Below, one piece after another: positions 1 through 64,000 of a DNA stretch of 64,000 nt. Origin of the DNA: Desulfomarina profundi (GTDB lineage: Bacteria; Desulfobacterota; Desulfobulbia; Desulfobulbales; Desulfocapsaceae); assembly GCF_019703855.1 (NCBI RefSeq), contig NZ_AP024086.1:496001-560000 (forward strand), written 5' to 3'. The translations under genes were made by a program, and so were the position numbers. Each line of letters begins with the position of its first letter. Position 1 is the stretch's first letter. The notes below the pieces were generated by a model. The model worked only from the letters and a program-made list of their open reading frames with translations, was not told the origin of the DNA and ran no database searches.

Positions 1-398
1 ATTACCTTATTCCGTTTTTGAATATCATTGACAATCTGACTCTGCTCCCTCAGGCCAACAAGATCAATGAAAAGGCAGCACAGAAAAGGGCCATGGAGTT
101 ACTCCGTTATTTTGGTATTGGGGATAAGGAAAAAGCGATGCCCTCCCAACTTTCAGGTGGACAAAACCAACGGGTTGCCATTGCCAGGGCACTGGTCAAT
201 AATCCGCGAATCATCCTGGCTGATGAACCGACAGCGGCTCTTGACATGCAGCGCTCAGTGGATGTGGTAAAAATGCTGAAACAGATTGCAGTGGAACAGA
301 AGGTGGCAATTGTTATGGTAACCCATGATGACAGAATGCTCCCATACTGTGACCGGATTATGAAGATAGAAAACAAGGCAACCATATTTGATCAGTAA
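1..398 (+). CDS. ABC transporter ATP-binding protein, 3' part (LolD/DevA-like)
   Basis: Partial gene, open at the left edge; the reading frame continues upstream of the window (codons for YLIPFLN precede the first possible internal start). The visible part carries the ABC signature [15 protein letters not shown], a Walker B stretch [12 protein letters not shown] and the H-loop VMVTHDD, which is the second half of a nucleotide-binding domain. It would hydrolyse ATP on the cytoplasmic side for a membrane permease. The text around the Q-loop and signature resembles the LolD/DevA/MacB group, whose permeases act on lipoproteins or in tripartite export. The permease gene would lie to the left, so the substrate cannot be told. 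A palindrome begins 10 nt after the stop codon. Confidence 0.85.
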
Positions 399-408
399 TC
401 TCGTTGAA

Positions 409-477
409 CTGGAGTTCAGAGTTTCGTATTATCGGCGGAGGGCTCGTGCCACAAATCTCTGAAACTCTAAACTCCAG
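409..477. repeat. Imperfect palindrome after the ABC ATPase gene
   Basis: Arms 409-425 and 461-477 are reverse complements over 17 bases with one mismatch; the loop is 35 nt. No T-run follows, so it is not a standard intrinsic terminator. It could be a REP-like or miniature mobile repeat, or an mRNA-stabilising hairpin. Confidence 0.55.
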
Positions 478-806
478 GCCCTTTCCCTGTTGTGCTCCTA
501 CCGTTAGCAGAAGCATTGTCTCGACGTCTGCTATCCTGCCGATGTTCTGGAGATGTTGTATTGTTTGTCTGTTGCTGCCATTCCGTACGAAACGGGTTGT
601 GTTCTGCTTCACCTGCATTCCGTATGGTGCACCATTGTACAGAGTTCTTCATTGCTCATAGCTGAAGAATCATCCATCGCAAAGGTCGGTACGGCAGATA
701 ACAGTCAGCATCATTGTTGTTCCTGGTGTAAAGTAGTGTACGTTGTTGGAAAAAAAGAGGGTGCGGTAGTATCCGGAAATTTGAATTGCCGGAGGGAGTG
801 GAAGGT
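478..806. other. Intergenic stretch without a recognisable gene
   Basis: Short open frames exist on both strands but none has a ribosome-binding site or a family-like sequence. It presumably holds the promoter of the two-component pair; I could not pick out a convincing -35/-10 pair. Confidence 0.5.
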
Positions 807-1511
807 ATGAAACAGGTTTTGGTTATCGATGACGACAGGGAACTTTGCGAGTTGGTAAGTGATTTTTTAGAGTCGGAAGGGTTTGACGTTGAAACCGTTC
901 ATGATCCCCATATTGGTCTTCAACGTGCGCTGTCTGAAGAACACAGCCTGGTGGTGCTTGATGTGATGCTGCCGGGCATGACAGGGTTTGATCTTCTGCG
1001 TAGTCTCAGGCTTTCCTCGCAGGTGCCGGTGCTGATGCTCACTGCCAGAGGTGAAGATATTGACCGGATTATCGGGCTGGAGATGGGGGCTGATGATTAT
1101 CTACCCAAACCTTTTAATCCCCGTGAACTTGTAGCCAGGATTCATGCAATCTGCCGCCGTGTGCAATTTGTTGAAAAGGTTGAAGAAACTACACCATCCA
1201 GGATTCAGCTTGATGATATTATAATAGATGTTTCCACGCGAACGGTAAAACAGAACAACCAGGATGTCAGGATTACGGCTGTAGAGTTTTCTCTACTGTA
1301 TGAACTGATGAAACATGCCGGCAATGTTATGGAACGTAACGAATTGACCCGGAAGGTACTGGGGCGGGAGTTGGAAATTTTTGATCGTAGTATTGATGTT
1401 CATGTCAGCAGCCTGCGTAAAAAGCTTGGTCACAGGGTATATGACAGGGAACGGATTAAAACTGTCCGTTCTGTCGGCTACTTGTACACTTTGAACCTGA
1501 AAGATTCGTGA
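807..1511 (+). CDS. Two-component response regulator, OmpR/CpxR type
   Basis: A 234-residue regulator. The receiver domain (about residues 1-115) has the acidic pair in VIDDDREL, the phospho-acceptor Asp in VVLDVMLPG, the conserved Thr in LTARG and Lys in LPKPF. The C-terminal half (about 135-230) is an OmpR-type winged helix with DVHVSSLRKKLG and the ending TVRSVGYLY. I chose the ATG at 807 because GGAAGG precedes it and the receiver starts directly at MKQVLVIDDD; a longer frame from 786 adds seven unlikely residues. The stop codon overlaps the start of the downstream kinase gene, so the two are translationally coupled. The sequence is closest to CpxR-like envelope-stress regulators, but the target genes are unknown. 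Confidence 0.93.
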   Translation: MKQVLVIDDDRELCELVSDFLESEGFDVETVHDPHIGLQRALSEEHSLVVLDVMLPGMTGFDLLRSLRLSSQVPVLMLTARGEDIDRIIGLEMGADDYLPKPFNPRELVARIHAICRRVQFVEKVEETTPSRIQLDDIIIDVSTRTVKQNNQDVRITAVEFSLLYELMKHAGNVMERNELTRKVLGRELEIFDRSIDVHVSSLRKKLGHRVYDRERIKTVRSVGYLYTLNLKDS

Positions 1512-2938
1512 TTATGCGCAGCCTTTTTATTAAAATATTTCTGAGTTTTCTGCTTATCACACTTCTGGCAAGTGTTACAACTGCGGCGATTTCCTACTGG
1601 GCACAGATTGGTCCCTATGCCCAGTTGAAAAATCGCCTGGAGCAGCATCAGTACCAGTCTGTTCTCCACACCATGGCGGTGACAGGGATTGCAGCAGTAA
1701 AAATATTGGAAACTGGTGGTGAGCAGGAGCTTGTCTCTTACCTGATCGAGATTGAGCAGGATGCTGATGACCATATTTTTATAGTCAAGGCAGACGGTCG
1801 TACGTTTTCCGGCAGGGAGTTGCCCTCTGGTGCAGCTGATCTTGTTGAATCAGTCCATCGTTCTGCTGATATTCAATATATTATAGAGGAAACAGCAATT
1901 ATTGTGGCAAAGCCTTTTGAAGTTCCAGGCTGGAAAGAAACTGTTTTGATCGGAACTATTCCCAGAATCACCTGGCCGCCTTCTTTTCCACAGGGAATAC
2001 AGAACCGGAAACAGTTTAATGACTTTTCTTTTCATTTCCCGTTTGGGCTGCCGCTTCTTATCATGATGCTTGTGGCTGCCACCGGCTGTTACCTGCTGGC
2101 CAGATCATTGACTGCCCCGGTTCGTTATCTGCGTGCTGCGGTTCAGCAGATGGCCAAGGGAGATTTTTCGGTTCGCATTTCCCTGCCTCTCGGACGGAAA
2201 GATGAAATTGCTGATTTGAGCAGGGATTTCAACACCATGATTGAACGGATAGCATTTCTGATTGAAGCGCAGAAACGCTTACTGCGAGATATTTCCCATG
2301 AACTGCGTTCCCCTTTAACCCGAATGAATGTGTCGCTGGAACTGGTTCGGCGGCAACCGGAAAATGCAGAATCTTATTTGCTGCGAATTGAAAAGGAGTC
2401 GGACAGATTGAACGACCTCATCGGGCAGCTGCTCACCCTGACCAGGCTCGAAGGAAAGGTGGACAATAAGGAAAAGGAACAGCTGAACGTCTCGGAGCTG
2501 GTTGAGGAGATAGCAGGCGATGCCAATTTTGAAGCAGCCGGTCTTGACCGAAGGGTGCAGCTTGGAACTCTTGATAATGCCATGGTTCTGGGATCCAGAG
2601 AGATGCTCGGCAGGGCGCTGGAAAATGTGATTCGCAATGGTTTACATTACACCGCAGCAGGAACAGTTGTTGACGTTGAGGTTGTACAGGATGAGGGGCA
2701 TGTGACAATACGCATCAGAGATCATGGTGTTGGCGTGCCTGAGGACAAGCTTGAGCAGATTTTTAAACCGTTTTACAGGGTGGCAGAATCGCGGAATCGG
2801 GACAGCGGCGGGAATGGTATAGGCCTGGCCATTGCAAAACAGGCGGTATTAATGCATGGTGGAAGCATTGAAGCCCGCAACCATACAGATGGAGGACTTG
2901 TTGTTGTATTGCGTCTGCCATTGCAGAACGGGACATGA
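1508..2938 (+). CDS. Sensor histidine kinase, CpxA-like
   Basis: A 476-residue membrane kinase that would phosphorylate the regulator encoded just upstream. Order of parts: an N-terminal membrane segment (about 5-27), a periplasmic sensor of roughly 150 residues, a second membrane segment (LPLLIMMLVAATGCYLLA, about 178-196), a HAMP linker, the HisKA box with the phospho-acceptor His in DISHELRSPLTR, then the ATPase domain with N box ENVIRNGLHY, G1 box DHGVGVPEDKL, F box FKPFYR and G2 box GGNGIGLAIAKQ. Translation starts at GTG 1508 overlapping the regulator's TGA, or at ATG 1514. The sensor region shows no ligand motif I recognise. CpxA-like is a similarity-based label; the signal is unknown. 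Confidence 0.92.
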   Translation: MIMRSLFIKIFLSFLLITLLASVTTAAISYWAQIGPYAQLKNRLEQHQYQSVLHTMAVTGIAAVKILETGGEQELVSYLIEIEQDADDHIFIVKADGRTFSGRELPSGAADLVESVHRSADIQYIIEETAIIVAKPFEVPGWKETVLIGTIPRITWPPSFPQGIQNRKQFNDFSFHFPFGLPLLIMMLVAATGCYLLARSLTAPVRYLRAAVQQMAKGDFSVRISLPLGRKDEIADLSRDFNTMIERIAFLIEAQKRLLRDISHELRSPLTRMNVSLELVRRQPENAESYLLRIEKESDRLNDLIGQLLTLTRLEGKVDNKEKEQLNVSELVEEIAGDANFEAAGLDRRVQLGTLDNAMVLGSREMLGRALENVIRNGLHYTAAGTVVDVEVVQDEGHVTIRIRDHGVGVPEDKLEQIFKPFYRVAESRNRDSGGNGIGLAIAKQAVLMHGGSIEARNHTDGGLVVVLRLPLQNGT

Positions 2939-2939
2939 G

Positions 2940-3185
2940 TGTTAATTGCTTTTTTTTGAGAAATGGTGTTAATGTATTTTTCCAAAGCTGGGCCAAGGGA
3001 TGTATTCATGGCCCTTCGCGGATTTTGATACCGCTGATCTTTCATATCCTGCTCAACAACGGTTGCCCAGGCGATAGCTTCTCCTTTGGTATCAAAAGTC
3101 CTGGCAACGGTTTCAAACCCTTTTCGACGTACTGTCGCCAGATAGCTTATTCCGCATTTGATTTTCGTTTTTCAATTCGAGCCAA
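2940..3185 (-). pseudogene. Remnant of a phage-type tyrosine integrase, N-terminal part
   Basis: Reading the minus strand from a TTG at 3185 gives LARIEKRKSNA. After a one-base frameshift at about 3153 it continues as ISYLATVRRKGFETVARTF, then TKGEAIAWATVVEQDMKDQ and a stretch ending near SQKKAINTH. This is the typical N-terminal start of tyrosine recombinases of phages and islands (an Arm-type DNA-binding domain followed by the start of the SAM-like core-binding domain). The catalytic domain is missing: the homology fades at the 3' end of the histidine kinase gene. The fragment points away from the neighbouring tRNA-Leu on the same strand, as island integrases often do. It is a decayed, non-functional remnant of an integrated element. 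Confidence 0.75.
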
Positions 3186-3270
3186 TTTTGCTCCAATTTT
3201 GCTTCATTTTGTAACCAAAATAGCATAAAACAGCAAAAGACAGCAAGAGAGGAGGAAAAGTATGAAGACA

Positions 3271-3311
3271 CAAAAAAAGGCTTTATCCCATTATTACTGG
3301 GATAAAGCCTT
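3271..3311 (-). terminator. Intrinsic terminator of tRNA-Leu
   Basis: Arms 3277-3290 and 3298-3311 form a perfect 14-bp stem with a 7-nt loop. On the minus strand the stem is followed by a run of T, directly downstream of the tRNA. Confidence 0.88.
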
Positions 3312-3321
3312 GAAATTTAAA

Positions 3322-3408
3322 TGGTGCCGAAGGGGAGACTCGAACTCCCACGAGGATACCCTCACTAGACCCTGAACCTAGCGCGTCTACCAATTCCGCC
3401 ACTTCGGC
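3322..3408 (-). tRNA. tRNA-Leu (anticodon CAG)
   Basis: Minus strand, 87 nt including an encoded CCA. The acceptor arms GCCGAAG and CTTCGGC pair. The D-arm is followed by the anticodon loop TTCAGGG (anticodon CAG), a long variable arm typical of a class II tRNA, and a T-arm with GTTCGAGTC. It is a single transcription unit closed by the terminator at 3271-3311. Confidence 0.95.
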
Positions 3409-3495
3409 AAGTGCGGTAGAATATGAACCCTGAGCGGTTATTTGTCAAGACTTTCTTGACCCAATAAAAAAAAAATATGTATCCTGAAATGGTTT

Positions 3496-4467
3496 ATGAA
3501 AATTTATAGAGATATTGGTGAGATCAGCAGCCCACTGAAGGGAGCTTGCGTAACCATAGGAAATTTTGACGGTGTACATCTTGGTCACCAGCAGCTTTTT
3601 GCAGAGGTTGTGAAAAGTGTGTCGAAGAAAAACGGGACAAGTGTGGCGATAACTTTTGATCCACATCCACTTCAGATTTTACTGCCGCAAGGGATAAAAC
3701 TGATTTCGACCATTGAGCAGAAAATTGAACTGGTGGAGATGGCCGGTATAGATGTTCTGCTTGTCATCCCCTTTACCCTTGAGTTTGCGAAAACCACTGC
3801 TGAATATTTCGTGGAGCATTATCTGGTGGAAAAGCTCGGGCTGAAGGAGCTTGTAGTCGGTTATGATTATGCCTTTGGCAAAGGGAGGAGCGGTAATATT
3901 GAGTTTCTCAGGAGACAAGGAGAAAAATTTGGTTTTCCGGTTAAGATAATTAATCCTTTTTATGAAAAAGGTGAACTTGTCAGTTCCACGAAAATACGGC
4001 AGCTTGTGATGAATGGAAGGATGGCGGATGCCTGCGCTCTTCTGGGAAGGTATTATCAGATTCGCGGGACGGTTCGTGTCGGCAGACAGCGTGGGGGAAA
4101 AGAGATTGGTTTTCCCACGGCCAACCTGAAGTTTGATCGGGAGGATCTTGTGCCCAAGCATGGTGTTTACGTCACCCAGGTCATATGTGAGGGGCATTGT
4201 TATGGAGGAATCCTCAATATCGGTCGCAATCCGACTTTCGGGGAAGACCAGCTGGTGGCGGAGACGCATATTTTTAATTTTAACAAAGATATTTACGGTA
4301 AACCCATAAAAGTCAATCTGATTAAATTTCTCAGAAGTGAGCGTAAATTTCCCGGTGTGAAGGAACTGGCCGCTCAGATTGAAAAGGATGTCAAACAGGC
4401 AAAACAGATTCTCCATGCAGAAAAAGATAAATTACAGTCAACCTGCGGGGAAAGGTTCAATCGTTGA
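3496..4467 (+). CDS. ribF: Bifunctional riboflavin kinase / FAD synthetase
   Basis: A 323-residue cytosolic enzyme that phosphorylates riboflavin to FMN and adenylates FMN to FAD. The N-terminal nucleotidyltransferase half shows TIGNFDGVHLGHQQL (about residues 21-35), the FDPHP loop and the SSTKIRQL motif near 166-173. The C-terminal flavokinase half begins around RGTVRVGRQRGG and has the KEIGFPTANL motif near 202-211 that binds nucleotide and flavin. Length is typical of the family. It supplies FAD and FMN to the flavoproteins encoded nearby, such as AprA and QmoA/B, and lies a few kilobases from the riboflavin synthesis genes. The ribosome-binding site is weak; ATG 3496 is chosen because the conserved domain begins soon after it. 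Confidence 0.95.
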   Translation: MKIYRDIGEISSPLKGACVTIGNFDGVHLGHQQLFAEVVKSVSKKNGTSVAITFDPHPLQILLPQGIKLISTIEQKIELVEMAGIDVLLVIPFTLEFAKTTAEYFVEHYLVEKLGLKELVVGYDYAFGKGRSGNIEFLRRQGEKFGFPVKIINPFYEKGELVSSTKIRQLVMNGRMADACALLGRYYQIRGTVRVGRQRGGKEIGFPTANLKFDREDLVPKHGVYVTQVICEGHCYGGILNIGRNPTFGEDQLVAETHIFNFNKDIYGKPIKVNLIKFLRSERKFPGVKELAAQIEKDVKQAKQILHAEKDKLQSTCGERFNR

Positions 4468-4620
4468 TGGTGCCGACTGTATTTTAGGTTGCAAGTAAAG
4501 GGAAGGTGTCTATATTGTAGGCGGCCGGGGAAATGACAGGTCAAAGAGTACACAAAACTGTATCCCGTCTGTAAAAAACAGCGGGTTGTTTTTATAGATA
4601 GAGAAAATTTGAGGAAAATT

Positions 4621-5250
4621 ATGTCTGAACAGCTGCAGGAAGATTTATCCAAAGTAATAGCGGAACTGGAAAAAAAATGCAAGGAACACCCCAACTCTGT
4701 AATGGCCTTCCATCACCTGGGTCTGGTGTATATGAAGGCGGGCAGGATTGACGAGGCCATAAAAGCTCTCGAGACAGCCATTGAGATTGATGATTTAAGT
4801 TGTGAGAGCATGATTAATCTTGGAGCAATCTATTTCGGCAGGGGTAATCTTGAAAAGGCAAGGAAACTTAATGAGAATGCCGTGAAAGTACAGCCGGAAA
4901 ATGCCCAGGCACATACCAATCTTGGTCTGATTTATCAACAGAGCAATGAGCTTGATAAGGCCATTGCTTCGTATGAAAAAGCCCTGCAGTGCGATCCGAA
5001 ACTTGCCAATATCTGGATGAACCTCACCTCGGTTCTGACCATGAAAGGGGAAGATGAGCGTGCTGAGAAAGCGGCAAGAAAGGGGTTGGAGCTGGATCCC
5101 GATTCTTCGCTTGGTCATAATAATCTGGCCGTTGCCCTGTATTTCAACGGAAAATATTCAGAAGCGAAAGAACACCTGGATAAGGCAAAGGAACTGGGTT
5201 ACTCAGTTGATCCCAAATTTGCCGCCAGTCTTGCGGAAAAGCTCGGCTGA
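4621..5250 (+). CDS. Tetratricopeptide-repeat protein
   Basis: A 209-residue protein made almost entirely of TPR helices. At least five repeats can be read, for instance around MAFHHLGLVYMKAGRIDEAI, INLGAIYFGRGNLEKA, HTNLGLIYQQSNELDKAI, IWMNLTSVLTMKGEDERAE and HNNLAVALYFNGKYSEAKE. There is no signal peptide or membrane segment, so it is probably a cytoplasmic protein-protein interaction scaffold. The start at ATG 4621 has GAGGA six bases upstream; an in-frame TTG at 4609 has no site. It sits in the same direction as the next gene, the HEAT-like protein. No specific function can be assigned. Confidence 0.85.
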   Translation: MSEQLQEDLSKVIAELEKKCKEHPNSVMAFHHLGLVYMKAGRIDEAIKALETAIEIDDLSCESMINLGAIYFGRGNLEKARKLNENAVKVQPENAQAHTNLGLIYQQSNELDKAIASYEKALQCDPKLANIWMNLTSVLTMKGEDERAEKAARKGLELDPDSSLGHNNLAVALYFNGKYSEAKEHLDKAKELGYSVDPKFAASLAEKLG

Positions 5251-5324
5251 TTATTCGGGCCTGTAGTTATTTTCACTTTCCGAAATACAGGAATGGGGTT
5301 TTCATTTTTATCAGCAATGGGCAG

Positions 5325-6449
5325 ATGGCTAAAGATATAGTAACAACAGATCCCTGGTGTCCGTTTTGCGGGCAGAAGGTAGGCAGGGCAACGGACAGCC
5401 CGGAGAGGCAGATGTACGAATTTCCCATGGGGGAGTGTCAGTGTGGGGCTGTATATGCCTGTGAGGCAACCGGTCACAATGTGGGGGCGGCCATGGTGGA
5501 AGCACTCATGTACGCCTGTGACGGCAACAGCGATTTCGCCTGGGAGCTTCTTCCGGAAGAGGATTATCTGACCGGACGGATAGAGAATTATGATGAGCGG
5601 ACCCATCAGGTCGTTGCCAAGAAAAATATCGATGGAAGGGCCGTTCGCGGGGTGCTTTATTTTGTTCGTTTGCATACTGATGTCTCTGAAATTGCAAAAA
5701 AAATACAACAGAAAAACAGGGAAATCACCAACGAAACACTCCAGGCTCTTCTGAAAGAAGACAGGGCGGAGATTGAGCCGCTTCCGGAGAAAGACACGGT
5801 CAGGAAAAAAATCACCAAAAGACAGATTAAAGGGCTGGTCAGCCAGGGTGACGTGGAAGGTCTTGTTGCCCTCTGTTTCGGGGATAAAAAAGGACTTCGT
5901 CTCCTGCAGAGACTTCTCTATGACCCGGTGGAAGAGAACCGCTGGTATGTGGCCTGGATCACGGGGCGGGTCTGTGCCAGGCTGTCAAGTCGTGAACCGG
6001 GGCAGGTGTCGGAACTCCTTCACAGGCTGTTTGAGGCCTGTTCCGACTCTGCGGCAACTCCATGGGGAATGGTGGAAACCATCGGTTATATTGTTTCCAT
6101 GCGACCGGATATTTTTGGAGCGTTTGCCAGGCATCTTCTCAATTATATCCACGAACCCTCCACCCGGACTCAGGTGCTCTGGGCATTGGCTGAAGTCTCA
6201 AAAAACCGGCCTGACCTGATCAGAAACCTTCCCTTCTACAGTCTTTTTGATTTCCTGCAACACCCTGATGCAGGTGTACGGGGTAACTGTGTGCGTCTTA
6301 TGGGGAACATCAGGGCAAAGGAAGTCAGGGGAAAACTTGCGGAATTGCAGGAAGATGGTGAGGAATTTATATATTATAAGGACGGGGAACCTGTATCCAT
6401 GACAGTTGGCAAGGCTGCTGTGGATGCTATTCGTGCCGTTGATGGGTAA
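5325..6449 (+). CDS. HEAT-like repeat protein with N-terminal cysteine motif (possibly DVU0298-like)
   Basis: A 374-residue protein. The N-terminal 50 residues carry CPFC (12-15) and CQC (38-40) followed by another Cys at 46, arranged like a zinc or metal knuckle. The middle is charged. The last 200 residues are alpha-helical repeats of PBS-lyase/HEAT character: LLQRLLYDPVEENRWYVAWI, then ALAEVSKNRPDLI, then FLQHPDAGVRGNCVRLMGNI. From memory it resembles a family of uncharacterised proteins found in sulfate reducers (DVU0298-like); I could not search to confirm this. No enzymatic motif was seen. Its stop codon TAA lies inside the left arm of the palindrome at 6446, so the element defines the very end of the protein. 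Confidence 0.7.
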   Translation: MAKDIVTTDPWCPFCGQKVGRATDSPERQMYEFPMGECQCGAVYACEATGHNVGAAMVEALMYACDGNSDFAWELLPEEDYLTGRIENYDERTHQVVAKKNIDGRAVRGVLYFVRLHTDVSEIAKKIQQKNREITNETLQALLKEDRAEIEPLPEKDTVRKKITKRQIKGLVSQGDVEGLVALCFGDKKGLRLLQRLLYDPVEENRWYVAWITGRVCARLSSREPGQVSELLHRLFEACSDSAATPWGMVETIGYIVSMRPDIFGAFARHLLNYIHEPSTRTQVLWALAEVSKNRPDLIRNLPFYSLFDFLQHPDAGVRGNCVRLMGNIRAKEVRGKLAELQEDGEEFIYYKDGEPVSMTVGKAAVDAIRAVDG

Positions 6450-6552
6450 GTGATCAGGGGTACCGCATATTCGCACGGTCGCGACTGCCCGCATAGTGGG
6501 CTATAGCGTCCAGTCACGCCTGCACGAATCTACGGCACCCCTGACCACTTAC
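6446..6552. repeat. 107-bp imperfect palindromic element
   Basis: End arms 6446-6465 and 6533-6552 are reverse complements at 18 of 20 positions. The pairing continues inward imperfectly (the attcg/cgaat portion and the following GC-rich stretch), so almost the whole element can fold into one long cruciform or hairpin. There is no coding potential and no T-tail. The left arm supplies the stop codon of the preceding gene. It is compatible with a miniature palindromic transposable or REP-like repeat. Confidence 0.65.
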
Positions 6553-6621
6553 AGAGGTAAGGTAAATGAAAACACATAGTTACAAATCCTGTGACCAGTT
6601 ACGTTGATGGAGGATTGTCAG

Positions 6622-7224
6622 ATGAGCAGTAAGTTACAGAATATTGAGTCGATTGCTCCGGTTGCCGGGGATGGGGCGGAAAAGAAAGTGACTGATTCCG
6701 TGCAGGCCGAGTATGAAGAGGGGAAACGTTTTCTCGAAAATAATAATCCGGGTCAGGCGGCAGTTGCACTGCATAACGCCCTGGTCGGGTTTGAAAAAAG
6801 AGACGATGAGTCAGGAGTGGCCAATGCCTGCAATCAACTGGGTCTTGTCTGTCTGGTCAAAAAAGAGTATGACCTTGCCCTGGAACATTTTCAGAAGACG
6901 TTTGCAATCTGTGACAAGTCCAATGACAGGATGAGTCTTATCGCTGTTTCAAAAAATATCATTAGAGCTTATCGTGGTCTTGAGCAGTATGATAAGGCAG
7001 TATCACAGGCCCTTGAAGTTCTTGACTGGTATCAGGATAATCGCGATCCCCAGGGGGCCGTTTCAACCCTTGAACTGCTCGCTGAAATTTATATCGATTC
7101 TGGAAATAATAACGGTGCGGCGGATGCTTACAGGACGGCTGCTTCCATTCATAAAAATTTCAAGCATAATAATATAGCAGCGGGCCTTATTGAAAAGGCT
7201 GAACGTCTGGAGAAGGAAGGTTGA
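6622..7224 (+). CDS. Tetratricopeptide-repeat protein
   Basis: A 200-residue TPR protein. Helical repeats are visible around YEEGKRFLENNNPGQAAVAL, ACNQLGLVCLVKKEYDLALE, SKNIIRAYRGLEQYDKAVS and LELLAEIYIDSGNNNGAADA, with the spacing of the Rapsyn/Fem1-like type of TPR. ATG 6622 is chosen because GGAGG at 6609-6613 lies eight bases before it; an in-frame ATG at 6607 overlaps that site. No membrane segment or signal peptide is seen. It lies 19 bases before ribE and in the same direction, so it is probably cotranscribed with the riboflavin genes, but nothing indicates a flavin role. Confidence 0.83.
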   Translation: MSSKLQNIESIAPVAGDGAEKKVTDSVQAEYEEGKRFLENNNPGQAAVALHNALVGFEKRDDESGVANACNQLGLVCLVKKEYDLALEHFQKTFAICDKSNDRMSLIAVSKNIIRAYRGLEQYDKAVSQALEVLDWYQDNRDPQGAVSTLELLAEIYIDSGNNNGAADAYRTAASIHKNFKHNNIAAGLIEKAERLEKEG

Positions 7225-7243
7225 TCTGTCGAGGAGACCTGTC

Positions 7244-7903
7244 ATGTTTACCGGAATAATAGAGGGGGTTGGCAGACTCGTTGCAAAGAAATCGGTTGGT
7301 GGTGGTCTTGTGTTTGCCATTGAGGCCGGATTTGATCTTCGAGATCCTGTGGAGGGAGAATCCATTGCAGTCAGTGGAACATGTCTGACAGCCTATAATA
7401 TAAAGGGTCGCAGTTTTCAGGCTGATGTTTCTCCGGAAACCCTCAAGCGCACCCGACTTGGTTTGCTCAATCAGGGTGACAATGTCAACCTGGAGCGGGC
7501 ACTGAAGTTGTCTGATCGACTTGGAGGGCATATGGTGGCCGGTCATGTGGACTGTATGGCCAGGGTAAAAACCATAGAGAAGGCCGGGGAGTATACAATC
7601 TTTACCTTTTCTCTTACTCCGGAACTGGACAGGTATGTGATTGAAAAAGGGTCCATTACCATTGACGGTGTCAGTCTGACAGTGAACAGTTGCAGGCCTG
7701 GTATTTTTGCTGTTTCCATAATTCCTCATACCCTGGCGGTCACGACGCTGGGAGAGTTGACGGTGGGTGACAGGGTAAATATAGAAGTTGATCTTATAGG
7801 GAAATATGTGGAGAAGCTTCTTTTTTCATCGAAAGATCGGAATATTGAGAATAAAGGGGAAGGTATCGGACCCGGTTTTCTGGCAAAGCATGGATTTGTA
7901 TAA
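7244..7903 (+). CDS. ribE: Riboflavin synthase, alpha subunit
   Basis: A 219-residue enzyme that dismutates two 6,7-dimethyl-8-ribityllumazine molecules into riboflavin and a pyrimidinedione. The near-invariant start MFTGIIEGVG fixes the start at 7244, with GAGGAG seven bases upstream; a frame open from 7190 is an artefact overlapping the TPR gene. Two lumazine-binding domains are seen. The first (about 1-97) has SGTCLTAYN and ADVSPETLKRT. The second (about 98-195) has LGGHMVAGHVDCMA, then KGSITIDGVSLTVN and IIPHTLAVTTLG. Length is normal. The product of ribH is its substrate. Confidence 0.96.
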   Translation: MFTGIIEGVGRLVAKKSVGGGLVFAIEAGFDLRDPVEGESIAVSGTCLTAYNIKGRSFQADVSPETLKRTRLGLLNQGDNVNLERALKLSDRLGGHMVAGHVDCMARVKTIEKAGEYTIFTFSLTPELDRYVIEKGSITIDGVSLTVNSCRPGIFAVSIIPHTLAVTTLGELTVGDRVNIEVDLIGKYVEKLLFSSKDRNIENKGEGIGPGFLAKHGFV

Positions 7904-7952
7904 CCGGAATTCAGGTACAGGTATACCTGGATGAAAGAAAATCTGGAATTTT

Positions 7953-8081
7953 GATGGACTCGTAAAAACTCCGATCTACTGCGTTGTGGGGTGATCGTGT
8001 AATGCTCGACGTACTCTATGTACGCCTGCGCTTACACGACACCGCCACGCCTTGTATATCGAAGTTTTTCCAGAGTCCATC
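7953..8081. repeat. 129-bp imperfect palindromic element between ribE and ribBA
   Basis: Ends read GATGGACTCgtaaaaact at 7953 and, inverted, agtttttccaGAGTCCATC ending at 8081. About 50 bases of each arm pair with scattered mismatches, and the centre (gtact-ctat-gtac) is itself a small palindrome. Elements beginning with this kind of GATGGACTC end recur between genes in Desulfobacterota genomes as far as I remember. There is no coding potential. It lies inside the riboflavin gene run and could alter readthrough from ribE to ribBA. Confidence 0.7.
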
Positions 8082-8134
8082 TGAGAACGTTGAACGACTT
8101 TTTACAAGATCATCAATTTTAGAGTGTGAATATT

Positions 8135-9346
8135 ATGGCTGTGAGTCCAATTGAAGAGGTAATTGAGGATATCAGGAATGGCAAGATGATAATTCTTGTC
8201 GATGACGAAGACCGTGAAAATGAGGGTGATCTTTATATGGCAACCGAGGCCGTTGACGCCGAGGCCATTAATTTCATGGCAACCTACGGCAGGGGCTTGA
8301 TCTGCCTGACGCTGTGTGGAGAGCTTGTGGACAAGCTGCAGCTTCCCATGATGGTGAATGACAATAAGTCTCCTTACGGCACCGGTTTTACGGTCAGTAT
8401 AGAGGCACGGACAGGTGTTTCCACCGGGATTTCAGCGGCCGACAGGGCACGTACGATCCAGGCTGCTGTTGCCCCTGATGCTAAGCCCGGCGATCTTATC
8501 AGCCCCGGTCATATTTTCCCTCTCAGGGCCAGGGATGGTGGCGTGCTGGTCAGAACCGGGCAGACGGAAGGCTCTGTTGATATCTCCAGGCTGGCTGGAC
8601 TGACTCCTGCCGGTGTCATTTGTGAAATCATGAACGATGACGGTACAATGGCCCGCATGCCGGATCTTGAAAAATTCGCTGAAAAACATAATCTCAAGAT
8701 TGCGACAATTGCCGATCTTGTCGAATACAGATTGCGTGAAGATGTCCTGATTAAACGGGAAGCCGAGGCAAGGATACCCACGGAACATGCGGGAGAATTT
8801 AAGGCAGTTATTTATACGAATTCTGTAGACAGCCACGAACATATCGCTCTTGTCAAAGGGGATATCAGCCAGGTTGAAAGGGTCCTTGTCCGGGTTCACT
8901 CCGAGTGTCTTACCGGAGACGTGTTTGGTTCTTCCCGGTGTGATTGCGGGTTGCAGCTTAAAGCGGCGATGAAAATGATTGATCAGGAGGGAGCCGGGAT
9001 TGTCCTCTATATGCGTCAGGAGGGAAGAGGAATAGGTCTGGTGAATAAACTCAAAGCCTACTGCCTTCAGGATAATGAAGGAATGGATACAGTTGAGGCA
9101 AACCATAAACTCGGCTTTAAAAGTGATTTGCGGGATTACGGTATAGGAGCCCAGATTCTGCGGGATCTCGGCGTAAAAAAAATGGCTATCCTGACCAATA
9201 ATCCCAAGAAGATTGTCGGGTTGGAAGGATACGGTATTGAGGTTGTTGAGCGTATTCCGCTGGAGATGCCTGCCGGAGAAGAAAACAAGGGATATCTTCT
9301 CTGTAAGCGGGACCGCATGGGGCATCTTATAGCTGTTGAAGATTGA
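8135..9346 (+). CDS. ribBA: Bifunctional DHBP synthase / GTP cyclohydrolase II
   Basis: A 403-residue cytosolic enzyme that feeds both branches of riboflavin synthesis. The N-terminal half (about 1-200) is 3,4-dihydroxy-2-butanone 4-phosphate synthase, with the acidic loop [12 protein letters not shown] and [10 protein letters not shown]. The C-terminal half (about 205-400) is GTP cyclohydrolase II, with the zinc-binding sequence [19 protein letters not shown] and the RQEGRGIGL motif. Translation can begin at ATG 8135 (MAVSPIEEV) or GTG 8126; neither has a strong ribosome-binding site. No FMN riboswitch could be recognised upstream, where the palindrome at 7953-8081 fills most of the gap. ribH follows after about 60 bases. 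Confidence 0.95.
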
Positions 9347-9409
9347 GAGGGGTTGGTTGATAAAAAAAATTGTTCAATCGGACCTTTTGAAAAATTGTAA
9401 GGTGAAAAT

Positions 9410-9876
9410 ATGGCGAATATTATTGAAGGAAGCCTTAAGGCTGATGGGAAAAAATTTGCAGTAGTTGTTGCACGGTTTAACTCCTTCATCAGTGAAAAAC
9501 TGCTTGAAGGGGCGTTGGACAGCCTGGTTCGATCGGGAGCCCTGGAGAGCGATATTGATATCGTGCGGGTGCCGGGAGCATTTGAAATTCCGCTGATTGC
9601 CAAGCGTCTGGCCGGTTCACAGAAATATAATGCAGTCATTGTACTGGGTGTTGTTATCAGGGGGCCACTCCCCATTTTGACGTTGTGGTCAATGAGGTTT
9701 CCAAAGGAACGGCCCAGGTAGGTCTTGAAACCGGTGTCCCTGTTCTTTTCGGGGTGCTGACGACGGAAACAATTGAGCAGGCCATTGAGAGAAGTGGCAC
9801 CAAGGCTGGCAATAAGGGTGCTGAGGTAGCAGTTGCTGCTATAGAGATGGCCAATCTGGTTGAAAGCCTGCATTGA
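9410..9876 (+). pseudogene. ribH: 6,7-dimethyl-8-ribityllumazine synthase, one-base frameshift
   Basis: The gene would encode a protein of about 155 residues that condenses DHBP with the ribitylaminouracil to make lumazine. The first frame (9410 onward) gives [19 protein letters not shown] and the [13 protein letters not shown] motif up to [10 protein letters not shown]. The second frame, 9685-9876, carries [20 protein letters not shown] to the end. The break is at a run of five G (9660-9664); one more G restores [18 protein letters not shown], including the conserved catalytic His. All other conserved sequence is intact, so either the break is a homopolymer undercall or the gene is freshly broken. 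As written, the first frame stops at 9721. Confidence 0.9.
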
Positions 9877-10019
9877 TTTGATGCAGCAGGAAGGTAATTT
9901 TATACAGATTACCCTTGATACTCAGCCGGATTGGAGACGGTTTTGCTACCCCCTCAGGCTGAGTTGTGAACCAAATCAGGTAATTTATTAGGGTTTTTCT
10001 CAGCCATTTTGGTGTGATA

Positions 10020-10445
10020 ATGGGAACACGTCGGAAATCGAGAGAGGCAGCACTGCAGTTTCTCTATCAGAATGATTTTGTTGCAGTGGCAGATGTGGGT
10101 GATGAGGGGGCTCTGCTGGATAGCTATGGCCTTTTCTGCTCTTTGTACCAGGTGAACAGAAAGGCACGACCCTATGGTTATGACCTGATTAAAGGAGTTT
10201 TATCTGAACTGGAATCAATTGATTCAATCATTGAGAAATGTGCCACCCACTGGCGGCTGCCCAGATTAGCACCAACCGATAGAAATCTGTTGCGCATTGC
10301 GGTGTATGAAATGCTTCATGTTGGGGATGTACCGCCGGAGGTGGCTATAAATGAAGCAGTGGAGGTTGCCAAACGATTTGGGGGTGACGAGTCTCCCAGG
10401 TTTATAAATGGAGTTCTTGATGCAGTACGAGCTCATCTTCAGTAG
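10020..10445 (+). CDS. nusB: Transcription antitermination factor NusB
   Basis: A 141-residue all-helical RNA-binding protein that acts with NusE (ribosomal protein S10, encoded later in this window) on boxA of rRNA operons. The conserved start GTRRKSREAALQFLYQ and the C-terminal RNLLRIAVYEMLH, PPEVAINEAVEVAKRFGG and FINGVLDAV identify the family. The ATG at 10020 is preferred over the GTG at 10014 because the family begins close to the RRKSRE stretch. It follows ribH, the common order in many bacteria. No strong ribosome-binding site is visible. Confidence 0.93.
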   Translation: MGTRRKSREAALQFLYQNDFVAVADVGDEGALLDSYGLFCSLYQVNRKARPYGYDLIKGVLSELESIDSIIEKCATHWRLPRLAPTDRNLLRIAVYEMLHVGDVPPEVAINEAVEVAKRFGGDESPRFINGVLDAVRAHLQ

Positions 10446-10746
10446 GCCGGATTTCCCGTGAACATTGTGTCAGGTTCGCTGAACGGCTGGTTCTGTCACA
10501 ATGTTTTTCGCAAGGATTTGACAACGAGGCTGTGAACTCCTTGCAATTCTAATGCTTTTTTTGTAAACCCTCTCCTGAACCGGTAGGTTTTACGGTTTCT
10601 TCTCTTCATTCATCCAAATCCATGACGGCTTCATGAAATCATGGAGATCCGGATCCGAAATGTTGAAAATTCACGCAGTTCGGATATGACAATGACATCG
10701 CTCGGCTGTTCATTCATCTGTATTCAATGGAAACGGGGTAATATAC
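10446..10746. other. Intergenic region before ftsK
   Basis: No gene is visible. A small hairpin CCATGA...TCATGG lies at about 10621-10645. The region presumably contains the ftsK promoter; no clear sigma-70 pair was found. Confidence 0.4.
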
Positions 10747-12885
10747 ATGGCTCCCAAAACTGATCAGAAACGACCGGGGCTGAAGCAGGAGGCACTGGCC
10801 GTTTTTGGAATCTTTGTCTCACTTTTTATTTTTCTCAGTCTTTTTTCCGTAAGTTTTGAACTGGGCACTTCCTGGTGTGGGAAAATCGGTCTTCTCCTTG
10901 CCGGGTTGCTGCTCGATTTTACAGGCTGGGGTGCCTATATGCTTCCCAGTCTAACTCTGCTGCTGTCCCTTCTTTTTTTCAGACCAAGGATGTCCTTTGA
11001 CAGGCTTCCCCAGGTCATTGCCGGCCTTTCCATGGCCCTTATCTCCTTTTGCGGACTGCTGTCCAGTCTGGCAATCAATGACCCGAAATTCCTCGATACC
11101 GGTGGGTTCCTGGGGAGAACCGGCTTTGTTCTCCTGCGGTCTGTCATAGGCAGTGGTGGTACTGTCATGGTTTTCAGCCTTTTTTTTCTGATTGCACTTA
11201 TGCTGACTACCCAGTTTTCTCTCTATGAAAGCGTCAGACTGGTCTGGCAAATTATCAGGAAATTCTTTTCTCTTTTTAAAAAGGATCCCCGGAAAAAAGA
11301 AACCGAAAAACAGAAGCGAACAGTAAAACATAAAAACAATCAGGAAAAGAAAAAAAAGAAAATGATCGGGGAGCAGGAACCGGTCGTGGGAACACAGGCA
11401 GTCCCAGAATTGAAAGAGTTTTCGACGGGTGTCAAAAGGAGCCGGGAGGATGAAGAATTTGCGGCCAGGCCAGTGGCGAGGGGAGACTGGAAACTGCCGC
11501 CGCTGTCGCTTCTCAGCAAAAACAAACAGGTTCATGCCAAGGTGGAGAAGGAAGTTTACTATAAACTTTCCAAGCAGCTTGAGCAGAAATTAAAAAATTT
11601 TGGAGTATCGGGAAAGGTTGTAGGTATTTCTCCTGGTCCTGTGGTTACAACGTATGAATATGCTCCCGCCCCCGGTATAAAAATAAATAAAATTGTGGGT
11701 CTTGCGGATGACTTGGCCCTGGGGCTGAAAGTCAGCTCAGTGAGAGTCGTGGGGTCAGTTCCGGGAAAAGCAGCTCTTGGTGTAGAAATTCCAAATGAAA
11801 ACAGGGAGATTGTATATATTCGCGACCTGATTGGTTCGGAGGATTACCGGCAAAATCAGAATAAGCTTTCCATTGCCCTTGGGCTTGATGTCGTCGGCAA
11901 TCTGTCCATGGCAAATCTGGCAAAAATGCCTCATCTTTTGATTGCGGGAGCAACGGGTGCCGGTAAGAGTGTGGGGATCAACACCATTATTGCCTCAATT
12001 CTATACAATGCCACGCCGGAAGAAGTTCGTTTCCTGATGATTGATCCCAAGAGAATTGAGCTTTCAGGATATGAGGGGATACCACATCTTCTTCACCCGG
12101 TTGTAGTTGATCCCAAGTTGGCCTCACGTGCTCTGAACTGGGCCGTGAGAGAAATGGAGAGGCGGTACAGGCTGCTGGAGGAAAGCAAGGTTAAATCATT
12201 TGATTCCTATAATGAACATAACGAGGAAAAGCTGCCGTATATAGTGATAGTAGTGGACGAACTTGCTGATCTTATGATGGTGGCATCAAAGGATGTTGAG
12301 GCGGCCATTGCACGGCTTGCTCAGATGGCAAGAGCGGCGGGGATGCATATGATTTTAGCAACCCAGCGTCCTTCGGTCGATGTCCTGACCGGATTAATCA
12401 AGGCCAATTTTCCCACAAGGATATCATTTAAAGTTTCATCAAAAATTGATTCCAGGACGATTCTCGATACTTCAGGGGCCGAGCATCTTCTCGGAGCCGG
12501 TGATATGCTCTTTCTTGCGCCGGGTACTTCAAGGATCAAGCGGATTCACGGGGCGTTTATTTCCGAGAGTGAGACATCGGATATCGTCGATTTCTGGAAA
12601 AAACAGGGCAGTAGCAGTTATGACGATGAGGTGATCGAGGAAATCGAACGGGATGGAAATGATAAGGATGGTTCCGGAAGTGATGAATATGACGAACGCT
12701 ACGATGAGGCTGTTGCCATTGTTACGGAAGCGGGACAGGCGTCCATTTCTATGGTGCAGCGGCGCTTGAGGGTCGGCTATAACAGGGCTGCGAGAATGAT
12801 TGAGCAGATGGAAAAAGATGGTGTAATCGGCCCTGCTGATGGAGCAAAACCGCGGCAGGTTATAGTGCGGAATAGCTACGATTAA
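10747..12885 (+). CDS. ftsK: DNA translocase FtsK/SpoIIIE
   Basis: A 712-residue DNA pump that couples chromosome dimer resolution and segregation to cell division. The N-terminal 165 residues contain about four membrane segments (for example VFGIFVSLFIFLSLFSVSF and VFSLFFLIALML). A short lysine-rich linker (about 178-205) follows, then the alpha and beta motor domains with Walker A GATGAGKSVGIN near residue 400 and Walker B VIVVDELADLMM near 500. The last 70 residues form the gamma winged helix (AVAIVTEAGQASISMVQRRL) that reads KOPS sites. The linker is much shorter than in Escherichia coli, closer to the SpoIIIE layout. It stands alone between nusB and the apr genes. Confidence 0.95.
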   Translation: MAPKTDQKRPGLKQEALAVFGIFVSLFIFLSLFSVSFELGTSWCGKIGLLLAGLLLDFTGWGAYMLPSLTLLLSLLFFRPRMSFDRLPQVIAGLSMALISFCGLLSSLAINDPKFLDTGGFLGRTGFVLLRSVIGSGGTVMVFSLFFLIALMLTTQFSLYESVRLVWQIIRKFFSLFKKDPRKKETEKQKRTVKHKNNQEKKKKKMIGEQEPVVGTQAVPELKEFSTGVKRSREDEEFAARPVARGDWKLPPLSLLSKNKQVHAKVEKEVYYKLSKQLEQKLKNFGVSGKVVGISPGPVVTTYEYAPAPGIKINKIVGLADDLALGLKVSSVRVVGSVPGKAALGVEIPNENREIVYIRDLIGSEDYRQNQNKLSIALGLDVVGNLSMANLAKMPHLLIAGATGAGKSVGINTIIASILYNATPEEVRFLMIDPKRIELSGYEGIPHLLHPVVVDPKLASRALNWAVREMERRYRLLEESKVKSFDSYNEHNEEKLPYIVIVVDELADLMMVASKDVEAAIARLAQMARAAGMHMILATQRPSVDVLTGLIKANFPTRISFKVSSKIDSRTILDTSGAEHLLGAGDMLFLAPGTSRIKRIHGAFISESETSDIVDFWKKQGSSSYDDEVIEEIERDGNDKDGSGSDEYDERYDEAVAIVTEAGQASISMVQRRLRVGYNRAARMIEQMEKDGVIGPADGAKPRQVIVRNSYD

Positions 12886-13181
12886 AGCGCGGAGAGTCGT
12901 TTATGAATTTCCTTGACAATTATCAGGCAACCTAATATAAAAAACTTCTATGAAAATGAGTAGTCATTCATTGTTGTGCAGGTTTCAAGATTTGTACGTC
13001 AATAAATGATTGTTAGCAATACTTGGCTGCATCCTTTTTTATGTTAGTAAAAGTATTTTATACTTTTGTTAAATAAAATTGTATGGAGCTGAGGGTTTTT
13101 GTGGTATCAATTGTACATAGTTTAAGTTGGCCTTGTCGGTTCAGGGTCACAACAGTTAATACAAACTGAGGAGGTAGTTTA
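12886..13181 (+). promoter_or_regulatory. Upstream region of aprBA with a candidate promoter
   Basis: About 300 bases without a gene. TTGACA at 12913-12918 is followed 14-16 bases later by TAATATAA (12933-12940), a possible sigma-70 promoter with short spacing. It would leave an untranslated leader of over 200 bases before aprB. No dyad matching a known regulator was recognised. Confidence 0.3.
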
Positions 13182-13598
13182 ATGCCAAGTTATGTAGATC
13201 CTTCCAAATGTGATGGCTGCAAGGGTGGAGATAAAACCGCATGCATGTACATCTGTCCGAACGATCTGATGGTTTTGAACGTTGAGGAAATGCTGGCGTA
13301 TAATCAGGAGCCTGATGCGTGCTGGGAATGTTACTCTTGCGTTAAAATCTGTCCGCAGGGCGCTATTTTTGTGCGGGGTTATGATGACTTCGTGCCGATG
13401 GGCGGCCAGGTTCATCCGATGAGATCTTCCGATTCCATCATGTGGACTGTTAAATTCCGTAATGGAACCATGAAACGCTTCAAGTTCCCGATTCGCACCA
13501 CCGCTGAAGGTGCTGCCAATGCTTATGTGGGTGAAAAAGGCGCTAACCTGGACGACGAATGTCTGCTCCTTGAAAGCGATCTTCCTACCCCTAAATAA
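13182..13598 (+). CDS. aprB: Adenylylsulfate reductase, beta subunit
   Basis: A 138-residue iron-sulfur subunit of dissimilatory APS reductase. It passes electrons through two [4Fe-4S] clusters to the FAD of AprA. The first cluster motif is CDGCKGGDKTACMYICP near residues 10-26 and the second is CWECYSCVKICP near 47-58, with a Cys-Pro after each as in ferredoxins. The C-terminal tail (about 85-138) wraps AprA in known structures. A strong GAGGAGGT site precedes ATG 13182. aprA follows after 57 bases. Its typical direct partner in electron delivery is the Qmo complex encoded downstream. Confidence 0.97.
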   Translation: MPSYVDPSKCDGCKGGDKTACMYICPNDLMVLNVEEMLAYNQEPDACWECYSCVKICPQGAIFVRGYDDFVPMGGQVHPMRSSDSIMWTVKFRNGTMKRFKFPIRTTAEGAANAYVGEKGANLDDECLLLESDLPTPK

Positions 13599-13655
13599 GT
13601 AAAGTTAGAAGGTTTTAACTGATAAAAAATCTTATTATTCCAAGGAGATTTAAAT

Positions 13656-15674
13656 ATGGCGTTACCTAATAAACCAAAAGGTGAGCTCAAAGCCGATGTG
13701 AACCCGGAAATCGTTGAACACGATGTGGACGTTCTTATCGTTGGTGGTGGTATGGCTGCTTGTGGAACCGCTTTTGAAATCAAGAAGTGGGCTCCGGAAG
13801 ATCTGAAAATCATGCTGGTTGACAAAGCTTCTCTCGAGCGTTCCGGTGCTGTTGCCCAGGGACTTTCTGCGATTAACACATACATCGGAGAGAATCCAAT
13901 TGAAGATTATGTCAAGATGGTTCGTAACGATCTGATGGGTGTTGTCCGCGAAGACCTTATTTATGACTGTGGTCGTCACGTTGATGAGTCTGTCAAGCTG
14001 TTTGAAGAATGGGGTCTGCCTGTATGGAAGAAGGATGCTGACGGGGAAAACCTGGACGGTGCAAAACCTGCTCCGAGTCTGCGTGAAGGTGGAACTCCTG
14101 TACGTACCGGTAAATGGCAGATTATGATTAACGGTGAATCCTACAAGTGCATCGTTGCAGAGCCTGCACAGACCGCTCTTGGTGCAGACAACGTGCTTGA
14201 GCGTGTTTTTATCGTGAAACTGCTTCTCGACAAGAACAAGCCAAATCAGATCGCTGGTGCTGCAGGATTTTCTACCCGTGAAAACAAAGTACACATTTTC
14301 CGCTGTAAAACTGCCATGGTTGCCTGTGGTGGTGCAGTAAATATCTTCCGTCCCCGTTCAACAGGTGAAGGTAAAGGACGTGCATGGTATCCAGTATGGA
14401 ACGCAGGTTCCACCTACACCATGTGTGCACAGGTCGGTGCTACTCTGACCATGATGGAAAATCGTTTCACCCCATCCCGCTTCAAGGATGGTTATGGACC
14501 GGTTGGTGCATGGTTCCTCCTTTTCAAAGCCAAAGTTTCCAACGGCCTTGGAGAGTTCTATGCAATGGGTGATGCGGCAAAGGAAGAGCTGGCCAACTAT
14601 ATGCCTTACGGTGCATCTGCGGTTACTCCCACCTGTCTGCGTAATCACCTGATGATCAATGAGCTGAAAGAAGGTCGTGGACCTATCTACATGGCTACCG
14701 ATGTTGCTCTGAATGCATTCCTTGACGAGCGTCGTGAAGCAGGAATGGACGAGAAGAAACTGAAGAAGTTCTGGAAACATCTTGAATCTGAAGCATGGGA
14801 AGATTTCCTCGACATGTCTGTTGGCCAGGCAGGTCTCTGGGCTGGTATGAATATTGAGCCTGAAAAAGTAGGTTCCGAGATTATGCCGACTGAGCCCTAC
14901 ATGCTTGGATCCCATTCCGGTTGTTGCGGTATCTGGACTTCCGGTCCTGAAGAGGACTGGGTACCCGATGTACAGAACGATTCCCGTGTACATAAGTACA
15001 AGTGGGGATATAACCGTATGACTACTGTTGACGGTCTGTTTACCGCTGGTGATGGTGTTGGTGCTTCCGGTCATAAGTTCTCTTCCGGTTCCCATGCTGA
15101 AGGACGTATTGCCGCCAAGCAGATGGTCAAATTCTGTCGTGATAATGCTGATTTTACACCGGAGCTCAAGCAGACTCCCCAGGAGATTGCAGATGAGATT
15201 TATGCACCAGTAAAACGGTACCACGATTTCGTCGGTGCTTCTACTGCCGCAGACGTAAATCCGAATTACTGCAAGCCTGCCGGTCTTATGATGCGTCTTA
15301 TGAAGGCAACGGATGAGTATGGTGGTGGTGTTGCTACCTATTACATGACTTCCGGAAAATTGCTCAATATCTGCCTTGATCTCCTCCAGCTTCTCCGTGA
15401 AGATGCTGAGAAAATGGCTGCCGGAGATCTGCATGAACTCCTGCGCTGCTGGGAAAACTACCATCGTATCTGGTGTGTTGAAACTCATATCCGTCACATT
15501 GAGTTCCGTAAGGAATCCCGTTATCCGGGCTTCTATTACAGGTCTGATTACCCAACCTGTGATGACGAGAACTGGAAGTGTTTTGTAAACTCCACCTTCG
15601 ATCCTGAAACTCAGGAATGGAAGTGTGAGAAGGTTGAGTGTATCAACATCATCGAAACTGACCCCTGGCTCTAA
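13656..15674 (+). CDS. aprA: Adenylylsulfate reductase, alpha subunit
   Basis: A 672-residue FAD enzyme that interconverts APS and sulfite plus AMP in the cytoplasm, the second step of sulfate reduction or, run in reverse, sulfite oxidation. The N-terminal FAD-binding fold shows DVLIVGGGMAACGTAFEI (about 28-45). Further FAD-family motifs are ERSGAVAQGLSAIN, MVACGGAVNIFRP and the C-terminal LFTAGDGVGASGHKFSSGS. The substrate-channel region includes ENRFTPSRFKDGYGPVGAW. AAGGAGAT precedes the ATG. Length is normal. The gene pair is closed by a terminator at 15716. The overall sequence looks like that of Desulfobulbales, which include both sulfate reducers and sulfur disproportionators, so the direction of the reaction in vivo is open. 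Confidence 0.97.
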   Translation: MALPNKPKGELKADVNPEIVEHDVDVLIVGGGMAACGTAFEIKKWAPEDLKIMLVDKASLERSGAVAQGLSAINTYIGENPIEDYVKMVRNDLMGVVREDLIYDCGRHVDESVKLFEEWGLPVWKKDADGENLDGAKPAPSLREGGTPVRTGKWQIMINGESYKCIVAEPAQTALGADNVLERVFIVKLLLDKNKPNQIAGAAGFSTRENKVHIFRCKTAMVACGGAVNIFRPRSTGEGKGRAWYPVWNAGSTYTMCAQVGATLTMMENRFTPSRFKDGYGPVGAWFLLFKAKVSNGLGEFYAMGDAAKEELANYMPYGASAVTPTCLRNHLMINELKEGRGPIYMATDVALNAFLDERREAGMDEKKLKKFWKHLESEAWEDFLDMSVGQAGLWAGMNIEPEKVGSEIMPTEPYMLGSHSGCCGIWTSGPEEDWVPDVQNDSRVHKYKWGYNRMTTVDGLFTAGDGVGASGHKFSSGSHAEGRIAAKQMVKFCRDNADFTPELKQTPQEIADEIYAPVKRYHDFVGASTAADVNPNYCKPAGLMMRLMKATDEYGGGVATYYMTSGKLLNICLDLLQLLREDAEKMAAGDLHELLRCWENYHRIWCVETHIRHIEFRKESRYPGFYYRSDYPTCDDENWKCFVNSTFDPETQEWKCEKVECINIIETDPWL

Positions 15675-15715
15675 TAATATGGTCAACAAGGGTTACTGTT
15701 GATATGATGTAAGTT

Positions 15716-15755
15716 AAATCTCCAGGGGTCTCTACGGCTTCTGGAGATTTTTTTG
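15716..15755 (+). terminator. Intrinsic terminator after aprA
   Basis: A 10-bp perfect stem (15716-15725 with 15741-15750), a 15-nt loop and a run of T. Confidence 0.9.
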
Positions 15756-15763
15756 TAAAAAGG

Positions 15764-15820
15764 GATTTTGATTTATGTTGGGCAATGAATTTCTGACCTT
15801 GCTCAACATAAATCAAAATC
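15764..15820. repeat. 22-bp inverted repeat upstream of qmoA
   Basis: Arms 15764-15785 and 15799-15820 are reverse complements over 22 bases with one G-T wobble; the loop is 13 nt. The outer part is AT-rich and no T-run follows. It lies just after the apr terminator and about 350 bases before qmoA. It could be a protein-binding dyad, a small hairpin RNA or a repeat. No ORF starting inside it has a ribosome-binding site. Confidence 0.6.
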
Positions 15821-16173
15821 TGATTACATTCGGAACTCAGTCCGATAAACAGTTACATTTTCATGTAAGCCGAGTTTCAAAGGTAATTAAAACGGTTAAA
15901 CATATTTCTTCTGAATTTCATCTGTTTGAGATTGAAAAACTCGCCTTTCGTATCCGGTACGGATATTGATGACTCGCAGCTGTATTTTCAGTGTTTTGAG
16001 ACAGCTTTTATTTAATAGAGTTTTTTCGGAGAGAGGATCCGAGTTTCACCTGATTTGGTAGCTCAGGTTGTTCTGTTGCACTCAATAGTTGATATACGTT
16101 CCATATATTTGGTATGTTGTGTGAATGTGTGTCAACGGTACAATATTTTTATGAGCAATTATGGAGGTAAGGT
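15821..16173 (+). promoter_or_regulatory. qmo upstream region
   Basis: No gene. It presumably holds the qmo promoter. TTGATA at about 16089 followed by TATGTT roughly 17-18 bases later is a weak candidate. A short near-palindrome, cgtatccggtacggatat, lies at about 15949-15966. Confidence 0.25.
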
Positions 16174-17433
16174 ATGACTGACGAGCAAGGCACTTCCAGT
16201 GCAATATTGGTCGTGGGCGGTGGCATCAGTGGTTTGACTGCTGCATTGGAAGCCGCGGAAGTCGGGAATGATGTATTTCTTGTTGAACAGAGCCCCAGTT
16301 TTGGAGGCAGGGTGGCCCAGTTAAATCAATATTTTCCGAAACTGTGTCCCCCGAGCTGTGGACTTGAAATCAATTTCCGTCGCATCAAGGACAATCGAAA
16401 AATAAGGACATATACCCTGACAACTGTAAAGTCAGTTTCGGGAACACCAGGTAACTATGAAGTTACACTGGAAACGGCTCCCCGCTATGTGAACAGTAAT
16501 TGTACAGCTTGTGGCGATTGCAGTGATGCATGTCCCGATGAAATTGAGAATGAATTTAATTTCGGTATGGACAAATGCAAGGCGGCCTATCTGCCTCATG
16601 AAATGGCTTTTCCGAGAAGATATGTTGTTAAAAAAGAAGCTCTGAGTACTGCTGGGGAAGAGGCGATCAAGGCTGCGTGTAAATACAATGCCATTGACCT
16701 GGATATGCAGGTGGAGACAAAAACCGTCAAGGTCGCATCCATAGTATGGGCCACCGGGTGGACTCCATATGAGCCAACCAGGATGGAAAATCTTCATTTC
16801 GCCGATTCACAGGCAATTATTACTAATATGATGATGGAGCGTATGGCTGCACCGAATGGTCCCACGGGTGGTACCATTGTCAGACCCGGGGATGGAAAGG
16901 AAATAGAATCTATTGCCTTTGTCCAGTGTGCAGGATCCAGGGATGAAAATCATCTTGAGTACTGCTCGCATATCTGTTGTATGGCAACTTTCAAACAGAT
17001 GAGTTATGTGCGTGAGCAGTATCCCGATGCCCAGATTTACGTGTTTTACATAGATCTTCGAACTCCCGGAAAATACGAAAAATTTCGTGAAGCCAGGATG
17101 GCCGATGAAAAGGCGACTTTTATTAAAGGTAAGGTTGCAGATATTGTAGTGGAGTCGGATGGCGGGGTAACTGTTATCGCCGAGAATGCCCTCACTGCTG
17201 AAAAAATATCTCAGAAAGTGGACATGGCAGTGTTGGCAACCGGTATGCAGCCGACTCTGGATATTAAGGGCGCTCCTGTTGCTCTCGATATGGACAGCAA
17301 TGGTTTTGTCATAACCAATTCTGAAAAAGCGATGATAGCCGCAGGCTGTGCAAAGAAGGCTGCGGATGTCGTTACTACCACTCAATCATCAACTGCTGCT
17401 GCCCTTAAGGCAATTCAGGTTTCCAGGAGGTAA
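16174..17433 (+). CDS. qmoA: Quinone-interacting membrane-bound oxidoreductase, subunit A
   Basis: A 419-residue HdrA-like flavoprotein of the Qmo complex, which links the menaquinone pool to APS reductase. It has an N-terminal FAD-binding fold LVVGGGISGLTAALEA (about 12-27) and the HdrA-family stretch LCPPSCGLE near 60. A ferredoxin-like motif CTACGDCSDACP lies near 110, and FVQCAGSRDENHLEYCSHICC near 250-270 may bind an additional cluster. The start is supported by GGAGGTAAGG before ATG 16174. qmoB begins seven bases after its stop. Confidence 0.95.
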   Translation: MTDEQGTSSAILVVGGGISGLTAALEAAEVGNDVFLVEQSPSFGGRVAQLNQYFPKLCPPSCGLEINFRRIKDNRKIRTYTLTTVKSVSGTPGNYEVTLETAPRYVNSNCTACGDCSDACPDEIENEFNFGMDKCKAAYLPHEMAFPRRYVVKKEALSTAGEEAIKAACKYNAIDLDMQVETKTVKVASIVWATGWTPYEPTRMENLHFADSQAIITNMMMERMAAPNGPTGGTIVRPGDGKEIESIAFVQCAGSRDENHLEYCSHICCMATFKQMSYVREQYPDAQIYVFYIDLRTPGKYEKFREARMADEKATFIKGKVADIVVESDGGVTVIAENALTAEKISQKVDMAVLATGMQPTLDIKGAPVALDMDSNGFVITNSEKAMIAAGCAKKAADVVTTTQSSTAAALKAIQVSRR

Positions 17434-17439
17434 TTATCA

Positions 17440-19701
17440 ATGGATAAGACATATTGTGCATATATATGTTCCGGTTGTGGCATCGGGGAAGCGCTTGATA
17501 TGGAGGCTCTCGCCGAGGTTGTAACTGATGAGATGTCCATGGAGTGCAAAAGTCATGAATGCCTCTGTGGACAGGAAGGGCGAGCTTTTATTGAAAAAGA
17601 TATCGCCGATGGGATCAATACCGTCGTTATTGGAGCATGTTCTCCCCGGGTAATGACAGACGAATTTAATTTCGGTGATGACAAGATTACCGTTCGTGCA
17701 AATTTACGTGAGCAGGTGGTCTGGGCGGAAATTAAGCCCGCCGAGGGTGAAGAGCCTGATGATGAAGCTGCTGAATATCTGCAGGAAACAGCAGCAGACT
17801 ATATGAGAATGGCCTGTACCCGCGCGCAGAAGACAGAATTACCCGAACCGTTCCAGCTTGAAATGCTGCATAAGACCATTCTTGTCATGGGTGGTGGTCT
17901 TGCTGGTCTCACCGCGGCCAAGGAAGCTGCTGCTGCCGGTTATGATGTTCTGCTGATTGAAAAAGAGGACAAACTCGGTGGTAAGGCCAATGGTTGGAGA
18001 AAATCATTTCCCACGAAGGCTCCATGGACTGATCTTGAAGAGAATCCTATTGATGCACTGATTGCAGAGATTGAAGGCAATTCAAAAATCACTGTAAAGA
18101 CAGGCACGGAAGTTGCCCGTATTTCCGGTGCTCCTGGAGATTTTAATGTCACTCTGAAGGATGCTGGTAGCAAAAGTGAGTGGGATGCTCCTGCTAAAGT
18201 TACGGTTGACGAGCAGGATCTCATTGAAAAGGGTGAGATGGAAGATCCCAATGATGGATTGCAAAAATATACTGAAATTGATCCTGATGCTATCAAAATT
18301 GGTTCGGTTGTTCTGGCCACAGGCTGGAAACCTGCTGATGTCTCACAATATGAACATCTGGGTCATGGAACTTTGAAGAATGTTGTTACCAATGCAGAGT
18401 TTGAAAAACTTTCCAAGGAAGGCAAGGTGCCTGCAAACGTCGCGTTCATTCAAAGTCCCGGTGGAGAAGAGCACGATAAGGATTTTCCGTACTGTAACTC
18501 CGTTACTTCCATGGTTGCTCTGAAACAGGCCCAGTATGTATGTGAGGATAATGAAGACGGTAAAGCGTTTATTCTGTACCAGCATATGCGTACTCCCGGT
18601 CATATGGAACTGTTTTATAAAAATGTTCAGCTCCATGACGGAATTTTCATGACCAAGGCAACGGTAATGAAAGTTGAGGAAAATGGTGATAAATTAAGCG
18701 TATCTGCGGAAAACACACTGTTGGGTGAGAATCTGACTCTGGATGTTGACATGGTGGTTCTGGCTGCTGGCATGGAACCGGTTACAGCCAATGAAAATTC
18801 CATCAATCTCGCTTATCGGCAGGGACCTGCCTTTTCTGATCTGGACCTTTTTGACGGTTATGCAGATTCTCATTTTATCTGTTTTCCGTATGAAACCAGG
18901 AGAACCGGTGTTTATGCCTGTGGTGGTGTCAGAAAGGCGGAGACCATGGAAGAGGCTGTTGACGATGCTACCGGTGCCGCTCTCAAGGCTATTCAGTGTA
19001 TTGAATCAGTGGATCGTGGTGTGGCTGTACATCCGCGTTCAGGTGATGCGACCTATCCCGATTTTTTCATGCAGCGATGTACCCAGTGTAAACGGTGTAC
19101 AGAGGAATGTCCTTTTGGTGCCCTGGATGACGATGAAAAAGGAACGCCGCTGCCGAACCCGACCCGTTGTCGGCGTTGCGGTACCTGTATGGGTGCATGT
19201 CCTGAAAGAATTATTGGTTTCAAGGATTACAATATTGATTTGATCGGCTCCATGATTAAATCGGTTGAAGTTCCGGAAGACGATGACGATCGTTTGAGAA
19301 TAATTGTGTTTGTCTGCGAAAACGATGCGTATCCTGCCCTCGATATGGCAGGAATGAAAAGGAACGGTATTAATCATATGATCCGCTTTATTCCGGTTCG
19401 TTGCCTGGGGTCAGTTAATATGGCCTGGATCAGGGATGCGCTTTCTGCCGGAATGGACGGTGCCATGCTGCTTGGATGCTCTTATGGAGATGACTACCAG
19501 TGCCATTTCGTAAAAGGATCTGAAATTGCAAACAAGCGTATGGAAAATATAGGTGATACTCTTTCAACCCTCGGTCTTGAGCCGGAGCGTTGTGCGGCTG
19601 AACAGGTTGCCATTACCGATTACGACAAAATTCCGCAGATTCTTAATGATTTTGTAGAGGAAATCGTCGAAATGGGACCAAATCCATTCAAAGGCTTCTA
19701 A
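17440..19701 (+). CDS. qmoB: Quinone-interacting membrane-bound oxidoreductase, subunit B
   Basis: A 753-residue HdrA/MvhD-like flavo-iron-sulfur protein of the Qmo complex. It begins with a cysteine-rich HdrA-like segment (CAYICSGCGIGEAL; CKSHECLCG). An FAD-binding fold VMGGGLAGLTAAKEAAAAG follows near residue 150. Two ferredoxin motifs, CTQCKRCTEECP and CRRCGTCMGACP, lie near 545-590. The C-terminal 140 residues resemble MvhD, the [2Fe-2S] subunit of methanogen hydrogenase complexes, with VFVCENDAYPALD, PVRCLGSVN and GCSYGDDYQCHF. In Desulfovibrio such a subunit has been proposed to take part in electron transfer or confurcation with AprBA. It is cotranscribed with qmoA and qmoC. Confidence 0.95.
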   Translation: MDKTYCAYICSGCGIGEALDMEALAEVVTDEMSMECKSHECLCGQEGRAFIEKDIADGINTVVIGACSPRVMTDEFNFGDDKITVRANLREQVVWAEIKPAEGEEPDDEAAEYLQETAADYMRMACTRAQKTELPEPFQLEMLHKTILVMGGGLAGLTAAKEAAAAGYDVLLIEKEDKLGGKANGWRKSFPTKAPWTDLEENPIDALIAEIEGNSKITVKTGTEVARISGAPGDFNVTLKDAGSKSEWDAPAKVTVDEQDLIEKGEMEDPNDGLQKYTEIDPDAIKIGSVVLATGWKPADVSQYEHLGHGTLKNVVTNAEFEKLSKEGKVPANVAFIQSPGGEEHDKDFPYCNSVTSMVALKQAQYVCEDNEDGKAFILYQHMRTPGHMELFYKNVQLHDGIFMTKATVMKVEENGDKLSVSAENTLLGENLTLDVDMVVLAAGMEPVTANENSINLAYRQGPAFSDLDLFDGYADSHFICFPYETRRTGVYACGGVRKAETMEEAVDDATGAALKAIQCIESVDRGVAVHPRSGDATYPDFFMQRCTQCKRCTEECPFGALDDDEKGTPLPNPTRCRRCGTCMGACPERIIGFKDYNIDLIGSMIKSVEVPEDDDDRLRIIVFVCENDAYPALDMAGMKRNGINHMIRFIPVRCLGSVNMAWIRDALSAGMDGAMLLGCSYGDDYQCHFVKGSEIANKRMENIGDTLSTLGLEPERCAAEQVAITDYDKIPQILNDFVEEIVEMGPNPFKGF

Positions 19702-19717
19702 TCTGTTTTTTATCATG

Positions 19718-19746
19718 ACGCCACCATTCTACTTAAATGGTGGCGT
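19718..19746 (+). promoter_or_regulatory. Hairpin between qmoB and qmoC
   Basis: A perfect 11-bp stem (19718-19728 with 19736-19746), loop of 7 nt, and no T-run on the plus strand. It lies 17 bases after the qmoB stop. It fits an mRNA-processing or stabilising element that sets subunit ratio, or a weak attenuator. Confidence 0.6.
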
Positions 19747-19814
19747 TCAATGCTGCCGCCAGAAGGCAAAGTTTGAGATGATGTATTTTTTGATAATATA
19801 GCAGGAGGAAGAAA

Positions 19815-21002
19815 ATGAATGTTCAACCGGATTTAGATTTTATCAGATCTCTGAAGGAAGCAGGAGGGGATACACTGAAAAAGTGTTATCAATGTGCCAC
19901 CTGCTCTGTGATGTGTCCCCTTTCAAAAGACGGTAGCCCGTTTCCCCGTAAGGAAATGATCTGGTCTGGATGGGGGATGAAGGAAAAGCTTATTGCTGAC
20001 CCGGATGTATTTTTGTGTCATCAGTGTGGTGACTGTACTGCAAACTGCCCACGCGGTGCCAAACCCGGCGATGTACTCGGAGCGATTCGTGCCTATGCCT
20101 ATACTCATTACGGCTGGCCGGCGCCACTAGCCAAGCTGGCATCAAGTGCGAAAGGATTGCCCATGTTGATCGGTATCCCGGTAATTGTTATTCTGATCAT
20201 GTGGCTGCTTTCGGGGGCCATGCATATTCCTTCCCAGGAAGATTTTGCCCACCATGGTTACCAGCAGTTTTTTGGAACCTGGAGTTTTAAATGGTATGCC
20301 AAGAATATCTTTTTTATTGTTCTCATAATGGTCCCTTCCCTGGGACTCGGGCTTTTTTCCGCATTCAAGGGTATTACGAAAATGTGGAAAGCCATGGCGG
20401 AAAATGAAGGTGTTAATCCGGATTATCGCCCATCAGCAGTACAATTTACCAAGGAATTCTTATGGCCGTCAATTGTGGAGATCATTCAGCACAATCGTTT
20501 TAAGGAGTGTACTACACATATAGACAGGGTAAGAGGGCATCTGCCACTTATGTTTGCCTTTATAGGTCTCTTTATTGTGACCTGCTGGTCACTTCTAAAA
20601 AATGATGTACTCGGTCTTATCTGGCCTTCGCTGCATGGACCGCTTCCATTGACGGATCCCTTTAAAATTCTGGCCAATGTTTCTGCTGTTGCTTTTATTT
20701 TTGGTATAGCGGTACTGTGGAGCAACAGGAAAAAGGCTGAGCAGGAGCTTGATACAAAAGTAACATTTTATGACTGGTTTCTAATCTGGGAAATCACAGC
20801 AGTGGGTGTTACCGGGCTTGCAGCGGAACTGCTCAGGTGGGCAGGTATGCCGACCATGGGATATATAGTTTATTTTTTCCATCTTGTGGCAATAATGATG
20901 CTTTTCCTCTATTTGCCATACACCAAACTGGCGCACCTTATTTACAGAACGGCTGCTTATACCTTTGAAAAGTATAGAGAAAGTGCTTTTGCACAAAAAT
21001 AG
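19815..21002 (+). CDS. qmoC: Quinone-interacting membrane-bound oxidoreductase, subunit C
   Basis: A 395-residue membrane anchor of the Qmo complex and site of menaquinol oxidation. The N-terminal 90 residues form an HdrC-like domain with two iron-sulfur motifs, CYQCATCSVMCP (about 24-35) and CHQCGDCTANCP (about 68-79). The rest is a membrane part with about six hydrophobic segments (for example GIPVIVILIMWLLSGA, IFFIVLIMVPSLGLGLF and PLMFAFIGLFIVTCW) resembling b-type haem subunits of the NarI/DsrM type. GGAGGAAG precedes the ATG. It is closed by a terminator 19 bases after the stop. Confidence 0.95.
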   Translation: MNVQPDLDFIRSLKEAGGDTLKKCYQCATCSVMCPLSKDGSPFPRKEMIWSGWGMKEKLIADPDVFLCHQCGDCTANCPRGAKPGDVLGAIRAYAYTHYGWPAPLAKLASSAKGLPMLIGIPVIVILIMWLLSGAMHIPSQEDFAHHGYQQFFGTWSFKWYAKNIFFIVLIMVPSLGLGLFSAFKGITKMWKAMAENEGVNPDYRPSAVQFTKEFLWPSIVEIIQHNRFKECTTHIDRVRGHLPLMFAFIGLFIVTCWSLLKNDVLGLIWPSLHGPLPLTDPFKILANVSAVAFIFGIAVLWSNRKKAEQELDTKVTFYDWFLIWEITAVGVTGLAAELLRWAGMPTMGYIVYFFHLVAIMMLFLYLPYTKLAHLIYRTAAYTFEKYRESAFAQK

Positions 21003-21020
21003 TATCTATAGATGATCCTT

Positions 21021-21059
21021 AAAAGGGCCGGATTCTCAATGAATCCTGCCCTTTTTTTT
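21021..21059 (+). terminator. Intrinsic terminator after qmoC
   Basis: Stem AAAAGGGCcGGATTC / GAATCctGCCCTTTT around a TCAAT loop, followed by a run of eight T. Confidence 0.92.
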
Positions 21060-21195
21060 GGACTCCCACCTGGTTTGAAAGGATTATTCTTTTACTTATT
21101 GGATGTAACTCTGACTGATACCGTTGTTTTTTAGTATTGTATGTGGGTTTCACGTGGATATGCTCAAGAAAAAAGCTTAAAATTGAAAATATTTA

Positions 21196-21224
21196 TTGAA
21201 TTAAGATTTTGAAGTGAGTATATT
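21196..21224 (+). promoter_or_regulatory. Sigma-70 promoter of the tRNA-tuf operon
   Basis: TTGAAT (21196-21201), a 17-base spacer and TATATT (21219-21224), placed 14 bases before the first tRNA. Good match and position for a strong stable-RNA promoter. Confidence 0.75.
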
Positions 21225-21238
21225 CTCTCACCCTGTAA

Positions 21239-21314
21239 GCTGGCGTAGCTCAATTGGTAGAGCTCCTCACTTGTAATGAGGTTGTTGTGGGTTCAAGTCC
21301 TATCGCCAGCTCCA
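21239..21314 (+). tRNA. tRNA-Thr (anticodon TGT)
   Basis: 76 nt with encoded CCA. Acceptor GCTGGCG pairs with CGCCAGC; anticodon loop CTTGTAA; T-arm GGTTCAAGTCC. First of four tRNAs ahead of tuf, the arrangement known as thrU-tyrU-glyT-thrT-tufB in Escherichia coli. Confidence 0.97.
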
Positions 21315-21385
21315 TTTAAAAAAAACACTTTACAAAGTGGTTAAAAGAGAATATAAGTGCCTGTCTTTTTTCAGACACTTCCCCT

Positions 21386-21470
<85 letters not shown>

Positions 21471-21507
21471 CATTTTCTTTTGCTTTGTAAAGTGAGAGAT
21501 ACCCAGG

Positions 21508-21583
21508 GCGGGAATAGCTCAATTGGTAGAGCATCAGCCTTCCAAGCTGAGGGTTGCGAGTTCGAGTCTCGTTTCCCGCTCCA
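21508..21583 (+). tRNA. tRNA-Gly (anticodon TCC)
   Basis: 76 nt with CCA. Acceptor GCGGGAA pairs with TTCCCGC; anticodon loop CTTCCAA. Confidence 0.97.
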
Positions 21584-21609
21584 TTTTATTTCTCATATTT
21601 GGATATGGC

Positions 21610-21685
<76 letters not shown>

Positions 21686-21822
21686 GTTCAATGTGGGGTG
21701 TTACTGGTGCCTGTCGGGAGCAGCATCCGCTTTTTTGCGGAAAAGCTTTTCAGTTTTGGTGCCTGACCCCTTTTGTCGGGGTAAGCAAAGAATCCTTTTT
21801 AACGGCCTGAGGAGACAAGAAG

Positions 21823-23013
21823 ATGTCAAAAGAAAAATTTGAACGGACTAAACCGCATGTCAACGTTGGGACTGTTGGTCACATCGATCATGGCAAAACA
21901 ACCTTGACCGCTGCGATTACTCGTGTCTTATCTACTAAAGGTCAGGCTGATTTCACTGACTTCAGCGAGATTGATAAGGCGCCGGAAGAGAAAGAAAGAG
22001 GAATCACTATCGCCACGGCACATGTGGAATATGAGACCGAAAAACGTCATTATGCCCATGTGGACTGTCCAGGTCATGCTGACTATATCAAAAATATGAT
22101 AACCGGTGCTGCGCAGATGGATGGCGCAATTCTGGTTGTGGCTGCGACTGATGGTGCTATGCCTCAGACCAGGGAACACATTCTTCTTGCCCGTCAGGTT
22201 GGTGTTCCTGCAATCGTTGTCTTCCTGAACAAGTGTGATATGGTTGATGATGAAGAACTGATTGAGCTTGTGGATATGGAGCTTAGGGAACTGCTGGATA
22301 AATATGAGTTTCCTGGTGATGATATTCCTTTTGTTCAGGGTTCGGCGTTGCTGGCACTTGAAAATCCAGAGGATGAAGAGAAAACCAAATGCATCTGGGA
22401 ATTGATGGAAGCTATTGATTCTTATATCCCTGAGCCGAAACGTGATGTTGATCAACCATTTTTGATGCCGGTTGAAGATGTCTTCTCCATTTCCGGACGT
22501 GGTACTGTAGCTACCGGTAGAGTAGAGCGCGGTGTTATCCATGTTGGTGATGAGGTTGAAATTGTTGGTATCAAGGAAACTCAGAAAACCACCTGTACCG
22601 GAGTTGAGATGTTTCGCAAGCTTCTGGATGAAGGTCAGGCGGGAGATAATATCGGTGCTCTTCTTCGTGGTATTAAGAGAGATGAAATTGAACGTGGTCA
22701 GGTTCTTGCCGCTCCCAAGTCAATCACCCCACATACCAAGTTCAAGGCAGAGTGTTATATTCTTGGGAAAGATGAGGGTGGAAGGCACACACCGTTCTTT
22801 AATGGATATAGACCTCAGTTCTATTTCAGGACCACTGATGTTACCGGTGTGCTGACACTGGAAGAGGGTGTTGAAATGGTAATGCCCGGAGATAATATCG
22901 CTGCGACGGTTGAGCTGATTACTCCCATTGCGATGGATGTCGGTTTGCGTTTTGCTATTCGTGAAGGTGGGCGTACAGTTGGAGCCGGTGTTATCAGTGA
23001 GATTTTCTCCTGA
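21823..23013 (+). CDS. tuf: Elongation factor Tu (first copy)
   Basis: A 396-residue GTPase that delivers aminoacyl-tRNA to the ribosome. G1 is [10 protein letters not shown] (about 18-27), then [15 protein letters not shown]3 [12 protein letters not shown] and G4 NKCDMVDD, followed by two beta-barrel domains ([26 protein letters not shown]; ending [14 protein letters not shown]). GAGGAGA precedes ATG 21823. It is expressed from the tRNA-Thr/Tyr/Gly/Thr promoter. It differs from the copy at 38524 at about ten residues and at many synonymous sites. Confidence 0.98.
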
Positions 23014-23035
23014 TTTATTCACGATAATTTGTTTT

Positions 23036-23061
23036 AACCTGCTTGTTTCGGCAAGCAGGTT
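23036..23061 (+). promoter_or_regulatory. Hairpin between tuf and rpmG
   Basis: A perfect 10-bp stem (23036-23045 with 23052-23061) and a 6-nt loop. Only TTAA follows it, so it is more likely a processing or partial-attenuation hairpin than a full terminator. Confidence 0.55.
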
Positions 23062-23084
23062 AATGTATTGAATAGGGTAAGATT

Positions 23085-23234
23085 ATGAGAGATATCGTGA
23101 CTCTGGCATGTGGAACCTGTAAACGCCGGAACTATACAACGACGAAAAACAAGAGAAACACGCCAAACAAACTGGAGTTCAATAAATATTGCCCGTTTTG
23201 TAGAGTACATACTCCACATAAAGAGACCAAGTAA
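23085..23234 (+). CDS. rpmG: 50S ribosomal protein L33
   Basis: A 49-residue protein, [17 protein letters not shown] to the end VHTPHKETK. The zinc-type pairs CGTC (9-12) and CPFC (36-39) are both intact, so this is the zinc-binding form. Standard position between tuf and tRNA-Trp/secE. The AGGGTAAG stretch before ATG 23085 serves as ribosome-binding site. Confidence 0.95.
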
Positions 23235-23244
23235 TACCTTGTGC

Positions 23245-23321
23245 AGGCCAGTAGCTCTAATTGGTAGAGCGCCGGACTCCAAATCCGGATGTTGGGGGTT
23301 CGAGTCCCTCCTGGCCTGCCA
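23245..23321 (+). tRNA. tRNA-Trp (anticodon CCA)
   Basis: 77 nt including CCA. Acceptor AGGCCAG pairs with CTGGCCT; the anticodon is CCA in gactCCAaatc. Located between rpmG and secE, its common place. Confidence 0.96.
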
Positions 23322-23403
23322 TAGATGTTTGTGGAGCAGGCAGTTTTTCCGGATGTGATTCGGAGTGGGAAATATGAACACATCTTTTTCGGGGAGGTAT
23401 GAG

Positions 23404-23652
23404 ATGGCAGGGAAACAGAAGTCCAAGAAAAATCGAACAGTCAAGGTTAAAGAGCCGTCACCGTACTCACCTGCCCAGATAAAGAAATTTATTGAGGAAG
23501 TCAAAGTAGAGTTTTTGAAGATTGTCTGGCCGGATAAAAAAATGACCTTGGGGCTCACCGGTGTAGTTGTGGTATTGACGGTGGTGATCTCAATCTACCT
23601 GGGAACGGTAGACTTGTTGCTTGGCAAAGTTGTGGCGTCAATTTTACAGTAA
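23404..23652 (+). CDS. secE: Preprotein translocase subunit SecE
   Basis: An 82-residue single-span clamp of the SecYEG channel. A basic N-terminal part is followed by the family motif FIEEVKVEFLKIVWPDKK and one membrane segment LGLTGVVVVLTVVISIYLG (about 47-65). ATG 23404 with GGGGAGG seven bases before is preferred; an in-frame ATG at 23374 would add ten residues. Paired with nusG as in nearly all bacteria. Confidence 0.95.
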   Translation: MAGKQKSKKNRTVKVKEPSPYSPAQIKKFIEEVKVEFLKIVWPDKKMTLGLTGVVVVLTVVISIYLGTVDLLLGKVVASILQ

Positions 23653-23716
23653 GAACAGATAACATACTTTTACTGATACTTTATTCGTATCTTCACTCTA
23701 TTACGATACTGATCCT

Positions 23717-24250
23717 ATGGCAAGACAATGGTATATCCTTCAGGTGCACTCCGGTTTTGAAGAGAAGGTAAAGGCTACTCTTGAGGAGCGTATTAAAAAA
23801 GAGGGACTGGAAGAATCCTTCGGTGAGATCCTTGTGCCCACTGAGCAGGTTGTGGAAATGATCAAGGGGACCCGCAAAACTTCAAGCAGGAGGTTCTTTC
23901 CAGGTTACATGCTTGTCAGTATGGATTTGAATGATGTCACGTGGCATATTATTCATCAGAACATGCCGCGGGTAGTCGGTTTTGTTGGAGATGATAGAAA
24001 CCCGATACCTCTTTCAGATGAGGATGCAGCCAAAATTATAGGGCGTATTCAAGATGGTTCTGAAAGGCCTCGTCCAAAGATTATATTCACCGTTGGAGAA
24101 GTTGTGCGTGTGACTGATGGTCCTTTTGCCAATTTCCAGGGTGTTGTTGATGAGGTTTTTCCGGAAAAGGGAAGGGTTCGGGTAATGGTATCGATTTTTG
24201 GCAGGGAAACCCCTGTCGAGCTTGAATTTGTTCAGGTTACAAATACTTGA
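23717..24250 (+). CDS. nusG: Transcription termination/antitermination factor NusG
   Basis: A 177-residue factor that binds the RNA polymerase clamp and links to Rho or S10. The NGN domain shows QWYILQVHSGFEEKVK at the start and RRFFPGYMLVSMDLND near 55-70. The C-terminal KOW domain has VGEVVRVTDGPFANFQGVVD. Normal length. It precedes the L11-L1-L10-L12 genes. Confidence 0.97.
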   Translation: MARQWYILQVHSGFEEKVKATLEERIKKEGLEESFGEILVPTEQVVEMIKGTRKTSSRRFFPGYMLVSMDLNDVTWHIIHQNMPRVVGFVGDDRNPIPLSDEDAAKIIGRIQDGSERPRPKIIFTVGEVVRVTDGPFANFQGVVDEVFPEKGRVRVMVSIFGRETPVELEFVQVTNT

Positions 24251-24317
24251 TGTTTTAAAATGTAATCTGGTCTGACAGATTTTTGTTAAAAATTAGTGAG
24301 TGAGTTGGAGTAATACA

Positions 24318-24743
24318 ATGGCCAAAAAAGAAATGGCATTCATAAAACTGCAGATTCCTGCGGGAAAGGCAAATCCTTCACCGCCTGTCGGACCTGCTCT
24401 CGGGCAGCATGGCGTGAATATAATGGAATTCTGCAAGAGTTTTAACGCCAAGACACAGTCAATGGGAGACACGATCGTTCCTGTAGTAATCACCGTATAT
24501 CAGGATCGTTCCTTCAGCTATATTACCAAAACCCCGCCGGCATCCGTTCTGCTTTTGAAAGCTGCTGGAATTGCGAAAGGTTCCGGAAATCCCAAAGCGG
24601 AGAGAGTCGCTGAAATTGGTCGCGATAAGATACGTGAAATTGCCGAGACTAAGATGGTAGACCTTAATGCTTATGATATCGAGAGTGCCATGCGCATAAT
24701 TGAGGGAACCGCGAGAAGTGCCGGAATTACTGTTATAGATTAA
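24318..24743 (+). CDS. rplK: 50S ribosomal protein L11
   Basis: A 141-residue protein of the GTPase-associated centre that binds 23S rRNA with L10. Diagnostic text: [20 protein letters not shown], then [12 protein letters not shown], and KAKRVAEIG-like and TARSAGI segments at the C-terminal RNA-binding end. ATG 24318 with GGAG eight bases upstream is the family start; a TTG-initiated extension at 24300 is spurious. Confidence 0.97.
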
Positions 24744-24800
24744 ATTTTAATATTTTACTGCCGACAGGGATTTCATCCCCTGATCGAGTAGGAGGCTGAT

Positions 24801-25505
24801 ATGCCGAAACACGGAAAGAATTATACTAATAAATTGAAAGCAATAGACAGGTCAGTGCTGTATACCGTTGAGGACGGAATACAGGCTGTACTGTCTGCTA
24901 CATACGCAAAATTTGATGAAACTTTTGATATCGCAATGAAGCTTGGTGTTGATCCAAGACATGCGGATCAGATGATCAGGTCATCCGTTTCCCTGCCGCA
25001 CGGTACAGGAAAGGTTACCAGGGTACTTGTTTTCGCTAAAGGTCCCAAGGAAGCCGAAGCTCTTGAGGCTGGGGCAGATTATGTTGGTGGTGATGACCTC
25101 ATAGAAAAAATTAAAGATGGTTGGCTTGAATTCGATAAAACGGTTGCTACTCCGGATATGATGGGAACCGTTGGAAAAATTGGACGAATTCTTGGCCCCC
25201 GCAATTTGATGCCCAACGCGAAACTGGGTACTGTAACTTTTGATGTCGCCGATGTTGTCAAAGAAATCAAAGGAGGTAAGGTTGATTTCAGGGTTGACAA
25301 GGCCGGTATTATTCATGCGGGTATTGGTAAACTTTCATTTGGACCTGAAAAAATGCAGGAGAATCTCCATGCTTTTGTTGCAAGAATTATTCAACTCAAG
25401 CCTTCTGCAAGTAAGGGTGTTTATTTAAAAAGTATTACAATTTCTTCAACAATGGGGCCTGGGGTTAAGCTTGATCCCCTTGTTCTGAGAAGTATGGTAA
25501 AATAG
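24801..25505 (+). CDS. rplA: 50S ribosomal protein L1
   Basis: A 234-residue L1-stalk protein, which in Escherichia coli represses its own operon. Family motifs are [46 protein letters not shown] and the C-terminal [27 protein letters not shown] precedes the ATG. A leader region separates it from rplJ. Confidence 0.97.
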
Positions 25506-25515
25506 AGTTTTGTTG

Positions 25516-25553
25516 CCTGCAGCGAAAAGGAATCATTACCTTTCAGCTGCAGG
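25516..25553 (+). promoter_or_regulatory. Strong hairpin after rplA
   Basis: CCTGCAGC (25516-25523) pairs with GCTGCAGG (25546-25553), and GAAAAGG pairs with CCTTTC inside it, around AATCATTA. No T-run follows, so it is probably an attenuating or processing element between L11-L1 and L10-L12. Confidence 0.6.
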
Positions 25554-25565
25554 TTGAGTCGTAGA

Positions 25566-25646
25566 CAGCGGGTACAGCTTGTTTAATTGTGAGGTGTTCA
25601 CAACCTGCCGAGACGAATAGGGCCAGAATTGATTTCTATTCCGCTG
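25566..25646 (+). promoter_or_regulatory. Candidate L10 leader (r-protein autoregulatory RNA)
   Basis: CAGCGG (25566-25571) can pair with CCGCTG (25641-25646) and encloses a branched region that includes an aacCTGCCGAGAC stretch like that of known L10 leaders. AATAG (25616-25620) pairs with CTATT (25636-25640). Position between rplA and rplJ is where L10(L12)4 binds its mRNA in many bacteria. The assignment rests on location and this motif, not on a covariance-model search. Confidence 0.55.
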
Positions 25647-25730
25647 AGTAAAGAGTCGAGTTCTTCCTGCCTTTATTCTTTGTAACTGCTGTTTCGAATT
25701 GTTTCATTAATTTTAACCTGGAGGAGTGTT

Positions 25731-26255
25731 TTGAATCGTGATGAAAAAGTGACACTTGTCTCGGAATTGAATGATTCGTTCAGCCGAGCCAAATTTACAG
25801 TTGTTGCTGATTATTGCGGCCTTGATGTTTCCCAAATCCAGAAAATTCGCGTGGAATTGCGAGACTGTGATTCGGAAATCAGAATTGCCAAGAATACTCT
25901 CCTGAGGCGCGCTGCAAAGGACACTGAAAATGATGCATTGACTGACGATTTTGTCGGCCCTAGTGCAGTAGTGATGTCCTATACCGATCCGGTAGCTCCG
26001 GCTAAGGTGATTGCAAAATTTGCAGATGATTTTGATAAATTCAATATCAGATCTGCCGTGCTGGACGGAGAAAAAATCAGCGTTGATGAGCTGCTTGCCT
26101 TATCAAAACTGCCTACCAAGGAAGTACTGCTTGGCCAGCTGCTGTCTACCTGGAACAATGTTCCAACCGGTCTTGTCAGGGTACTCAGTGGCGTGCCGCG
26201 TACTTTTGTATATGGATTGCAGGCTCTTAAAGAGAAGAAAGAAAGCGAAAACTAG
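25731..26255 (+). CDS. rplJ: 50S ribosomal protein L10
   Basis: A 174-residue base of the L12 stalk. The N-terminal RNA-binding part shows [18 protein letters not shown] and [11 protein letters not shown]; the C-terminal helix LQALKEKKE binds L12 dimers. Start is TTG 25731 with GGAGGAG five bases upstream; no alternative ATG fits the family. The untranslated leader upstream is a likely autoregulatory site. Confidence 0.96.
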
Positions 26256-26308
26256 AATATAATTCATTTGGGAATGGAAACGTTCCAATCAATAAGAGGA
26301 AATTTATC

Positions 26309-26689
26309 ATGGCTGTTACTAAAGAAGATGTAATTGATTTTATCGCTAATATGTCTGTGCTTGAGCTCTCCGAGCTTATTAAGGAGTTTGAAGATAAGTT
26401 TGGTGTCTCCGCAGCTGCTCCTGTAGCAGTTGCCGCAGCCGGTGCTGCAGCAGGCGGTGATGCTCCTGCTGAAGAACAGACTGAATTTGATGTTATTCTT
26501 GCAGGTATTGGTGATCAGAAGATCAAGGTTATCAAGGAAGTTCGTGCCATCACCGGTCTTGGATTGAAAGAGGCGAAAGCTCTTGTCGAATCCGCTCCTG
26601 CTCCGTTGAAGGAAGGTACTACCAAGGAAGAAGCAGAAGAGATTAAAACAAAAATTGAAGGTGTTGGTGCAACTGTAGAGATAAAATAA
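26309..26689 (+). CDS. rplL: 50S ribosomal protein L7/L12
   Basis: A 126-residue stalk protein that recruits translational GTPases. It has an N-terminal dimerisation helix ([20 protein letters not shown]), an alanine-rich hinge (about 38-52) and the C-terminal domain with [20 protein letters not shown] and [19 protein letters not shown] precedes the ATG. Hairpins after the gene likely tune expression of rpoBC. Confidence 0.97.
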
Positions 26690-27070
26690 AAGTTCATATA
26701 CTCTGTTGTTCATTTTGTGAACAACTTCAGTTTACGACAACACGCTACGGGCTCGGCCATGTAGCGTGTTGTGCTTTAAGGGTATAGAAAAAATATAGAA
26801 AAATACTTAAGAATATCAAGTAGTTCTATGTGGATTTTTTCTCTGTTTCAAGAGACGGGGAAAATTTTGCTGAAAAAGGACCTTAATATGCTTGGAAAAA
26901 TTGATCATGTTTTTGCTGGCTTTTGTTTAAAAATTCTTATGTTATCATCAATTCTAACCCCATGAACGGGGTGTCAAATCGATTTTTGAAGAGCTGGTTT
27001 ACGAATATCGAATCTACGTTGTTGAATCCCGATTTTTTAGCACGAATACAAGGCAATTTCGAGGACAATT
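26690..27070 (+). promoter_or_regulatory. rplL-rpoB intergenic region with two hairpins
   Basis: About 380 bases without a gene. Two perfect hairpins lie near the start: GTTGTTCA/TGAACAAC (26705-26712 with 26718-26725), and a 12-bp stem (26737-26748 with 26761-26772, loop 12 nt). The second is followed by gcttt only. In Escherichia coli this gap contains a partial attenuator and an RNase III site; these hairpins are placed similarly. The remaining AT-rich 300 bases may hold an internal rpoBC promoter, but I see no clear one. Confidence 0.6.
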
Positions 27071-30000
27071 ATGGAAAGAATCAGAAAGAACTTTGCCACG
27101 GCTGAAACTGTTATAGAGCCGCCACACCTCATCTCCATGCAGCGTCTTTCGTACGAAAAGTTTCTGCAGATAGATAAAGATCCCGACGAAAGGGATGATT
27201 TTGGACTGCAGGCGATTTTAAAAAATGTATTTCCGATTAACGATTTTAACGGACTCTGTTCTCTCGAATTTGTACGGTATAAGTTCGGAGAGCCCAAGTA
27301 CACTGTCCAGGAATGCCAGCAGAGGGGAATGACATATGAGATTCCTCTGAAGATAGTAGTCCGATTGATTACCTTTGATGTAGACGAAGAAACAGGCGTC
27401 CAGTCAATTCGGGATATCAAGGAACAGGAGGTTTTTCTTGGGTCCCTGCCTCTTATGACAGGAGATGGCGTCTTTGTTATTAATGGAACTGAAAGGGTTA
27501 TTGTTTCTCAGCTCCAGCGTTCTCCCGGGCTTTTTTATACCCACGATAACGGGAAAAGCCATTCCAGTGGGAAATTGCTCTACTCGGCCCGCATCATTCC
27601 GGTACGTGGCTCCTGGATTGATCTTGAATTTGATATTAAGGATGTCCTTCATGTGAGGATAGACAGGAGAAGGAAGTTTCCGGTCACAACTCTTCTGAAG
27701 GCTATTGGCTTTTCAGATGAGGAGTTGTTGGGGGAATTTTATCCCCTGAGCACTGTTCGCAAGACTGAAGATGGATATGAGAAATCTTTTGACTCTGAAC
27801 TTTTTAAGGGCAAGAGGCTCGAGTTTGATCTCATTAATCCTGCCGATGGTGAAATTCTTGGCCGGAAGGGAAAGAAAATCTCCATGGTGCTCTGTAAAAA
27901 AATTATGGCTGCAGGAATTGAATACCTGCCTGTATCAAAAGAGGCTCTTCTCGGTAGTGTGCTTGCTAATACCATCATGAAGGAAGATGGAGATGAACCA
28001 CTCTTTCTCTGTAACACCGAAATTACTGAACCGATGCTTGAAACTCTTGAAGAAGCCGGGATCAATGAGTTTAAAGTGCTGCATATTGACGGGGTAAATT
28101 ATTCGGAATCCTTCAGTAAAACCCTGGCCCTCGATAAGGCGAAAAATACCGAAGAGGCACTGCTTGAGATTTACAGGAGACTGCGTCCTTCAAGTCCTCC
28201 GACACTTGAAGTTGCTGAGGCCTTCTTTGAAAATCTCTTTTTCAACCAGGATCTTTATGATCTCTCCGAGGTTGGTCGTTATAAAATAAACGCTAAACTC
28301 GGGCTTGATATTGATATCAACAACAGGGCCCTGACCAGAGTAGACATCATCCACGCGGTTCGTCATCTCGTCAGGTTGAAAGATACCCAGGGTGGAGTGG
28401 ATGATATAGACCATCTTGGAAACAGAAGAGTTAGAACTGTCGGGGAGCTTGTTGAAAATCAATACAGGATGGGATTGGTACGAATGGAGCGGGCAATCAA
28501 GGAGAGAATGACTCTTCAGGACGTGGAAACACTGATGCCCCATGACCTTGTCAATCCAAAACCGATATCCGCTGCTATCAAGGAGTTTTTCGGTACCAGC
28601 CAGCTTTCACAGTTCATGGATCAGACAAACCCTCTTTCTGAGGTTACACACAAGAGGCGTTTGAGTGCACTCGGACCCGGCGGACTTTCCAGGGAGAGAG
28701 CAGGCTTTGAAGTTCGTGACGTTCACCCGACTCATTATGGCCGGATATGTCCAGTTGAAACGCCTGAAGGTCCCAATATCGGGCTGATCGTTTCACTGGC
28801 GACATATGCCCGGGTTAATCCATATGGATTCATTGAATCTCCCTATCGAAAAGTCAAGGATCGCATTGTCCTTGATGAAGTTAAATATCTCAGCGCTCTG
28901 CAGGAGCAGAACCATATCATTGCTCCGGCGCTCACACCTTACGATGAGAATAAACGTATTATTCCGGATATTTTAATTACCCGGGAAGAAGGCGAGGTTC
29001 TTACCTCATCGGTTGACAACGTCACATATATGGATATCGCACCGAATCAGATGATCAGTGTTGCCGCTTCCCTTGTGCCGTTTCTGGAAAATGACGATGC
29101 CAACCGGGCCCTGATGGGTTCCAATATGCAGCGTCAGGCCGTACCACTTCTGAAAACGGCTGCGCCATTTGTTGGAACCGGGATGGAGAAATATGTAGCC
29201 CGGGATTCCGGGGCATGCCTTATGAGTGCCGGAGATGGTGTTGTGGAAGAAGCTGATTCCAACAGGATTGTGGTCAGGTATGAAGAGCCGGGCACAGATG
29301 GATATGATACCGGGGTTGCAGTTTACAGGTTACAGAAATATAAGAAGTCAAATCAGAATACCTGTTTTAATCAGATCCCTCTTGTTCTACCCGGAACCCG
29401 TGTGAAAAAGGGTACAGTACTTGCCGATGGTCCATCCTGTGAGCAGGGTGAGATAGCCATTGGTAAAAATGTTACTATAGCTTTTATGCCATGGCGTGGT
29501 TTCAATTTTGAGGATTCTATTCTGGTTAATGAACGTCTTTTAAAAGAAGATACATACACCTCTGTTCATATCGAGGTTTTCGAGACAATGGCCAGGGACA
29601 CAAAACTGGGTAAGGAGGAGATCACCCGGGATATCCCTAATGTCAGCGAGGAAACTCTCCGAAATCTTGATGAATCGGGTATTGTTCAGATAGGGGCTGA
29701 GTTGAAACCGGGTGACACTCTGGTTGGTAAGGTCACGCCCAAAGGTGAGACCGTACTTTCACCTGAAGAAAAATTGCTGCGAGCAATTTTTGGGGAAAAA
29801 GCCCAGGATGTCAAGGATTCTTCCCTTCGTGTACCACCTGGGGTGAGTGGAGTTGTCATCGATGCCAAGGTTTTTTCCAGAAAAGGAGTGGATAAAGATG
29901 AACGCTCCCTGATGATTGAAGATCTTGAGATAGAAAAGCTCAACCAGGATAAACTCGACGAATTACGCAGCCTGAAACGGGGCGTCTGTCGCGAAATCGG

Positions 30001-31150
30001 TGATATCATCGATGGAAGAACGGCCAAAAAGGATATTCGTGATGCTCGTGGTGAAGTGGTTGTCGCTCTTGGCAAGAAGATCACTAAAGAACATGCTGAC
30101 AGAATAGGCTTTGATCTTTTGCGTGATATCGATTTTTCCGAGAAGGCAAAGTATGAGGATGCCTTTGATGCTGTCTATGAACGATATAACAGTCAGGCAC
30201 GATTGATCACCCAGCGGTATGACGGTATCATTGAGCGTATGAAGAAAGGTGATGACCTTCCTCCGGGTGTGGTGAAAATGGTGAAAGTTTATGTCGCCAC
30301 AAAACGAAAACTCTCGGTCGGTGACAAGATGGCAGGCCGTCATGGGAACAAAGGTGTTGTTTCACGCCTGTTGCCTGAAGAGGATATGCCGTTTTTTGCA
30401 GATGGGAGGACCGTTGATATCGTACTCAATCCCCTGGGTGTTCCCTCCAGGATGAACGTTGGGCAGGTTCTTGAGGTTCACTTGGGTTTTGCAGCAAAAA
30501 AACTTGGAGAACAGCTGGAAGAGTTTGCCAACCGTTTTGCTGTGGATGAGATCAAGAAAAAACTGCGTGCGGTTTTTTCCGATGAAGAGTTCGAGGCTAT
30601 AACCGATGGTAAAAGTGATACGGAACTGATCGAATGGGCAAGACGTCACAAGGATGGTATCCATATGGCTACTCCTGTCTTTGACAGTGCCCCGGAATCG
30701 GAAATCCGCCGCCTTCTTGTTGAAGCAGGTGTGGATGAGGTTGGTCAGAGTCAGCTCTATGACGGTCTTACCGGTGAACCGTTTGCGAACAAGGTAACGG
30801 TTGGGGTCATGTATATGCTGAAACTCCATCACCTTGTTGATAACAAGATTCACGCAAGGTCCACCGGACCCTATTCGTTGGTCACGCAGCAGCCACTCGG
30901 CGGTAAAGCTCAGTTCGGTGGTCAGCGTCTCGGAGAGATGGAGGTTTGGGCCATGGAGGCGTATGGTGCCGCATATACTCTTAAAGAATTCCTGACAACC
31001 AAATCAGATGATGTAGAAGGCAGGACGACAATGTATGAGCGAATAGTCAAGGGAAATAATTTTCTTACAACCGGGCTGCCGGAGTCGTTTAATGTTCTGG
31101 TGAAGGAGCTTCAGGCCCTCTGTCTGAATATGGAACTTATCGAAGAATAA
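27071..31150 (+). CDS. rpoB: DNA-directed RNA polymerase, beta subunit
   Basis: A 1359-residue catalytic subunit. The start [20 protein letters not shown] fits the family. The rifampicin pocket reads [20 protein letters not shown] and then [11 protein letters not shown], with Asp, His and Ser at the usual resistance positions in the wild-type state. Further conserved parts are [10 protein letters not shown]-like ([16 protein letters not shown]), [27 protein letters not shown] and the C-terminal [20 protein letters not shown]. Full length. rpoC follows after 125 bases. Confidence 0.98.
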
Positions 31151-31275
31151 GAGAGATGGATTGACGTAGCAGTCGATCTTTATTCTCATTACCCTGGTTT
31201 GGGTTTGATCTCTTCACTGCCTGGCGATAATACAGGCTGTGGAGGAATCCTATAACATAAGGGAGAGGTGATTTC

Positions 31276-34200
31276 GTGGAAGAGTTATTCAATTTTTTTC
31301 AAAAACCGAAAGCCCCAGTAAAATTTAAAAACGTCAAAATATCTCTTGCTTCCCCTGAGAAAATCATGGACTGGTCCCATGGTGAGGTCAAGAAACCAGA
31401 GACTATTAATTACAGGACGTTCAAGCCTGAACGGGATGGTTTGTTCTGCGCCAAGATTTTTGGCCCGGTTAAGGATTTTGAATGCAATTGTGGTAAATAT
31501 AAACGCATGAAGCACAGAGGAGTTGTCTGTGAAAAATGCGGAGTTGAAGTTATTCAGTCAAAAGTCAGACGTGAGCGGTTGGGTCATATAAAACTTGCAG
31601 CGCCTGTTGCACATATCTGGTTTTTAAAGAGTCTGCCCAGTAAAATCGGGGCGGTTCTCGATATGACTCTCAAACAACTGGAAAAAATCCTCTATTTTGA
31701 GCAGTATGCTGTTGTTGAGTCCGAGGCTGACAGTCTGCCTCCGGGAACACTGTTGACTGAGGAAAAATACAGACAGGCCCTGTCTGAATATCCAGGCCAG
31801 TTCAAGGTTGGAATCGGTGCCGAGGCTATCAGGAAACTGCTTGCTTCAAAAGATCTCGTGCAGTTGTCTCATCAGCTGCGTGAGGAAATGGCCAACACCA
31901 ATTCCAAAACCAAGAGGCAGAAACTTGGGAAAAGACTGTTTGTCATTGAGGCATTCAGGGATTCAGGTAATCAGCCTGAGTGGATGATTCTTGAGGTTAT
32001 TCCCGTACTTCCACCTGATCTTCGTCCTCTCGTGCCGCTGGAAGGCGGTCGATTCGCCACATCAGATCTCAATGATCTGTATCGAAGGGTGATCAACCGA
32101 AACAACAGGTTGAAGCGCCTGCTTGAGCTGGACGCTCCTGATATTATTATTCGTAATGAAAAGAGAATGCTGCAGGAGGCTGTTGATGTTCTGTTTGATA
32201 ATGGTCGTCGGGGTCGTGTCATAACAGGCGGGAACAAGCGTCCCCTGAAATCCCTGTCCGATATGCTGAAGGGCAAGCAGGGGCGGTTCAGACAGAATCT
32301 GCTCGGTAAACGTGTTGATTACTCCGGGCGTTCGGTCATTGTGGTGGGACCACACCTGCGTCTTCATCAATGCGGAATTCCCAAGAAGATGGCTCTGGAG
32401 CTTTTCAAACCCTTTATTTACCATAAGCTTGAAAGAAAAGGCTATGTGACAACCATCAAGAGTGGTCGTAAGATGGTTGAAAAAGGGGTGAAAGAGGTAT
32501 GGGATGTTCTTGATGAGGTCGTCACCGAATATCCTGTTATTCTCAACCGTGCACCGACCCTGCACAGACTCGGTATGCAGGCTTTTGAAGCAGTTCTTAT
32601 CGAAGGAAAGGCTATTCAGCTGCATCCCCTGGTATGTATGGCATTTAATGCTGACTTTGATGGTGATCAGATGGCTGTTCATGTGCCGTTGTCCGTGGAG
32701 GCACAGGTCGAAGCCAGGGTGCTGATGATGTCCACCAATAATATCCTCTCACCTGCCAATGGCGAGCCGGTAATTATCCCTTCACAGGATATTGTTCTCG
32801 GATTGTACTATATGACCCGTGAACGGATGAATGTAAAGGGTGAAGGCAAGGCATTTTCTTCTGATGAAGAGGCGATAATTGCCTTTGACTACGATCAGGT
32901 TCATCTCCAGGCGAAAATCAAGGTCCGGAAGGACGGTGAGCTGGTGGAAACAACCATGGGCCGCATTATTCTCGGTCAACTTTTACCCGATTCCGTCAAA
33001 TTTGCCGAGGTCAACAAGGTCATGACCAAGAAGGCACTGGCCGCACTTATTGATCATACATACAGGAATGCCGGAACCAAGGATACTGTCATTCTTGCTG
33101 ACCGTCTGAAAGATATTGGTTACGAGTATGCCACCAGGGCCGGGATTTCCATCTGTATCAACGATATGAAGATTCCTCTTGCCAAGGAGGAATTTGTTGA
33201 AAATGCTGAAAGGGATGTGCTTGATGTAGAACAGCAATATACCGATGGTCTCATCACTTCAGGGGAAAAATATAACAAGGTTGTTGATATTTGGTCAAAA
33301 GTTACAGAGGAAGTGGCCAACGCCATGATGGACGAGATCAAGGTTGACTATTTCCGTGATAAGGATGGTAACGTGGTTGAGGCTCCGAGCTTCAATTCCA
33401 TTTTTATCATGGCTGATTCCGGAGCTCGTGGATCAAGAGACCAGATCCGTCAGCTTGCCGGTATGCGCGGGCTTATGGCAAAACCTTCCGGGGCTATTAT
33501 TGAGACCCCGATTAAAGCGAATTTCCGGGAGGGGCTTGGGGTTCTTGAATATTTTATTTCCACCCATGGTGCCAGGAAAGGACTTGCCGATACTGCCCTG
33601 AAAACTGCAAACTCCGGGTATCTGACCAGAAGACTGGTGGATGTGGCCCAGGAATCCACCATCGTTGAGAAGGACTGCATGACTCTGGACGGTATGATTG
33701 CGGAACCACTGATGGATGGTGGTGAAATCATTGTTCCTCTGAGTGGCAGGATTCTCGGCAGGGTTGCTTTGGAGGATATCGTTGATCCCTTTAATGATAC
33801 GCTTATCGTCAAGGCCGGTGAAGAAATTACAGAAGAGAAGGTCGAACAGATCATGGAGACAGGTATTGACAAGGTCCCCATTCGTTCGGTATTGAGCTGT
33901 CGTGCCAAGCGTGGTGTCTGTGCCGCCTGTTATGGCAGGGATCTTGGTCGGGGTCACATGGTGAATATCGGTGAGGCTGTCGGTGTCATAGCTGCTCAGT
34001 CCATCGGGGAGCCGGGAACCCAGTTGACCATGCGGACCTTTCATGTCGGTGGTACTGCCAGCCGTTCAGTAGAGCAGGCAGAACTTCAGACTCATATCGG
34101 TGGTACAGTGGAGTTTTATAATCTGCACTCAGTTGAAAACTCCGAAGGGACGCATATCGTCATGAACCGTAACGCTGAAATCCTTATTAAGGATGAACTT

Positions 34201-35325
34201 GGCAGGGAGCGGGAACGTTTCAAGGTGAATTATGGTGCCCAGCTACTGGTTAAAGAGGGAGAGACAGTAGAAAGGGACACAATCCTTGCAGACTGGGATG
34301 CCTATACAATCCCAATTGTCGCCGAAGTGGGTGGTGTCATTAAATTTGGTGATATTTTAGAAGGCGTGACCATGCAGGAAAAGGTTGATGGAGTCACCGG
34401 AAGGGCTTCCATGGTGATTGTCCATTCCACCGGTTCCACTCAACTGAATCCGAGGATCTCAATCAAAAATGAGAAGGGAAAAACTGTCAAACTGCCGGGA
34501 TCTGAAGCTTTTGCCCGTTACAGTCTGCCGGTCGGGTCTATCATTTCAGTGAATGAAGGTGATGTCATTCAGCCGGGTACTATTGTTGGTAAAATTCCAA
34601 GGGAGACAACAAAAACCAAGGATATTACCGGTGGTCTGCCCAGGGTTGCCGAACTGTTTGAGGTGAGAAAGCCCAAGGATCCAGCAATAATAACCAAAAT
34701 TGACGGAAAGGTCAGCTTCGGTAAGGAACTGAAAGGAAAGAGACGGGTTGTTGTTACTCCTGAATATGGAGAACCTCAAGAGTACCTGGTTCCCAAGTCA
34801 AAACATATCATTGTTCATGAGGGTGATTATGTACAGGCTGGAGAGCCATTGATGGAAGGAACTATTGTTCCAAATGATATTCTTTCTGTTCTCGGGGTAA
34901 AGGAGCTTTCCAAATTTCTTGTTAACGAGATTCAGGAAGTGTATAGACTGCAGGGTGTCAAGATCAATGATAAGCATATCGAGGTCATTGTTCGTCAGAT
35001 GCTCAAACGGGTTATGATTACTTCAGTCGGAGATTCCAAATTCATGATTGGAGAGCAGGTCGAGTGGTGGAAGTTTGAGGAAGAACGGGACAGGTTGATA
35101 GCTGAAGGGAAGAAACCGGGGGCGGCTGAACCATTGCTTCTGGGGGTCACAAAGGCATCCCTGTCAACGGAGAGTTTTATTTCTGCGGCGTCCTTCCAGG
35201 AAACTACAAAGGTCCTTACCAATGCAGCAATGGCCGGAAAGGTTGATGAACTGAAAGGTTTGAAGGAAAATGTGATTATGGGAAGGCTTATTTCCGCAGG
35301 AACCGGCCTGGGGGGTGACCAATAA
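31276..35325 (+). CDS. rpoC: DNA-directed RNA polymerase, beta' subunit
   Basis: A 1349-residue subunit holding the active-site magnesium. GTG start at 31276 with GGGAGAGG upstream. The first zinc site is [20 protein letters not shown] (about 71-90); the clamp, the rudder and the catalytic [12 protein letters not shown] (near 460) follow. The trigger loop and bridge-helix region lies around [16 protein letters not shown], and the second zinc site is [16 protein letters not shown] near 875-890. Full length and intact. Confidence 0.98.
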
Positions 35326-35357
35326 CGGGTAAATTGATATTCGGGCTGTTTTTTTGC

Positions 35358-35386
35358 TTGACACAGTAGTGCCGCTGGGTTAAAAG
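35358..35386 (+). promoter_or_regulatory. Candidate promoter before rpsL
   Basis: TTGACA (35358-35363), a 17-base spacer and TAAAAG (35381-35386). A perfect -35 but a weak -10. It would start the str cluster about 90 bases before rpsL. Confidence 0.4.
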
Positions 35387-35476
35387 TGATTGCTTTCGTG
35401 CTTGTGAAATTTCCGGATGTGCACTTGTTGTTGGGAATTAATAATTAGGTTTTGTAAAACAGGAGCAGTTAACGTA

Positions 35477-35848
35477 ATGCCGACAATAAACCAACTTGTA
35501 AGGTATGGTAGAAAAAAGTCTGTCAAAAAGACTAATACACCGGCCTTGAAAGGATCGCCCCAGAAAAGGGGTGTGTGTGTAAGGGTCTATACCACGACAC
35601 CGAAGAAGCCGAATTCAGCACTCAGGAAAGTGGCAAGGGTGCGGTTGACCAATGGAATAGAAGTAACATCTTATATTCCAGGGATCGGACACAATCTGCA
35701 GGAGCATTCTGTGGTCATGATTCGTGGCGGAAGGGTGAAGGATTTGCCAGGTGTGCGCTACCATGTGATCAGGGGTACTCTGGATACGCTCGGAGTGTCT
35801 GACAGGCGCCAGGGTCGTTCAAAATATGGAGCCAAGCGACCGTCTTAA
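35477..35848 (+). CDS. rpsL: 30S ribosomal protein S12
   Basis: A 123-residue decoding-centre protein, starting [14 protein letters not shown]. The [16 protein letters not shown] and [13 protein letters not shown] segments carry lysines at the two classic streptomycin-resistance positions, so the sequence is wild type there. ATG 35477 with AGGAG 12 bases upstream is the family start; a frame open from 35417 is an artefact. Confidence 0.97.
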
Positions 35849-35877
35849 GGGTCGGTGGATTGGAGAGGTAGTAAGTT

Positions 35878-36351
35878 ATGTCGCGAAGAAGAACAATTGA
35901 GAAACGCCCTGTTGATCCGGATCCCAAGTATAACAGTGTTCTGGTGTCCAAATTCACCAATGGCCTGATGGAGAGGGGGAAGAAAACTCTTGCCCAGAGA
36001 ATTTTTTATGAGGCAATGGATATAGTTGCGGACAGGGTAAAGGACGAGGATCCTCTGACTGTGTTTGAAGAGGCAATGAATAATGTGCGGCCAAGAGTTG
36101 AGGTGAAGTCCAGAAGGGTTGGTGGTGCTACATATCAGGTGCCCATGGAGGTTCGGCAGACTCGCAGGAATGCACTTGCCATCAGATGGATTATCGGGTT
36201 TTCCCGATCCAGATCCGGGAAGTCCATGTCCGAGAAACTCGCAGCCGAATTGATGGACGCCTATAACAAGCGTGGTGCTTCGGTGAAGAAGAAAGACGAT
36301 ACCCATCGTATGGCTGAGGCAAACAAAGCCTTTGCTCACTATCGCTGGTAG
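35878..36351 (+). CDS. rpsG: 30S ribosomal protein S7
   Basis: A 157-residue primary 16S rRNA binder and, in Escherichia coli, repressor of the str operon. Begins [17 protein letters not shown]; contains [20 protein letters not shown] and ends [23 protein letters not shown] precedes the ATG. Confidence 0.97.
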
Positions 36352-36420
36352 TGGCGGATTGTCCTTGGTGTCGGGGGAAGGGCTGTGTTTTAAGTTTGCT
36401 CAAAGTGTGAGGGATCTTCT

Positions 36421-38499
36421 ATGGCAGCCCCGAAAGAGTTGTTCGATGTGCGCAATATCGGCATTATGGCCCATATTGATGCCGGAAAAACAACGACAAC
36501 TGAGAGAATATTGTATTATACCGGTCGTTCCTACAAGATCGGTGAGGTTCATGAGGGGACAGCCGTCATGGACTGGATGGAACAGGAGCAGGAGCGAGGG
36601 ATTACTATCACCTCAGCCGCAACTACCTGCTACTGGAAAGATAAAAAAATAAATATTATAGATACTCCCGGGCATGTTGATTTCACAGTAGAGGTGGAAC
36701 GTTGCCTGAGGGTTCTTGATGGTGTTATAGCGGTGTTCTGTGCCGTGGGTGGTGTTGAGCCCCAGTCGGAGACCGTTTGGAGGCAGGCGGATAAATATGC
36801 AATTCCGCGGGTAGCCTTCGTTAACAAGATGGATCGTGTGGGAGCCGATTTCAGTAAATGTCTCAACATGATTACTGAAAGGCTGGGGGCAAACCCGGTA
36901 GCCATACAGATTCCGGTAGGAAAAGAGGCTGAGTTCAGGGGAGTGATTGACCTCATTGAGGGAAAAATGCTCCTTTTCGGTGAACAGTCTCTTGGCCAGG
37001 AAGTAGAAGTTGTTGAAGTTCCTGGCGAATACATTGAAAGATTCACGGCCGCACGGATGATGCTCCTCGAGAAGTTGGCCGACTTCGATGAGGAGATCAT
37101 GGAAAAATACTTGGATGATACTACAGTATCTGCGCCTGAGATATACAGCGCTCTCAGGAAGGCGACACTGGCACTGGAAGTAGTGCCGGTTTTGTGCGGG
37201 AGTGCTTTTAAAAACAAGGGTGTGCAGCCATTGCTTGACAGTGTGGTTCGCTATCTGCCGTCTCCTCTGGATGTAAAGGAAATAGAAGGAGTTGGCAAAA
37301 ATGGTGAACCTGTCACCAGAAAAACTGATCCTGAAGATAGTTTTGTCGGATTGGTTTTCAAGCTGATGAGTGACACTTTTGTTGAAAACCTGGCTTTTAT
37401 GCGCGTCTACTCCGGCAGGATTGGAGTGGGGGACAAGGTTTTTAATCCTGTTAAGAAAAAACAGGAAAAAATCGGCAAGCTTCTCAAGCTTCATGCAAAC
37501 AAGCGTGAAGAAGTAGATGAAATACTTGCTGGTGATATCGGTGCGATAGTTGGTCTTAAGTTTACGACGACTGGTGATACGCTTTGCAGAAAAGGGGATC
37601 ACATAATTCTTGAAAGTATGGATTTTCCCGATCCTGTGATTGGCGTGGCCATTGAGCCGAAAAGTAAGGCGGAAGAAAAAAAGCTTGCGGAAACGCTTGG
37701 TAAAATTGCTCTTGAAGATCCGTCTTTCACAATAACGACCAACAGTGATACCGGCCAGACAATTATTTCCGGTATGGGGGAACTTCACCTGGAGATCATT
37801 GTTGACCGTTTACTCAATGAGTTTAAGGTAGCTGCCAATGTAGGAACACCCCAGGTCGCCTATAAGGAAACAATCGGCAGACTTTGTCGCGGGGAAGGAA
37901 AGTTTGACCAGTTGACCGGAGCCAAAGGGCAGTATGGTCATGTTATTATTGAGGTCGAACCGGCGGACAGGGGGAGTGGGTTTGCGTTTGAAAATCTTGT
38001 TGATGAAGATACTGTGCCGGGCGAATATCTGGAATTTATCCGCAAAGGGATAGAGGACAGTCTGGACTCCGGGCCCCTGATCGGATATCCACTCACAGAC
38101 CTCAAGGTATCTCTGGTGGGGGGTTCGTATCACGACGAGGAGTCGACGGAAATGGCTTTTGGTATTTCAGCTGCCATGGCAATTCGTCGAGCAGCAGCAG
38201 ACGCTGATCCAAAGCTGCTGGAACCCGTCATGAGCTTGGAAGTTGTAACTCCTGAAGAATATGTTGGAGATGTTATATCCGACTTGAACAGCAAACGCGG
38301 GAAAGTAGTTGGTGTTGAGGCAGAAAAGGAACTTCAGGTTTTAAAAGCACATGTCCCTCTCGCGGAGATGTTTGGGTATTCAACATCCCTCAGATCATCA
38401 ACACAGGGACGGGCAACATTTACGATGCAGTTTTTACAATATGAAGTAGTACCTGCTTCAAAGGCAGATAAAATAATAAAGAAAATCAGAGGGATCTAG
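36421..38499 (+). CDS. fusA: Elongation factor G
   Basis: A 692-residue translocase GTPase. G1 is [19 protein letters not shown] (about 16-34), G2 [13 protein letters not shown]3 DTPGHVDFT and G4 [10 protein letters not shown]. Domain IV carries the conserved [11 protein letters not shown] region and domain V ends with [12 protein letters not shown]. One full-length copy in the str cluster, between rpsG and the second tuf. Confidence 0.98.
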
Positions 38500-38523
38500 G
38501 TCCAAACATATTGAGGAACAGTT

Positions 38524-39711
38524 ATGTCAAAGGAAAAATTTGAAAGGACTAAACCGCATGTTAACGTCGGTACGGTAGGTCATATTGACCATGGTAAAAC
38601 GACCTTAACAGCTGCAATTACCCGGGTATTATCTCTGAAGGGGCAGGCTTCATTTACTGATTTCAGTGATATTGACAAGGCTCCTGAAGAGAAGGAAAGA
38701 GGCATTACAATTGCCACGGCTCACGTAGAATATGAGACCGAGAAGCGTCATTATGCACATGTTGATTGTCCGGGACATGCGGATTATATCAAAAACATGA
38801 TTACCGGTGCAGCCCAGATGGACGGAGCGATACTTGTTGTTGCTGCAACGGATGGCGCAATGCCCCAGACCCGTGAGCATATTCTTCTTGCCCGCCAGGT
38901 TGGTGTTCCGGCAATTGTTGTTTTTCTCAACAAATGCGACATGGTTGACGATGAGGAACTTATCGAGCTTGTGGATATGGAACTGCGGGAGTTGCTTGAT
39001 AAATATGAGTTTCCAGGTGATGATATTCCGTTTATCCAGGGTTCCGCATTGCAGGCCCTTGAAAATCCTGAAGATGAAGAACACTCAAAGTGTATATGGG
39101 AGCTGATGGATGCAATCGATTCCTATATTCCCGAGCCGAAGCGTGATGTCGATCAGCCGTTTCTCATGCCTGTTGAGGATGTTTTCTCCATTTCCGGTCG
39201 CGGTACCGTGGCCACTGGACGTGTGGAGCGTGGTGTAATTCATGTCGGTGATGAAGTGGAGATTGTTGGTATCCGGGAAACACAGAAAACGACATGTACC
39301 GGCGTCGAGATGTTTCGCAAGTTGCTGGATGAAGGACAGGCCGGTGATAATATCGGTGCATTGCTGAGGGGTATTAAAAGGGATGAAATAGAAAGAGGAC
39401 AGGTTCTGGCTGCTCCGAAATCTATAACACCACACACCAAGTTCAAGGCTGAGTGTTATATTCTCGGTAAGGATGAGGGTGGAAGGCATACACCGTTCTT
39501 TAATGGATACCGACCTCAGTTTTATTTCAGGACAACTGACGTGACAGGTGTCCTGACACTTGAAGAAGGTGTTGAAATGGTCATGCCTGGAGATAATATC
39601 GCGGCGACGGTGGAGTTGATCACCCCTATTGCCATGGATGTCGGACTGCGTTTTGCCATTCGTGAGGGTGGTCGTACAGTTGGTGCAGGCGTTATCAGTG
39701 AAATTTTATAA
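38524..39711 (+). CDS. tuf: Elongation factor Tu (second copy)
   Basis: A 395-residue copy with the same G motifs as the gene at 21823 ([28 protein letters not shown]). It differs at several residues ([13 protein letters not shown] against [18 protein letters not shown] against IKETQ) and ends SEIL instead of SEIFS. Its codons differ from the first copy at many third positions. It is the usual str-cluster tuf, nine bases before rpsJ, so it is likely cotranscribed into the S10 cluster. Confidence 0.98.
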
Positions 39712-39720
39712 AAAGGGTGC

Positions 39721-40038
39721 ATGATGATACCTACAGAGAAAATCCGTATCCGTCTCAAGGCATACGATCATAAGCTGCTGGATCAGTCTACCTCTGAAAT
39801 TGTTGAGACTGCCAGAAGAACCGGATCTGCGGTAGCTGGACCGATTCCTTTACCGACTTCGGTGAACAAGTTCTGTGTTCTCCGTTCACCTCATGTCGAT
39901 AAGAAATCCCGTGAGCAGTTTGAAATGAGGACTCATCGTCGTTTGCTCGATATTCTTGAGCCGACTCAACAGACAATAGACCTGCTGATGAAGCTGGAAT
40001 TGTCTGCAGGTGTCGATGTAGAAATAAAGCTGCCGTAG
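39721..40038 (+). CDS. rpsJ: 30S ribosomal protein S10 (NusE)
   Basis: A 105-residue protein that also pairs with NusB in rRNA antitermination. Motifs: [25 protein letters not shown] and [20 protein letters not shown]. Translation can begin at either of two adjacent ATG codons (39721 or 39724). Confidence 0.97.
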
Positions 40039-40081
40039 ATGGCGACGATATCAATTGTAAATTGAAGCATCAGGTAGAATT

Positions 40082-40711
40082 ATGCCAAAGTCAATGGGTA
40101 TATTAGGTAAAAAAATCGGGATGACCCGGATTTACAGTGAACTGGGACAGGCTACTCCCGTGACTGTTGTGGAAGCTGGACCCTGTAAAGTCCTCCAGGT
40201 CAAAAGTGAAGACACAGATGGATACAATGCCATTCAGGTCGGCTTTTCTGAAAAGAAAGCGTCAAGAGTCAATAAGGCTGTAGCCGGTCACCTGAAAAAA
40301 TCAGGGTCTGAAGGTTTCTATTTTATACGCGAGTTCAGGGTCAGTGATCCGGAAAAGTATGAAGTAGGACAGGATATTACTCTGGATGCGGTATTTAAAG
40401 TCGGTGATCTTGTTGATGTGCAGGGGACGAGCAAAGGTAAGGGTTTTCAGGGTGTTATTAAACGACATGGATTTGCCGGTGGTGGTGCAGGTCATGGATC
40501 TAAATTTCACAGGGCACCAGGTTCGATTGGTATGAGCGCCTACCCCGGAAGGGTTGTCAAGGGGAAAAAAATGCCCGGAAGAATGGGAAACGATACTGTT
40601 CTGAAAAAGAATGTGATTATCGTTGACATTCGTTCTGATGATAATGTCGTGCTTTTGAAAGGTCCCCTTCCTGGAGCCAAGAACGGCCTGTTGAAAATAT
40701 TTTCAAAATAA
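40082..40711 (+). CDS. rplC: 50S ribosomal protein L3
   Basis: A 209-residue early-assembly protein near the peptidyl transferase centre. It has GILGKKIGMTRIYSELGQ at the start, then SKGKGFQGVIKRHGFAGG and PGSIGMSAYPGRVVKGKKMPG, the loop reaching the active site. Spacing to rplD is 37 bases. Confidence 0.97.
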   Translation: MPKSMGILGKKIGMTRIYSELGQATPVTVVEAGPCKVLQVKSEDTDGYNAIQVGFSEKKASRVNKAVAGHLKKSGSEGFYFIREFRVSDPEKYEVGQDITLDAVFKVGDLVDVQGTSKGKGFQGVIKRHGFAGGGAGHGSKFHRAPGSIGMSAYPGRVVKGKKMPGRMGNDTVLKKNVIIVDIRSDDNVVLLKGPLPGAKNGLLKIFSK

Positions 40712-40748
40712 ACTGCTTTTGAATTGAAACAGGCTCGAGGAGATAGAT

Positions 40749-41372
40749 ATGTCTACTGTAAAAATAGTTAACACCAAGAATGAGAGTGTTGGCGAGGTTG
40801 AGCTGAGAGATGATGTGTTCAACCGTGAAGTCAAGGAACACATTCTGCACGAAGTTGTAAGAATGCAGAGGGCGGCTCGGAGATCAGGAAATGCCTGCAC
40901 CAAAACACGGGTTGAGGTGAGAGGCGGTGGTGCCAAACCATGGCGTCAGAAGGGTACCGGTCGTGCAAGAGCTGGAACCAGAACTTCACCGATCTGGCGA
41001 GGTGGTGGAGTTGCCTTTGGCCCGAAACCTCGTGATTACGGATTCAAACTGAACCGGAAAGTGAAAAAACAGGCCGTTGCTATGGCAATAAGTGCGAGGT
41101 TCCAGGAAGGAAATCTCATTGTACTTGACGACTTCACACTGGAAAGGATCAAAACCAGGGACTTTGTTGAGGTCATGGGGGCACTCGAAGTTGATAATGC
41201 ACTCATTGTTGCAGGAAGTGAGAATGACAATTTGTCGAAATCTTCCCGTAATGTCAATGGTTATAAAGTGTTGCCCGCTGAAGGTGTCAATGTGTATGAC
41301 ATTCTCCTTCATAAAAAACTCATCCTTGTGCAACCCACAATTGAGAGCCTTGAGAAGAGGTTGGCGTCATGA
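40749..41372 (+). CDS. rplD: 50S ribosomal protein L4
   Basis: A 207-residue tunnel protein. The extended loop includes KPWRQKGTGRARAGTRTSP and WRGGGVAFGPKPRDY. In Escherichia coli L4 represses the S10 operon. The last four bases overlap rplW (ATGA), giving coupled translation. Confidence 0.96.
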   Translation: MSTVKIVNTKNESVGEVELRDDVFNREVKEHILHEVVRMQRAARRSGNACTKTRVEVRGGGAKPWRQKGTGRARAGTRTSPIWRGGGVAFGPKPRDYGFKLNRKVKKQAVAMAISARFQEGNLIVLDDFTLERIKTRDFVEVMGALEVDNALIVAGSENDNLSKSSRNVNGYKVLPAEGVNVYDILLHKKLILVQPTIESLEKRLAS

Positions 41373-41656
41373 AAAATTTATACAATGTGCTGAAGGGACC
41401 ATGCCTCACTGAGAAGGCATCATTGCTCCAGGAAGAGGAAGGGCAGGTTGTTTTCAATGTTCATCCCAAGGCAAACAAGATAGAGATTAAAAGGGCGGTT
41501 GAGCTCATCTTCAACGTTAAGGTGAAAGATGTGAGAACTGCTAATATGCACGGCAAGCAAAAACGGGTTGGAAAAACCATAGGTTTTACCAGTGAATGGA
41601 AAAAAGCCTATGTTACCCTGTCTGAAGGTGAGATTAATTTTGTAGACGAACTGTAG
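41369..41656 (+). CDS. rplW: 50S ribosomal protein L23
   Basis: A 95-residue tunnel-exit protein that docks trigger factor and SRP. It has YNVLKGPCLTEKASLLQ, HPKANKIEIKRAVELIFNV and the basic loop GKQKRVGKTIGFTSEWKKA. Starts within the rplD stop. Confidence 0.96.
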   Translation: MKNLYNVLKGPCLTEKASLLQEEEGQVVFNVHPKANKIEIKRAVELIFNVKVKDVRTANMHGKQKRVGKTIGFTSEWKKAYVTLSEGEINFVDEL

Positions 41657-41739
41657 GTTAATATCGCAGGAAAATGTTCGTAAATTATAATCACTTAATG
41701 ATTGTATCTAACCCTATTTGATGGAGCGATTGGGAAATC

Positions 41740-42561
41740 ATGGCTATAAAAACATATAAACCTACATCGGCTGGCAAACGACACCACGTGTCGATCAAGA
41801 ATCCGGAGCTGTCAACAAAAGGACCGGAAAAGAGTCTTGTGTGCAGTTTGTCAAAAAGCGGTGGAAGGAACAATTACGGGCGCATTACCTCTCGACACAT
41901 TGGTGGTGGTCATAAACGTAAGTACAGAATCATTGATTTTAAGAGAAATAAAACCGACATAGACGCCAGGGTAGTCGCTATAGAGTATGACCCCAACCGG
42001 TCTGCAAATATTGCACTGCTCAGTTATCTTGACGGAGAGAAAAGTTATATTCTTTCCCCGGACGGGATATCTGTTGGAGATAGGGTAATTGCCGGCGAAA
42101 ATGTGGATATTCAGCCTGGTAACTGTCTGCCGATGAGTAATATTCCTCTTGGTACTATCATTCATAATATAGAGATGAAAATTGGCAAAGGTGCTCAGCT
42201 TGTTCGTAGTGCCGGGGCGTCCGCCCAGTTGATGGCCAAGGAAGGAAGCTATGTTCTTGTCCGGTTGCCATCCGGTGAGGTGAGGAAGTTCAATAATAAA
42301 TGCAGGGCCTGTATAGGTCAGGTAGGAAATCGTGAACACGAAAGCCAGAAACTTGGAAAAGCCGGCAGGAACAGATGGAAAGGAAGAAGACCCCATGTTC
42401 GAGGTGTAGCTATGAACCCGGTTGATCATCCGATGGGTGGTGGGGAAGGTAAGAGTTCAGGTGGACGGCATCCATGTACTCCCTGGGGACGTCCGACCAA
42501 AGGTTACAAGACTCGAAAGAGAAAGGCTTCTGACAAACTGATTGTCAAGAAGAGATCATAA
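41740..42561 (+). CDS. rplB: 50S ribosomal protein L2
   Basis: A 273-residue 23S rRNA binder at the peptidyl transferase centre. [16 protein letters not shown] begins it, [17 protein letters not shown] follows, and the conserved C-terminal [20 protein letters not shown] contains the functional His. TGGAGC lies upstream of ATG 41740. Confidence 0.97.
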
Positions 42562-42578
42562 CAGACCAGGAGTAAAAT

Positions 42579-42854
42579 ATGTCTCGTTCAATTAAGAAAG
42601 GTCCTTTCATCGATGATCATTTACAGAAGAAAGTGTCCGCGGCTATCGAAAGTGGCTCCAGGAAGGTTATCAAAACCTGGTCCAGGCGTTCGGATATCAG
42701 TCCTGAGATGGTAGGCCTGACATTTGCAGTTCACAATGGGAAAAAATTTATTCCGGTATTTGTCACCGAGAATATGGTAGGGCATAAGCTTGGTGAATTT
42801 TCACCGACCAGAACCTATTATGGACATGCTTCAGACAAGAAGGGAAGAAAATAA
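42579..42854 (+). CDS. rpsS: 30S ribosomal protein S19
   Basis: A 91-residue head protein: [36 protein letters not shown] and [27 protein letters not shown] precedes the ATG. Confidence 0.97.
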
Positions 42855-42900
42855 TCAGAAACGTACGTTTCTGTTGGGAACTCACTTGGGAGTATAAGCT

Positions 42901-43233
42901 ATGGAAGCACGAGCCGTAGGCAAATATATTAGAATATCTCCGCAGAAGGCGAGACTTGTCGCTGACGTCGTCAGGGGAATGGGTGTGGATGAGGCCATTA
43001 ACACCTTACGTTTCATGCCTAAAAAAGGTGCGGGAATTATCCAGAAGGTGCTGGAGTCTGCAGTCGCAAATGCGACTCAGGATGAAACAACTGATGTGGA
43101 TAATCTGTATATCAAAAAAATTATGATTGATGGTGGACCATCCCTGAAAAGAATCAGGCCCAGAGCCATGGGAAGAGCTACCTCCATAATAAAAAGAACT
43201 AGTCATATAACAGTTATTGTTGATGAGAACTAG
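42901..43233 (+). CDS. rplV: 50S ribosomal protein L22
   Basis: A 110-residue tunnel protein: AVGKYIRISPQKARLVADVV, then the hairpin region KRIRPRAMGRATSIIKRTSH. GGGAG lies upstream. Confidence 0.97.
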   Translation: MEARAVGKYIRISPQKARLVADVVRGMGVDEAINTLRFMPKKGAGIIQKVLESAVANATQDETTDVDNLYIKKIMIDGGPSLKRIRPRAMGRATSIIKRTSHITVIVDEN

Positions 43234-43310
43234 TTTGGAATACGGTGAGCGGATAACAGGCCACTTATCGCTAAGATTAATTTGAGTATTGGATTTGTTG
43301 GAGGACTGTT

Positions 43311-43958
43311 TTGGGGCAGAAGGTTAATCCATTAGGAATGAGACTGAACATTACCCGGACATGGGATTCGATCTGGTATGCGGACAAGGAGTACGCCGCC
43401 TTTTTGATTGAAGATCAGAAAATTAAAAAGTTTCTCAAGAAACGACTCCACCATGCAGGGTTGTCTAAAGTAAAGATTGAACGCACCGGGGAACACGTGC
43501 GGATCAAACTGCATACAGCACGTCCTGGGATTGTGATCGGGAAAAAGGGTGCAGAAATCGAGCTTATCAAAAAAGAGCTTGAAAAGCTTATTTCCCGCAA
43601 GGTTACAATTGACATTCAGGAAGTCAGGCGTCCTGAGGCGGATGCTCAGCTTGTCGCTGAAAATATTGCTCAGCAGCTGGTCAGAAGGGTCGCTTTTCGC
43701 CGGGCCATGAAAAAGGCTGTCAGTTCCGCCTTGAGATTTGGTGTGCAGGGCATCAAAATCTCGTGTTCAGGTCGACTCGGAGGTGCTGAGATGTCCAGGT
43801 GTGAATGGGTTCGCGAAGGTCGGGTACCGCTGCACACTCTCAGGGCCGATGTGGACTACGCACTTGCTGAGGCCAACACTACATACGGGATTATTGGTGT
43901 GAAAGTTTGGATCTTCAATGGTGAAGTGCTCAGTGACAAGGACAGTGGTTCCGTATAA
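43311..43958 (+). CDS. rpsC: 30S ribosomal protein S3
   Basis: A 215-residue protein with a KH domain ([20 protein letters not shown]) and the C-terminal [20 protein letters not shown] involved in mRNA entry. Starts at TTG 43311 ([19 protein letters not shown] follows, the family start) with GGAGG upstream. Confidence 0.97.
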
Positions 43959-44012
43959 AGGATCTCATTTTTATTGAGGTTGCTGTTTTAATCGCATAAT
44001 TCGGAGTAGAAG

Positions 44013-44429
44013 ATGTTAAGTCCTAAAAAGGTTAAACATAGAAAAGTTTTTAAAGGAAGGAACAGAGGGATTGCCTACAGAGGGTCATCTATTTCCTTTG
44101 GCGAATTTGCCATCAAGGCTACATGCTGTGGAAAAATGACTGCTCAGCAGATTGAAGCTGCCCGTGTTACCATCAACAGGACACTGAAGCGTGGCGGCAA
44201 GGTCTGGATCCGGGTGTTTCCGGATAAACCTCTTACCAAGAAGCCAGCCGAGACAAGGATGGGTAAAGGTAAGGGTAGTCCGGAATCCTGGGTGGCAATG
44301 ATAAAGCCTGGTATGGTCCTTTATGAAATTGGTGGAGTCAGTGAGGAGCTCGCTGTAAAAGCATTAAGACTGGCAGGGAACAAACTTCCATTCTCAACCA
44401 AAGTAGTAACCAAGAGGAACACTTTATGA
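44013..44429 (+). CDS. rplP: 50S ribosomal protein L16
   Basis: A 138-residue protein at the A-site tRNA elbow: [39 protein letters not shown] and [15 protein letters not shown]. Overlaps rpmC by four bases. Confidence 0.97.
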
Positions 44430-44614
44430 AAGCTGAGGATATTCGTAAAATGTCCGCTGAGGATCTTGAGAACAAGGAAAAGGAACTGAGAGAAGAATTG
44501 GGAAATTTAGCTTTTCAACATCGTATCAGACCTCTTGAAGATACCTCGCGGTTAAAAAAAATTAGGAAAGATATTGCTAGAATCGAGACCGTCAAAGCAC
44601 AGGCTGTTAGCTAG
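44426..44614 (+). CDS. rpmC: 50S ribosomal protein L29
   Basis: A 62-residue helical protein: [20 protein letters not shown], then [23 protein letters not shown] overlap with rplP. Confidence 0.96.
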
Positions 44615-44680
44615 TCATATAATATGAAAATTGAATGAGACCGGTCAGATTCTATACATTCATCACTAAGTGATTAAACT

Positions 44681-44941
44681 ATGAGCGAAATTAAAAAATC
44701 CAAGAAGACAAGAACCGGTTCTGTTGTCAGCAACAGAATGGAAAAAAGTGTTGTCGTTCAGGTTGAGCGTAAGATTCGTCATAAGCTTTATGGAAAATTC
44801 GTGAAAACCAGTGTCAAATATCTGGCAGATGATCCTGAGAACCGTTGTAATATCGGTGACACTGTTTTGATTGAAGAGTGCCGACCACTAAGCAAGAGAA
44901 AGAGGTGGCGGGTGAGAACAATACTGGAGAAGGCACTTTAA
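44681..44941 (+). CDS. rpsQ: 30S ribosomal protein S17
   Basis: An 86-residue OB-fold 16S rRNA binder: [39 protein letters not shown] and [13 protein letters not shown]. An overlapping frame from 44878 that runs into rplN is spurious in its first part. Confidence 0.96.
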
Positions 44942-45000
44942 AAACTGACAGTGCAGAGGTTGAGAAACGTTTTGTTTCGTATGATATATCAGGTGAAATT

Positions 45001-45369
45001 ATGATACAGGCAGAGACAGTACTGAATGTCGCAGATAACTCAGGAGCCAAGAAAGTTTTGTGTATCCGGGTTCTTGGCGGAACGAGAAAGCGATACGCCA
45101 CCATCGGAGATGTGATTGTGGTTACAGTTAAGGAAGCGCTTCCACACGCCAAGGTAAAAAAGGGTGACGTAATGAAGGCGGTAATCGTCAGAACCGCAAA
45201 AGAAATGAAGCGCATGGATGATACCTGGGTAAGGTTTGATGATAATGCAGCCGTAATGCTCGGGACCTCAGGGGAACCTGTAGGGACTCGTATTTTCGGA
45301 CCTGTGGCCCGTGAGTTAAGAAATCAAGGTTTCATGAAAATTATCTCACTGGCACCGGAGGCACTTTAA
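45001..45369 (+). CDS. rplN: 50S ribosomal protein L14
   Basis: A 122-residue protein: [36 protein letters not shown] and [19 protein letters not shown]. The ATG at 45001 is the family start, with AGGTGA seven bases upstream. Confidence 0.97.
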
Positions 45370-45438
45370 CCGTCCTGAAGGACAGGAGAGCCTCCTGATC
45401 CGCCGGGTCAGATACATTGATTGGAAAAAGGTATAGAA

Positions 45439-45771
45439 ATGAGACAGGGCAGAACATACCTGAAGAAAAATGATCAGGTTGAAGTAATTGCAGGCAAGGA
45501 CAAAGGCCGGGTAGGCAAAATCCTTCGTGTATTAAGGGCAAAGGATAAGGTCGTTGTTGAGCGGATAAATATGATCAAGCGCCATACAAAACCGACTGAA
45601 ATGAATCAGCAGGGTCAGATTGTCGAAAAGGAAGCGCCGATACACGTATCAAATATTCAGCTTATTTGTCCCGAGTGTACCAAGACCGGCCGAATTGGTA
45701 AAAAGATACTTGAGGATGGGACGAAGGTCCGCTACTGCAAGAGTTGCGGTGAACCCATCGAAAGTAAATAA
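45439..45771 (+). CDS. rplX: 50S ribosomal protein L24 with C-terminal zinc-ribbon-like tail
   Basis: A 110-residue protein. The KOW domain shows [20 protein letters not shown] and [15 protein letters not shown]. After [16 protein letters not shown] the tail has a second pair, CKSC, near residues 102-105, so C-x2-C ... C-x2-C could bind zinc. Escherichia coli L24 is shorter and lacks this. ATG 45439 is chosen; TTG 45421 in frame would add six residues. Confidence 0.95.
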
Positions 45772-45807
45772 TAAGTAATCGAAAAAGGTTTAAGCCAGGA
45801 GTTATAC

Positions 45808-46347
45808 ATGGGTGCGCTGAAAGAAAAATACATGAACGAATGTGTTCCTGCGCTGAAAGAGGAATTCGGATATAAAAACGTTATGCAGCTGCCGCAACTC
45901 AAGAAGATTGTCTTGAATATGGGGTTGGGAGAGGCAGTACAGAATCCGAAAATTGTTGAAGGTGCTGCAGAAGAACTTACACGAATTGCCGGCCAGAAAG
46001 CCGTCATTACAAAAGCTAAGAAATCAATTGCAACGTTTAAACTCCGAGAGGGTATGCCCATTGGGTGTCGTGTTACCCTCCGTGGAGATAAAATGTATGA
46101 CTTCTTCAGCAAGCTTGTTAATATAGCGCTTCCGCGTGTAAGAGATTTCAGGGGACTTTCACCTAAAGGATTTGATGGACGCGGAAATTTTTCCATGGGT
46201 ATTCAGGAACAGATTATATTCCCGGAGATCGATTATGATAAAATTGATAAGATCAAAGGGCTTAATATCACGATTGTAACAACCGCACAGACGGATGAAG
46301 AAGGGCGATCTCTTCTCAGGAAACTTGGAATGCCTTTTAAAAAATAA
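45808..46347 (+). CDS. rplE: 50S ribosomal protein L5
   Basis: A 179-residue 5S rRNA binder: [60 protein letters not shown] and the ending [11 protein letters not shown]. Confidence 0.97.
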
Positions 46348-46395
46348 TATACAGGTAGGAAACGTCTTTACTTAAAAGAATTATTGGAGGTTGGT

Positions 46396-46581
46396 TTGGC
46401 TAAAAAATCCATAATCGCAAAAGCAAAACGCGAGCCGAAATTTGGAGTACGTAAATATAACAGATGTCCTCTCTGCGGACGTCCGAGAGGATTTATCAGA
46501 AAGTTTGGTATTTGCAGAATCTGCTTCCGGAAATTGGCGCTGAGCGGTGAAATTACCGGAGTGACTAAATCAAGTTGGTAG
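46396..46581 (+). CDS. rpsN: 30S ribosomal protein S14, zinc type
   Basis: A 61-residue short S14. The zinc motif is [20 protein letters not shown] (near residues 24-43). It ends [10 protein letters not shown]. Start is TTG 46396: the GGAGG at 46386-46390 would lie inside the protein if the upstream in-frame TTG (46384) were used. Confidence 0.95.
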
Positions 46582-46639
46582 AATTTCAGCCGTTTTTGAT
46601 TTGGCCATCCACACTATTGAAAAATAAGGAGTGTTCGCT

Positions 46640-47038
46640 ATGTCAATGAGCGATCCCCTGGCAGATATGCTGACCAGGATACGAAATGCAGTAATGGTAA
46701 AATTTGATACTGTTGAAATGCCCTCCTCGACAGTAAAAGTGAATGTCGCCAAGGTCCTGAAGGAAGAAGGGTATATTAGCGGGTATCAGGTTATTGAAGA
46801 TTCCGTTCAGGGGACTCTGAAAATCGATCTGAAATACGGTCCGAATCAGGAGCCTGTTATAACCGGTTTAAAAAGAGTCAGTAAACCCGGTTTAAGGAAA
46901 TATGCAAAGGCAAATGCGATTCCCAAGGTATTGAATGGACTTGGAATAGCAATAATATCCACATCCAAGGGTGTTGTGACGGATAAAACAGCCAGGGCAC
47001 TTAATTCTGGTGGGGAGATCATTTGTGAGGTCTGGTAG
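46640..47038 (+). CDS. rpsH: 30S ribosomal protein S8
   Basis: A 132-residue protein, in Escherichia coli the repressor of the spc operon. [19 protein letters not shown] begins it; [20 protein letters not shown] and IICEVW end it. ATG 46640 with AAGGAG upstream is preferred over GTG 46631. Confidence 0.96.
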
Positions 47039-47062
47039 ACCGCGCAGGAAACGGAGGTAATT

Positions 47063-47602
47063 ATGTCTCGTATTGGTAAGCAACCAATTCCGGTCCCTGC
47101 CGGGGTGAAAGTTGATCTGAAGGGTCAGCTGATTTCCGTGACCGGAAACAAAGGAACGTTGAAACGTGAAATCATTCCTGAAGTGGAAGTGGTTCTGGAA
47201 GATGGTGTGATTTCTGTCAGGAACAGGGTCGAAACCAAAAAGGTTAACGCATTCAGAGGGCTTACAAGAAGTCTAATCAATAATATGATCATCGGTGTTG
47301 CCGATGGTTTCAAAAGAGTTCTTGTTATTGAGGGTGTTGGATATAAGGCCAGTGTCAGTAATTCAAAGCTGACCCTCAATGTAGGGTATTCAAATCCAGT
47401 TGAATTTGAATTGCCCAAAGAGGTAAATGCCACTGTTGATGGTAACACAAAGATTGTGCTTGAATGTATTGACAAAGAACTGCTTGGTCTTGTTGCCGCA
47501 AAAATCCGCCAGGTCAGAAAACCTGAACCTTATAAAGGGAAAGGTATCCGCTACGAAGATGAACACATTGTCCGTAAGGTTGGCAAAGCTGGCGCGAGTT
47601 AA
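47063..47602 (+). CDS. rplF: 50S ribosomal protein L6
   Basis: A 179-residue protein: MSRIGKQPIPVPAGVKVDL, VEGVGYKASVSNSKLTLNVG-like core and PEPYKGKGIRYEDEHIVRK. GGAGGTAA precedes the ATG. Confidence 0.97.
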   Translation: MSRIGKQPIPVPAGVKVDLKGQLISVTGNKGTLKREIIPEVEVVLEDGVISVRNRVETKKVNAFRGLTRSLINNMIIGVADGFKRVLVIEGVGYKASVSNSKLTLNVGYSNPVEFELPKEVNATVDGNTKIVLECIDKELLGLVAAKIRQVRKPEPYKGKGIRYEDEHIVRKVGKAGAS

Positions 47603-47654
47603 TTCTTGTTGATCGTACTTATTGAAACTCAAATATTATTAATGGGTAGAAAAA

Positions 47655-48023
47655 ATGGCCAGGACGAATACAAAGACTACAGCACGGGCAAAACGTGTCA
47701 GGCGTATCCGGAAGAAAATTACCGGTACAAGTGAACGCCCCAGGTTGAGAGTCTTCAAGAGCAACAAACATATATATGCTCAGATAATCGATGATGTAGC
47801 AGGGCATACACTTGTATCCGTGTCTACACTTGATAAGGACTTTTCCCTTGGAGAAGATGAAAAAGGAAAGGTAGCTGCTGCAAAAAAGATTGGAGAAATG
47901 ATAGGTGCTCGCGCAAAATCCGCCGGAATTACCAAGGTGGTTTTTGACCGTGGAGGATCAATATATCACGGTAGAGTAAAATCACTTTCCGAGGGTGCTC
48001 GGGAAGGTGGTTTGATTTTTTAA
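47655..48023 (+). CDS. rplR: 50S ribosomal protein L18
   Basis: A 122-residue 5S rRNA binder: [37 protein letters not shown] and [20 protein letters not shown]. Confidence 0.96.
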
Positions 48024-48050
48024 TGATTTTATTTAATACGGGGGTGCCCC

Positions 48051-48563
48051 TTGTCTGATTTTAAACGTTCCAAAAGTAACAACGCTGAGGAGCTGATAGA
48101 AAAAATTGTTTTCATTAACAGGGTCGCTAAAGTCGTAAAAGGTGGACGTCGATTCAGCTTTAGTGCCATAGTTGTTGTAGGTGATGGAAAGGGAAAAGTT
48201 GGTTACGGACTTGGAAAAGCTAACCAGGTTCCCGAGGCTATAAGGAAAGGCGTTGAAAAAGCGAGGAAATCTATGATTTCCGTCTCCCTGACTGAATCCT
48301 CAATTCCTCATCAGATTATTGGAAAGTATGGTGCAGGAAAAGTACTGTTGAAACCTGCATCCGAGGGTACCGGTCTTATTGCCGGTGGTCCTGTAAGGGC
48401 GGTTTTGGAGTCGGCAGGTGTGTCAAACGTATTGACAAAATGTCTTGGATCTCACAATCCGCATAATATGGTTAAAGCTACGATCAACGGTCTTCAATCG
48501 TTGCGTTCAGCAGAATATATAGCTGAACTTCGTGGTAAGACGGTTGATGAAATTACTGCATAG
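48051..48563 (+). CDS. rpsE: 30S ribosomal protein S5
   Basis: A 170-residue protein at the mRNA entry site: [40 protein letters not shown] and [19 protein letters not shown]. Starts at TTG 48051 with GGGGGTG upstream. Confidence 0.96.
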
Positions 48564-48622
48564 ATCGCCTGTTTTACAGAGCAGGTTGTTCATGTCTAAA
48601 ATATGAAGAAAAAGGTAGTCAA

Positions 48623-48805
48623 ATGGCCGAGACAATAACTTTTTATCAGGTCAAAAGCGGCATCGGCAGTACCAGAAAAATAAGGGCCACTTTAATTGGG
48701 CTTGGGCTCACCAAAATGAATAAAAAAGTGACAAGAAAAGATACACCTGAGATACGCGGTATGCTCAAAAAGGTTGGTCATCTTGTACATATTGAGGAGA
48801 TATAG
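48623..48805 (+). CDS. rpmD: 50S ribosomal protein L30
   Basis: A 60-residue protein: YQVKSGIGSTRKIRATLIGL, then VTRKDTPEIRGMLKKVGHLV. rplO follows after one base. Confidence 0.96.
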   Translation: MAETITFYQVKSGIGSTRKIRATLIGLGLTKMNKKVTRKDTPEIRGMLKKVGHLVHIEEI

Positions 48806-48806
48806 C

Positions 48807-49268
48807 ATGTTAACTCTGGCAAACCTTTCTCCACAAAAAGGATCGACTAAAAATCGAAAAAGGCTCGGAAGAGGCCCTGGAACAGGTCATGGTAAAACAG
48901 CGGGAAGAGGTCATAAGGGTTTTAAATCGCGTTCAGGATCAGGAATAAAACCAGGCTTTGAAGGTGGTCAGATGCCTCTGCAGAGGCGCCTGCCCAAAAG
49001 AGGCTTTAATAATATTTTCCGCAAGGAATATACAATTGTTTCCCTTGATCAACTGGATTCGTTTGATACCGGCACGGAAATAAACGCCAGGGTGTTAGTG
49101 GATGCAGGGATGATCAAGAAGGGTGCACTTATTAAAGTTCTCGCAAATGGAGAAGTTACAAAATCACTGACTGTCAAAGTTGACAAGATCAGTGCGTCTG
49201 CCAAGGAAAAAATTGAAGCTGCAGGCGGAAGTGTTGAGCTTGTTGATGCCGATCGGAATGGCAAATAG
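48807..49268 (+). CDS. rplO: 50S ribosomal protein L15
   Basis: A 153-residue protein: LANLSPQKGSTKNRKRLGRG, GTGHGKTAGRGHKG and KPGFEGGQMPLQRRLPKRGF. ATG 48807 has GAGGAGA upstream (inside rpmD); the frame open from 48774 overlaps rpmD and is spurious in its first part. Confidence 0.96.
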   Translation: MLTLANLSPQKGSTKNRKRLGRGPGTGHGKTAGRGHKGFKSRSGSGIKPGFEGGQMPLQRRLPKRGFNNIFRKEYTIVSLDQLDSFDTGTEINARVLVDAGMIKKGALIKVLANGEVTKSLTVKVDKISASAKEKIEAAGGSVELVDADRNGK

Positions 49269-49335
49269 TTGCTTCTTGTCGTCAGAGACATCAAGTATTG
49301 TTATTATTGTATAGGAACGTAGATAGGACATTATA

Positions 49336-50640
49336 ATGGGCGGATTGCAGAGTGCTGCAAATATACCGGAGCTGCGTAGGCGAATCTTTTTTACGCTTAT
49401 TATGCTTGCTGTTTACAGAATGGGTGTTCAGATACCGACGCCCGGCATCAATGGTGAAGCGCTTCAGGCCTTTTTCAATCAGAATGCCGGAACGTTATTT
49501 GGCATGTTCAATTTGTTCTCCGGCGGGGCATTGAAGAACTTTTCAGTGTTTGCCCTTGGGATCATGCCGTATATTTCCGCCTCTATTATTATTCAGCTGT
49601 TGACCGTTGTCATACCTCAGTTGGATGCATTGAAAAAGGAAGGAGAGGCCGGAAACCGGAAAATTACACAATATACCCGATATGGTACTGTTTTTCTCAG
49701 TGTCGTTCAGGGAACATTTATAGCAGTTGGCCTTGAGAGTATGACTGGACCGGGCGGGCAGGCTATTGTCCTTGTGCCTGGTCTGCAGTTTAAACTGATG
49801 ACCATGCTCACACTGACCTCCGGTACCGCATTTATTATGTGGCTCGGTGAGCAGATGACAGAGAGAGGGATTGGAAACGGTATTTCTCTGATCATTTTTG
49901 CAGGTATTGTCGCACGAGGACCAGCTGCCGTTGTCAACTCCATTCAGCTTATTAAAGCTGGTGAAATTGCACTGTTTTTCGTTCCGTTCCTGGTTCTGTT
50001 CATGTTTGCAATTGTAGCAGTTATCGTCTTTTTTGAAACGGCTCAGCGACGTATTCCGATACAGTATGCAAAGCGCGTAGTCGGGAGAAGAGTGTATGGT
50101 GGGCAAAGTTCGCATCTGCCACTCAAAATAAACATTTCAGGTGTTATTCCTCCAATATTTGCCTCATCTATAATGATGTTTCCTGCTACTATAGGCAGCT
50201 TTATCAAAATTGAATGGGTGCAGAGAGTTTCAGCCGCCATGGCCCCAGGTACGATCTATTATTATATCTGCTATATCGGAATGATTGTCTTTTTCTGTTT
50301 TTTCTACACCGCTGTTCAGTTTAAACCTGATGATGTCGCAGATAATCTGAAGAAAAATGGAGGGTTTATTCCCGGAATACGACCAGGGAAAAGAACGGCG
50401 GAGTTTCTCGATAAGGTTCTGACCAGGCTGACTGTCGTTGGGGCTATATATCTCAGTGCCGTCTGCGTTCTGCCGACACTGCTCATACGGGAGTTCAATA
50501 TACCGTTTTACTTTGGTGGGACTGCCCTGCTCATTGTCGTCGGGGTTGGTATTGACACAATCTCACAGATTGAATCTCACCTTCACATGAGGAATTACGA
50601 AGGCTTCATGAAACAGGGAAGGATTAAAGGGCGCAGATAA
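49336..50640 (+). CDS. secY: Preprotein translocase subunit SecY
   Basis: A 434-residue, ten-span channel subunit. Recognisable: VYRMGVQIPTPGIN before TM1, the plug region SGGALKNFSVFALGIMPYIS, LGEQMTERGIGNGISLIIFA, PLKINISGVIPPIFASSIM and ENLKKNGGFIPGIRPGK-like DNLKKNGGFIPGIRPGKRT, ending with LMKQGRIKG-like text. adk, often found after secY, is absent; map follows directly. Confidence 0.97.
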   Translation: MGGLQSAANIPELRRRIFFTLIMLAVYRMGVQIPTPGINGEALQAFFNQNAGTLFGMFNLFSGGALKNFSVFALGIMPYISASIIIQLLTVVIPQLDALKKEGEAGNRKITQYTRYGTVFLSVVQGTFIAVGLESMTGPGGQAIVLVPGLQFKLMTMLTLTSGTAFIMWLGEQMTERGIGNGISLIIFAGIVARGPAAVVNSIQLIKAGEIALFFVPFLVLFMFAIVAVIVFFETAQRRIPIQYAKRVVGRRVYGGQSSHLPLKINISGVIPPIFASSIMMFPATIGSFIKIEWVQRVSAAMAPGTIYYYICYIGMIVFFCFFYTAVQFKPDDVADNLKKNGGFIPGIRPGKRTAEFLDKVLTRLTVVGAIYLSAVCVLPTLLIREFNIPFYFGGTALLIVVGVGIDTISQIESHLHMRNYEGFMKQGRIKGRR

Positions 50641-50643
50641 GTC

Positions 50644-51411
50644 GTGGCTTCATCTTCAGGGCGTGGGGCTGTCATAGTTAAAAACCCTGCTGAAATAGAA
50701 ATAATGGCCGAGGCAAACAGTATTGTCTCCGGTGCCTTAACATTGTTAAAGGAAGTTGTCAGGCCCGGCATTACCACCTGGGAGCTTGACAGGATCGCTG
50801 AAGAGTATTGCATAAGACGAAAGGGTAGACCGGCATTTAAGGGATACAGGGGATTTCCCGGCAGCCTCTGTGTTTCTGTGAATGAAGAGGTAGTACATGG
50901 CATACCCTCCAGAAAGAGAAAATTAAAAAAAGGTGACATTCTATCCATAGATTTTGGGGTTGAGTTTAAAGGATTTTTCGGCGATTCCGCATTAACTGTT
51001 GCAGTAGGAAAAGTTAAGCCGGAAATTGCCTTTCTTCTGAAGGTCACTGAAGAATCTCTGTACAGGGGGATTGAACAGGTTGTAGCGGGGAATCATATAA
51101 GTGACATATCCCAGGCTGTTCAGAATCATGTGGAGGGACACGGCTTTTCCGTTGTTAAACAGTTTGTCGGTCATGGAATCGGTAGTTCATTACATGAGCC
51201 TCCCGAAATTCCCAATTTTTACCAGGGTGAAAGGACGGAAAGGTTACGGATTGGTATGGTTCTGGCAATTGAGCCGATGGTTAATCTTGGCACTGGCAAG
51301 GTAAAAGTTCTGAAGGACGGTTGGACAGTCGTCACAGCAGATCACAAGCCTTCAGCCCACTTTGAGCATTCTGTAGCAGTGACTGAAAACGGACCACGTA
51401 TTCTCAGTTGA
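50644..51411 (+). CDS. map: Methionine aminopeptidase, type I
   Basis: A 255-residue cytosolic metalloprotease that removes initiator Met. Ligand positions are visible: Asp in LSIDFGVEFKGFFGDSA (two), His in QFVGHGIGSSLHEPPEIPN, Glu in VLAIEPMV and Glu in VAVTENGP. GTG start three bases after secY TAA, so coupled. The site upstream is weak; the true start could be slightly downstream, since homologous text begins near VKNPAEIEIMAEA. Confidence 0.95.
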   Translation: MASSSGRGAVIVKNPAEIEIMAEANSIVSGALTLLKEVVRPGITTWELDRIAEEYCIRRKGRPAFKGYRGFPGSLCVSVNEEVVHGIPSRKRKLKKGDILSIDFGVEFKGFFGDSALTVAVGKVKPEIAFLLKVTEESLYRGIEQVVAGNHISDISQAVQNHVEGHGFSVVKQFVGHGIGSSLHEPPEIPNFYQGERTERLRIGMVLAIEPMVNLGTGKVKVLKDGWTVVTADHKPSAHFEHSVAVTENGPRILS

Positions 51412-51436
51412 CAGAAAAGACGATAGAAATTTTAAA
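51408..51436 (+). promoter_or_regulatory. Candidate promoter before infA
   Basis: TTGACA (51408-51413, overlapping the map stop), a 17-base spacer and TTTAAA (51431-51436). A TATAAT at 51466-51471 without a good -35 is a second possibility. Confidence 0.4.
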
Positions 51437-51512
51437 AAATCCTTCTCTTTTTTTGAGAGGTATAGTATAATGCTCCGTTTTTAATTGAAACTATGAATAC
51501 TCAGGGATATCC

Positions 51513-51749
51513 ATGGCAAAAGAAGAAGCAATTGAAGTAGAAGGTACTATTATTGAGCCGTTACCGAATGCAATGTTCAGGGTCGAACTTGACAATGGAC
51601 ATAAGGTGCTTGCACATATTTCAGGCAAGATGAGGATGCATTTCATAAAAATCCTGCCTGGTGACAGAGTTACGATAGAACTTTCTCCCTACGATCTCAC
51701 CAGGGGAAGAGTTACGTTTAGGGCAAAAAACGCCAAAAAGAAAAAATAG
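51513..51749 (+). CDS. infA: Translation initiation factor IF-1
   Basis: A 78-residue OB-fold factor, about six residues longer than Escherichia coli IF-1 because of a lysine-rich tail. Motifs: [31 protein letters not shown]-like [20 protein letters not shown] and LTRGRVTFR. Confidence 0.96.
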
Positions 51750-51758
51750 AGTCTTATC

Positions 51759-51872
51759 ATGAAAGTACGCGCATCAGTAAAAAAAATATGTAGTGAATGC
51801 AAAATATTTAAGCGAAATGGGGTAGTTCGCGTATCCTGTAAAATTAAGAAACATAAACAGAGGCAGGGTTAA
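51759..51872 (+). CDS. rpmJ: 50S ribosomal protein L36
   Basis: A 37-residue protein, [20 protein letters not shown] to KHKQRQG. Cys at 11, 14 and 27 and His at 32 form the C3H zinc site. It lies nine bases after infA and ahead of rpsM. Confidence 0.95.
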
Positions 51873-51921
51873 TTGTGGAGTTACCGCTTTTTACTTCCTA
51901 CTTCCTTTAAGGAGATAGATC

Positions 51922-52287
51922 TTGGCACGTATAGCAGGAGTTGACCTTCCAAAAAACAAACATATTGACCGGGCACTTACTTATATTCACGGGATCGGCC
52001 TGACATCCGCCCGTAAAATTCTTGATAAGGTGGATCTGCCCTACACGATGAACAGTGACGATCTTGGCGGTGATGACATTAACCGGATAAGGAAAGTGAT
52101 AGAATCTGAGTACACTGTTGAGGGTGATCGTCGCAGGGAAGTTTCCATGGATATAAAACGACTGACGGATCTCGGTTGTTACCGGGGACGGCGTCATCGT
52201 ATGGGACTGCCTTGTCGTGGACAGAACACAAAGACAAATGCACGTACCAGAAAAGGACCTCGAAGAGGAGCTGGGCGTCGGAAATAG
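51922..52287 (+). CDS. rpsM: 30S ribosomal protein S13
   Basis: A 121-residue head protein: [40 protein letters not shown] and [20 protein letters not shown]. Starts at TTG 51922 with AAGGAG upstream. Confidence 0.97.
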
Positions 52288-52312
52288 CAGATAATTAAAC
52301 AGGTATAATATT

Positions 52313-52693
52313 ATGGCCGTTGCAAAAAAAAGAAGGGTAAAAAAGAATGTACCGGAAGGTATAGTTTTTATCTATTCAACTTTTAACAATACGATTGTGA
52401 CTATTTCCGATAAGCAGGGAAATGTTGTCGCCTGGTGCAGTGCCGGAGTTCTCGGGTTTAAAGGTTCCAGGAAAAGTACACCATTTGCTGCCCAGAATGC
52501 TTTGGCTGATGCAGCTAAAAAAGCTGCTGATTTTGGAATGAGAAAAGTCGAGGTAAAGGTTAAAGGGCCTGGACCCGGGAGAGAAGCTGCCTTAAGAGCA
52601 CTGATTAACACAGGGTTTGAGGTGAGTCGAATATATGATGTTACACCGATACCTCACAACGGATGCAAACCGCCCAAACGCCGTCGGGTCTGA
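52313..52693 (+). CDS. rpsK: 30S ribosomal protein S11
   Basis: A 126-residue platform protein: [34 protein letters not shown] and [18 protein letters not shown]. Confidence 0.97.
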
Positions 52694-52747
52694 TTGTTTC
52701 GTAATTTTCACTGAAAAGAAAAATAATATATTGAATGGAGGCCTACG

Positions 52748-53377
52748 TTGGCTAGAAATATTGGTGCTGCATGTCGTCGATGCAGGAGAGAAGGATTAAA
52801 ACTATATCTCAAGGGTGACCGTTGTTACTCAGATAAATGCTCATATGAAAGAAGGGCCTTCGGGCCTGGGCAGCATGGGCAGGCAAGATTTAAAAAACTC
52901 TCCAACTATGCTGTCCAGTTGCGTGAAAAACAGAAAGTCAAGGCCATGTATGGTATGCTGGAAGGTCAGTTCAAACTGAATTTTCAGAAGGCAGACAGGC
53001 AGAAGGGTGTTACTGGTGAAAATCTGCTGGTTATGCTTGAACGGCGACTTGATAATACCGTATTTCGGCTGGGATTCGCCGCTTCAAGGAATCAGGCTCG
53101 GCAGCTCGTACGCCACAAGCATATTCTTGTCAATGGCAGAAAGGTAGATATTCCTTCGTTCCTTGTTTCGGTTAATGATATTATTACGTTAAAGGAAAAA
53201 AGCCGGGCGAACAGTGCAATCAATGAAAATCTGGAGGCTGTTGCCAGGCGGGGTATCCCAAGCTGGATTGAGCTTGATAAGGACAATTTCAAAGCTACAA
53301 TTAAAGCCATGCCGAATCGCGAAGAGATCACTATGCCGATTCAGGAACAGCTCATTGTTGAATTGTACTCCAAGTAA
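52748..53377 (+). CDS. rpsD: 30S ribosomal protein S4
   Basis: A 209-residue 16S rRNA binder. The N-terminal part has four cysteines (CRRCRREG ... CYSDKC) that could hold zinc, then [12 protein letters not shown], and the S4 RNA-binding domain [38 protein letters not shown]. Starts at TTG 52748 with GGAGG upstream. In Escherichia coli S4 represses the alpha operon. Confidence 0.97.
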
Positions 53378-53393
53378 AATAAAATAGATTCTG

Positions 53394-53425
53394 AAAATAA
53401 TGTCTCCTTTCAGAGACTTATTTTT
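53394..53425 (+). terminator. Terminator-like hairpin between rpsD and rpoA
   Basis: AAAATAAtGTCTC (53394-53406) pairs with GAGACTTATTTT (53413-53424), one bulged base, 6-nt loop, and the descending arm is T-rich. It looks like an intrinsic terminator or attenuator inside the alpha cluster. Confidence 0.6.
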
Positions 53426-53502
53426 GTGCTTAATGAACGCCTCCTGTATGTTTAGGGGTGGATACTTTCTAAAGTAAAGAAGAAAAGTAGAGAAGGTAAT
53501 TT

Positions 53503-54546
53503 ATGACTCAAGCTGCCGACGAAAAAACACCATTTTACCGTAACTGGCACGAGCTTATTAAACCAGAGAAGCTTGAGGTTGACAGGGACAAACATACGGA
53601 TACGTATGGAAAGTTTGTCTGTCAGCCCCTTGAAAGGGGATTTGCGACTACTATCGGGAATTCGCTGCGGCGAATCCTTCTCTCTTCAATTCAGGGAGCA
53701 GCAATTACCACGGTAAAGATTGAGGGGGCTCTTCACGAATTCACTTCCATGAAGGATATAATGGAAGATGTCAGTGAAATTATCCTGAATCTCAAAACAA
53801 TCAGGATCAAACTGCTCTCCGGCGATTCCCAGAGGGTCATTATTGACAAAACCGGACCTGGAAAAGTTACAGCTGCAGATATTGATGGTAATGAGCTGGT
53901 TGAGGTGATGAATCCCGAACAGGTGATCTGTACTCTTACCGGGGACGTTACTTTCAGAGCTGAACTGACAGTAGAATGGGGCAAGGGATATCAACCTGCA
54001 GAGCAGCAGGATAAAGAAAAACTTGCTATTGGCCAGATCCCTGTGGATGCAATTTTTACCCCCATCAAGAAAATACAGTATGTAACCTCCCAGGCCAGAG
54101 TTGGTCAACAAACTGATTATGACAAGTTGACTATTGAAATTGAAACCGACGGGAGTCTCAGGCCCGAAAGCGCTCTTGCATATGCTGCAAAGATCTTGAA
54201 AGAGCAGATGACTATTTTCATCAATTTTGATGAGGAAGAAGCTGAGCCCGAGGTTACTGAGGATACCAGCAGAGAGGTCGAACCTGATAATCCTTATCTG
54301 GATAAACCGGTAGAAGATCTTGAGTTGTCTGTGCGTTCGGCTAACTGTCTGAAAAATGCTGATATTCATTTTATTGGAGATCTCGCTCAGAAGACCGATC
54401 AGGAGATGTTAAAAACCAAGAATTTTGGTCGAAAGTCCCTGAATGAGATAAAAGCCCTGCTCGCCGAAATGGATCTTACCCTCGGCATGAAGTTTGAAAA
54501 CTGGACTCCACCTGATGTTAAAGAAACCGATGACCAGCAAATATGA
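53503..54546 (+). CDS. rpoA: DNA-directed RNA polymerase, alpha subunit
   Basis: A 347-residue assembly subunit. The N-terminal domain shows PLERGFATTIGNSLRRILLS (dimer interface and beta contact) and VKIEGALHEFTSMKDI. An acidic linker (about 246-266) leads to the C-terminal domain VEDLELSVRSANCLKNADI, followed by GRKSLNEIKALLAEMDLTLG. AAGGTAA upstream. A terminator-like hairpin precedes it. Confidence 0.97.
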   Translation: MTQAADEKTPFYRNWHELIKPEKLEVDRDKHTDTYGKFVCQPLERGFATTIGNSLRRILLSSIQGAAITTVKIEGALHEFTSMKDIMEDVSEIILNLKTIRIKLLSGDSQRVIIDKTGPGKVTAADIDGNELVEVMNPEQVICTLTGDVTFRAELTVEWGKGYQPAEQQDKEKLAIGQIPVDAIFTPIKKIQYVTSQARVGQQTDYDKLTIEIETDGSLRPESALAYAAKILKEQMTIFINFDEEEAEPEVTEDTSREVEPDNPYLDKPVEDLELSVRSANCLKNADIHFIGDLAQKTDQEMLKTKNFGRKSLNEIKALLAEMDLTLGMKFENWTPPDVKETDDQQI

Positions 54547-54621
54547 CAGGTGATATTGGTTAACCGGAATAATTTTACTTCCACATTACTTTGATTTAGT
54601 GCTGTTACCGAGGATTAAGAG

Positions 54622-55011
54622 ATGAGACACGGAAAATCTGCAAGAAAACTGGGAAGGACCAGTTCACATAGAGAAGCGATGTTCAGGAACATGGTTACTT
54701 CCCTTTTTGAGCATGAAAGAATTGTTACAACGAAAGAAAAGGCAAAAGAACTGCGACCGATTGCGGAGAAGATGATTACTCTTGCCAAAAGAGGTGATCT
54801 TCATGCCCGGAGACAGGCACTGAGCTATATTCGCAGAAAAGATGTTGTTGAAAAACTCTTTACTGATATTCAGGAACAGTTTGCTGACCGGAAGGGAGGT
54901 TATACTCGAATCTTGCAGACAGGTACACGAAAAGGTGATTGTGCTGCCATGGCAATAATTGAACTTGTAGGGTACGAGGAAATTCTTGATCCGGTAGAAG
55001 ATGAGAGTTGA
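54622..55011 (+). CDS. rplQ: 50S ribosomal protein L17
   Basis: A 129-residue protein: [40 protein letters not shown] and [14 protein letters not shown]. Last gene of the superlocus. Confidence 0.97.
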
Positions 55012-55036
55012 TTAAGATATTCTCAAGAACTTTCAG

Positions 55037-55073
55037 GCTGGATAGGAAATTATTCCTATCCAGCTTTTTTTTT
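55037..55073 (+). terminator. Intrinsic terminator after rplQ
   Basis: A 12-bp perfect stem GCTGGATAGGAA / TTCCTATCCAGC with a 4-nt loop and a run of nine T. Closes the ribosomal superlocus. Confidence 0.95.
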
Positions 55074-55213
55074 AATTTCAAAACACATTCCCTGGTTTCT
55101 TGTTTTTTACGACAGAACTTTAGTGCAAGGCATTAACCCGCATTTTACCTCATAAGTTATGAGTCGATTGGCTCCATGAGTTGACGGGCAAGGATATTTA
55201 TCTGGGATACCTT

Positions 55214-55978
55214 ATGACTGGTGAAAAAAAGAGTTTTCCCGACGGAATGTCTCCGATTGGTGATGGTGATTTTTCATTTGACTGTCATCCGGGCGTTGAG
55301 TGTTTTACAGTCTGCTGTAAAGATGTGGATATGATTCTCTATCCATATGATGTGCTCATGTTGAAAAAATGTCTGGGGATGGACTCTGGGGATTTCATGC
55401 GGGAATATACCTTTCTGGTTCGGGGAGAAAACCCGTATTTTCCGACGGTGAAATTGAAGTTGAAAGATAATGAAGAAAAATCCTGTCCCTTCCTATGTGA
55501 AAATGGGTGCACCGTATATGATATGCGTCCTTCTGCATGTCGAACTTATCCGCTGGAAAGAGCTGTAGATCGAAGTATCGTGCAAAAAAAGGCAAATGAG
55601 TTCTATTTTCTGACTGATCATCCTTATTGTCTGGGACACCGCGAAAAACGAAAACATACTGTGCAAAGCTGGATTCGTAATCAGCGGCTGCTTGGGTATA
55701 ACAGTATGAATGAGATCTGGGTTGAGCTTGATACATTGTTCATGAAGAATCCATGGAAAGGTGAAGGCGTTGGTGGAGAAAAGCAGCAGCTGTCTTTTAT
55801 GGTCTGTTATAATATAGATGCTTTCAGAGAGTTCACAGAGAGACACAAACTCCTCGGACAATTCAGAATTGACAGAACCTGGAAAAAAAATATTGCCACC
55901 GACGATGCTGAATTGATGAAATTCGGGTTTGAATGGTTAAAACTTGTCCTGACAGGGGAATCGAAAGTTTTACGATGA
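55214..55978 (+). CDS. YkgJ-family cysteine-cluster protein
   Basis: A 254-residue protein. Cys 24, 30, 34 and 35 (FDCHPGVECFTVCC) and the later SCPFLCENGCTVYDMRPSAC form the CxxxCxxCC-type signature of the YkgJ/UPF0153 group, thought to bind zinc or an iron-sulfur cluster. The RP-x-x-C-R-x-Y/F-P motif is present as RPSACRTYPL. Function in this family is not established. ATG 55214 is chosen; an in-frame TTG at 55181 has no ribosome-binding site. It is isolated between the rplQ terminator and rpsB. Confidence 0.82.
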   Translation: MTGEKKSFPDGMSPIGDGDFSFDCHPGVECFTVCCKDVDMILYPYDVLMLKKCLGMDSGDFMREYTFLVRGENPYFPTVKLKLKDNEEKSCPFLCENGCTVYDMRPSACRTYPLERAVDRSIVQKKANEFYFLTDHPYCLGHREKRKHTVQSWIRNQRLLGYNSMNEIWVELDTLFMKNPWKGEGVGGEKQQLSFMVCYNIDAFREFTERHKLLGQFRIDRTWKKNIATDDAELMKFGFEWLKLVLTGESKVLR

Positions 55979-56171
55979 GCATCATCATCCCATTGCATAA
56001 TTAGTGAACTCATGGTAAAAAGCAGTGTTATTTTCACGCAAGTCGGGTTAATCAAGATCCGAACCTGCAATAATACACACATCTTCAATTCAACCTGGTG
56101 TTGCCGGAGAAAAGACAATCCTTTTTCCGCGATTTGAGAAGATGGAGGAAAAACCAGAAACGGAGAAAAAC

Positions 56172-56948
56172 ATGGCAAACGTAACTGTTAGAGAAATGCT
56201 TCAGGCAGGACTTCATTTTGGACATCAGACAAGACGATGGAATCCGAAAATGAAACCCTTTATTTATGGTCCCAGAAATGGAATTTATATCGTCAACCTG
56301 GATCTGACCAAAAAGTTGTTTGACAAGGCGTGTGATTTCATTACCAATGAAGTCAAAAAAGGTGGCACGGTTCTGTTTGTAGGGACTAAGAGACAGGCTC
56401 AGGCTATTATCAACGAAGAAGCAAAGCGCTGTGGTATGTTCTATGTCGATCACCGCTGGCTTGGCGGAATGTTGACCAATTTTCAGACAATAAAAAATTC
56501 AATTGATCGGCTTAAATCCATTGAATCCATGCAGGAAGATGGTTCAATCAACCGGTTTCCCAAAAAAGAAATTCTTCTTATGGAAAAGGAACGGGTTAAA
56601 CTTGAACGAAATGTTGGCGGAATTAAAAATATGAGAAGTCTGCCGTCAGTTATTTTTGTTGTCGATCCCAAAAAAGAGTCGATTGCAATCAATGAGGCAA
56701 AGAAACTGAACATTCCGGTAGTCGCCATAACTGATACAAATTGTGATCCTGATAATGTGGATTTCATTATTCCCGGCAATGATGATGCCATACGATCTAT
56801 TCGTCTGATAAGTCATCATATCGCCGAAGCCGTTCTGGCCGGCCAAGCCATGAAGGACGGAGAGGATGCCTCAGAAGAAGCTGTAGCAGCCGCCATGGGT
56901 GATGCAGGAAGTGAAATGGCTGAAGCGCCGATTGAAAGTGCGGAATAG
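56172..56948 (+). CDS. rpsB: 30S ribosomal protein S2
   Basis: A 258-residue protein: [53 protein letters not shown] and [19 protein letters not shown]. The C-terminal tail is acidic and alanine-rich. ATG 56172 has CGGAG six bases upstream; an ATG at 56142 would extend it by ten residues. Pairs with tsf as usual. Confidence 0.97.
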
Positions 56949-57266
56949 TTTTTCTGCAATTGTTTCCGGCCTTGCGGAGTTGGTTTCAGCTGGGTTGCTG
57001 TAAGAGACAGCAAGTGGTTGTTCGTTAAATGTAAGAAACTAAGAAAAGGGGCAGTCATTTGACGGCCCCTTTTTACTATGTCCTGAATCCTGCACTACGA
57101 TGGTTCGTCTCTTTGGCAAGATTGTCGATTGCAGGATTGGGGTATGTATAAATGTCGACTTCCCGGGACAATATTCCTGTGAGGTTACCTCTGAAGATAT
57201 CTGCCGAACTGATTTGGAAAGGGCAGGTTTATTAAGGTATAACATATTGAGTTAAGGAGATTTGCC
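56949..57266 (+). promoter_or_regulatory. rpsB-tsf gap with terminator-like hairpin
   Basis: No gene. AAAAGGGGC (57044-57052) pairs with GCCCCTTTT (57065-57073), with further pairing of AGTC and GAC inside, and the descending arm ends in T5. This probably attenuates tsf relative to rpsB. Nothing else was recognised in the remaining 190 bases. Confidence 0.55.
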
Positions 57267-57866
57267 ATGAAAATTACCAGCAAAATGGTAAAAGAACTGA
57301 GGGATAAGACTGCTGCAGGGATGATGGACTGCAAGAAGGCATTGTCCGATACAGATGGTGATATGGAAAAAGCAGTAGACCTTCTGCGACAGAAGGGTCT
57401 GGCTGTTGCTGCAAAACGTGCAGGCAGAGCTACAAGCGAAGGTGTTATTGAAACGTATATTCATGCCGGTGGAAATCTTGGTGTTATGGTTGAGCTTGGG
57501 TGTGAGACTGATTTTGTTGCAAAAAATGATGATTTTCGTGCCTTTGCCCGGGATATCGCAATGCATATTGCCGCTGTAAATCCGGTTGCCATCACCAGGG
57601 AAGAAGTCCCTGCCGAGATCGTGGCCAGAGAAAAAGATATTTATGTCCAGCAAGCCCTGGATTCAGGGAAACCTGAGGCAATAGTCGAAAAGATGGTTAC
57701 AGGAAAAATCGAGAAATTCTTGTCAGAAATCTGTCTGCTGGAGCAGAAATATGTCAAGAACCCGGACCTGACTGTGCAGGATCTGCTCAATGAACTGGTT
57801 GGAAAGATGGGTGAGAATATATCCATCAAACGATTTGCCAGATTTCAGGTTGGTTCCACTGATTAA
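57267..57866 (+). CDS. tsf: Elongation factor Ts (short form)
   Basis: A 199-residue nucleotide exchange factor for EF-Tu. The N-terminal UBA-like part has VKELRDKTAAGMMDCKKAL; the core contains GVMVELGCETDFVAKND, the motif that contacts EF-Tu, and DIAMHIAA. It is about 80 residues shorter than Escherichia coli EF-Ts, lacking much of the second core subdomain. Such short forms are known in several phyla, so this is not a truncation. AAGGAGAT precedes the ATG. Confidence 0.96.
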   Translation: MKITSKMVKELRDKTAAGMMDCKKALSDTDGDMEKAVDLLRQKGLAVAAKRAGRATSEGVIETYIHAGGNLGVMVELGCETDFVAKNDDFRAFARDIAMHIAAVNPVAITREEVPAEIVAREKDIYVQQALDSGKPEAIVEKMVTGKIEKFLSEICLLEQKYVKNPDLTVQDLLNELVGKMGENISIKRFARFQVGSTD

Positions 57867-57883
57867 TTTCTATTGCAATTGAT

Positions 57884-57913
57884 GTTCCTGTCGGATGATA
57901 TACCGACAGGAAC
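57884..57913 (+). promoter_or_regulatory. Hairpin between tsf and pyrH
   Basis: A perfect 11-bp stem (57884-57894 with 57903-57913), 8-nt loop, followed by CCCC rather than T. Probably an mRNA end-protecting or Rho-independent-like partial stop. Confidence 0.55.
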
Positions 57914-57986
57914 CCCCTGATGCAGCAGTTGCAGGATTGCAGTCAAAAATTATTACCATTCCATCCCATCTGAAAGAGCAAGGACA

Positions 57987-58715
57987 ATGACGATAAAATA
58001 CAGAAGGATGTTGTTGAAGTTAAGCGGTGAAGCCCTGATGGGCGAAGAATCATACGGTATAAGCCCCAAGGTCCTTGAATTTGTTGCTTCAGAAGTAAAA
58101 GAAGTGATTGAGTTGGGCGTGGAGCTGGGTATTGTAATCGGCGCTGGCAATATTTTCAGGGGTGTTGCCGGAGCAAGCAAGGGTATGGATCGAACTACTG
58201 CCGATAACATGGGAATGCTGGCGACAGTCATGAACAGCCTGGCTATGCAGGATGCTCTGGAAAGAAACGGGATTATAACGAGGGTGATGTCTGCAATACC
58301 CATGCAATCTGTATCTGAACCGTATATACGTCGAAGGGCCACCAGGCATTTGGAAAAAGGGCGGGTTGTAATATTCGCTGCCGGCACAGGGAACCCCTAT
58401 TTCACAACTGATTCTGCTGCCGTTTTGAGAGCACTCGAAATTGATGCGGAAATTGTTATAAAAGCCACCAAAGTAGATGGAGTCTACGATAAGGATCCGG
58501 TGAAATATAGTGATGCCCTGAAATTTGAAACACTGTCCTACGATGAAGTGCTTCGCAAAGGTTTGCGGGTTATGGATGCTGCGGGAATTGCCCTGGCCAG
58601 AGAGGATGGATTGCCGATCATGGTTCTGGACATGGGTGAGTCAGGAAATATCAAAAAAGCTGCAATTGGCAAACAGGTCGGAACCTTGATCAGTGAGCGG
58701 GGTGAGGAAGGATAA
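57987..58715 (+). CDS. pyrH: UMP kinase
   Basis: A 242-residue bacterial UMP kinase of the amino acid kinase fold (UMP to UDP). Motifs: [15 protein letters not shown] near the start, [32 protein letters not shown] and [16 protein letters not shown], then [18 protein letters not shown] precedes ATG 57987. Confidence 0.97.
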
Positions 58716-58799
58716 GGTTTTTCAACATATTATCCTGGAAAACATTATAGAGGTATTATGGATTCTGGATAACAGTCAACAGTTACTGTGCAGGGTAGT

Positions 58800-58831
58800 T
58801 AGTGTCTGTTCAGAAATGTGGACAGACACTA
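58800..58831. repeat. Hairpin between pyrH and frr
   Basis: TAGTGTCTGT (58800-58809) pairs perfectly with ACAGACACTA (58822-58831). No T-run follows. It has the look of a short intergenic repeat or a transcript-stabilising hairpin. Confidence 0.5.
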
Positions 58832-58860
58832 GTTAATGATGCAGAAGAGGGGATGAGATT

Positions 58861-59415
58861 ATGAGTGAAGTCATTTCGAAAATGTCGGATAAGATGGGCA
58901 AAAGTGTAGAATCATTTAAGAAAGAGCTTTCAAAGGTTCGTACAGGGAGGGCTTCTCTCTCCATTCTTGATGATATCTCTGTGGATGCGTATGGCAGTGG
59001 CATGCCTCTCAACCAGGTTTGCACACTGACAATTCCCGAGAGCAGGCTTATTGTTATTCAGCCTTGGGATCCTCAGATGCTTCCTGCCATTGAAAAAGCC
59101 ATTTTAAAATCAGATATCGGTCTGACCCCGGCAAATGACGGCAAGATTATACGCCTGAATATTCCTCAACTGACTGAAGAGCGTCGGAAAGAACTTGTTA
59201 AATCAGTTAAAAAAATTGCTGAAGAGTTCAAGGTTGCCATTCGCAATATTCGACGGGAGGCTATTGATGCCTTGAAGAAGCAGAAAAAAGACAAGGAAAT
59301 TTCAGAAGATGATCTGTTCAAACTTCAGGATCAGGCCCAGGCTGAAACGGACAGTTTTATTAAAAAAATAGATGAAATTACCGTCTCCAAGGAGAAAGAG
59401 GTAATGGAAGTTTAG
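58861..59415 (+). CDS. frr: Ribosome recycling factor
   Basis: A 184-residue two-domain factor that splits post-termination ribosomes with EF-G. Motifs: SFKKELSKVRTGRASLSILD, YGSGMPLNQVCTLTIPE, LTPANDGKIIRLNIPQLTEE and RNIRREAIDALKK. GAGGGGATGAG precedes the ATG. Confidence 0.97.
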   Translation: MSEVISKMSDKMGKSVESFKKELSKVRTGRASLSILDDISVDAYGSGMPLNQVCTLTIPESRLIVIQPWDPQMLPAIEKAILKSDIGLTPANDGKIIRLNIPQLTEERRKELVKSVKKIAEEFKVAIRNIRREAIDALKKQKKDKEISEDDLFKLQDQAQAETDSFIKKIDEITVSKEKEVMEV

Positions 59416-59437
59416 GAGATTCTGGATGTATACAATC

Positions 59438-59460
59438 CCGGGGAGCACCGGCTTTTTTTT
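59438..59460 (+). terminator. Possible weak terminator after frr
   Basis: A short CCGG...CCGG stem (59438-59441 with 59448-59451) followed by a run of eight T. The stem is only four base pairs, so termination would be partial at best. Confidence 0.35.
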
Positions 59461-59535
59461 AATGAGGAGGATGTTCTTTTCATTCGGTTGACTGAAGGTT
59501 TTTCCTTTTTCTGCTTTCAATGAAGAGTTACAATT

Positions 59536-60282
59536 ATGGTTTCTTCTGATTTGGTCGACCTGGACCGTCTCCCGAGGCATGTGGCTATTATAATGGACGG
59601 GAATGGTCGCTGGGCACAGAGCAAGAAAAAGCCCAGGTTGTTTGGACATAAGGCCGGTGCTGATTCAGTTCGCGATATTGTTGCTGCATCAAGGGAAATT
59701 GGTATTGAAGTCCTTACCCTATATGCTTTTTCATCTGAAAACTGGAAGAGGCCGTCCCAGGAAGTGAGTGGGTTGATGTCCATTCTGAAAAGATATCTCG
59801 AAGCTGAGCTTCCACGAATGCAGAAAAACGACATCCGGCTCGTTTCCATCGGAGACAGAAATAAACTCCCAAGCCAGGTGAAGGTGTCCCTTGAGGATAC
59901 GATTGCAGCAACATCCGGTAATTCCAAATTGATTCTGAATCTTGCACTCAGTTATGGAGGCAGGGATGAGATTGTAAGGGCGGTCAGAAATCTGGCCGAC
60001 CAGTGTCTTGCTGGGGAACGAAGCGTAGAATCCATTACAGATACGGTGATCAGCAATCACCTTGATACTGCCGGTTTACCCGACCCTGACCTGCTTATCC
60101 GGACTGGCGGGGAGGCCCGGCTGTCCAATTTCCTCCTCTGGCAGCTTTCCTATGCTGAAATAGTTTTTACAGATATTATGTGGCCGGATTTCAGGAAAGA
60201 TGTGTTTATGCAAGCGCTCAGAGAATATCAATCCCGTGAACGAAGATTCGGACGTACTGGAGAACAGGTACAGACAGGTTAA
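59536..60282 (+). CDS. uppS: Polyprenyl (undecaprenyl) diphosphate synthase
   Basis: A 248-residue cis-prenyltransferase making the C55 lipid carrier for cell-wall synthesis. Signature HVAIIMDGNGRWAQSKKK holds the catalytic Asp; TLYAFSSENWKRPSQEV and LNLALSYGGRDEIV follow, with LIRTGGEARLSNFLLWQLSY near the C-terminus. cdsA begins three bases after the stop. Confidence 0.96.
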   Translation: MVSSDLVDLDRLPRHVAIIMDGNGRWAQSKKKPRLFGHKAGADSVRDIVAASREIGIEVLTLYAFSSENWKRPSQEVSGLMSILKRYLEAELPRMQKNDIRLVSIGDRNKLPSQVKVSLEDTIAATSGNSKLILNLALSYGGRDEIVRAVRNLADQCLAGERSVESITDTVISNHLDTAGLPDPDLLIRTGGEARLSNFLLWQLSYAEIVFTDIMWPDFRKDVFMQALREYQSRERRFGRTGEQVQTG

Positions 60283-60285
60283 ATT

Positions 60286-61161
60286 ATGAAACGTATTGTA
60301 CCCGGAATTCTGCTGGCTGCTTTCTGGCTTATCTTACTGTTAAAGGGGTCGATACTATTATTTAATACGGTTGTCTGTGTCATGCTTTTCATCGGTTGTG
60401 ATGAATACCTGAAAATGGCAGCAGGTCGTGAATTGGAAACATTCACGAAATGGTTTCTTGACAGTATTCTCTTTCTTCCTGTTCTTGGAGTGAGCCTGTT
60501 TCCTGGAGCCGAATCGTTAGCTGTCACGATTTTCAGTTCGTTTTTTCTCCTCACATTCTTTGTTATTTCAAGGTATCGGTTTCTCCATGACAGCTATCAA
60601 CTCTATTCGCGGCTGATTTTCGGGCTGATCTATATCGGCTTTCTTGGTGCTCATCTTGTCCTTCTACGTCAACTTGATAATGGGGCCAGCTGGCTGATTA
60701 TTGTTACCTCGATTACTGCCTGTTCCGACAGTGGAGCTTATTTTATCGGTGGGGCTGTGGGAAAACGCAAAATGTCACCCCATATAAGCCCGAACAAAAC
60801 CGTTGAAGGGGCCGCGGGAGGGCTGTTTCTTGCTGTTTGCGGTGGATTGTTTTTTTCCTGGTTGCTCCTTCCGGAAAAGAATTATCTTTTTATTGCAGCA
60901 GCGGCACTGGTGGTTGGAGGTGTCGGGATCGCCGGGGACCTTGCCGAATCTATTATTAAGCGCGGGACGAACACAAAAGATTCCGGTACCCTTCTTGCGG
61001 GGCATGGCGGGATCCTGGACCGGATTGATTCTCTGCTTTTTGCCGTACCTGCCATGTATTATTTTCTTGTTTTCACGGGGCCTGATGAAATCAATATCTC
61101 TTCTGGGTTCCACTGGTTCCATTGGTGTAAATGTTCTGGAAGTTATCAGGCATTTCCCTGA
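60286..61161 (+). CDS. cdsA: Phosphatidate cytidylyltransferase (C-terminal tail suspect)
   Basis: A multi-span membrane enzyme that makes CDP-diacylglycerol from phosphatidate and CTP. The family signature is present as [20 protein letters not shown], then [20 protein letters not shown] and [16 protein letters not shown]. As written the frame runs 28 residues past the usual end ([11 protein letters not shown] and on) and overlaps dxr by 77 bases. If the four-G run at 61077-61080 had five G, the protein would end FTGA with TGA overlapping the dxr ATG. About 266 residues would then remain, the normal length. Confidence 0.93.
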
Positions 61162-62236
61162 CAGATTCAGAATTTCTGCCCTTGCTGCCGGAGAAAATAT
61201 TAAACTCCTTGCAGAGCAGGTCCTGGAATTCCAGCCGGAGTTGCTGTCAATCGGCAGTGAGGAGAATGCCGGAAAACTTCAGAAATTACTTCCTGCAGAA
61301 TATGCCGACCGTATTGTTGTCGGTGATGAAGGGAACCAGCTGGTTGCAGCCCATGATACGGCAGATATGACGGTTTCCGCCATAGTTGGAGCTGCAGGAC
61401 TATTGCCGACACTTGCCGCAATTGAGGCGGGGAAAGACATAGGTCTTGCCAACAAGGAGACCCTGGTGATGGGCGGCAAGATTGTTATGGAGGCGGTCAG
61501 GCGTAAAAATGTTGCCATGCTTCCGGTGGACTCAGAGCATTCAGCCATCTTTCAGGCGTTGGAAGCCGGTCGGAAGAAAGATCTGCAGAAGATTATCCTG
61601 ACTGCTTCAGGTGGTCCGTTTCGTGGAAAGGGTGAAAAAGAGCTAGAGGTCGTTACCTTGAAGGAGGCATTGAATCACCCAAACTGGGAAATGGGAAGAA
61701 AGATATCCATTGATTCCGCCACTCTCATGAACAAGGGATTGGAGGTGATCGAAGCCAGATGGTTATTTGATATTGAAGCTGAAAATATTGAGGTAGTCGT
61801 TCATCCACAGTCAATAATTCATTCCCTGGTGGAATTTAAAGATGGCTCACAGATAGCTCAGCTCGGCATCCCGGATATGAGAATTCCTATTGCCTATGCC
61901 CTTTCCTATCCCGAGAGGCTGGAGCTTGAACTCAACTCCCTGAAACTTTCTCAATGCGCAAACCTGGAGTTTATTGAACCGGATCATACCAGTTTTCCAG
62001 CACTGAAGCTGGCCTTTACCGCCCTTGAAATCGGTGGAGTTTCCCCGGCTGTCCTGAATGCGGCGAACGAGGTGGCAGTGGAAGCTTTTCTTCAGTCCAG
62101 GATATCTTTTCCTGAAATTACAGAGACAGTTGCGCGAACAATGGATATTGTTCAGGAAGGCAGTGAAGACAGCCTGGAGGATATTCTTCGGGCAGATTTT
62201 CTCGCCCGCAGGGAAGCAGCCCGGTTTATACAGTAA
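61085..62236 (+). CDS. dxr: 1-deoxy-D-xylulose 5-phosphate reductoisomerase
   Basis: A 383-residue NADPH enzyme, second step of the MEP isoprenoid pathway, whose product line feeds uppS. The NADPH fold starts [20 protein letters not shown]. Catalytic segments include [27 protein letters not shown], then ASGGPFRGK and [23 protein letters not shown] 61085 is the family start; a longer open frame to the left overlaps cdsA and is spurious. Confidence 0.97.
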
Positions 62237-62315
62237 AAAACAACGCTGTTGTCCCACGTATTCCGTGTGTTCTTCAGAACCGTAGTAAAACTATAAGTGA
62301 GTGGTTATTTCAGTT

Positions 62316-63390
62316 ATGAATACTTTTTTTTCCTTTATTCTTGTTCTTGGTCTGCTGATCTTTGTCCATGAACTGGGGCATTTTCTTTTTGCCAAGCTGT
62401 TTCGGGTTCGCGTGTTGAAATTTTCCCTTGGATTTGGTCCCAGGCTCGTTGGGAAAACCATTGGTGAAACGGAATATGTTATATCCGCCTTTCCCTTGGG
62501 GGATTTGTAAAAATGTTTGGTGAAAATCCCGACGAACAGGAGATTGATGAAGAAGAGAAAAGCCGCTCTTTTGCCCATAAAAAGGTATGGCAGCGATTCC
62601 TGATTGTTTTGGCCGGGCCGCTTTTTAATTTTCTTTTTTCAATATTTCTTTTTTTCATGGTTTTTGCCCTTGTCGGGTTGCCGACTTCAGTGGATACTAC
62701 ACGTATCGGCAAAGTTACAGCGGGGAGCCCTGCCGAAAAAGCCGGGGTGTTGGCAGGTGATATTATTCGTGAAATAAATGGTCACCGCGCGGGCAGCTGG
62801 ATGGATGTGCTTACTGGTGTGAAATCCAGTGAAGGCAGGGAAGTCGAAGTCAAGCTGGAGAGGGGGGGAGAATGGTTGTTTTAACAATTGTTCCCAGGAT
62901 CGACAGCGTGAAGGACATGTTCGGCGAGGAGGTTGAAAAACGGTTTATGATCGGAATCGTCAAGGCCGATGAACTGACCTATGAAAAGGTGGGGGTGTGG
63001 GAGGCAGTTAAAAGCAGTTTTGCCCAAACATGGATGTATATTTCTCTGACTGTTATGGGTTTTGTAAAAATATTTCAGCGGGTCATACCTGCATCTGAGC
63101 TGGGGGGACCAATCCTTATTGCTCAGATCGCCGGGGAGCAGATGAAGGCAGGCTGGTTGAACCTTGTGTACTTTATGGGACTTCTCAGTGTCAATCTCGG
63201 CTTTCTGAACCTTCTACCGATCCCCGTGCTTGATGGTGGTCATCTGGTGTTTCTCTCCTACGAGGGAATTATGAAGAAACCGCTCAATGAAAAAGCACAG
63301 ATATTCGCCCAGCAGGTGGGAATTGGTATCCTGGGGACATTGATGATTTTCGTGTTTTATAATGATATTGCCAGATTGTTCAGCAGGTAG
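62316..63390 (+). pseudogene. rseP: Site-2 zinc metalloprotease RseP, two frameshifts
   Basis: The three frames together encode about 357 residues of a membrane-embedded protease that cuts anti-sigma factors and signal peptides. Frame 1 (62316 on) has [13 protein letters not shown] with the HExxH zinc site. Frame 2 (around 62504-62868) has KMFGENPDEQEIDEEEKSR, then QRFLIVLAGPLFNFLFSIF and one PDZ domain (GSPAEKAGVLAGDIIREING). Frame 3 (62872-63390) has VIPASELGGPILIAQIAG and NLLPIPVLDGGH, the third zinc ligand region. The breaks are at G runs 62498-62502 (five G; six gives [12 protein letters not shown]) and 62862-62868 (seven G; eight gives LERGGRMVVLTIVP). Every expected motif is intact, so undercalled G runs are more likely than decay. 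Confidence 0.88.
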
Positions 63391-63413
63391 TTCCCTGGCC
63401 ATGGAGTGATCTC

Positions 63414-64000
63414 TTGATCCTATCTATTGATACATCTACGGTCTGTACCGCTGTTGCACTTACCGAAGGAACGAGGAGTGCGGGCAGGGTTGTGGGTTCC
63501 CTGCGTTTTACTGGGAGAACGACTCATTCCAGACGGCTGCTTCCTCTGATTGATCGTCTTATGAAGGAAACAGACATAACCTGGGCCGATATCAGGGCGC
63601 TCTGTGTGAGTCTCGGACCTGGCAGTTTTACAGGACTGCGAATTGGCATGGCTACGGCCAAAGGGTTGGCATTGGCGGCTGACAAGCCGATGATAGGCGT
63701 TTCCACCCTGGAAGGGTTGGCCTCTGGATGTGCTCCGGCCCCTTTTATCTGTGCCGTCATGGATGCCAGGAAAAAAGAGGTCTATGCAGCGCTGTATCGT
63801 ACCGACAGCAGCGGTTTGACAGTTGCAGAAGGTGCTCCTGTGGTAGTTACTCCCGGGGTGCTATGTGATTATTTTCAGGAACCCGTTGTTTTGGTTGGAG
63901 ATGCACTGGGAATTTATGGTGAAATCTGGAAATCGAACTGCGGCGACATGGTCACATTCGCATCGGCCAGTCTTAATATTCCCATGGCTGAATCCCTTGG
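63414..64000 (+). CDS. tsaB: tRNA threonylcarbamoyladenosine biosynthesis protein TsaB, 5' part
   Basis: Open at the right edge; 195 residues visible. It begins with TTG: LILSIDTSTVCTAVALTEG, then HSRRLLPLIDRLMKE and the diagnostic LGPGSFTGLRIGMATAKGLA near residues 64-83, then AVMDARKKEVYAALY. TsaB pairs with TsaD in making t6A at position 37 of ANN-decoding tRNAs, and belongs to the ASKHA fold without ATPase activity. GGAG lies about seven bases before TTG 63414. Confidence 0.93.
   Translation, partial: MILSIDTSTVCTAVALTEGTRSAGRVVGSLRFTGRTTHSRRLLPLIDRLMKETDITWADIRALCVSLGPGSFTGLRIGMATAKGLALAADKPMIGVSTLEGLASGCAPAPFICAVMDARKKEVYAALYRTDSSGLTVAEGAPVVVTPGVLCDYFQEPVVLVGDALGIYGEIWKSNCGDMVTFASASLNIPMAESL

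Follow-up and report, generated by a model that had tools for sequence, protein, structure and literature searches.

A hairpin conserved by pairing between the apr terminator and qmoA in the Desulfocapsaceae

The APS-reduction step at the core of sulfate respiration is carried out by AprBA and QmoABC, and AprBA is an abundant product. In the 64-kb stretch of DNA analysed here (the window), the aprBA and qmoABC genes lie side by side on one strand, and the gap between them holds a terminator, H1, followed by a long hairpin, H2 (Table 1). What is this hairpin, and could it influence how much qmo message is made next to the apr genes? It would give a concrete means, testable at low cost, of asking how sulfate reducers set the AprBA:QmoABC ratio, and none of the open-licence papers listed in our literature searches was seen to describe an RNA element for the aprA-qmoA gap. 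The source genome is a single contig of 4.31 Mb with an estimated completeness of 95.6%, and the matches that name aprA, aprB and qmoC are all to NCBIfam equivalogs.

Table 1. Features of the apr-qmo locus, in window coordinates
Feature	Position	Strand	Basis
sigma-70-like promoter of aprBA, TTGACA-17-TATAAA	12913..12941	+	top-scoring promoter upstream of the apr-qmo genes
aprB	13182..13598	+	NCBIfam TIGR02060 above cut-off
aprA	13656..15674	+	NCBIfam TIGR02061 above cut-off
apr intrinsic terminator H1 with T-run	15716..15754 (hairpin 15716-15750, T-run 15748-15754)	+	terminator scan
hairpin H2, 22 pairs, 13-nt loop	15764..15820	+	inverted-repeat scan, folding, covariation, covariance model
proximal covarying helix H3	16085..16139 (arms 16085-16101, 16123-16139)	+	covariation; 34 nt before qmoA
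qmoA	16174..17433	+	ORF; HdrA-type matches below cut-off; name from context (between aprA and qmoC)
qmoB	17440..19701	+	ORF; HdrA-type matches below cut-off; name from context
qmoC	19815..21002	+	NCBIfam NF038018 above cut-off

The hairpin in the window

An earlier note on this DNA had described a nearly perfect 22-bp inverted repeat that begins just after the aprA terminator and lacks a T-tail, and our analysis agrees on each point. The two 22-nt arms (15764-15785 and 15799-15820) are 95% complementary, and their sole non-Watson-Crick position is G-T, so that as RNA all 22 of 22 positions pair (one as G-U), with one further outer G-U pair. H2 was the top inverted repeat of the window in a Watson-Crick-only scan with loops of 3-25 nt (score 18; runner-up, 14), and its minimum free energy of -29.2 kcal/mol (z = -7.9) was equalled by none of 200 shuffles. 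It starts 9 nt past the end of the H1 T-run and is directly followed by TGATTACA, and thus has no T-tail; we found no T-run directly 3' of H2, and the terminator scan called 15716-15750 alone. Both DNA similarity search and covariance model gave a copy number of one in the genome, which settles the self-search that the earlier note had proposed against its suggestion of an ordinary repeat, and for the same reason we rejected a dispersed repeat of the REP or MITE kind. At the gathering threshold, Rfam returned only tRNAs in the window and nothing in the loci of five relatives; microRNA-family matches to H2 scored far below the gathering score and were read as chance matches to a long hairpin.

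The gap itself is 502 nt long in the window, versus 232-276 nt in four congeners. A 10-bp direct repeat, CCGAGTTTCA, occurs at 15870-15879 and 16039-16048, which suggests an insertion; no close second copy of the stretch 15870-16048 was found elsewhere in the genome.

Conservation across the order

At a strict threshold, 207 of the 257 genomes of the order contained a QmoA relative; a looser search, of 58 relatives, also counted HdrA-type paralogs. From 172 loci we obtained 138 gaps, comprising 116 unique aprA-qmoA gaps, and a second round (21 loci tried, 20 extracted) contributed 15 new ones, giving 131 unique gaps in total from Desulfopila, Desulforhopalus, Desulfocapsa, Desulfofustis, Desulfobulbus and others. 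To see whether H2 would accompany a qmoA apart from aprA, six qmoA loci were examined, of which five had aprA upstream; the sixth, L212, ends at a contig end.

A simple pattern of the H1 3' arm was present in 129 of the 131 unique gaps. The H1 core AATCTCCAGG...CCTGGAGATT occurs, almost invariant, in most Desulfobulbales, and a related core, CCTCCAGG...CCTGGAGG, in most Desulfobacterales examined. Terminator sequences are usually variable, and the near invariance of H1 therefore hints that it may have another role.

The comparison of the gap across Desulfobulbales, which the earlier note had put forward as a check, found the hairpin conserved by pairing, with a long hairpin at the H2 place in about 65 of the 70 unique Desulfocapsaceae gaps (partly judged by eye). 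The window's own type accounted for 31 of these gaps, with the arms TTTTAGCTTATG...CATAAGCTAAAA in many, and a second type, TTGTGATTGATT...GAGTTACAA, for 21; 13 of the 18 remaining gaps held, as judged by eye, a variant of the two types or another hairpin at that place, leaving five (L028, L030, L031, L066 and L116) without a clear H2. Gaps in the Desulfobulbaceae, and in some further families within the order, are mostly shorter and contain one hairpin, TTTTTGTTTGAGTTGA...TCAATTGAACCAGAAA, which ends 35-51 nt before qmoA and may be the counterpart of either H2 (by its nearness to the terminator) or H3 (by its nearness to qmoA and its GTTGA...TCAAT core). On a strict Watson-Crick score, a stem that beat all 20 shuffles was found in 49 of 70 Desulfocapsaceae gaps and 31 of 43 Desulfobulbaceae-group gaps but in only 5 of 16 Desulfobacterales gaps. 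Four of the Desulfobacterales loci (L157, L169, L172 and L209) carry a different long hairpin in the same gap, of the GGATCTTAAAACTGGG...GAGTTTTAAGTTCC type, and in one gap (L017) the H2 loop bears an insertion with its own hairpin, with the stem arms retained.

The position of H2 is kept on both sides. The spacer between H1 and H2 measured 8-16 nt in 23 of 28 cases and the distance from H2 to the qmoA ATG 121-149 nt, also in 23 of 28; since both spacings are kept equally often, we rejected the idea that H2 is tied more closely to qmoA than to the terminator. Long spacers lay on the terminator side of H2 in five cases and on the qmoA side in two (the window, L003, and L008), and three congeners had a shorter H2-qmoA distance of 89 nt.

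Searches with covariance models gave a similar picture. Model R1 matched 33 of the 88 genomes of the family Desulfocapsaceae, with the best match upstream of qmoA in 32 of the 33; 31 of these best matches were on the sense strand, 89-355 nt before the listed qmoA start. The other, in genome G174, sits 135 nt ahead of qmoA as read directly from the sequence, and there the antisense score slightly exceeded the sense score (56.8 versus 54.2 bits). The single match not near qmoA (G188:C52, 38.4 bits) falls in a stretch that matched neither aprA nor qmoA. By our reading, R1-negative genomes mostly belong to genera with other hairpin types, outside R1, or are drafts in which no qmoA was found. Model R2, for the Desulfobulbaceae type, matched 34 of 146 genomes, with at least 30 of the 34 matches 35-51 nt before qmoA, among the qmoA starts listed.

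We then aligned the hairpins by type. Alignment A2 holds 28 of the 31 window-type hairpins (L009, L040 and L041 were excluded, and R1 then recovered them with 42.6, 38.4 and 51.9 bits). Alignment A5 holds 21 sequences of the second type, made up of 19 of 20 hairpins (that of L062 is the same as that of L054) plus L055 and L058. Alignment A3 holds 26 of the 31 Desulfobulbaceae-type hairpins; it leaves out the near-duplicates L075, L087 and L127 and the poorly extracted L117 and L118, and L151 entered it from its gap sequence. In A2, 90.7% of cells were paired, compared to 75.9% after shuffling and at most 48.4% after sliding, with changes on both sides in 15 of 22 pairs. The corresponding values were 89.0%, 79.3% and at most 56.9% for A5 (both-side changes in 13 of 23 pairs) and 84.9%, 75.7% and at most 62.9% for A3 (14 of 23). 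Not one of 500 shuffles attained the observed value of any of five measures in A2, A5 or A3, although the shuffle and slide controls ignore phylogeny and the sequences, being related, are dependent. RNAalifold, unaided, recovered most of the A2 stem (17 pairs, 14 with a double change). H2 thus shows what is expected of a conserved structured RNA, namely compensatory changes beyond both the shuffled and the slid controls. Its loop is neither conserved nor constant in length, its inner stem varies by paired mutations and the sequence of its outer stem varies between lineages.

On the sense strand, G-U cells outnumbered A-C cells by 54:19 in A2, 81:8 in A5 and 63:14 in A3, an excess that is somewhat inflated because the scores used to find the hairpins credit G-T. 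Such an excess points to an RNA read in the apr/qmo direction rather than a DNA dyad, and would be expected from neither a DNA dyad nor a cruciform nor an antisense RNA. That H2 is an RNA structure, with a stem maintained by paired mutations on the sense strand, is well supported by these alignments.

Closer to qmoA, the helix H3 also covaries, with 77.7% of cells paired in 25 gaps versus 68.7% when shuffled (largest of 1,000 shuffles, 75.1%); the count draws on 25 of the 59 Desulfocapsaceae gaps tried, the other 34 having no sequence anchors. Its 84 G-U cells compare with 5 A-C cells, an excess even more marked than that of H2 but somewhat inflated, because whenever more than one left anchor fitted we chose the one with the better pairing. 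H3 has a recurrent A-A mismatch (14 of 25 rows) and a recurrent G-U pair.

Transcription of qmoABC and competing readings

We scanned for promoters of the sigma-70 consensus, and in 21 of 21 genomes this simple scan revealed TTGACA and a -10-like hexamer upstream of aprB, the -10 ending 182-270 nt before the gene; 19 of these 21 regions scored better than 38 or more of 40 shuffles, and for the promoter of the window none of 40 shuffles in its own genome was as good. In the apr-qmo gap, no sigma-70 promoter stood above chance: the 38/40 level was reached in 4 of the 68 gaps from Desulfocapsaceae and in 2 of the 45 from elsewhere. A test of the -10 alone had no power, as its apr positive control failed too. 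With a promoter above chance before aprB and none in the gap, qmoABC may be fed by read-through from apr; other or activator-dependent promoters may also lie in the gap.

We favor, with a probability of roughly 0.45, reading H2 as an intercistronic hairpin in mRNA that is read through from apr, where it would help to process or protect qmoABC mRNA. Most qmoABC transcription would come from RNA polymerase passing H1, which would make aprBA mRNA abundant and leave less qmoABC mRNA. This read-through RNA would then be cut either in the AU-rich linker that separates H1 from H2, by an RNase E-type enzyme, or in the 22-bp H2 stem, by an RNase III-type enzyme (profile searches of the genome gave two matches to RNase E/G and one to RNase III). 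After the cut, H1 would stay on the apr message and shield the 3' end of aprBA mRNA, and H2 together with H3 would shield the 5' end of qmoABC mRNA. The succession of abundant AprBA, H1, linker, a stem of 22-23 pairs and then qmoABC would act as a stoichiometry device. Read-through, cutting and protection are steps that we infer, and H2 probably shapes the amount of qmo message made from the neighboring apr operon. Several observations go against this mechanism: H1, with 15 pairs by the scan and a T-run, looks like a good terminator, so that read-through might be too low; 5 of 70 Desulfocapsaceae gaps seem to have no H2; and the G174 match scores slightly better on the antisense strand.

The main rival gives qmoABC its own promoter between H1 and H2, of a type outside our scan, and makes H2 and H3 a regulatory 5' leader to which a protein or small molecule would bind, adjusting qmo expression. 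This is a possibility that we take seriously while considering it unlikely. It would account for the recurrence of non-canonical positions in two helices that covary (column 10/56 of A3, unpaired as G-G in 26 of 26 rows; column 9/53 of A5, unpaired in 18 of 21 rows; and the A-A of H3, in 14 of 25 rows) and for the spacing between H2 and the ATG retained in 23 of 28 cases, but 113 gaps showed no sigma-70 promoter above chance, the outer stem sequence varies between lineages, and H2 is a single hairpin with an unconserved loop and no junction. That H2 and H3 together make up a cis-regulatory leader RNA of a new class in dissimilatory sulfate reduction, whose conserved mismatches would bind a protein or metabolite and which would tune the Qmo electron-transfer complex relative to APS reductase by sulfur or redox state, seems to us doubtful. 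The small RNA raised in the earlier note survives in part: compensatory changes and the G-U excess bear out its RNA nature, whereas an independent transcript fits poorly with a gap in which no sigma-70 promoter stands out above chance and with an element that precedes qmoA in 32 of 33 matched genomes. H2 is stable, conserved and on the sense strand, as a free small RNA or part of one might be; however, its loop and inner stem are variable in sequence, as a pairing seed would not be, and it has no T-tailed end of its own, which makes this reading improbable.

It is very improbable that H2 is instead an operator dyad, bound as DNA by a transcription factor of which HcpR would be one example. The outer arms TTTTAGCTTATG/CATAAGCTAAAA are well conserved within one group, and HcpR control has been predicted for apr in Desulfovibrio, with qmoABC, just downstream of apsBA, possibly HcpR-repressed too according to PMC1274295; HcpR operators of sulfate-reduction genes, with control of apr and possibly qmo, are proposed in PMC545781 and PMC1274295. 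As given there, however, these operators are short dyads (of the TTGTGA-N6-TCACAA or TTGACC-N2-GGTCAA type), whereas H2 is a 22-bp hairpin whose inner stem changes by paired mutations, whose loop varies in length and whose G-U cells exceed A-C cells by 54:19. Comparison of H2 with the published HcpR/FNR-type consensus gave no match above chance. The best HcpR or CRP-type candidate, a three-mismatch match at 15791-15808, was at about chance level and extends into the non-conserved loop; we rejected it, and the HcpR-type redox-regulator binding site that had been suggested finds no support. That H2 serves as a backup terminator, or is what remains of a mobile repeat, we regard as highly improbable: it does lie close behind the terminator, and longer spacers, read as insertions, occur on either side of it, but no T-run follows it, it is single-copy in the genome and its pairing is maintained across a family.

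Known systems and the apr leader

The 5' stem-loop mRNA stabilisers of which Emory et al. wrote in 1992 are reportedly strong hairpins near the 5' end, in which structure matters rather than sequence. H2 is likewise a strong hairpin, and its place at a 5' end is putative. As an intercistronic hairpin, H2 belongs to a known kind; what is new is its conservation across a family, with a similar hairpin in other families of the order, at a core sulfate-respiration operon.

The scheme resembles selective RNA processing and stabilization (SRPS; PMC4423207) and internal terminators (PMC9045158), and H2 is, in keeping with the SRPS type, a stable stem-loop between co-directional genes. According to PMC4423207, the cip-cel stem-loops of Clostridium cellulolyticum stand at the 3' ends of highly transcribed genes. 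The apr-qmo gap is like cip-cel in that stable stem-loops separate genes of one direction that have to supply their products in different amounts, and unlike it in that H2 follows a separate terminator and any processing site there is putative. In the reporter experiments described there, the stem-loops altered the transcript of the upstream gene and not that of the downstream one, which by analogy argues against 5' protection by H2. In PMC9045158, ABC-importer operons have an internal intrinsic terminator between an abundant gene and its less abundant partners, an arrangement that H1, between aprBA and qmoABC, would fit; unlike those internal terminators, H2 lacks a T-run and comes as an additional hairpin after the terminator.

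At the other end of the apr operon, a dyad, AATGAGTAG[TC]CATT, follows the aprBA promoter in 12 of 21 genomes, and CAACAGTTAAT precedes the ribosome site in 11 of 21. Judged by these motifs and by the distance of the promoter from aprB, positions 12913-13181 of the window may represent a long apr leader with a candidate operator.
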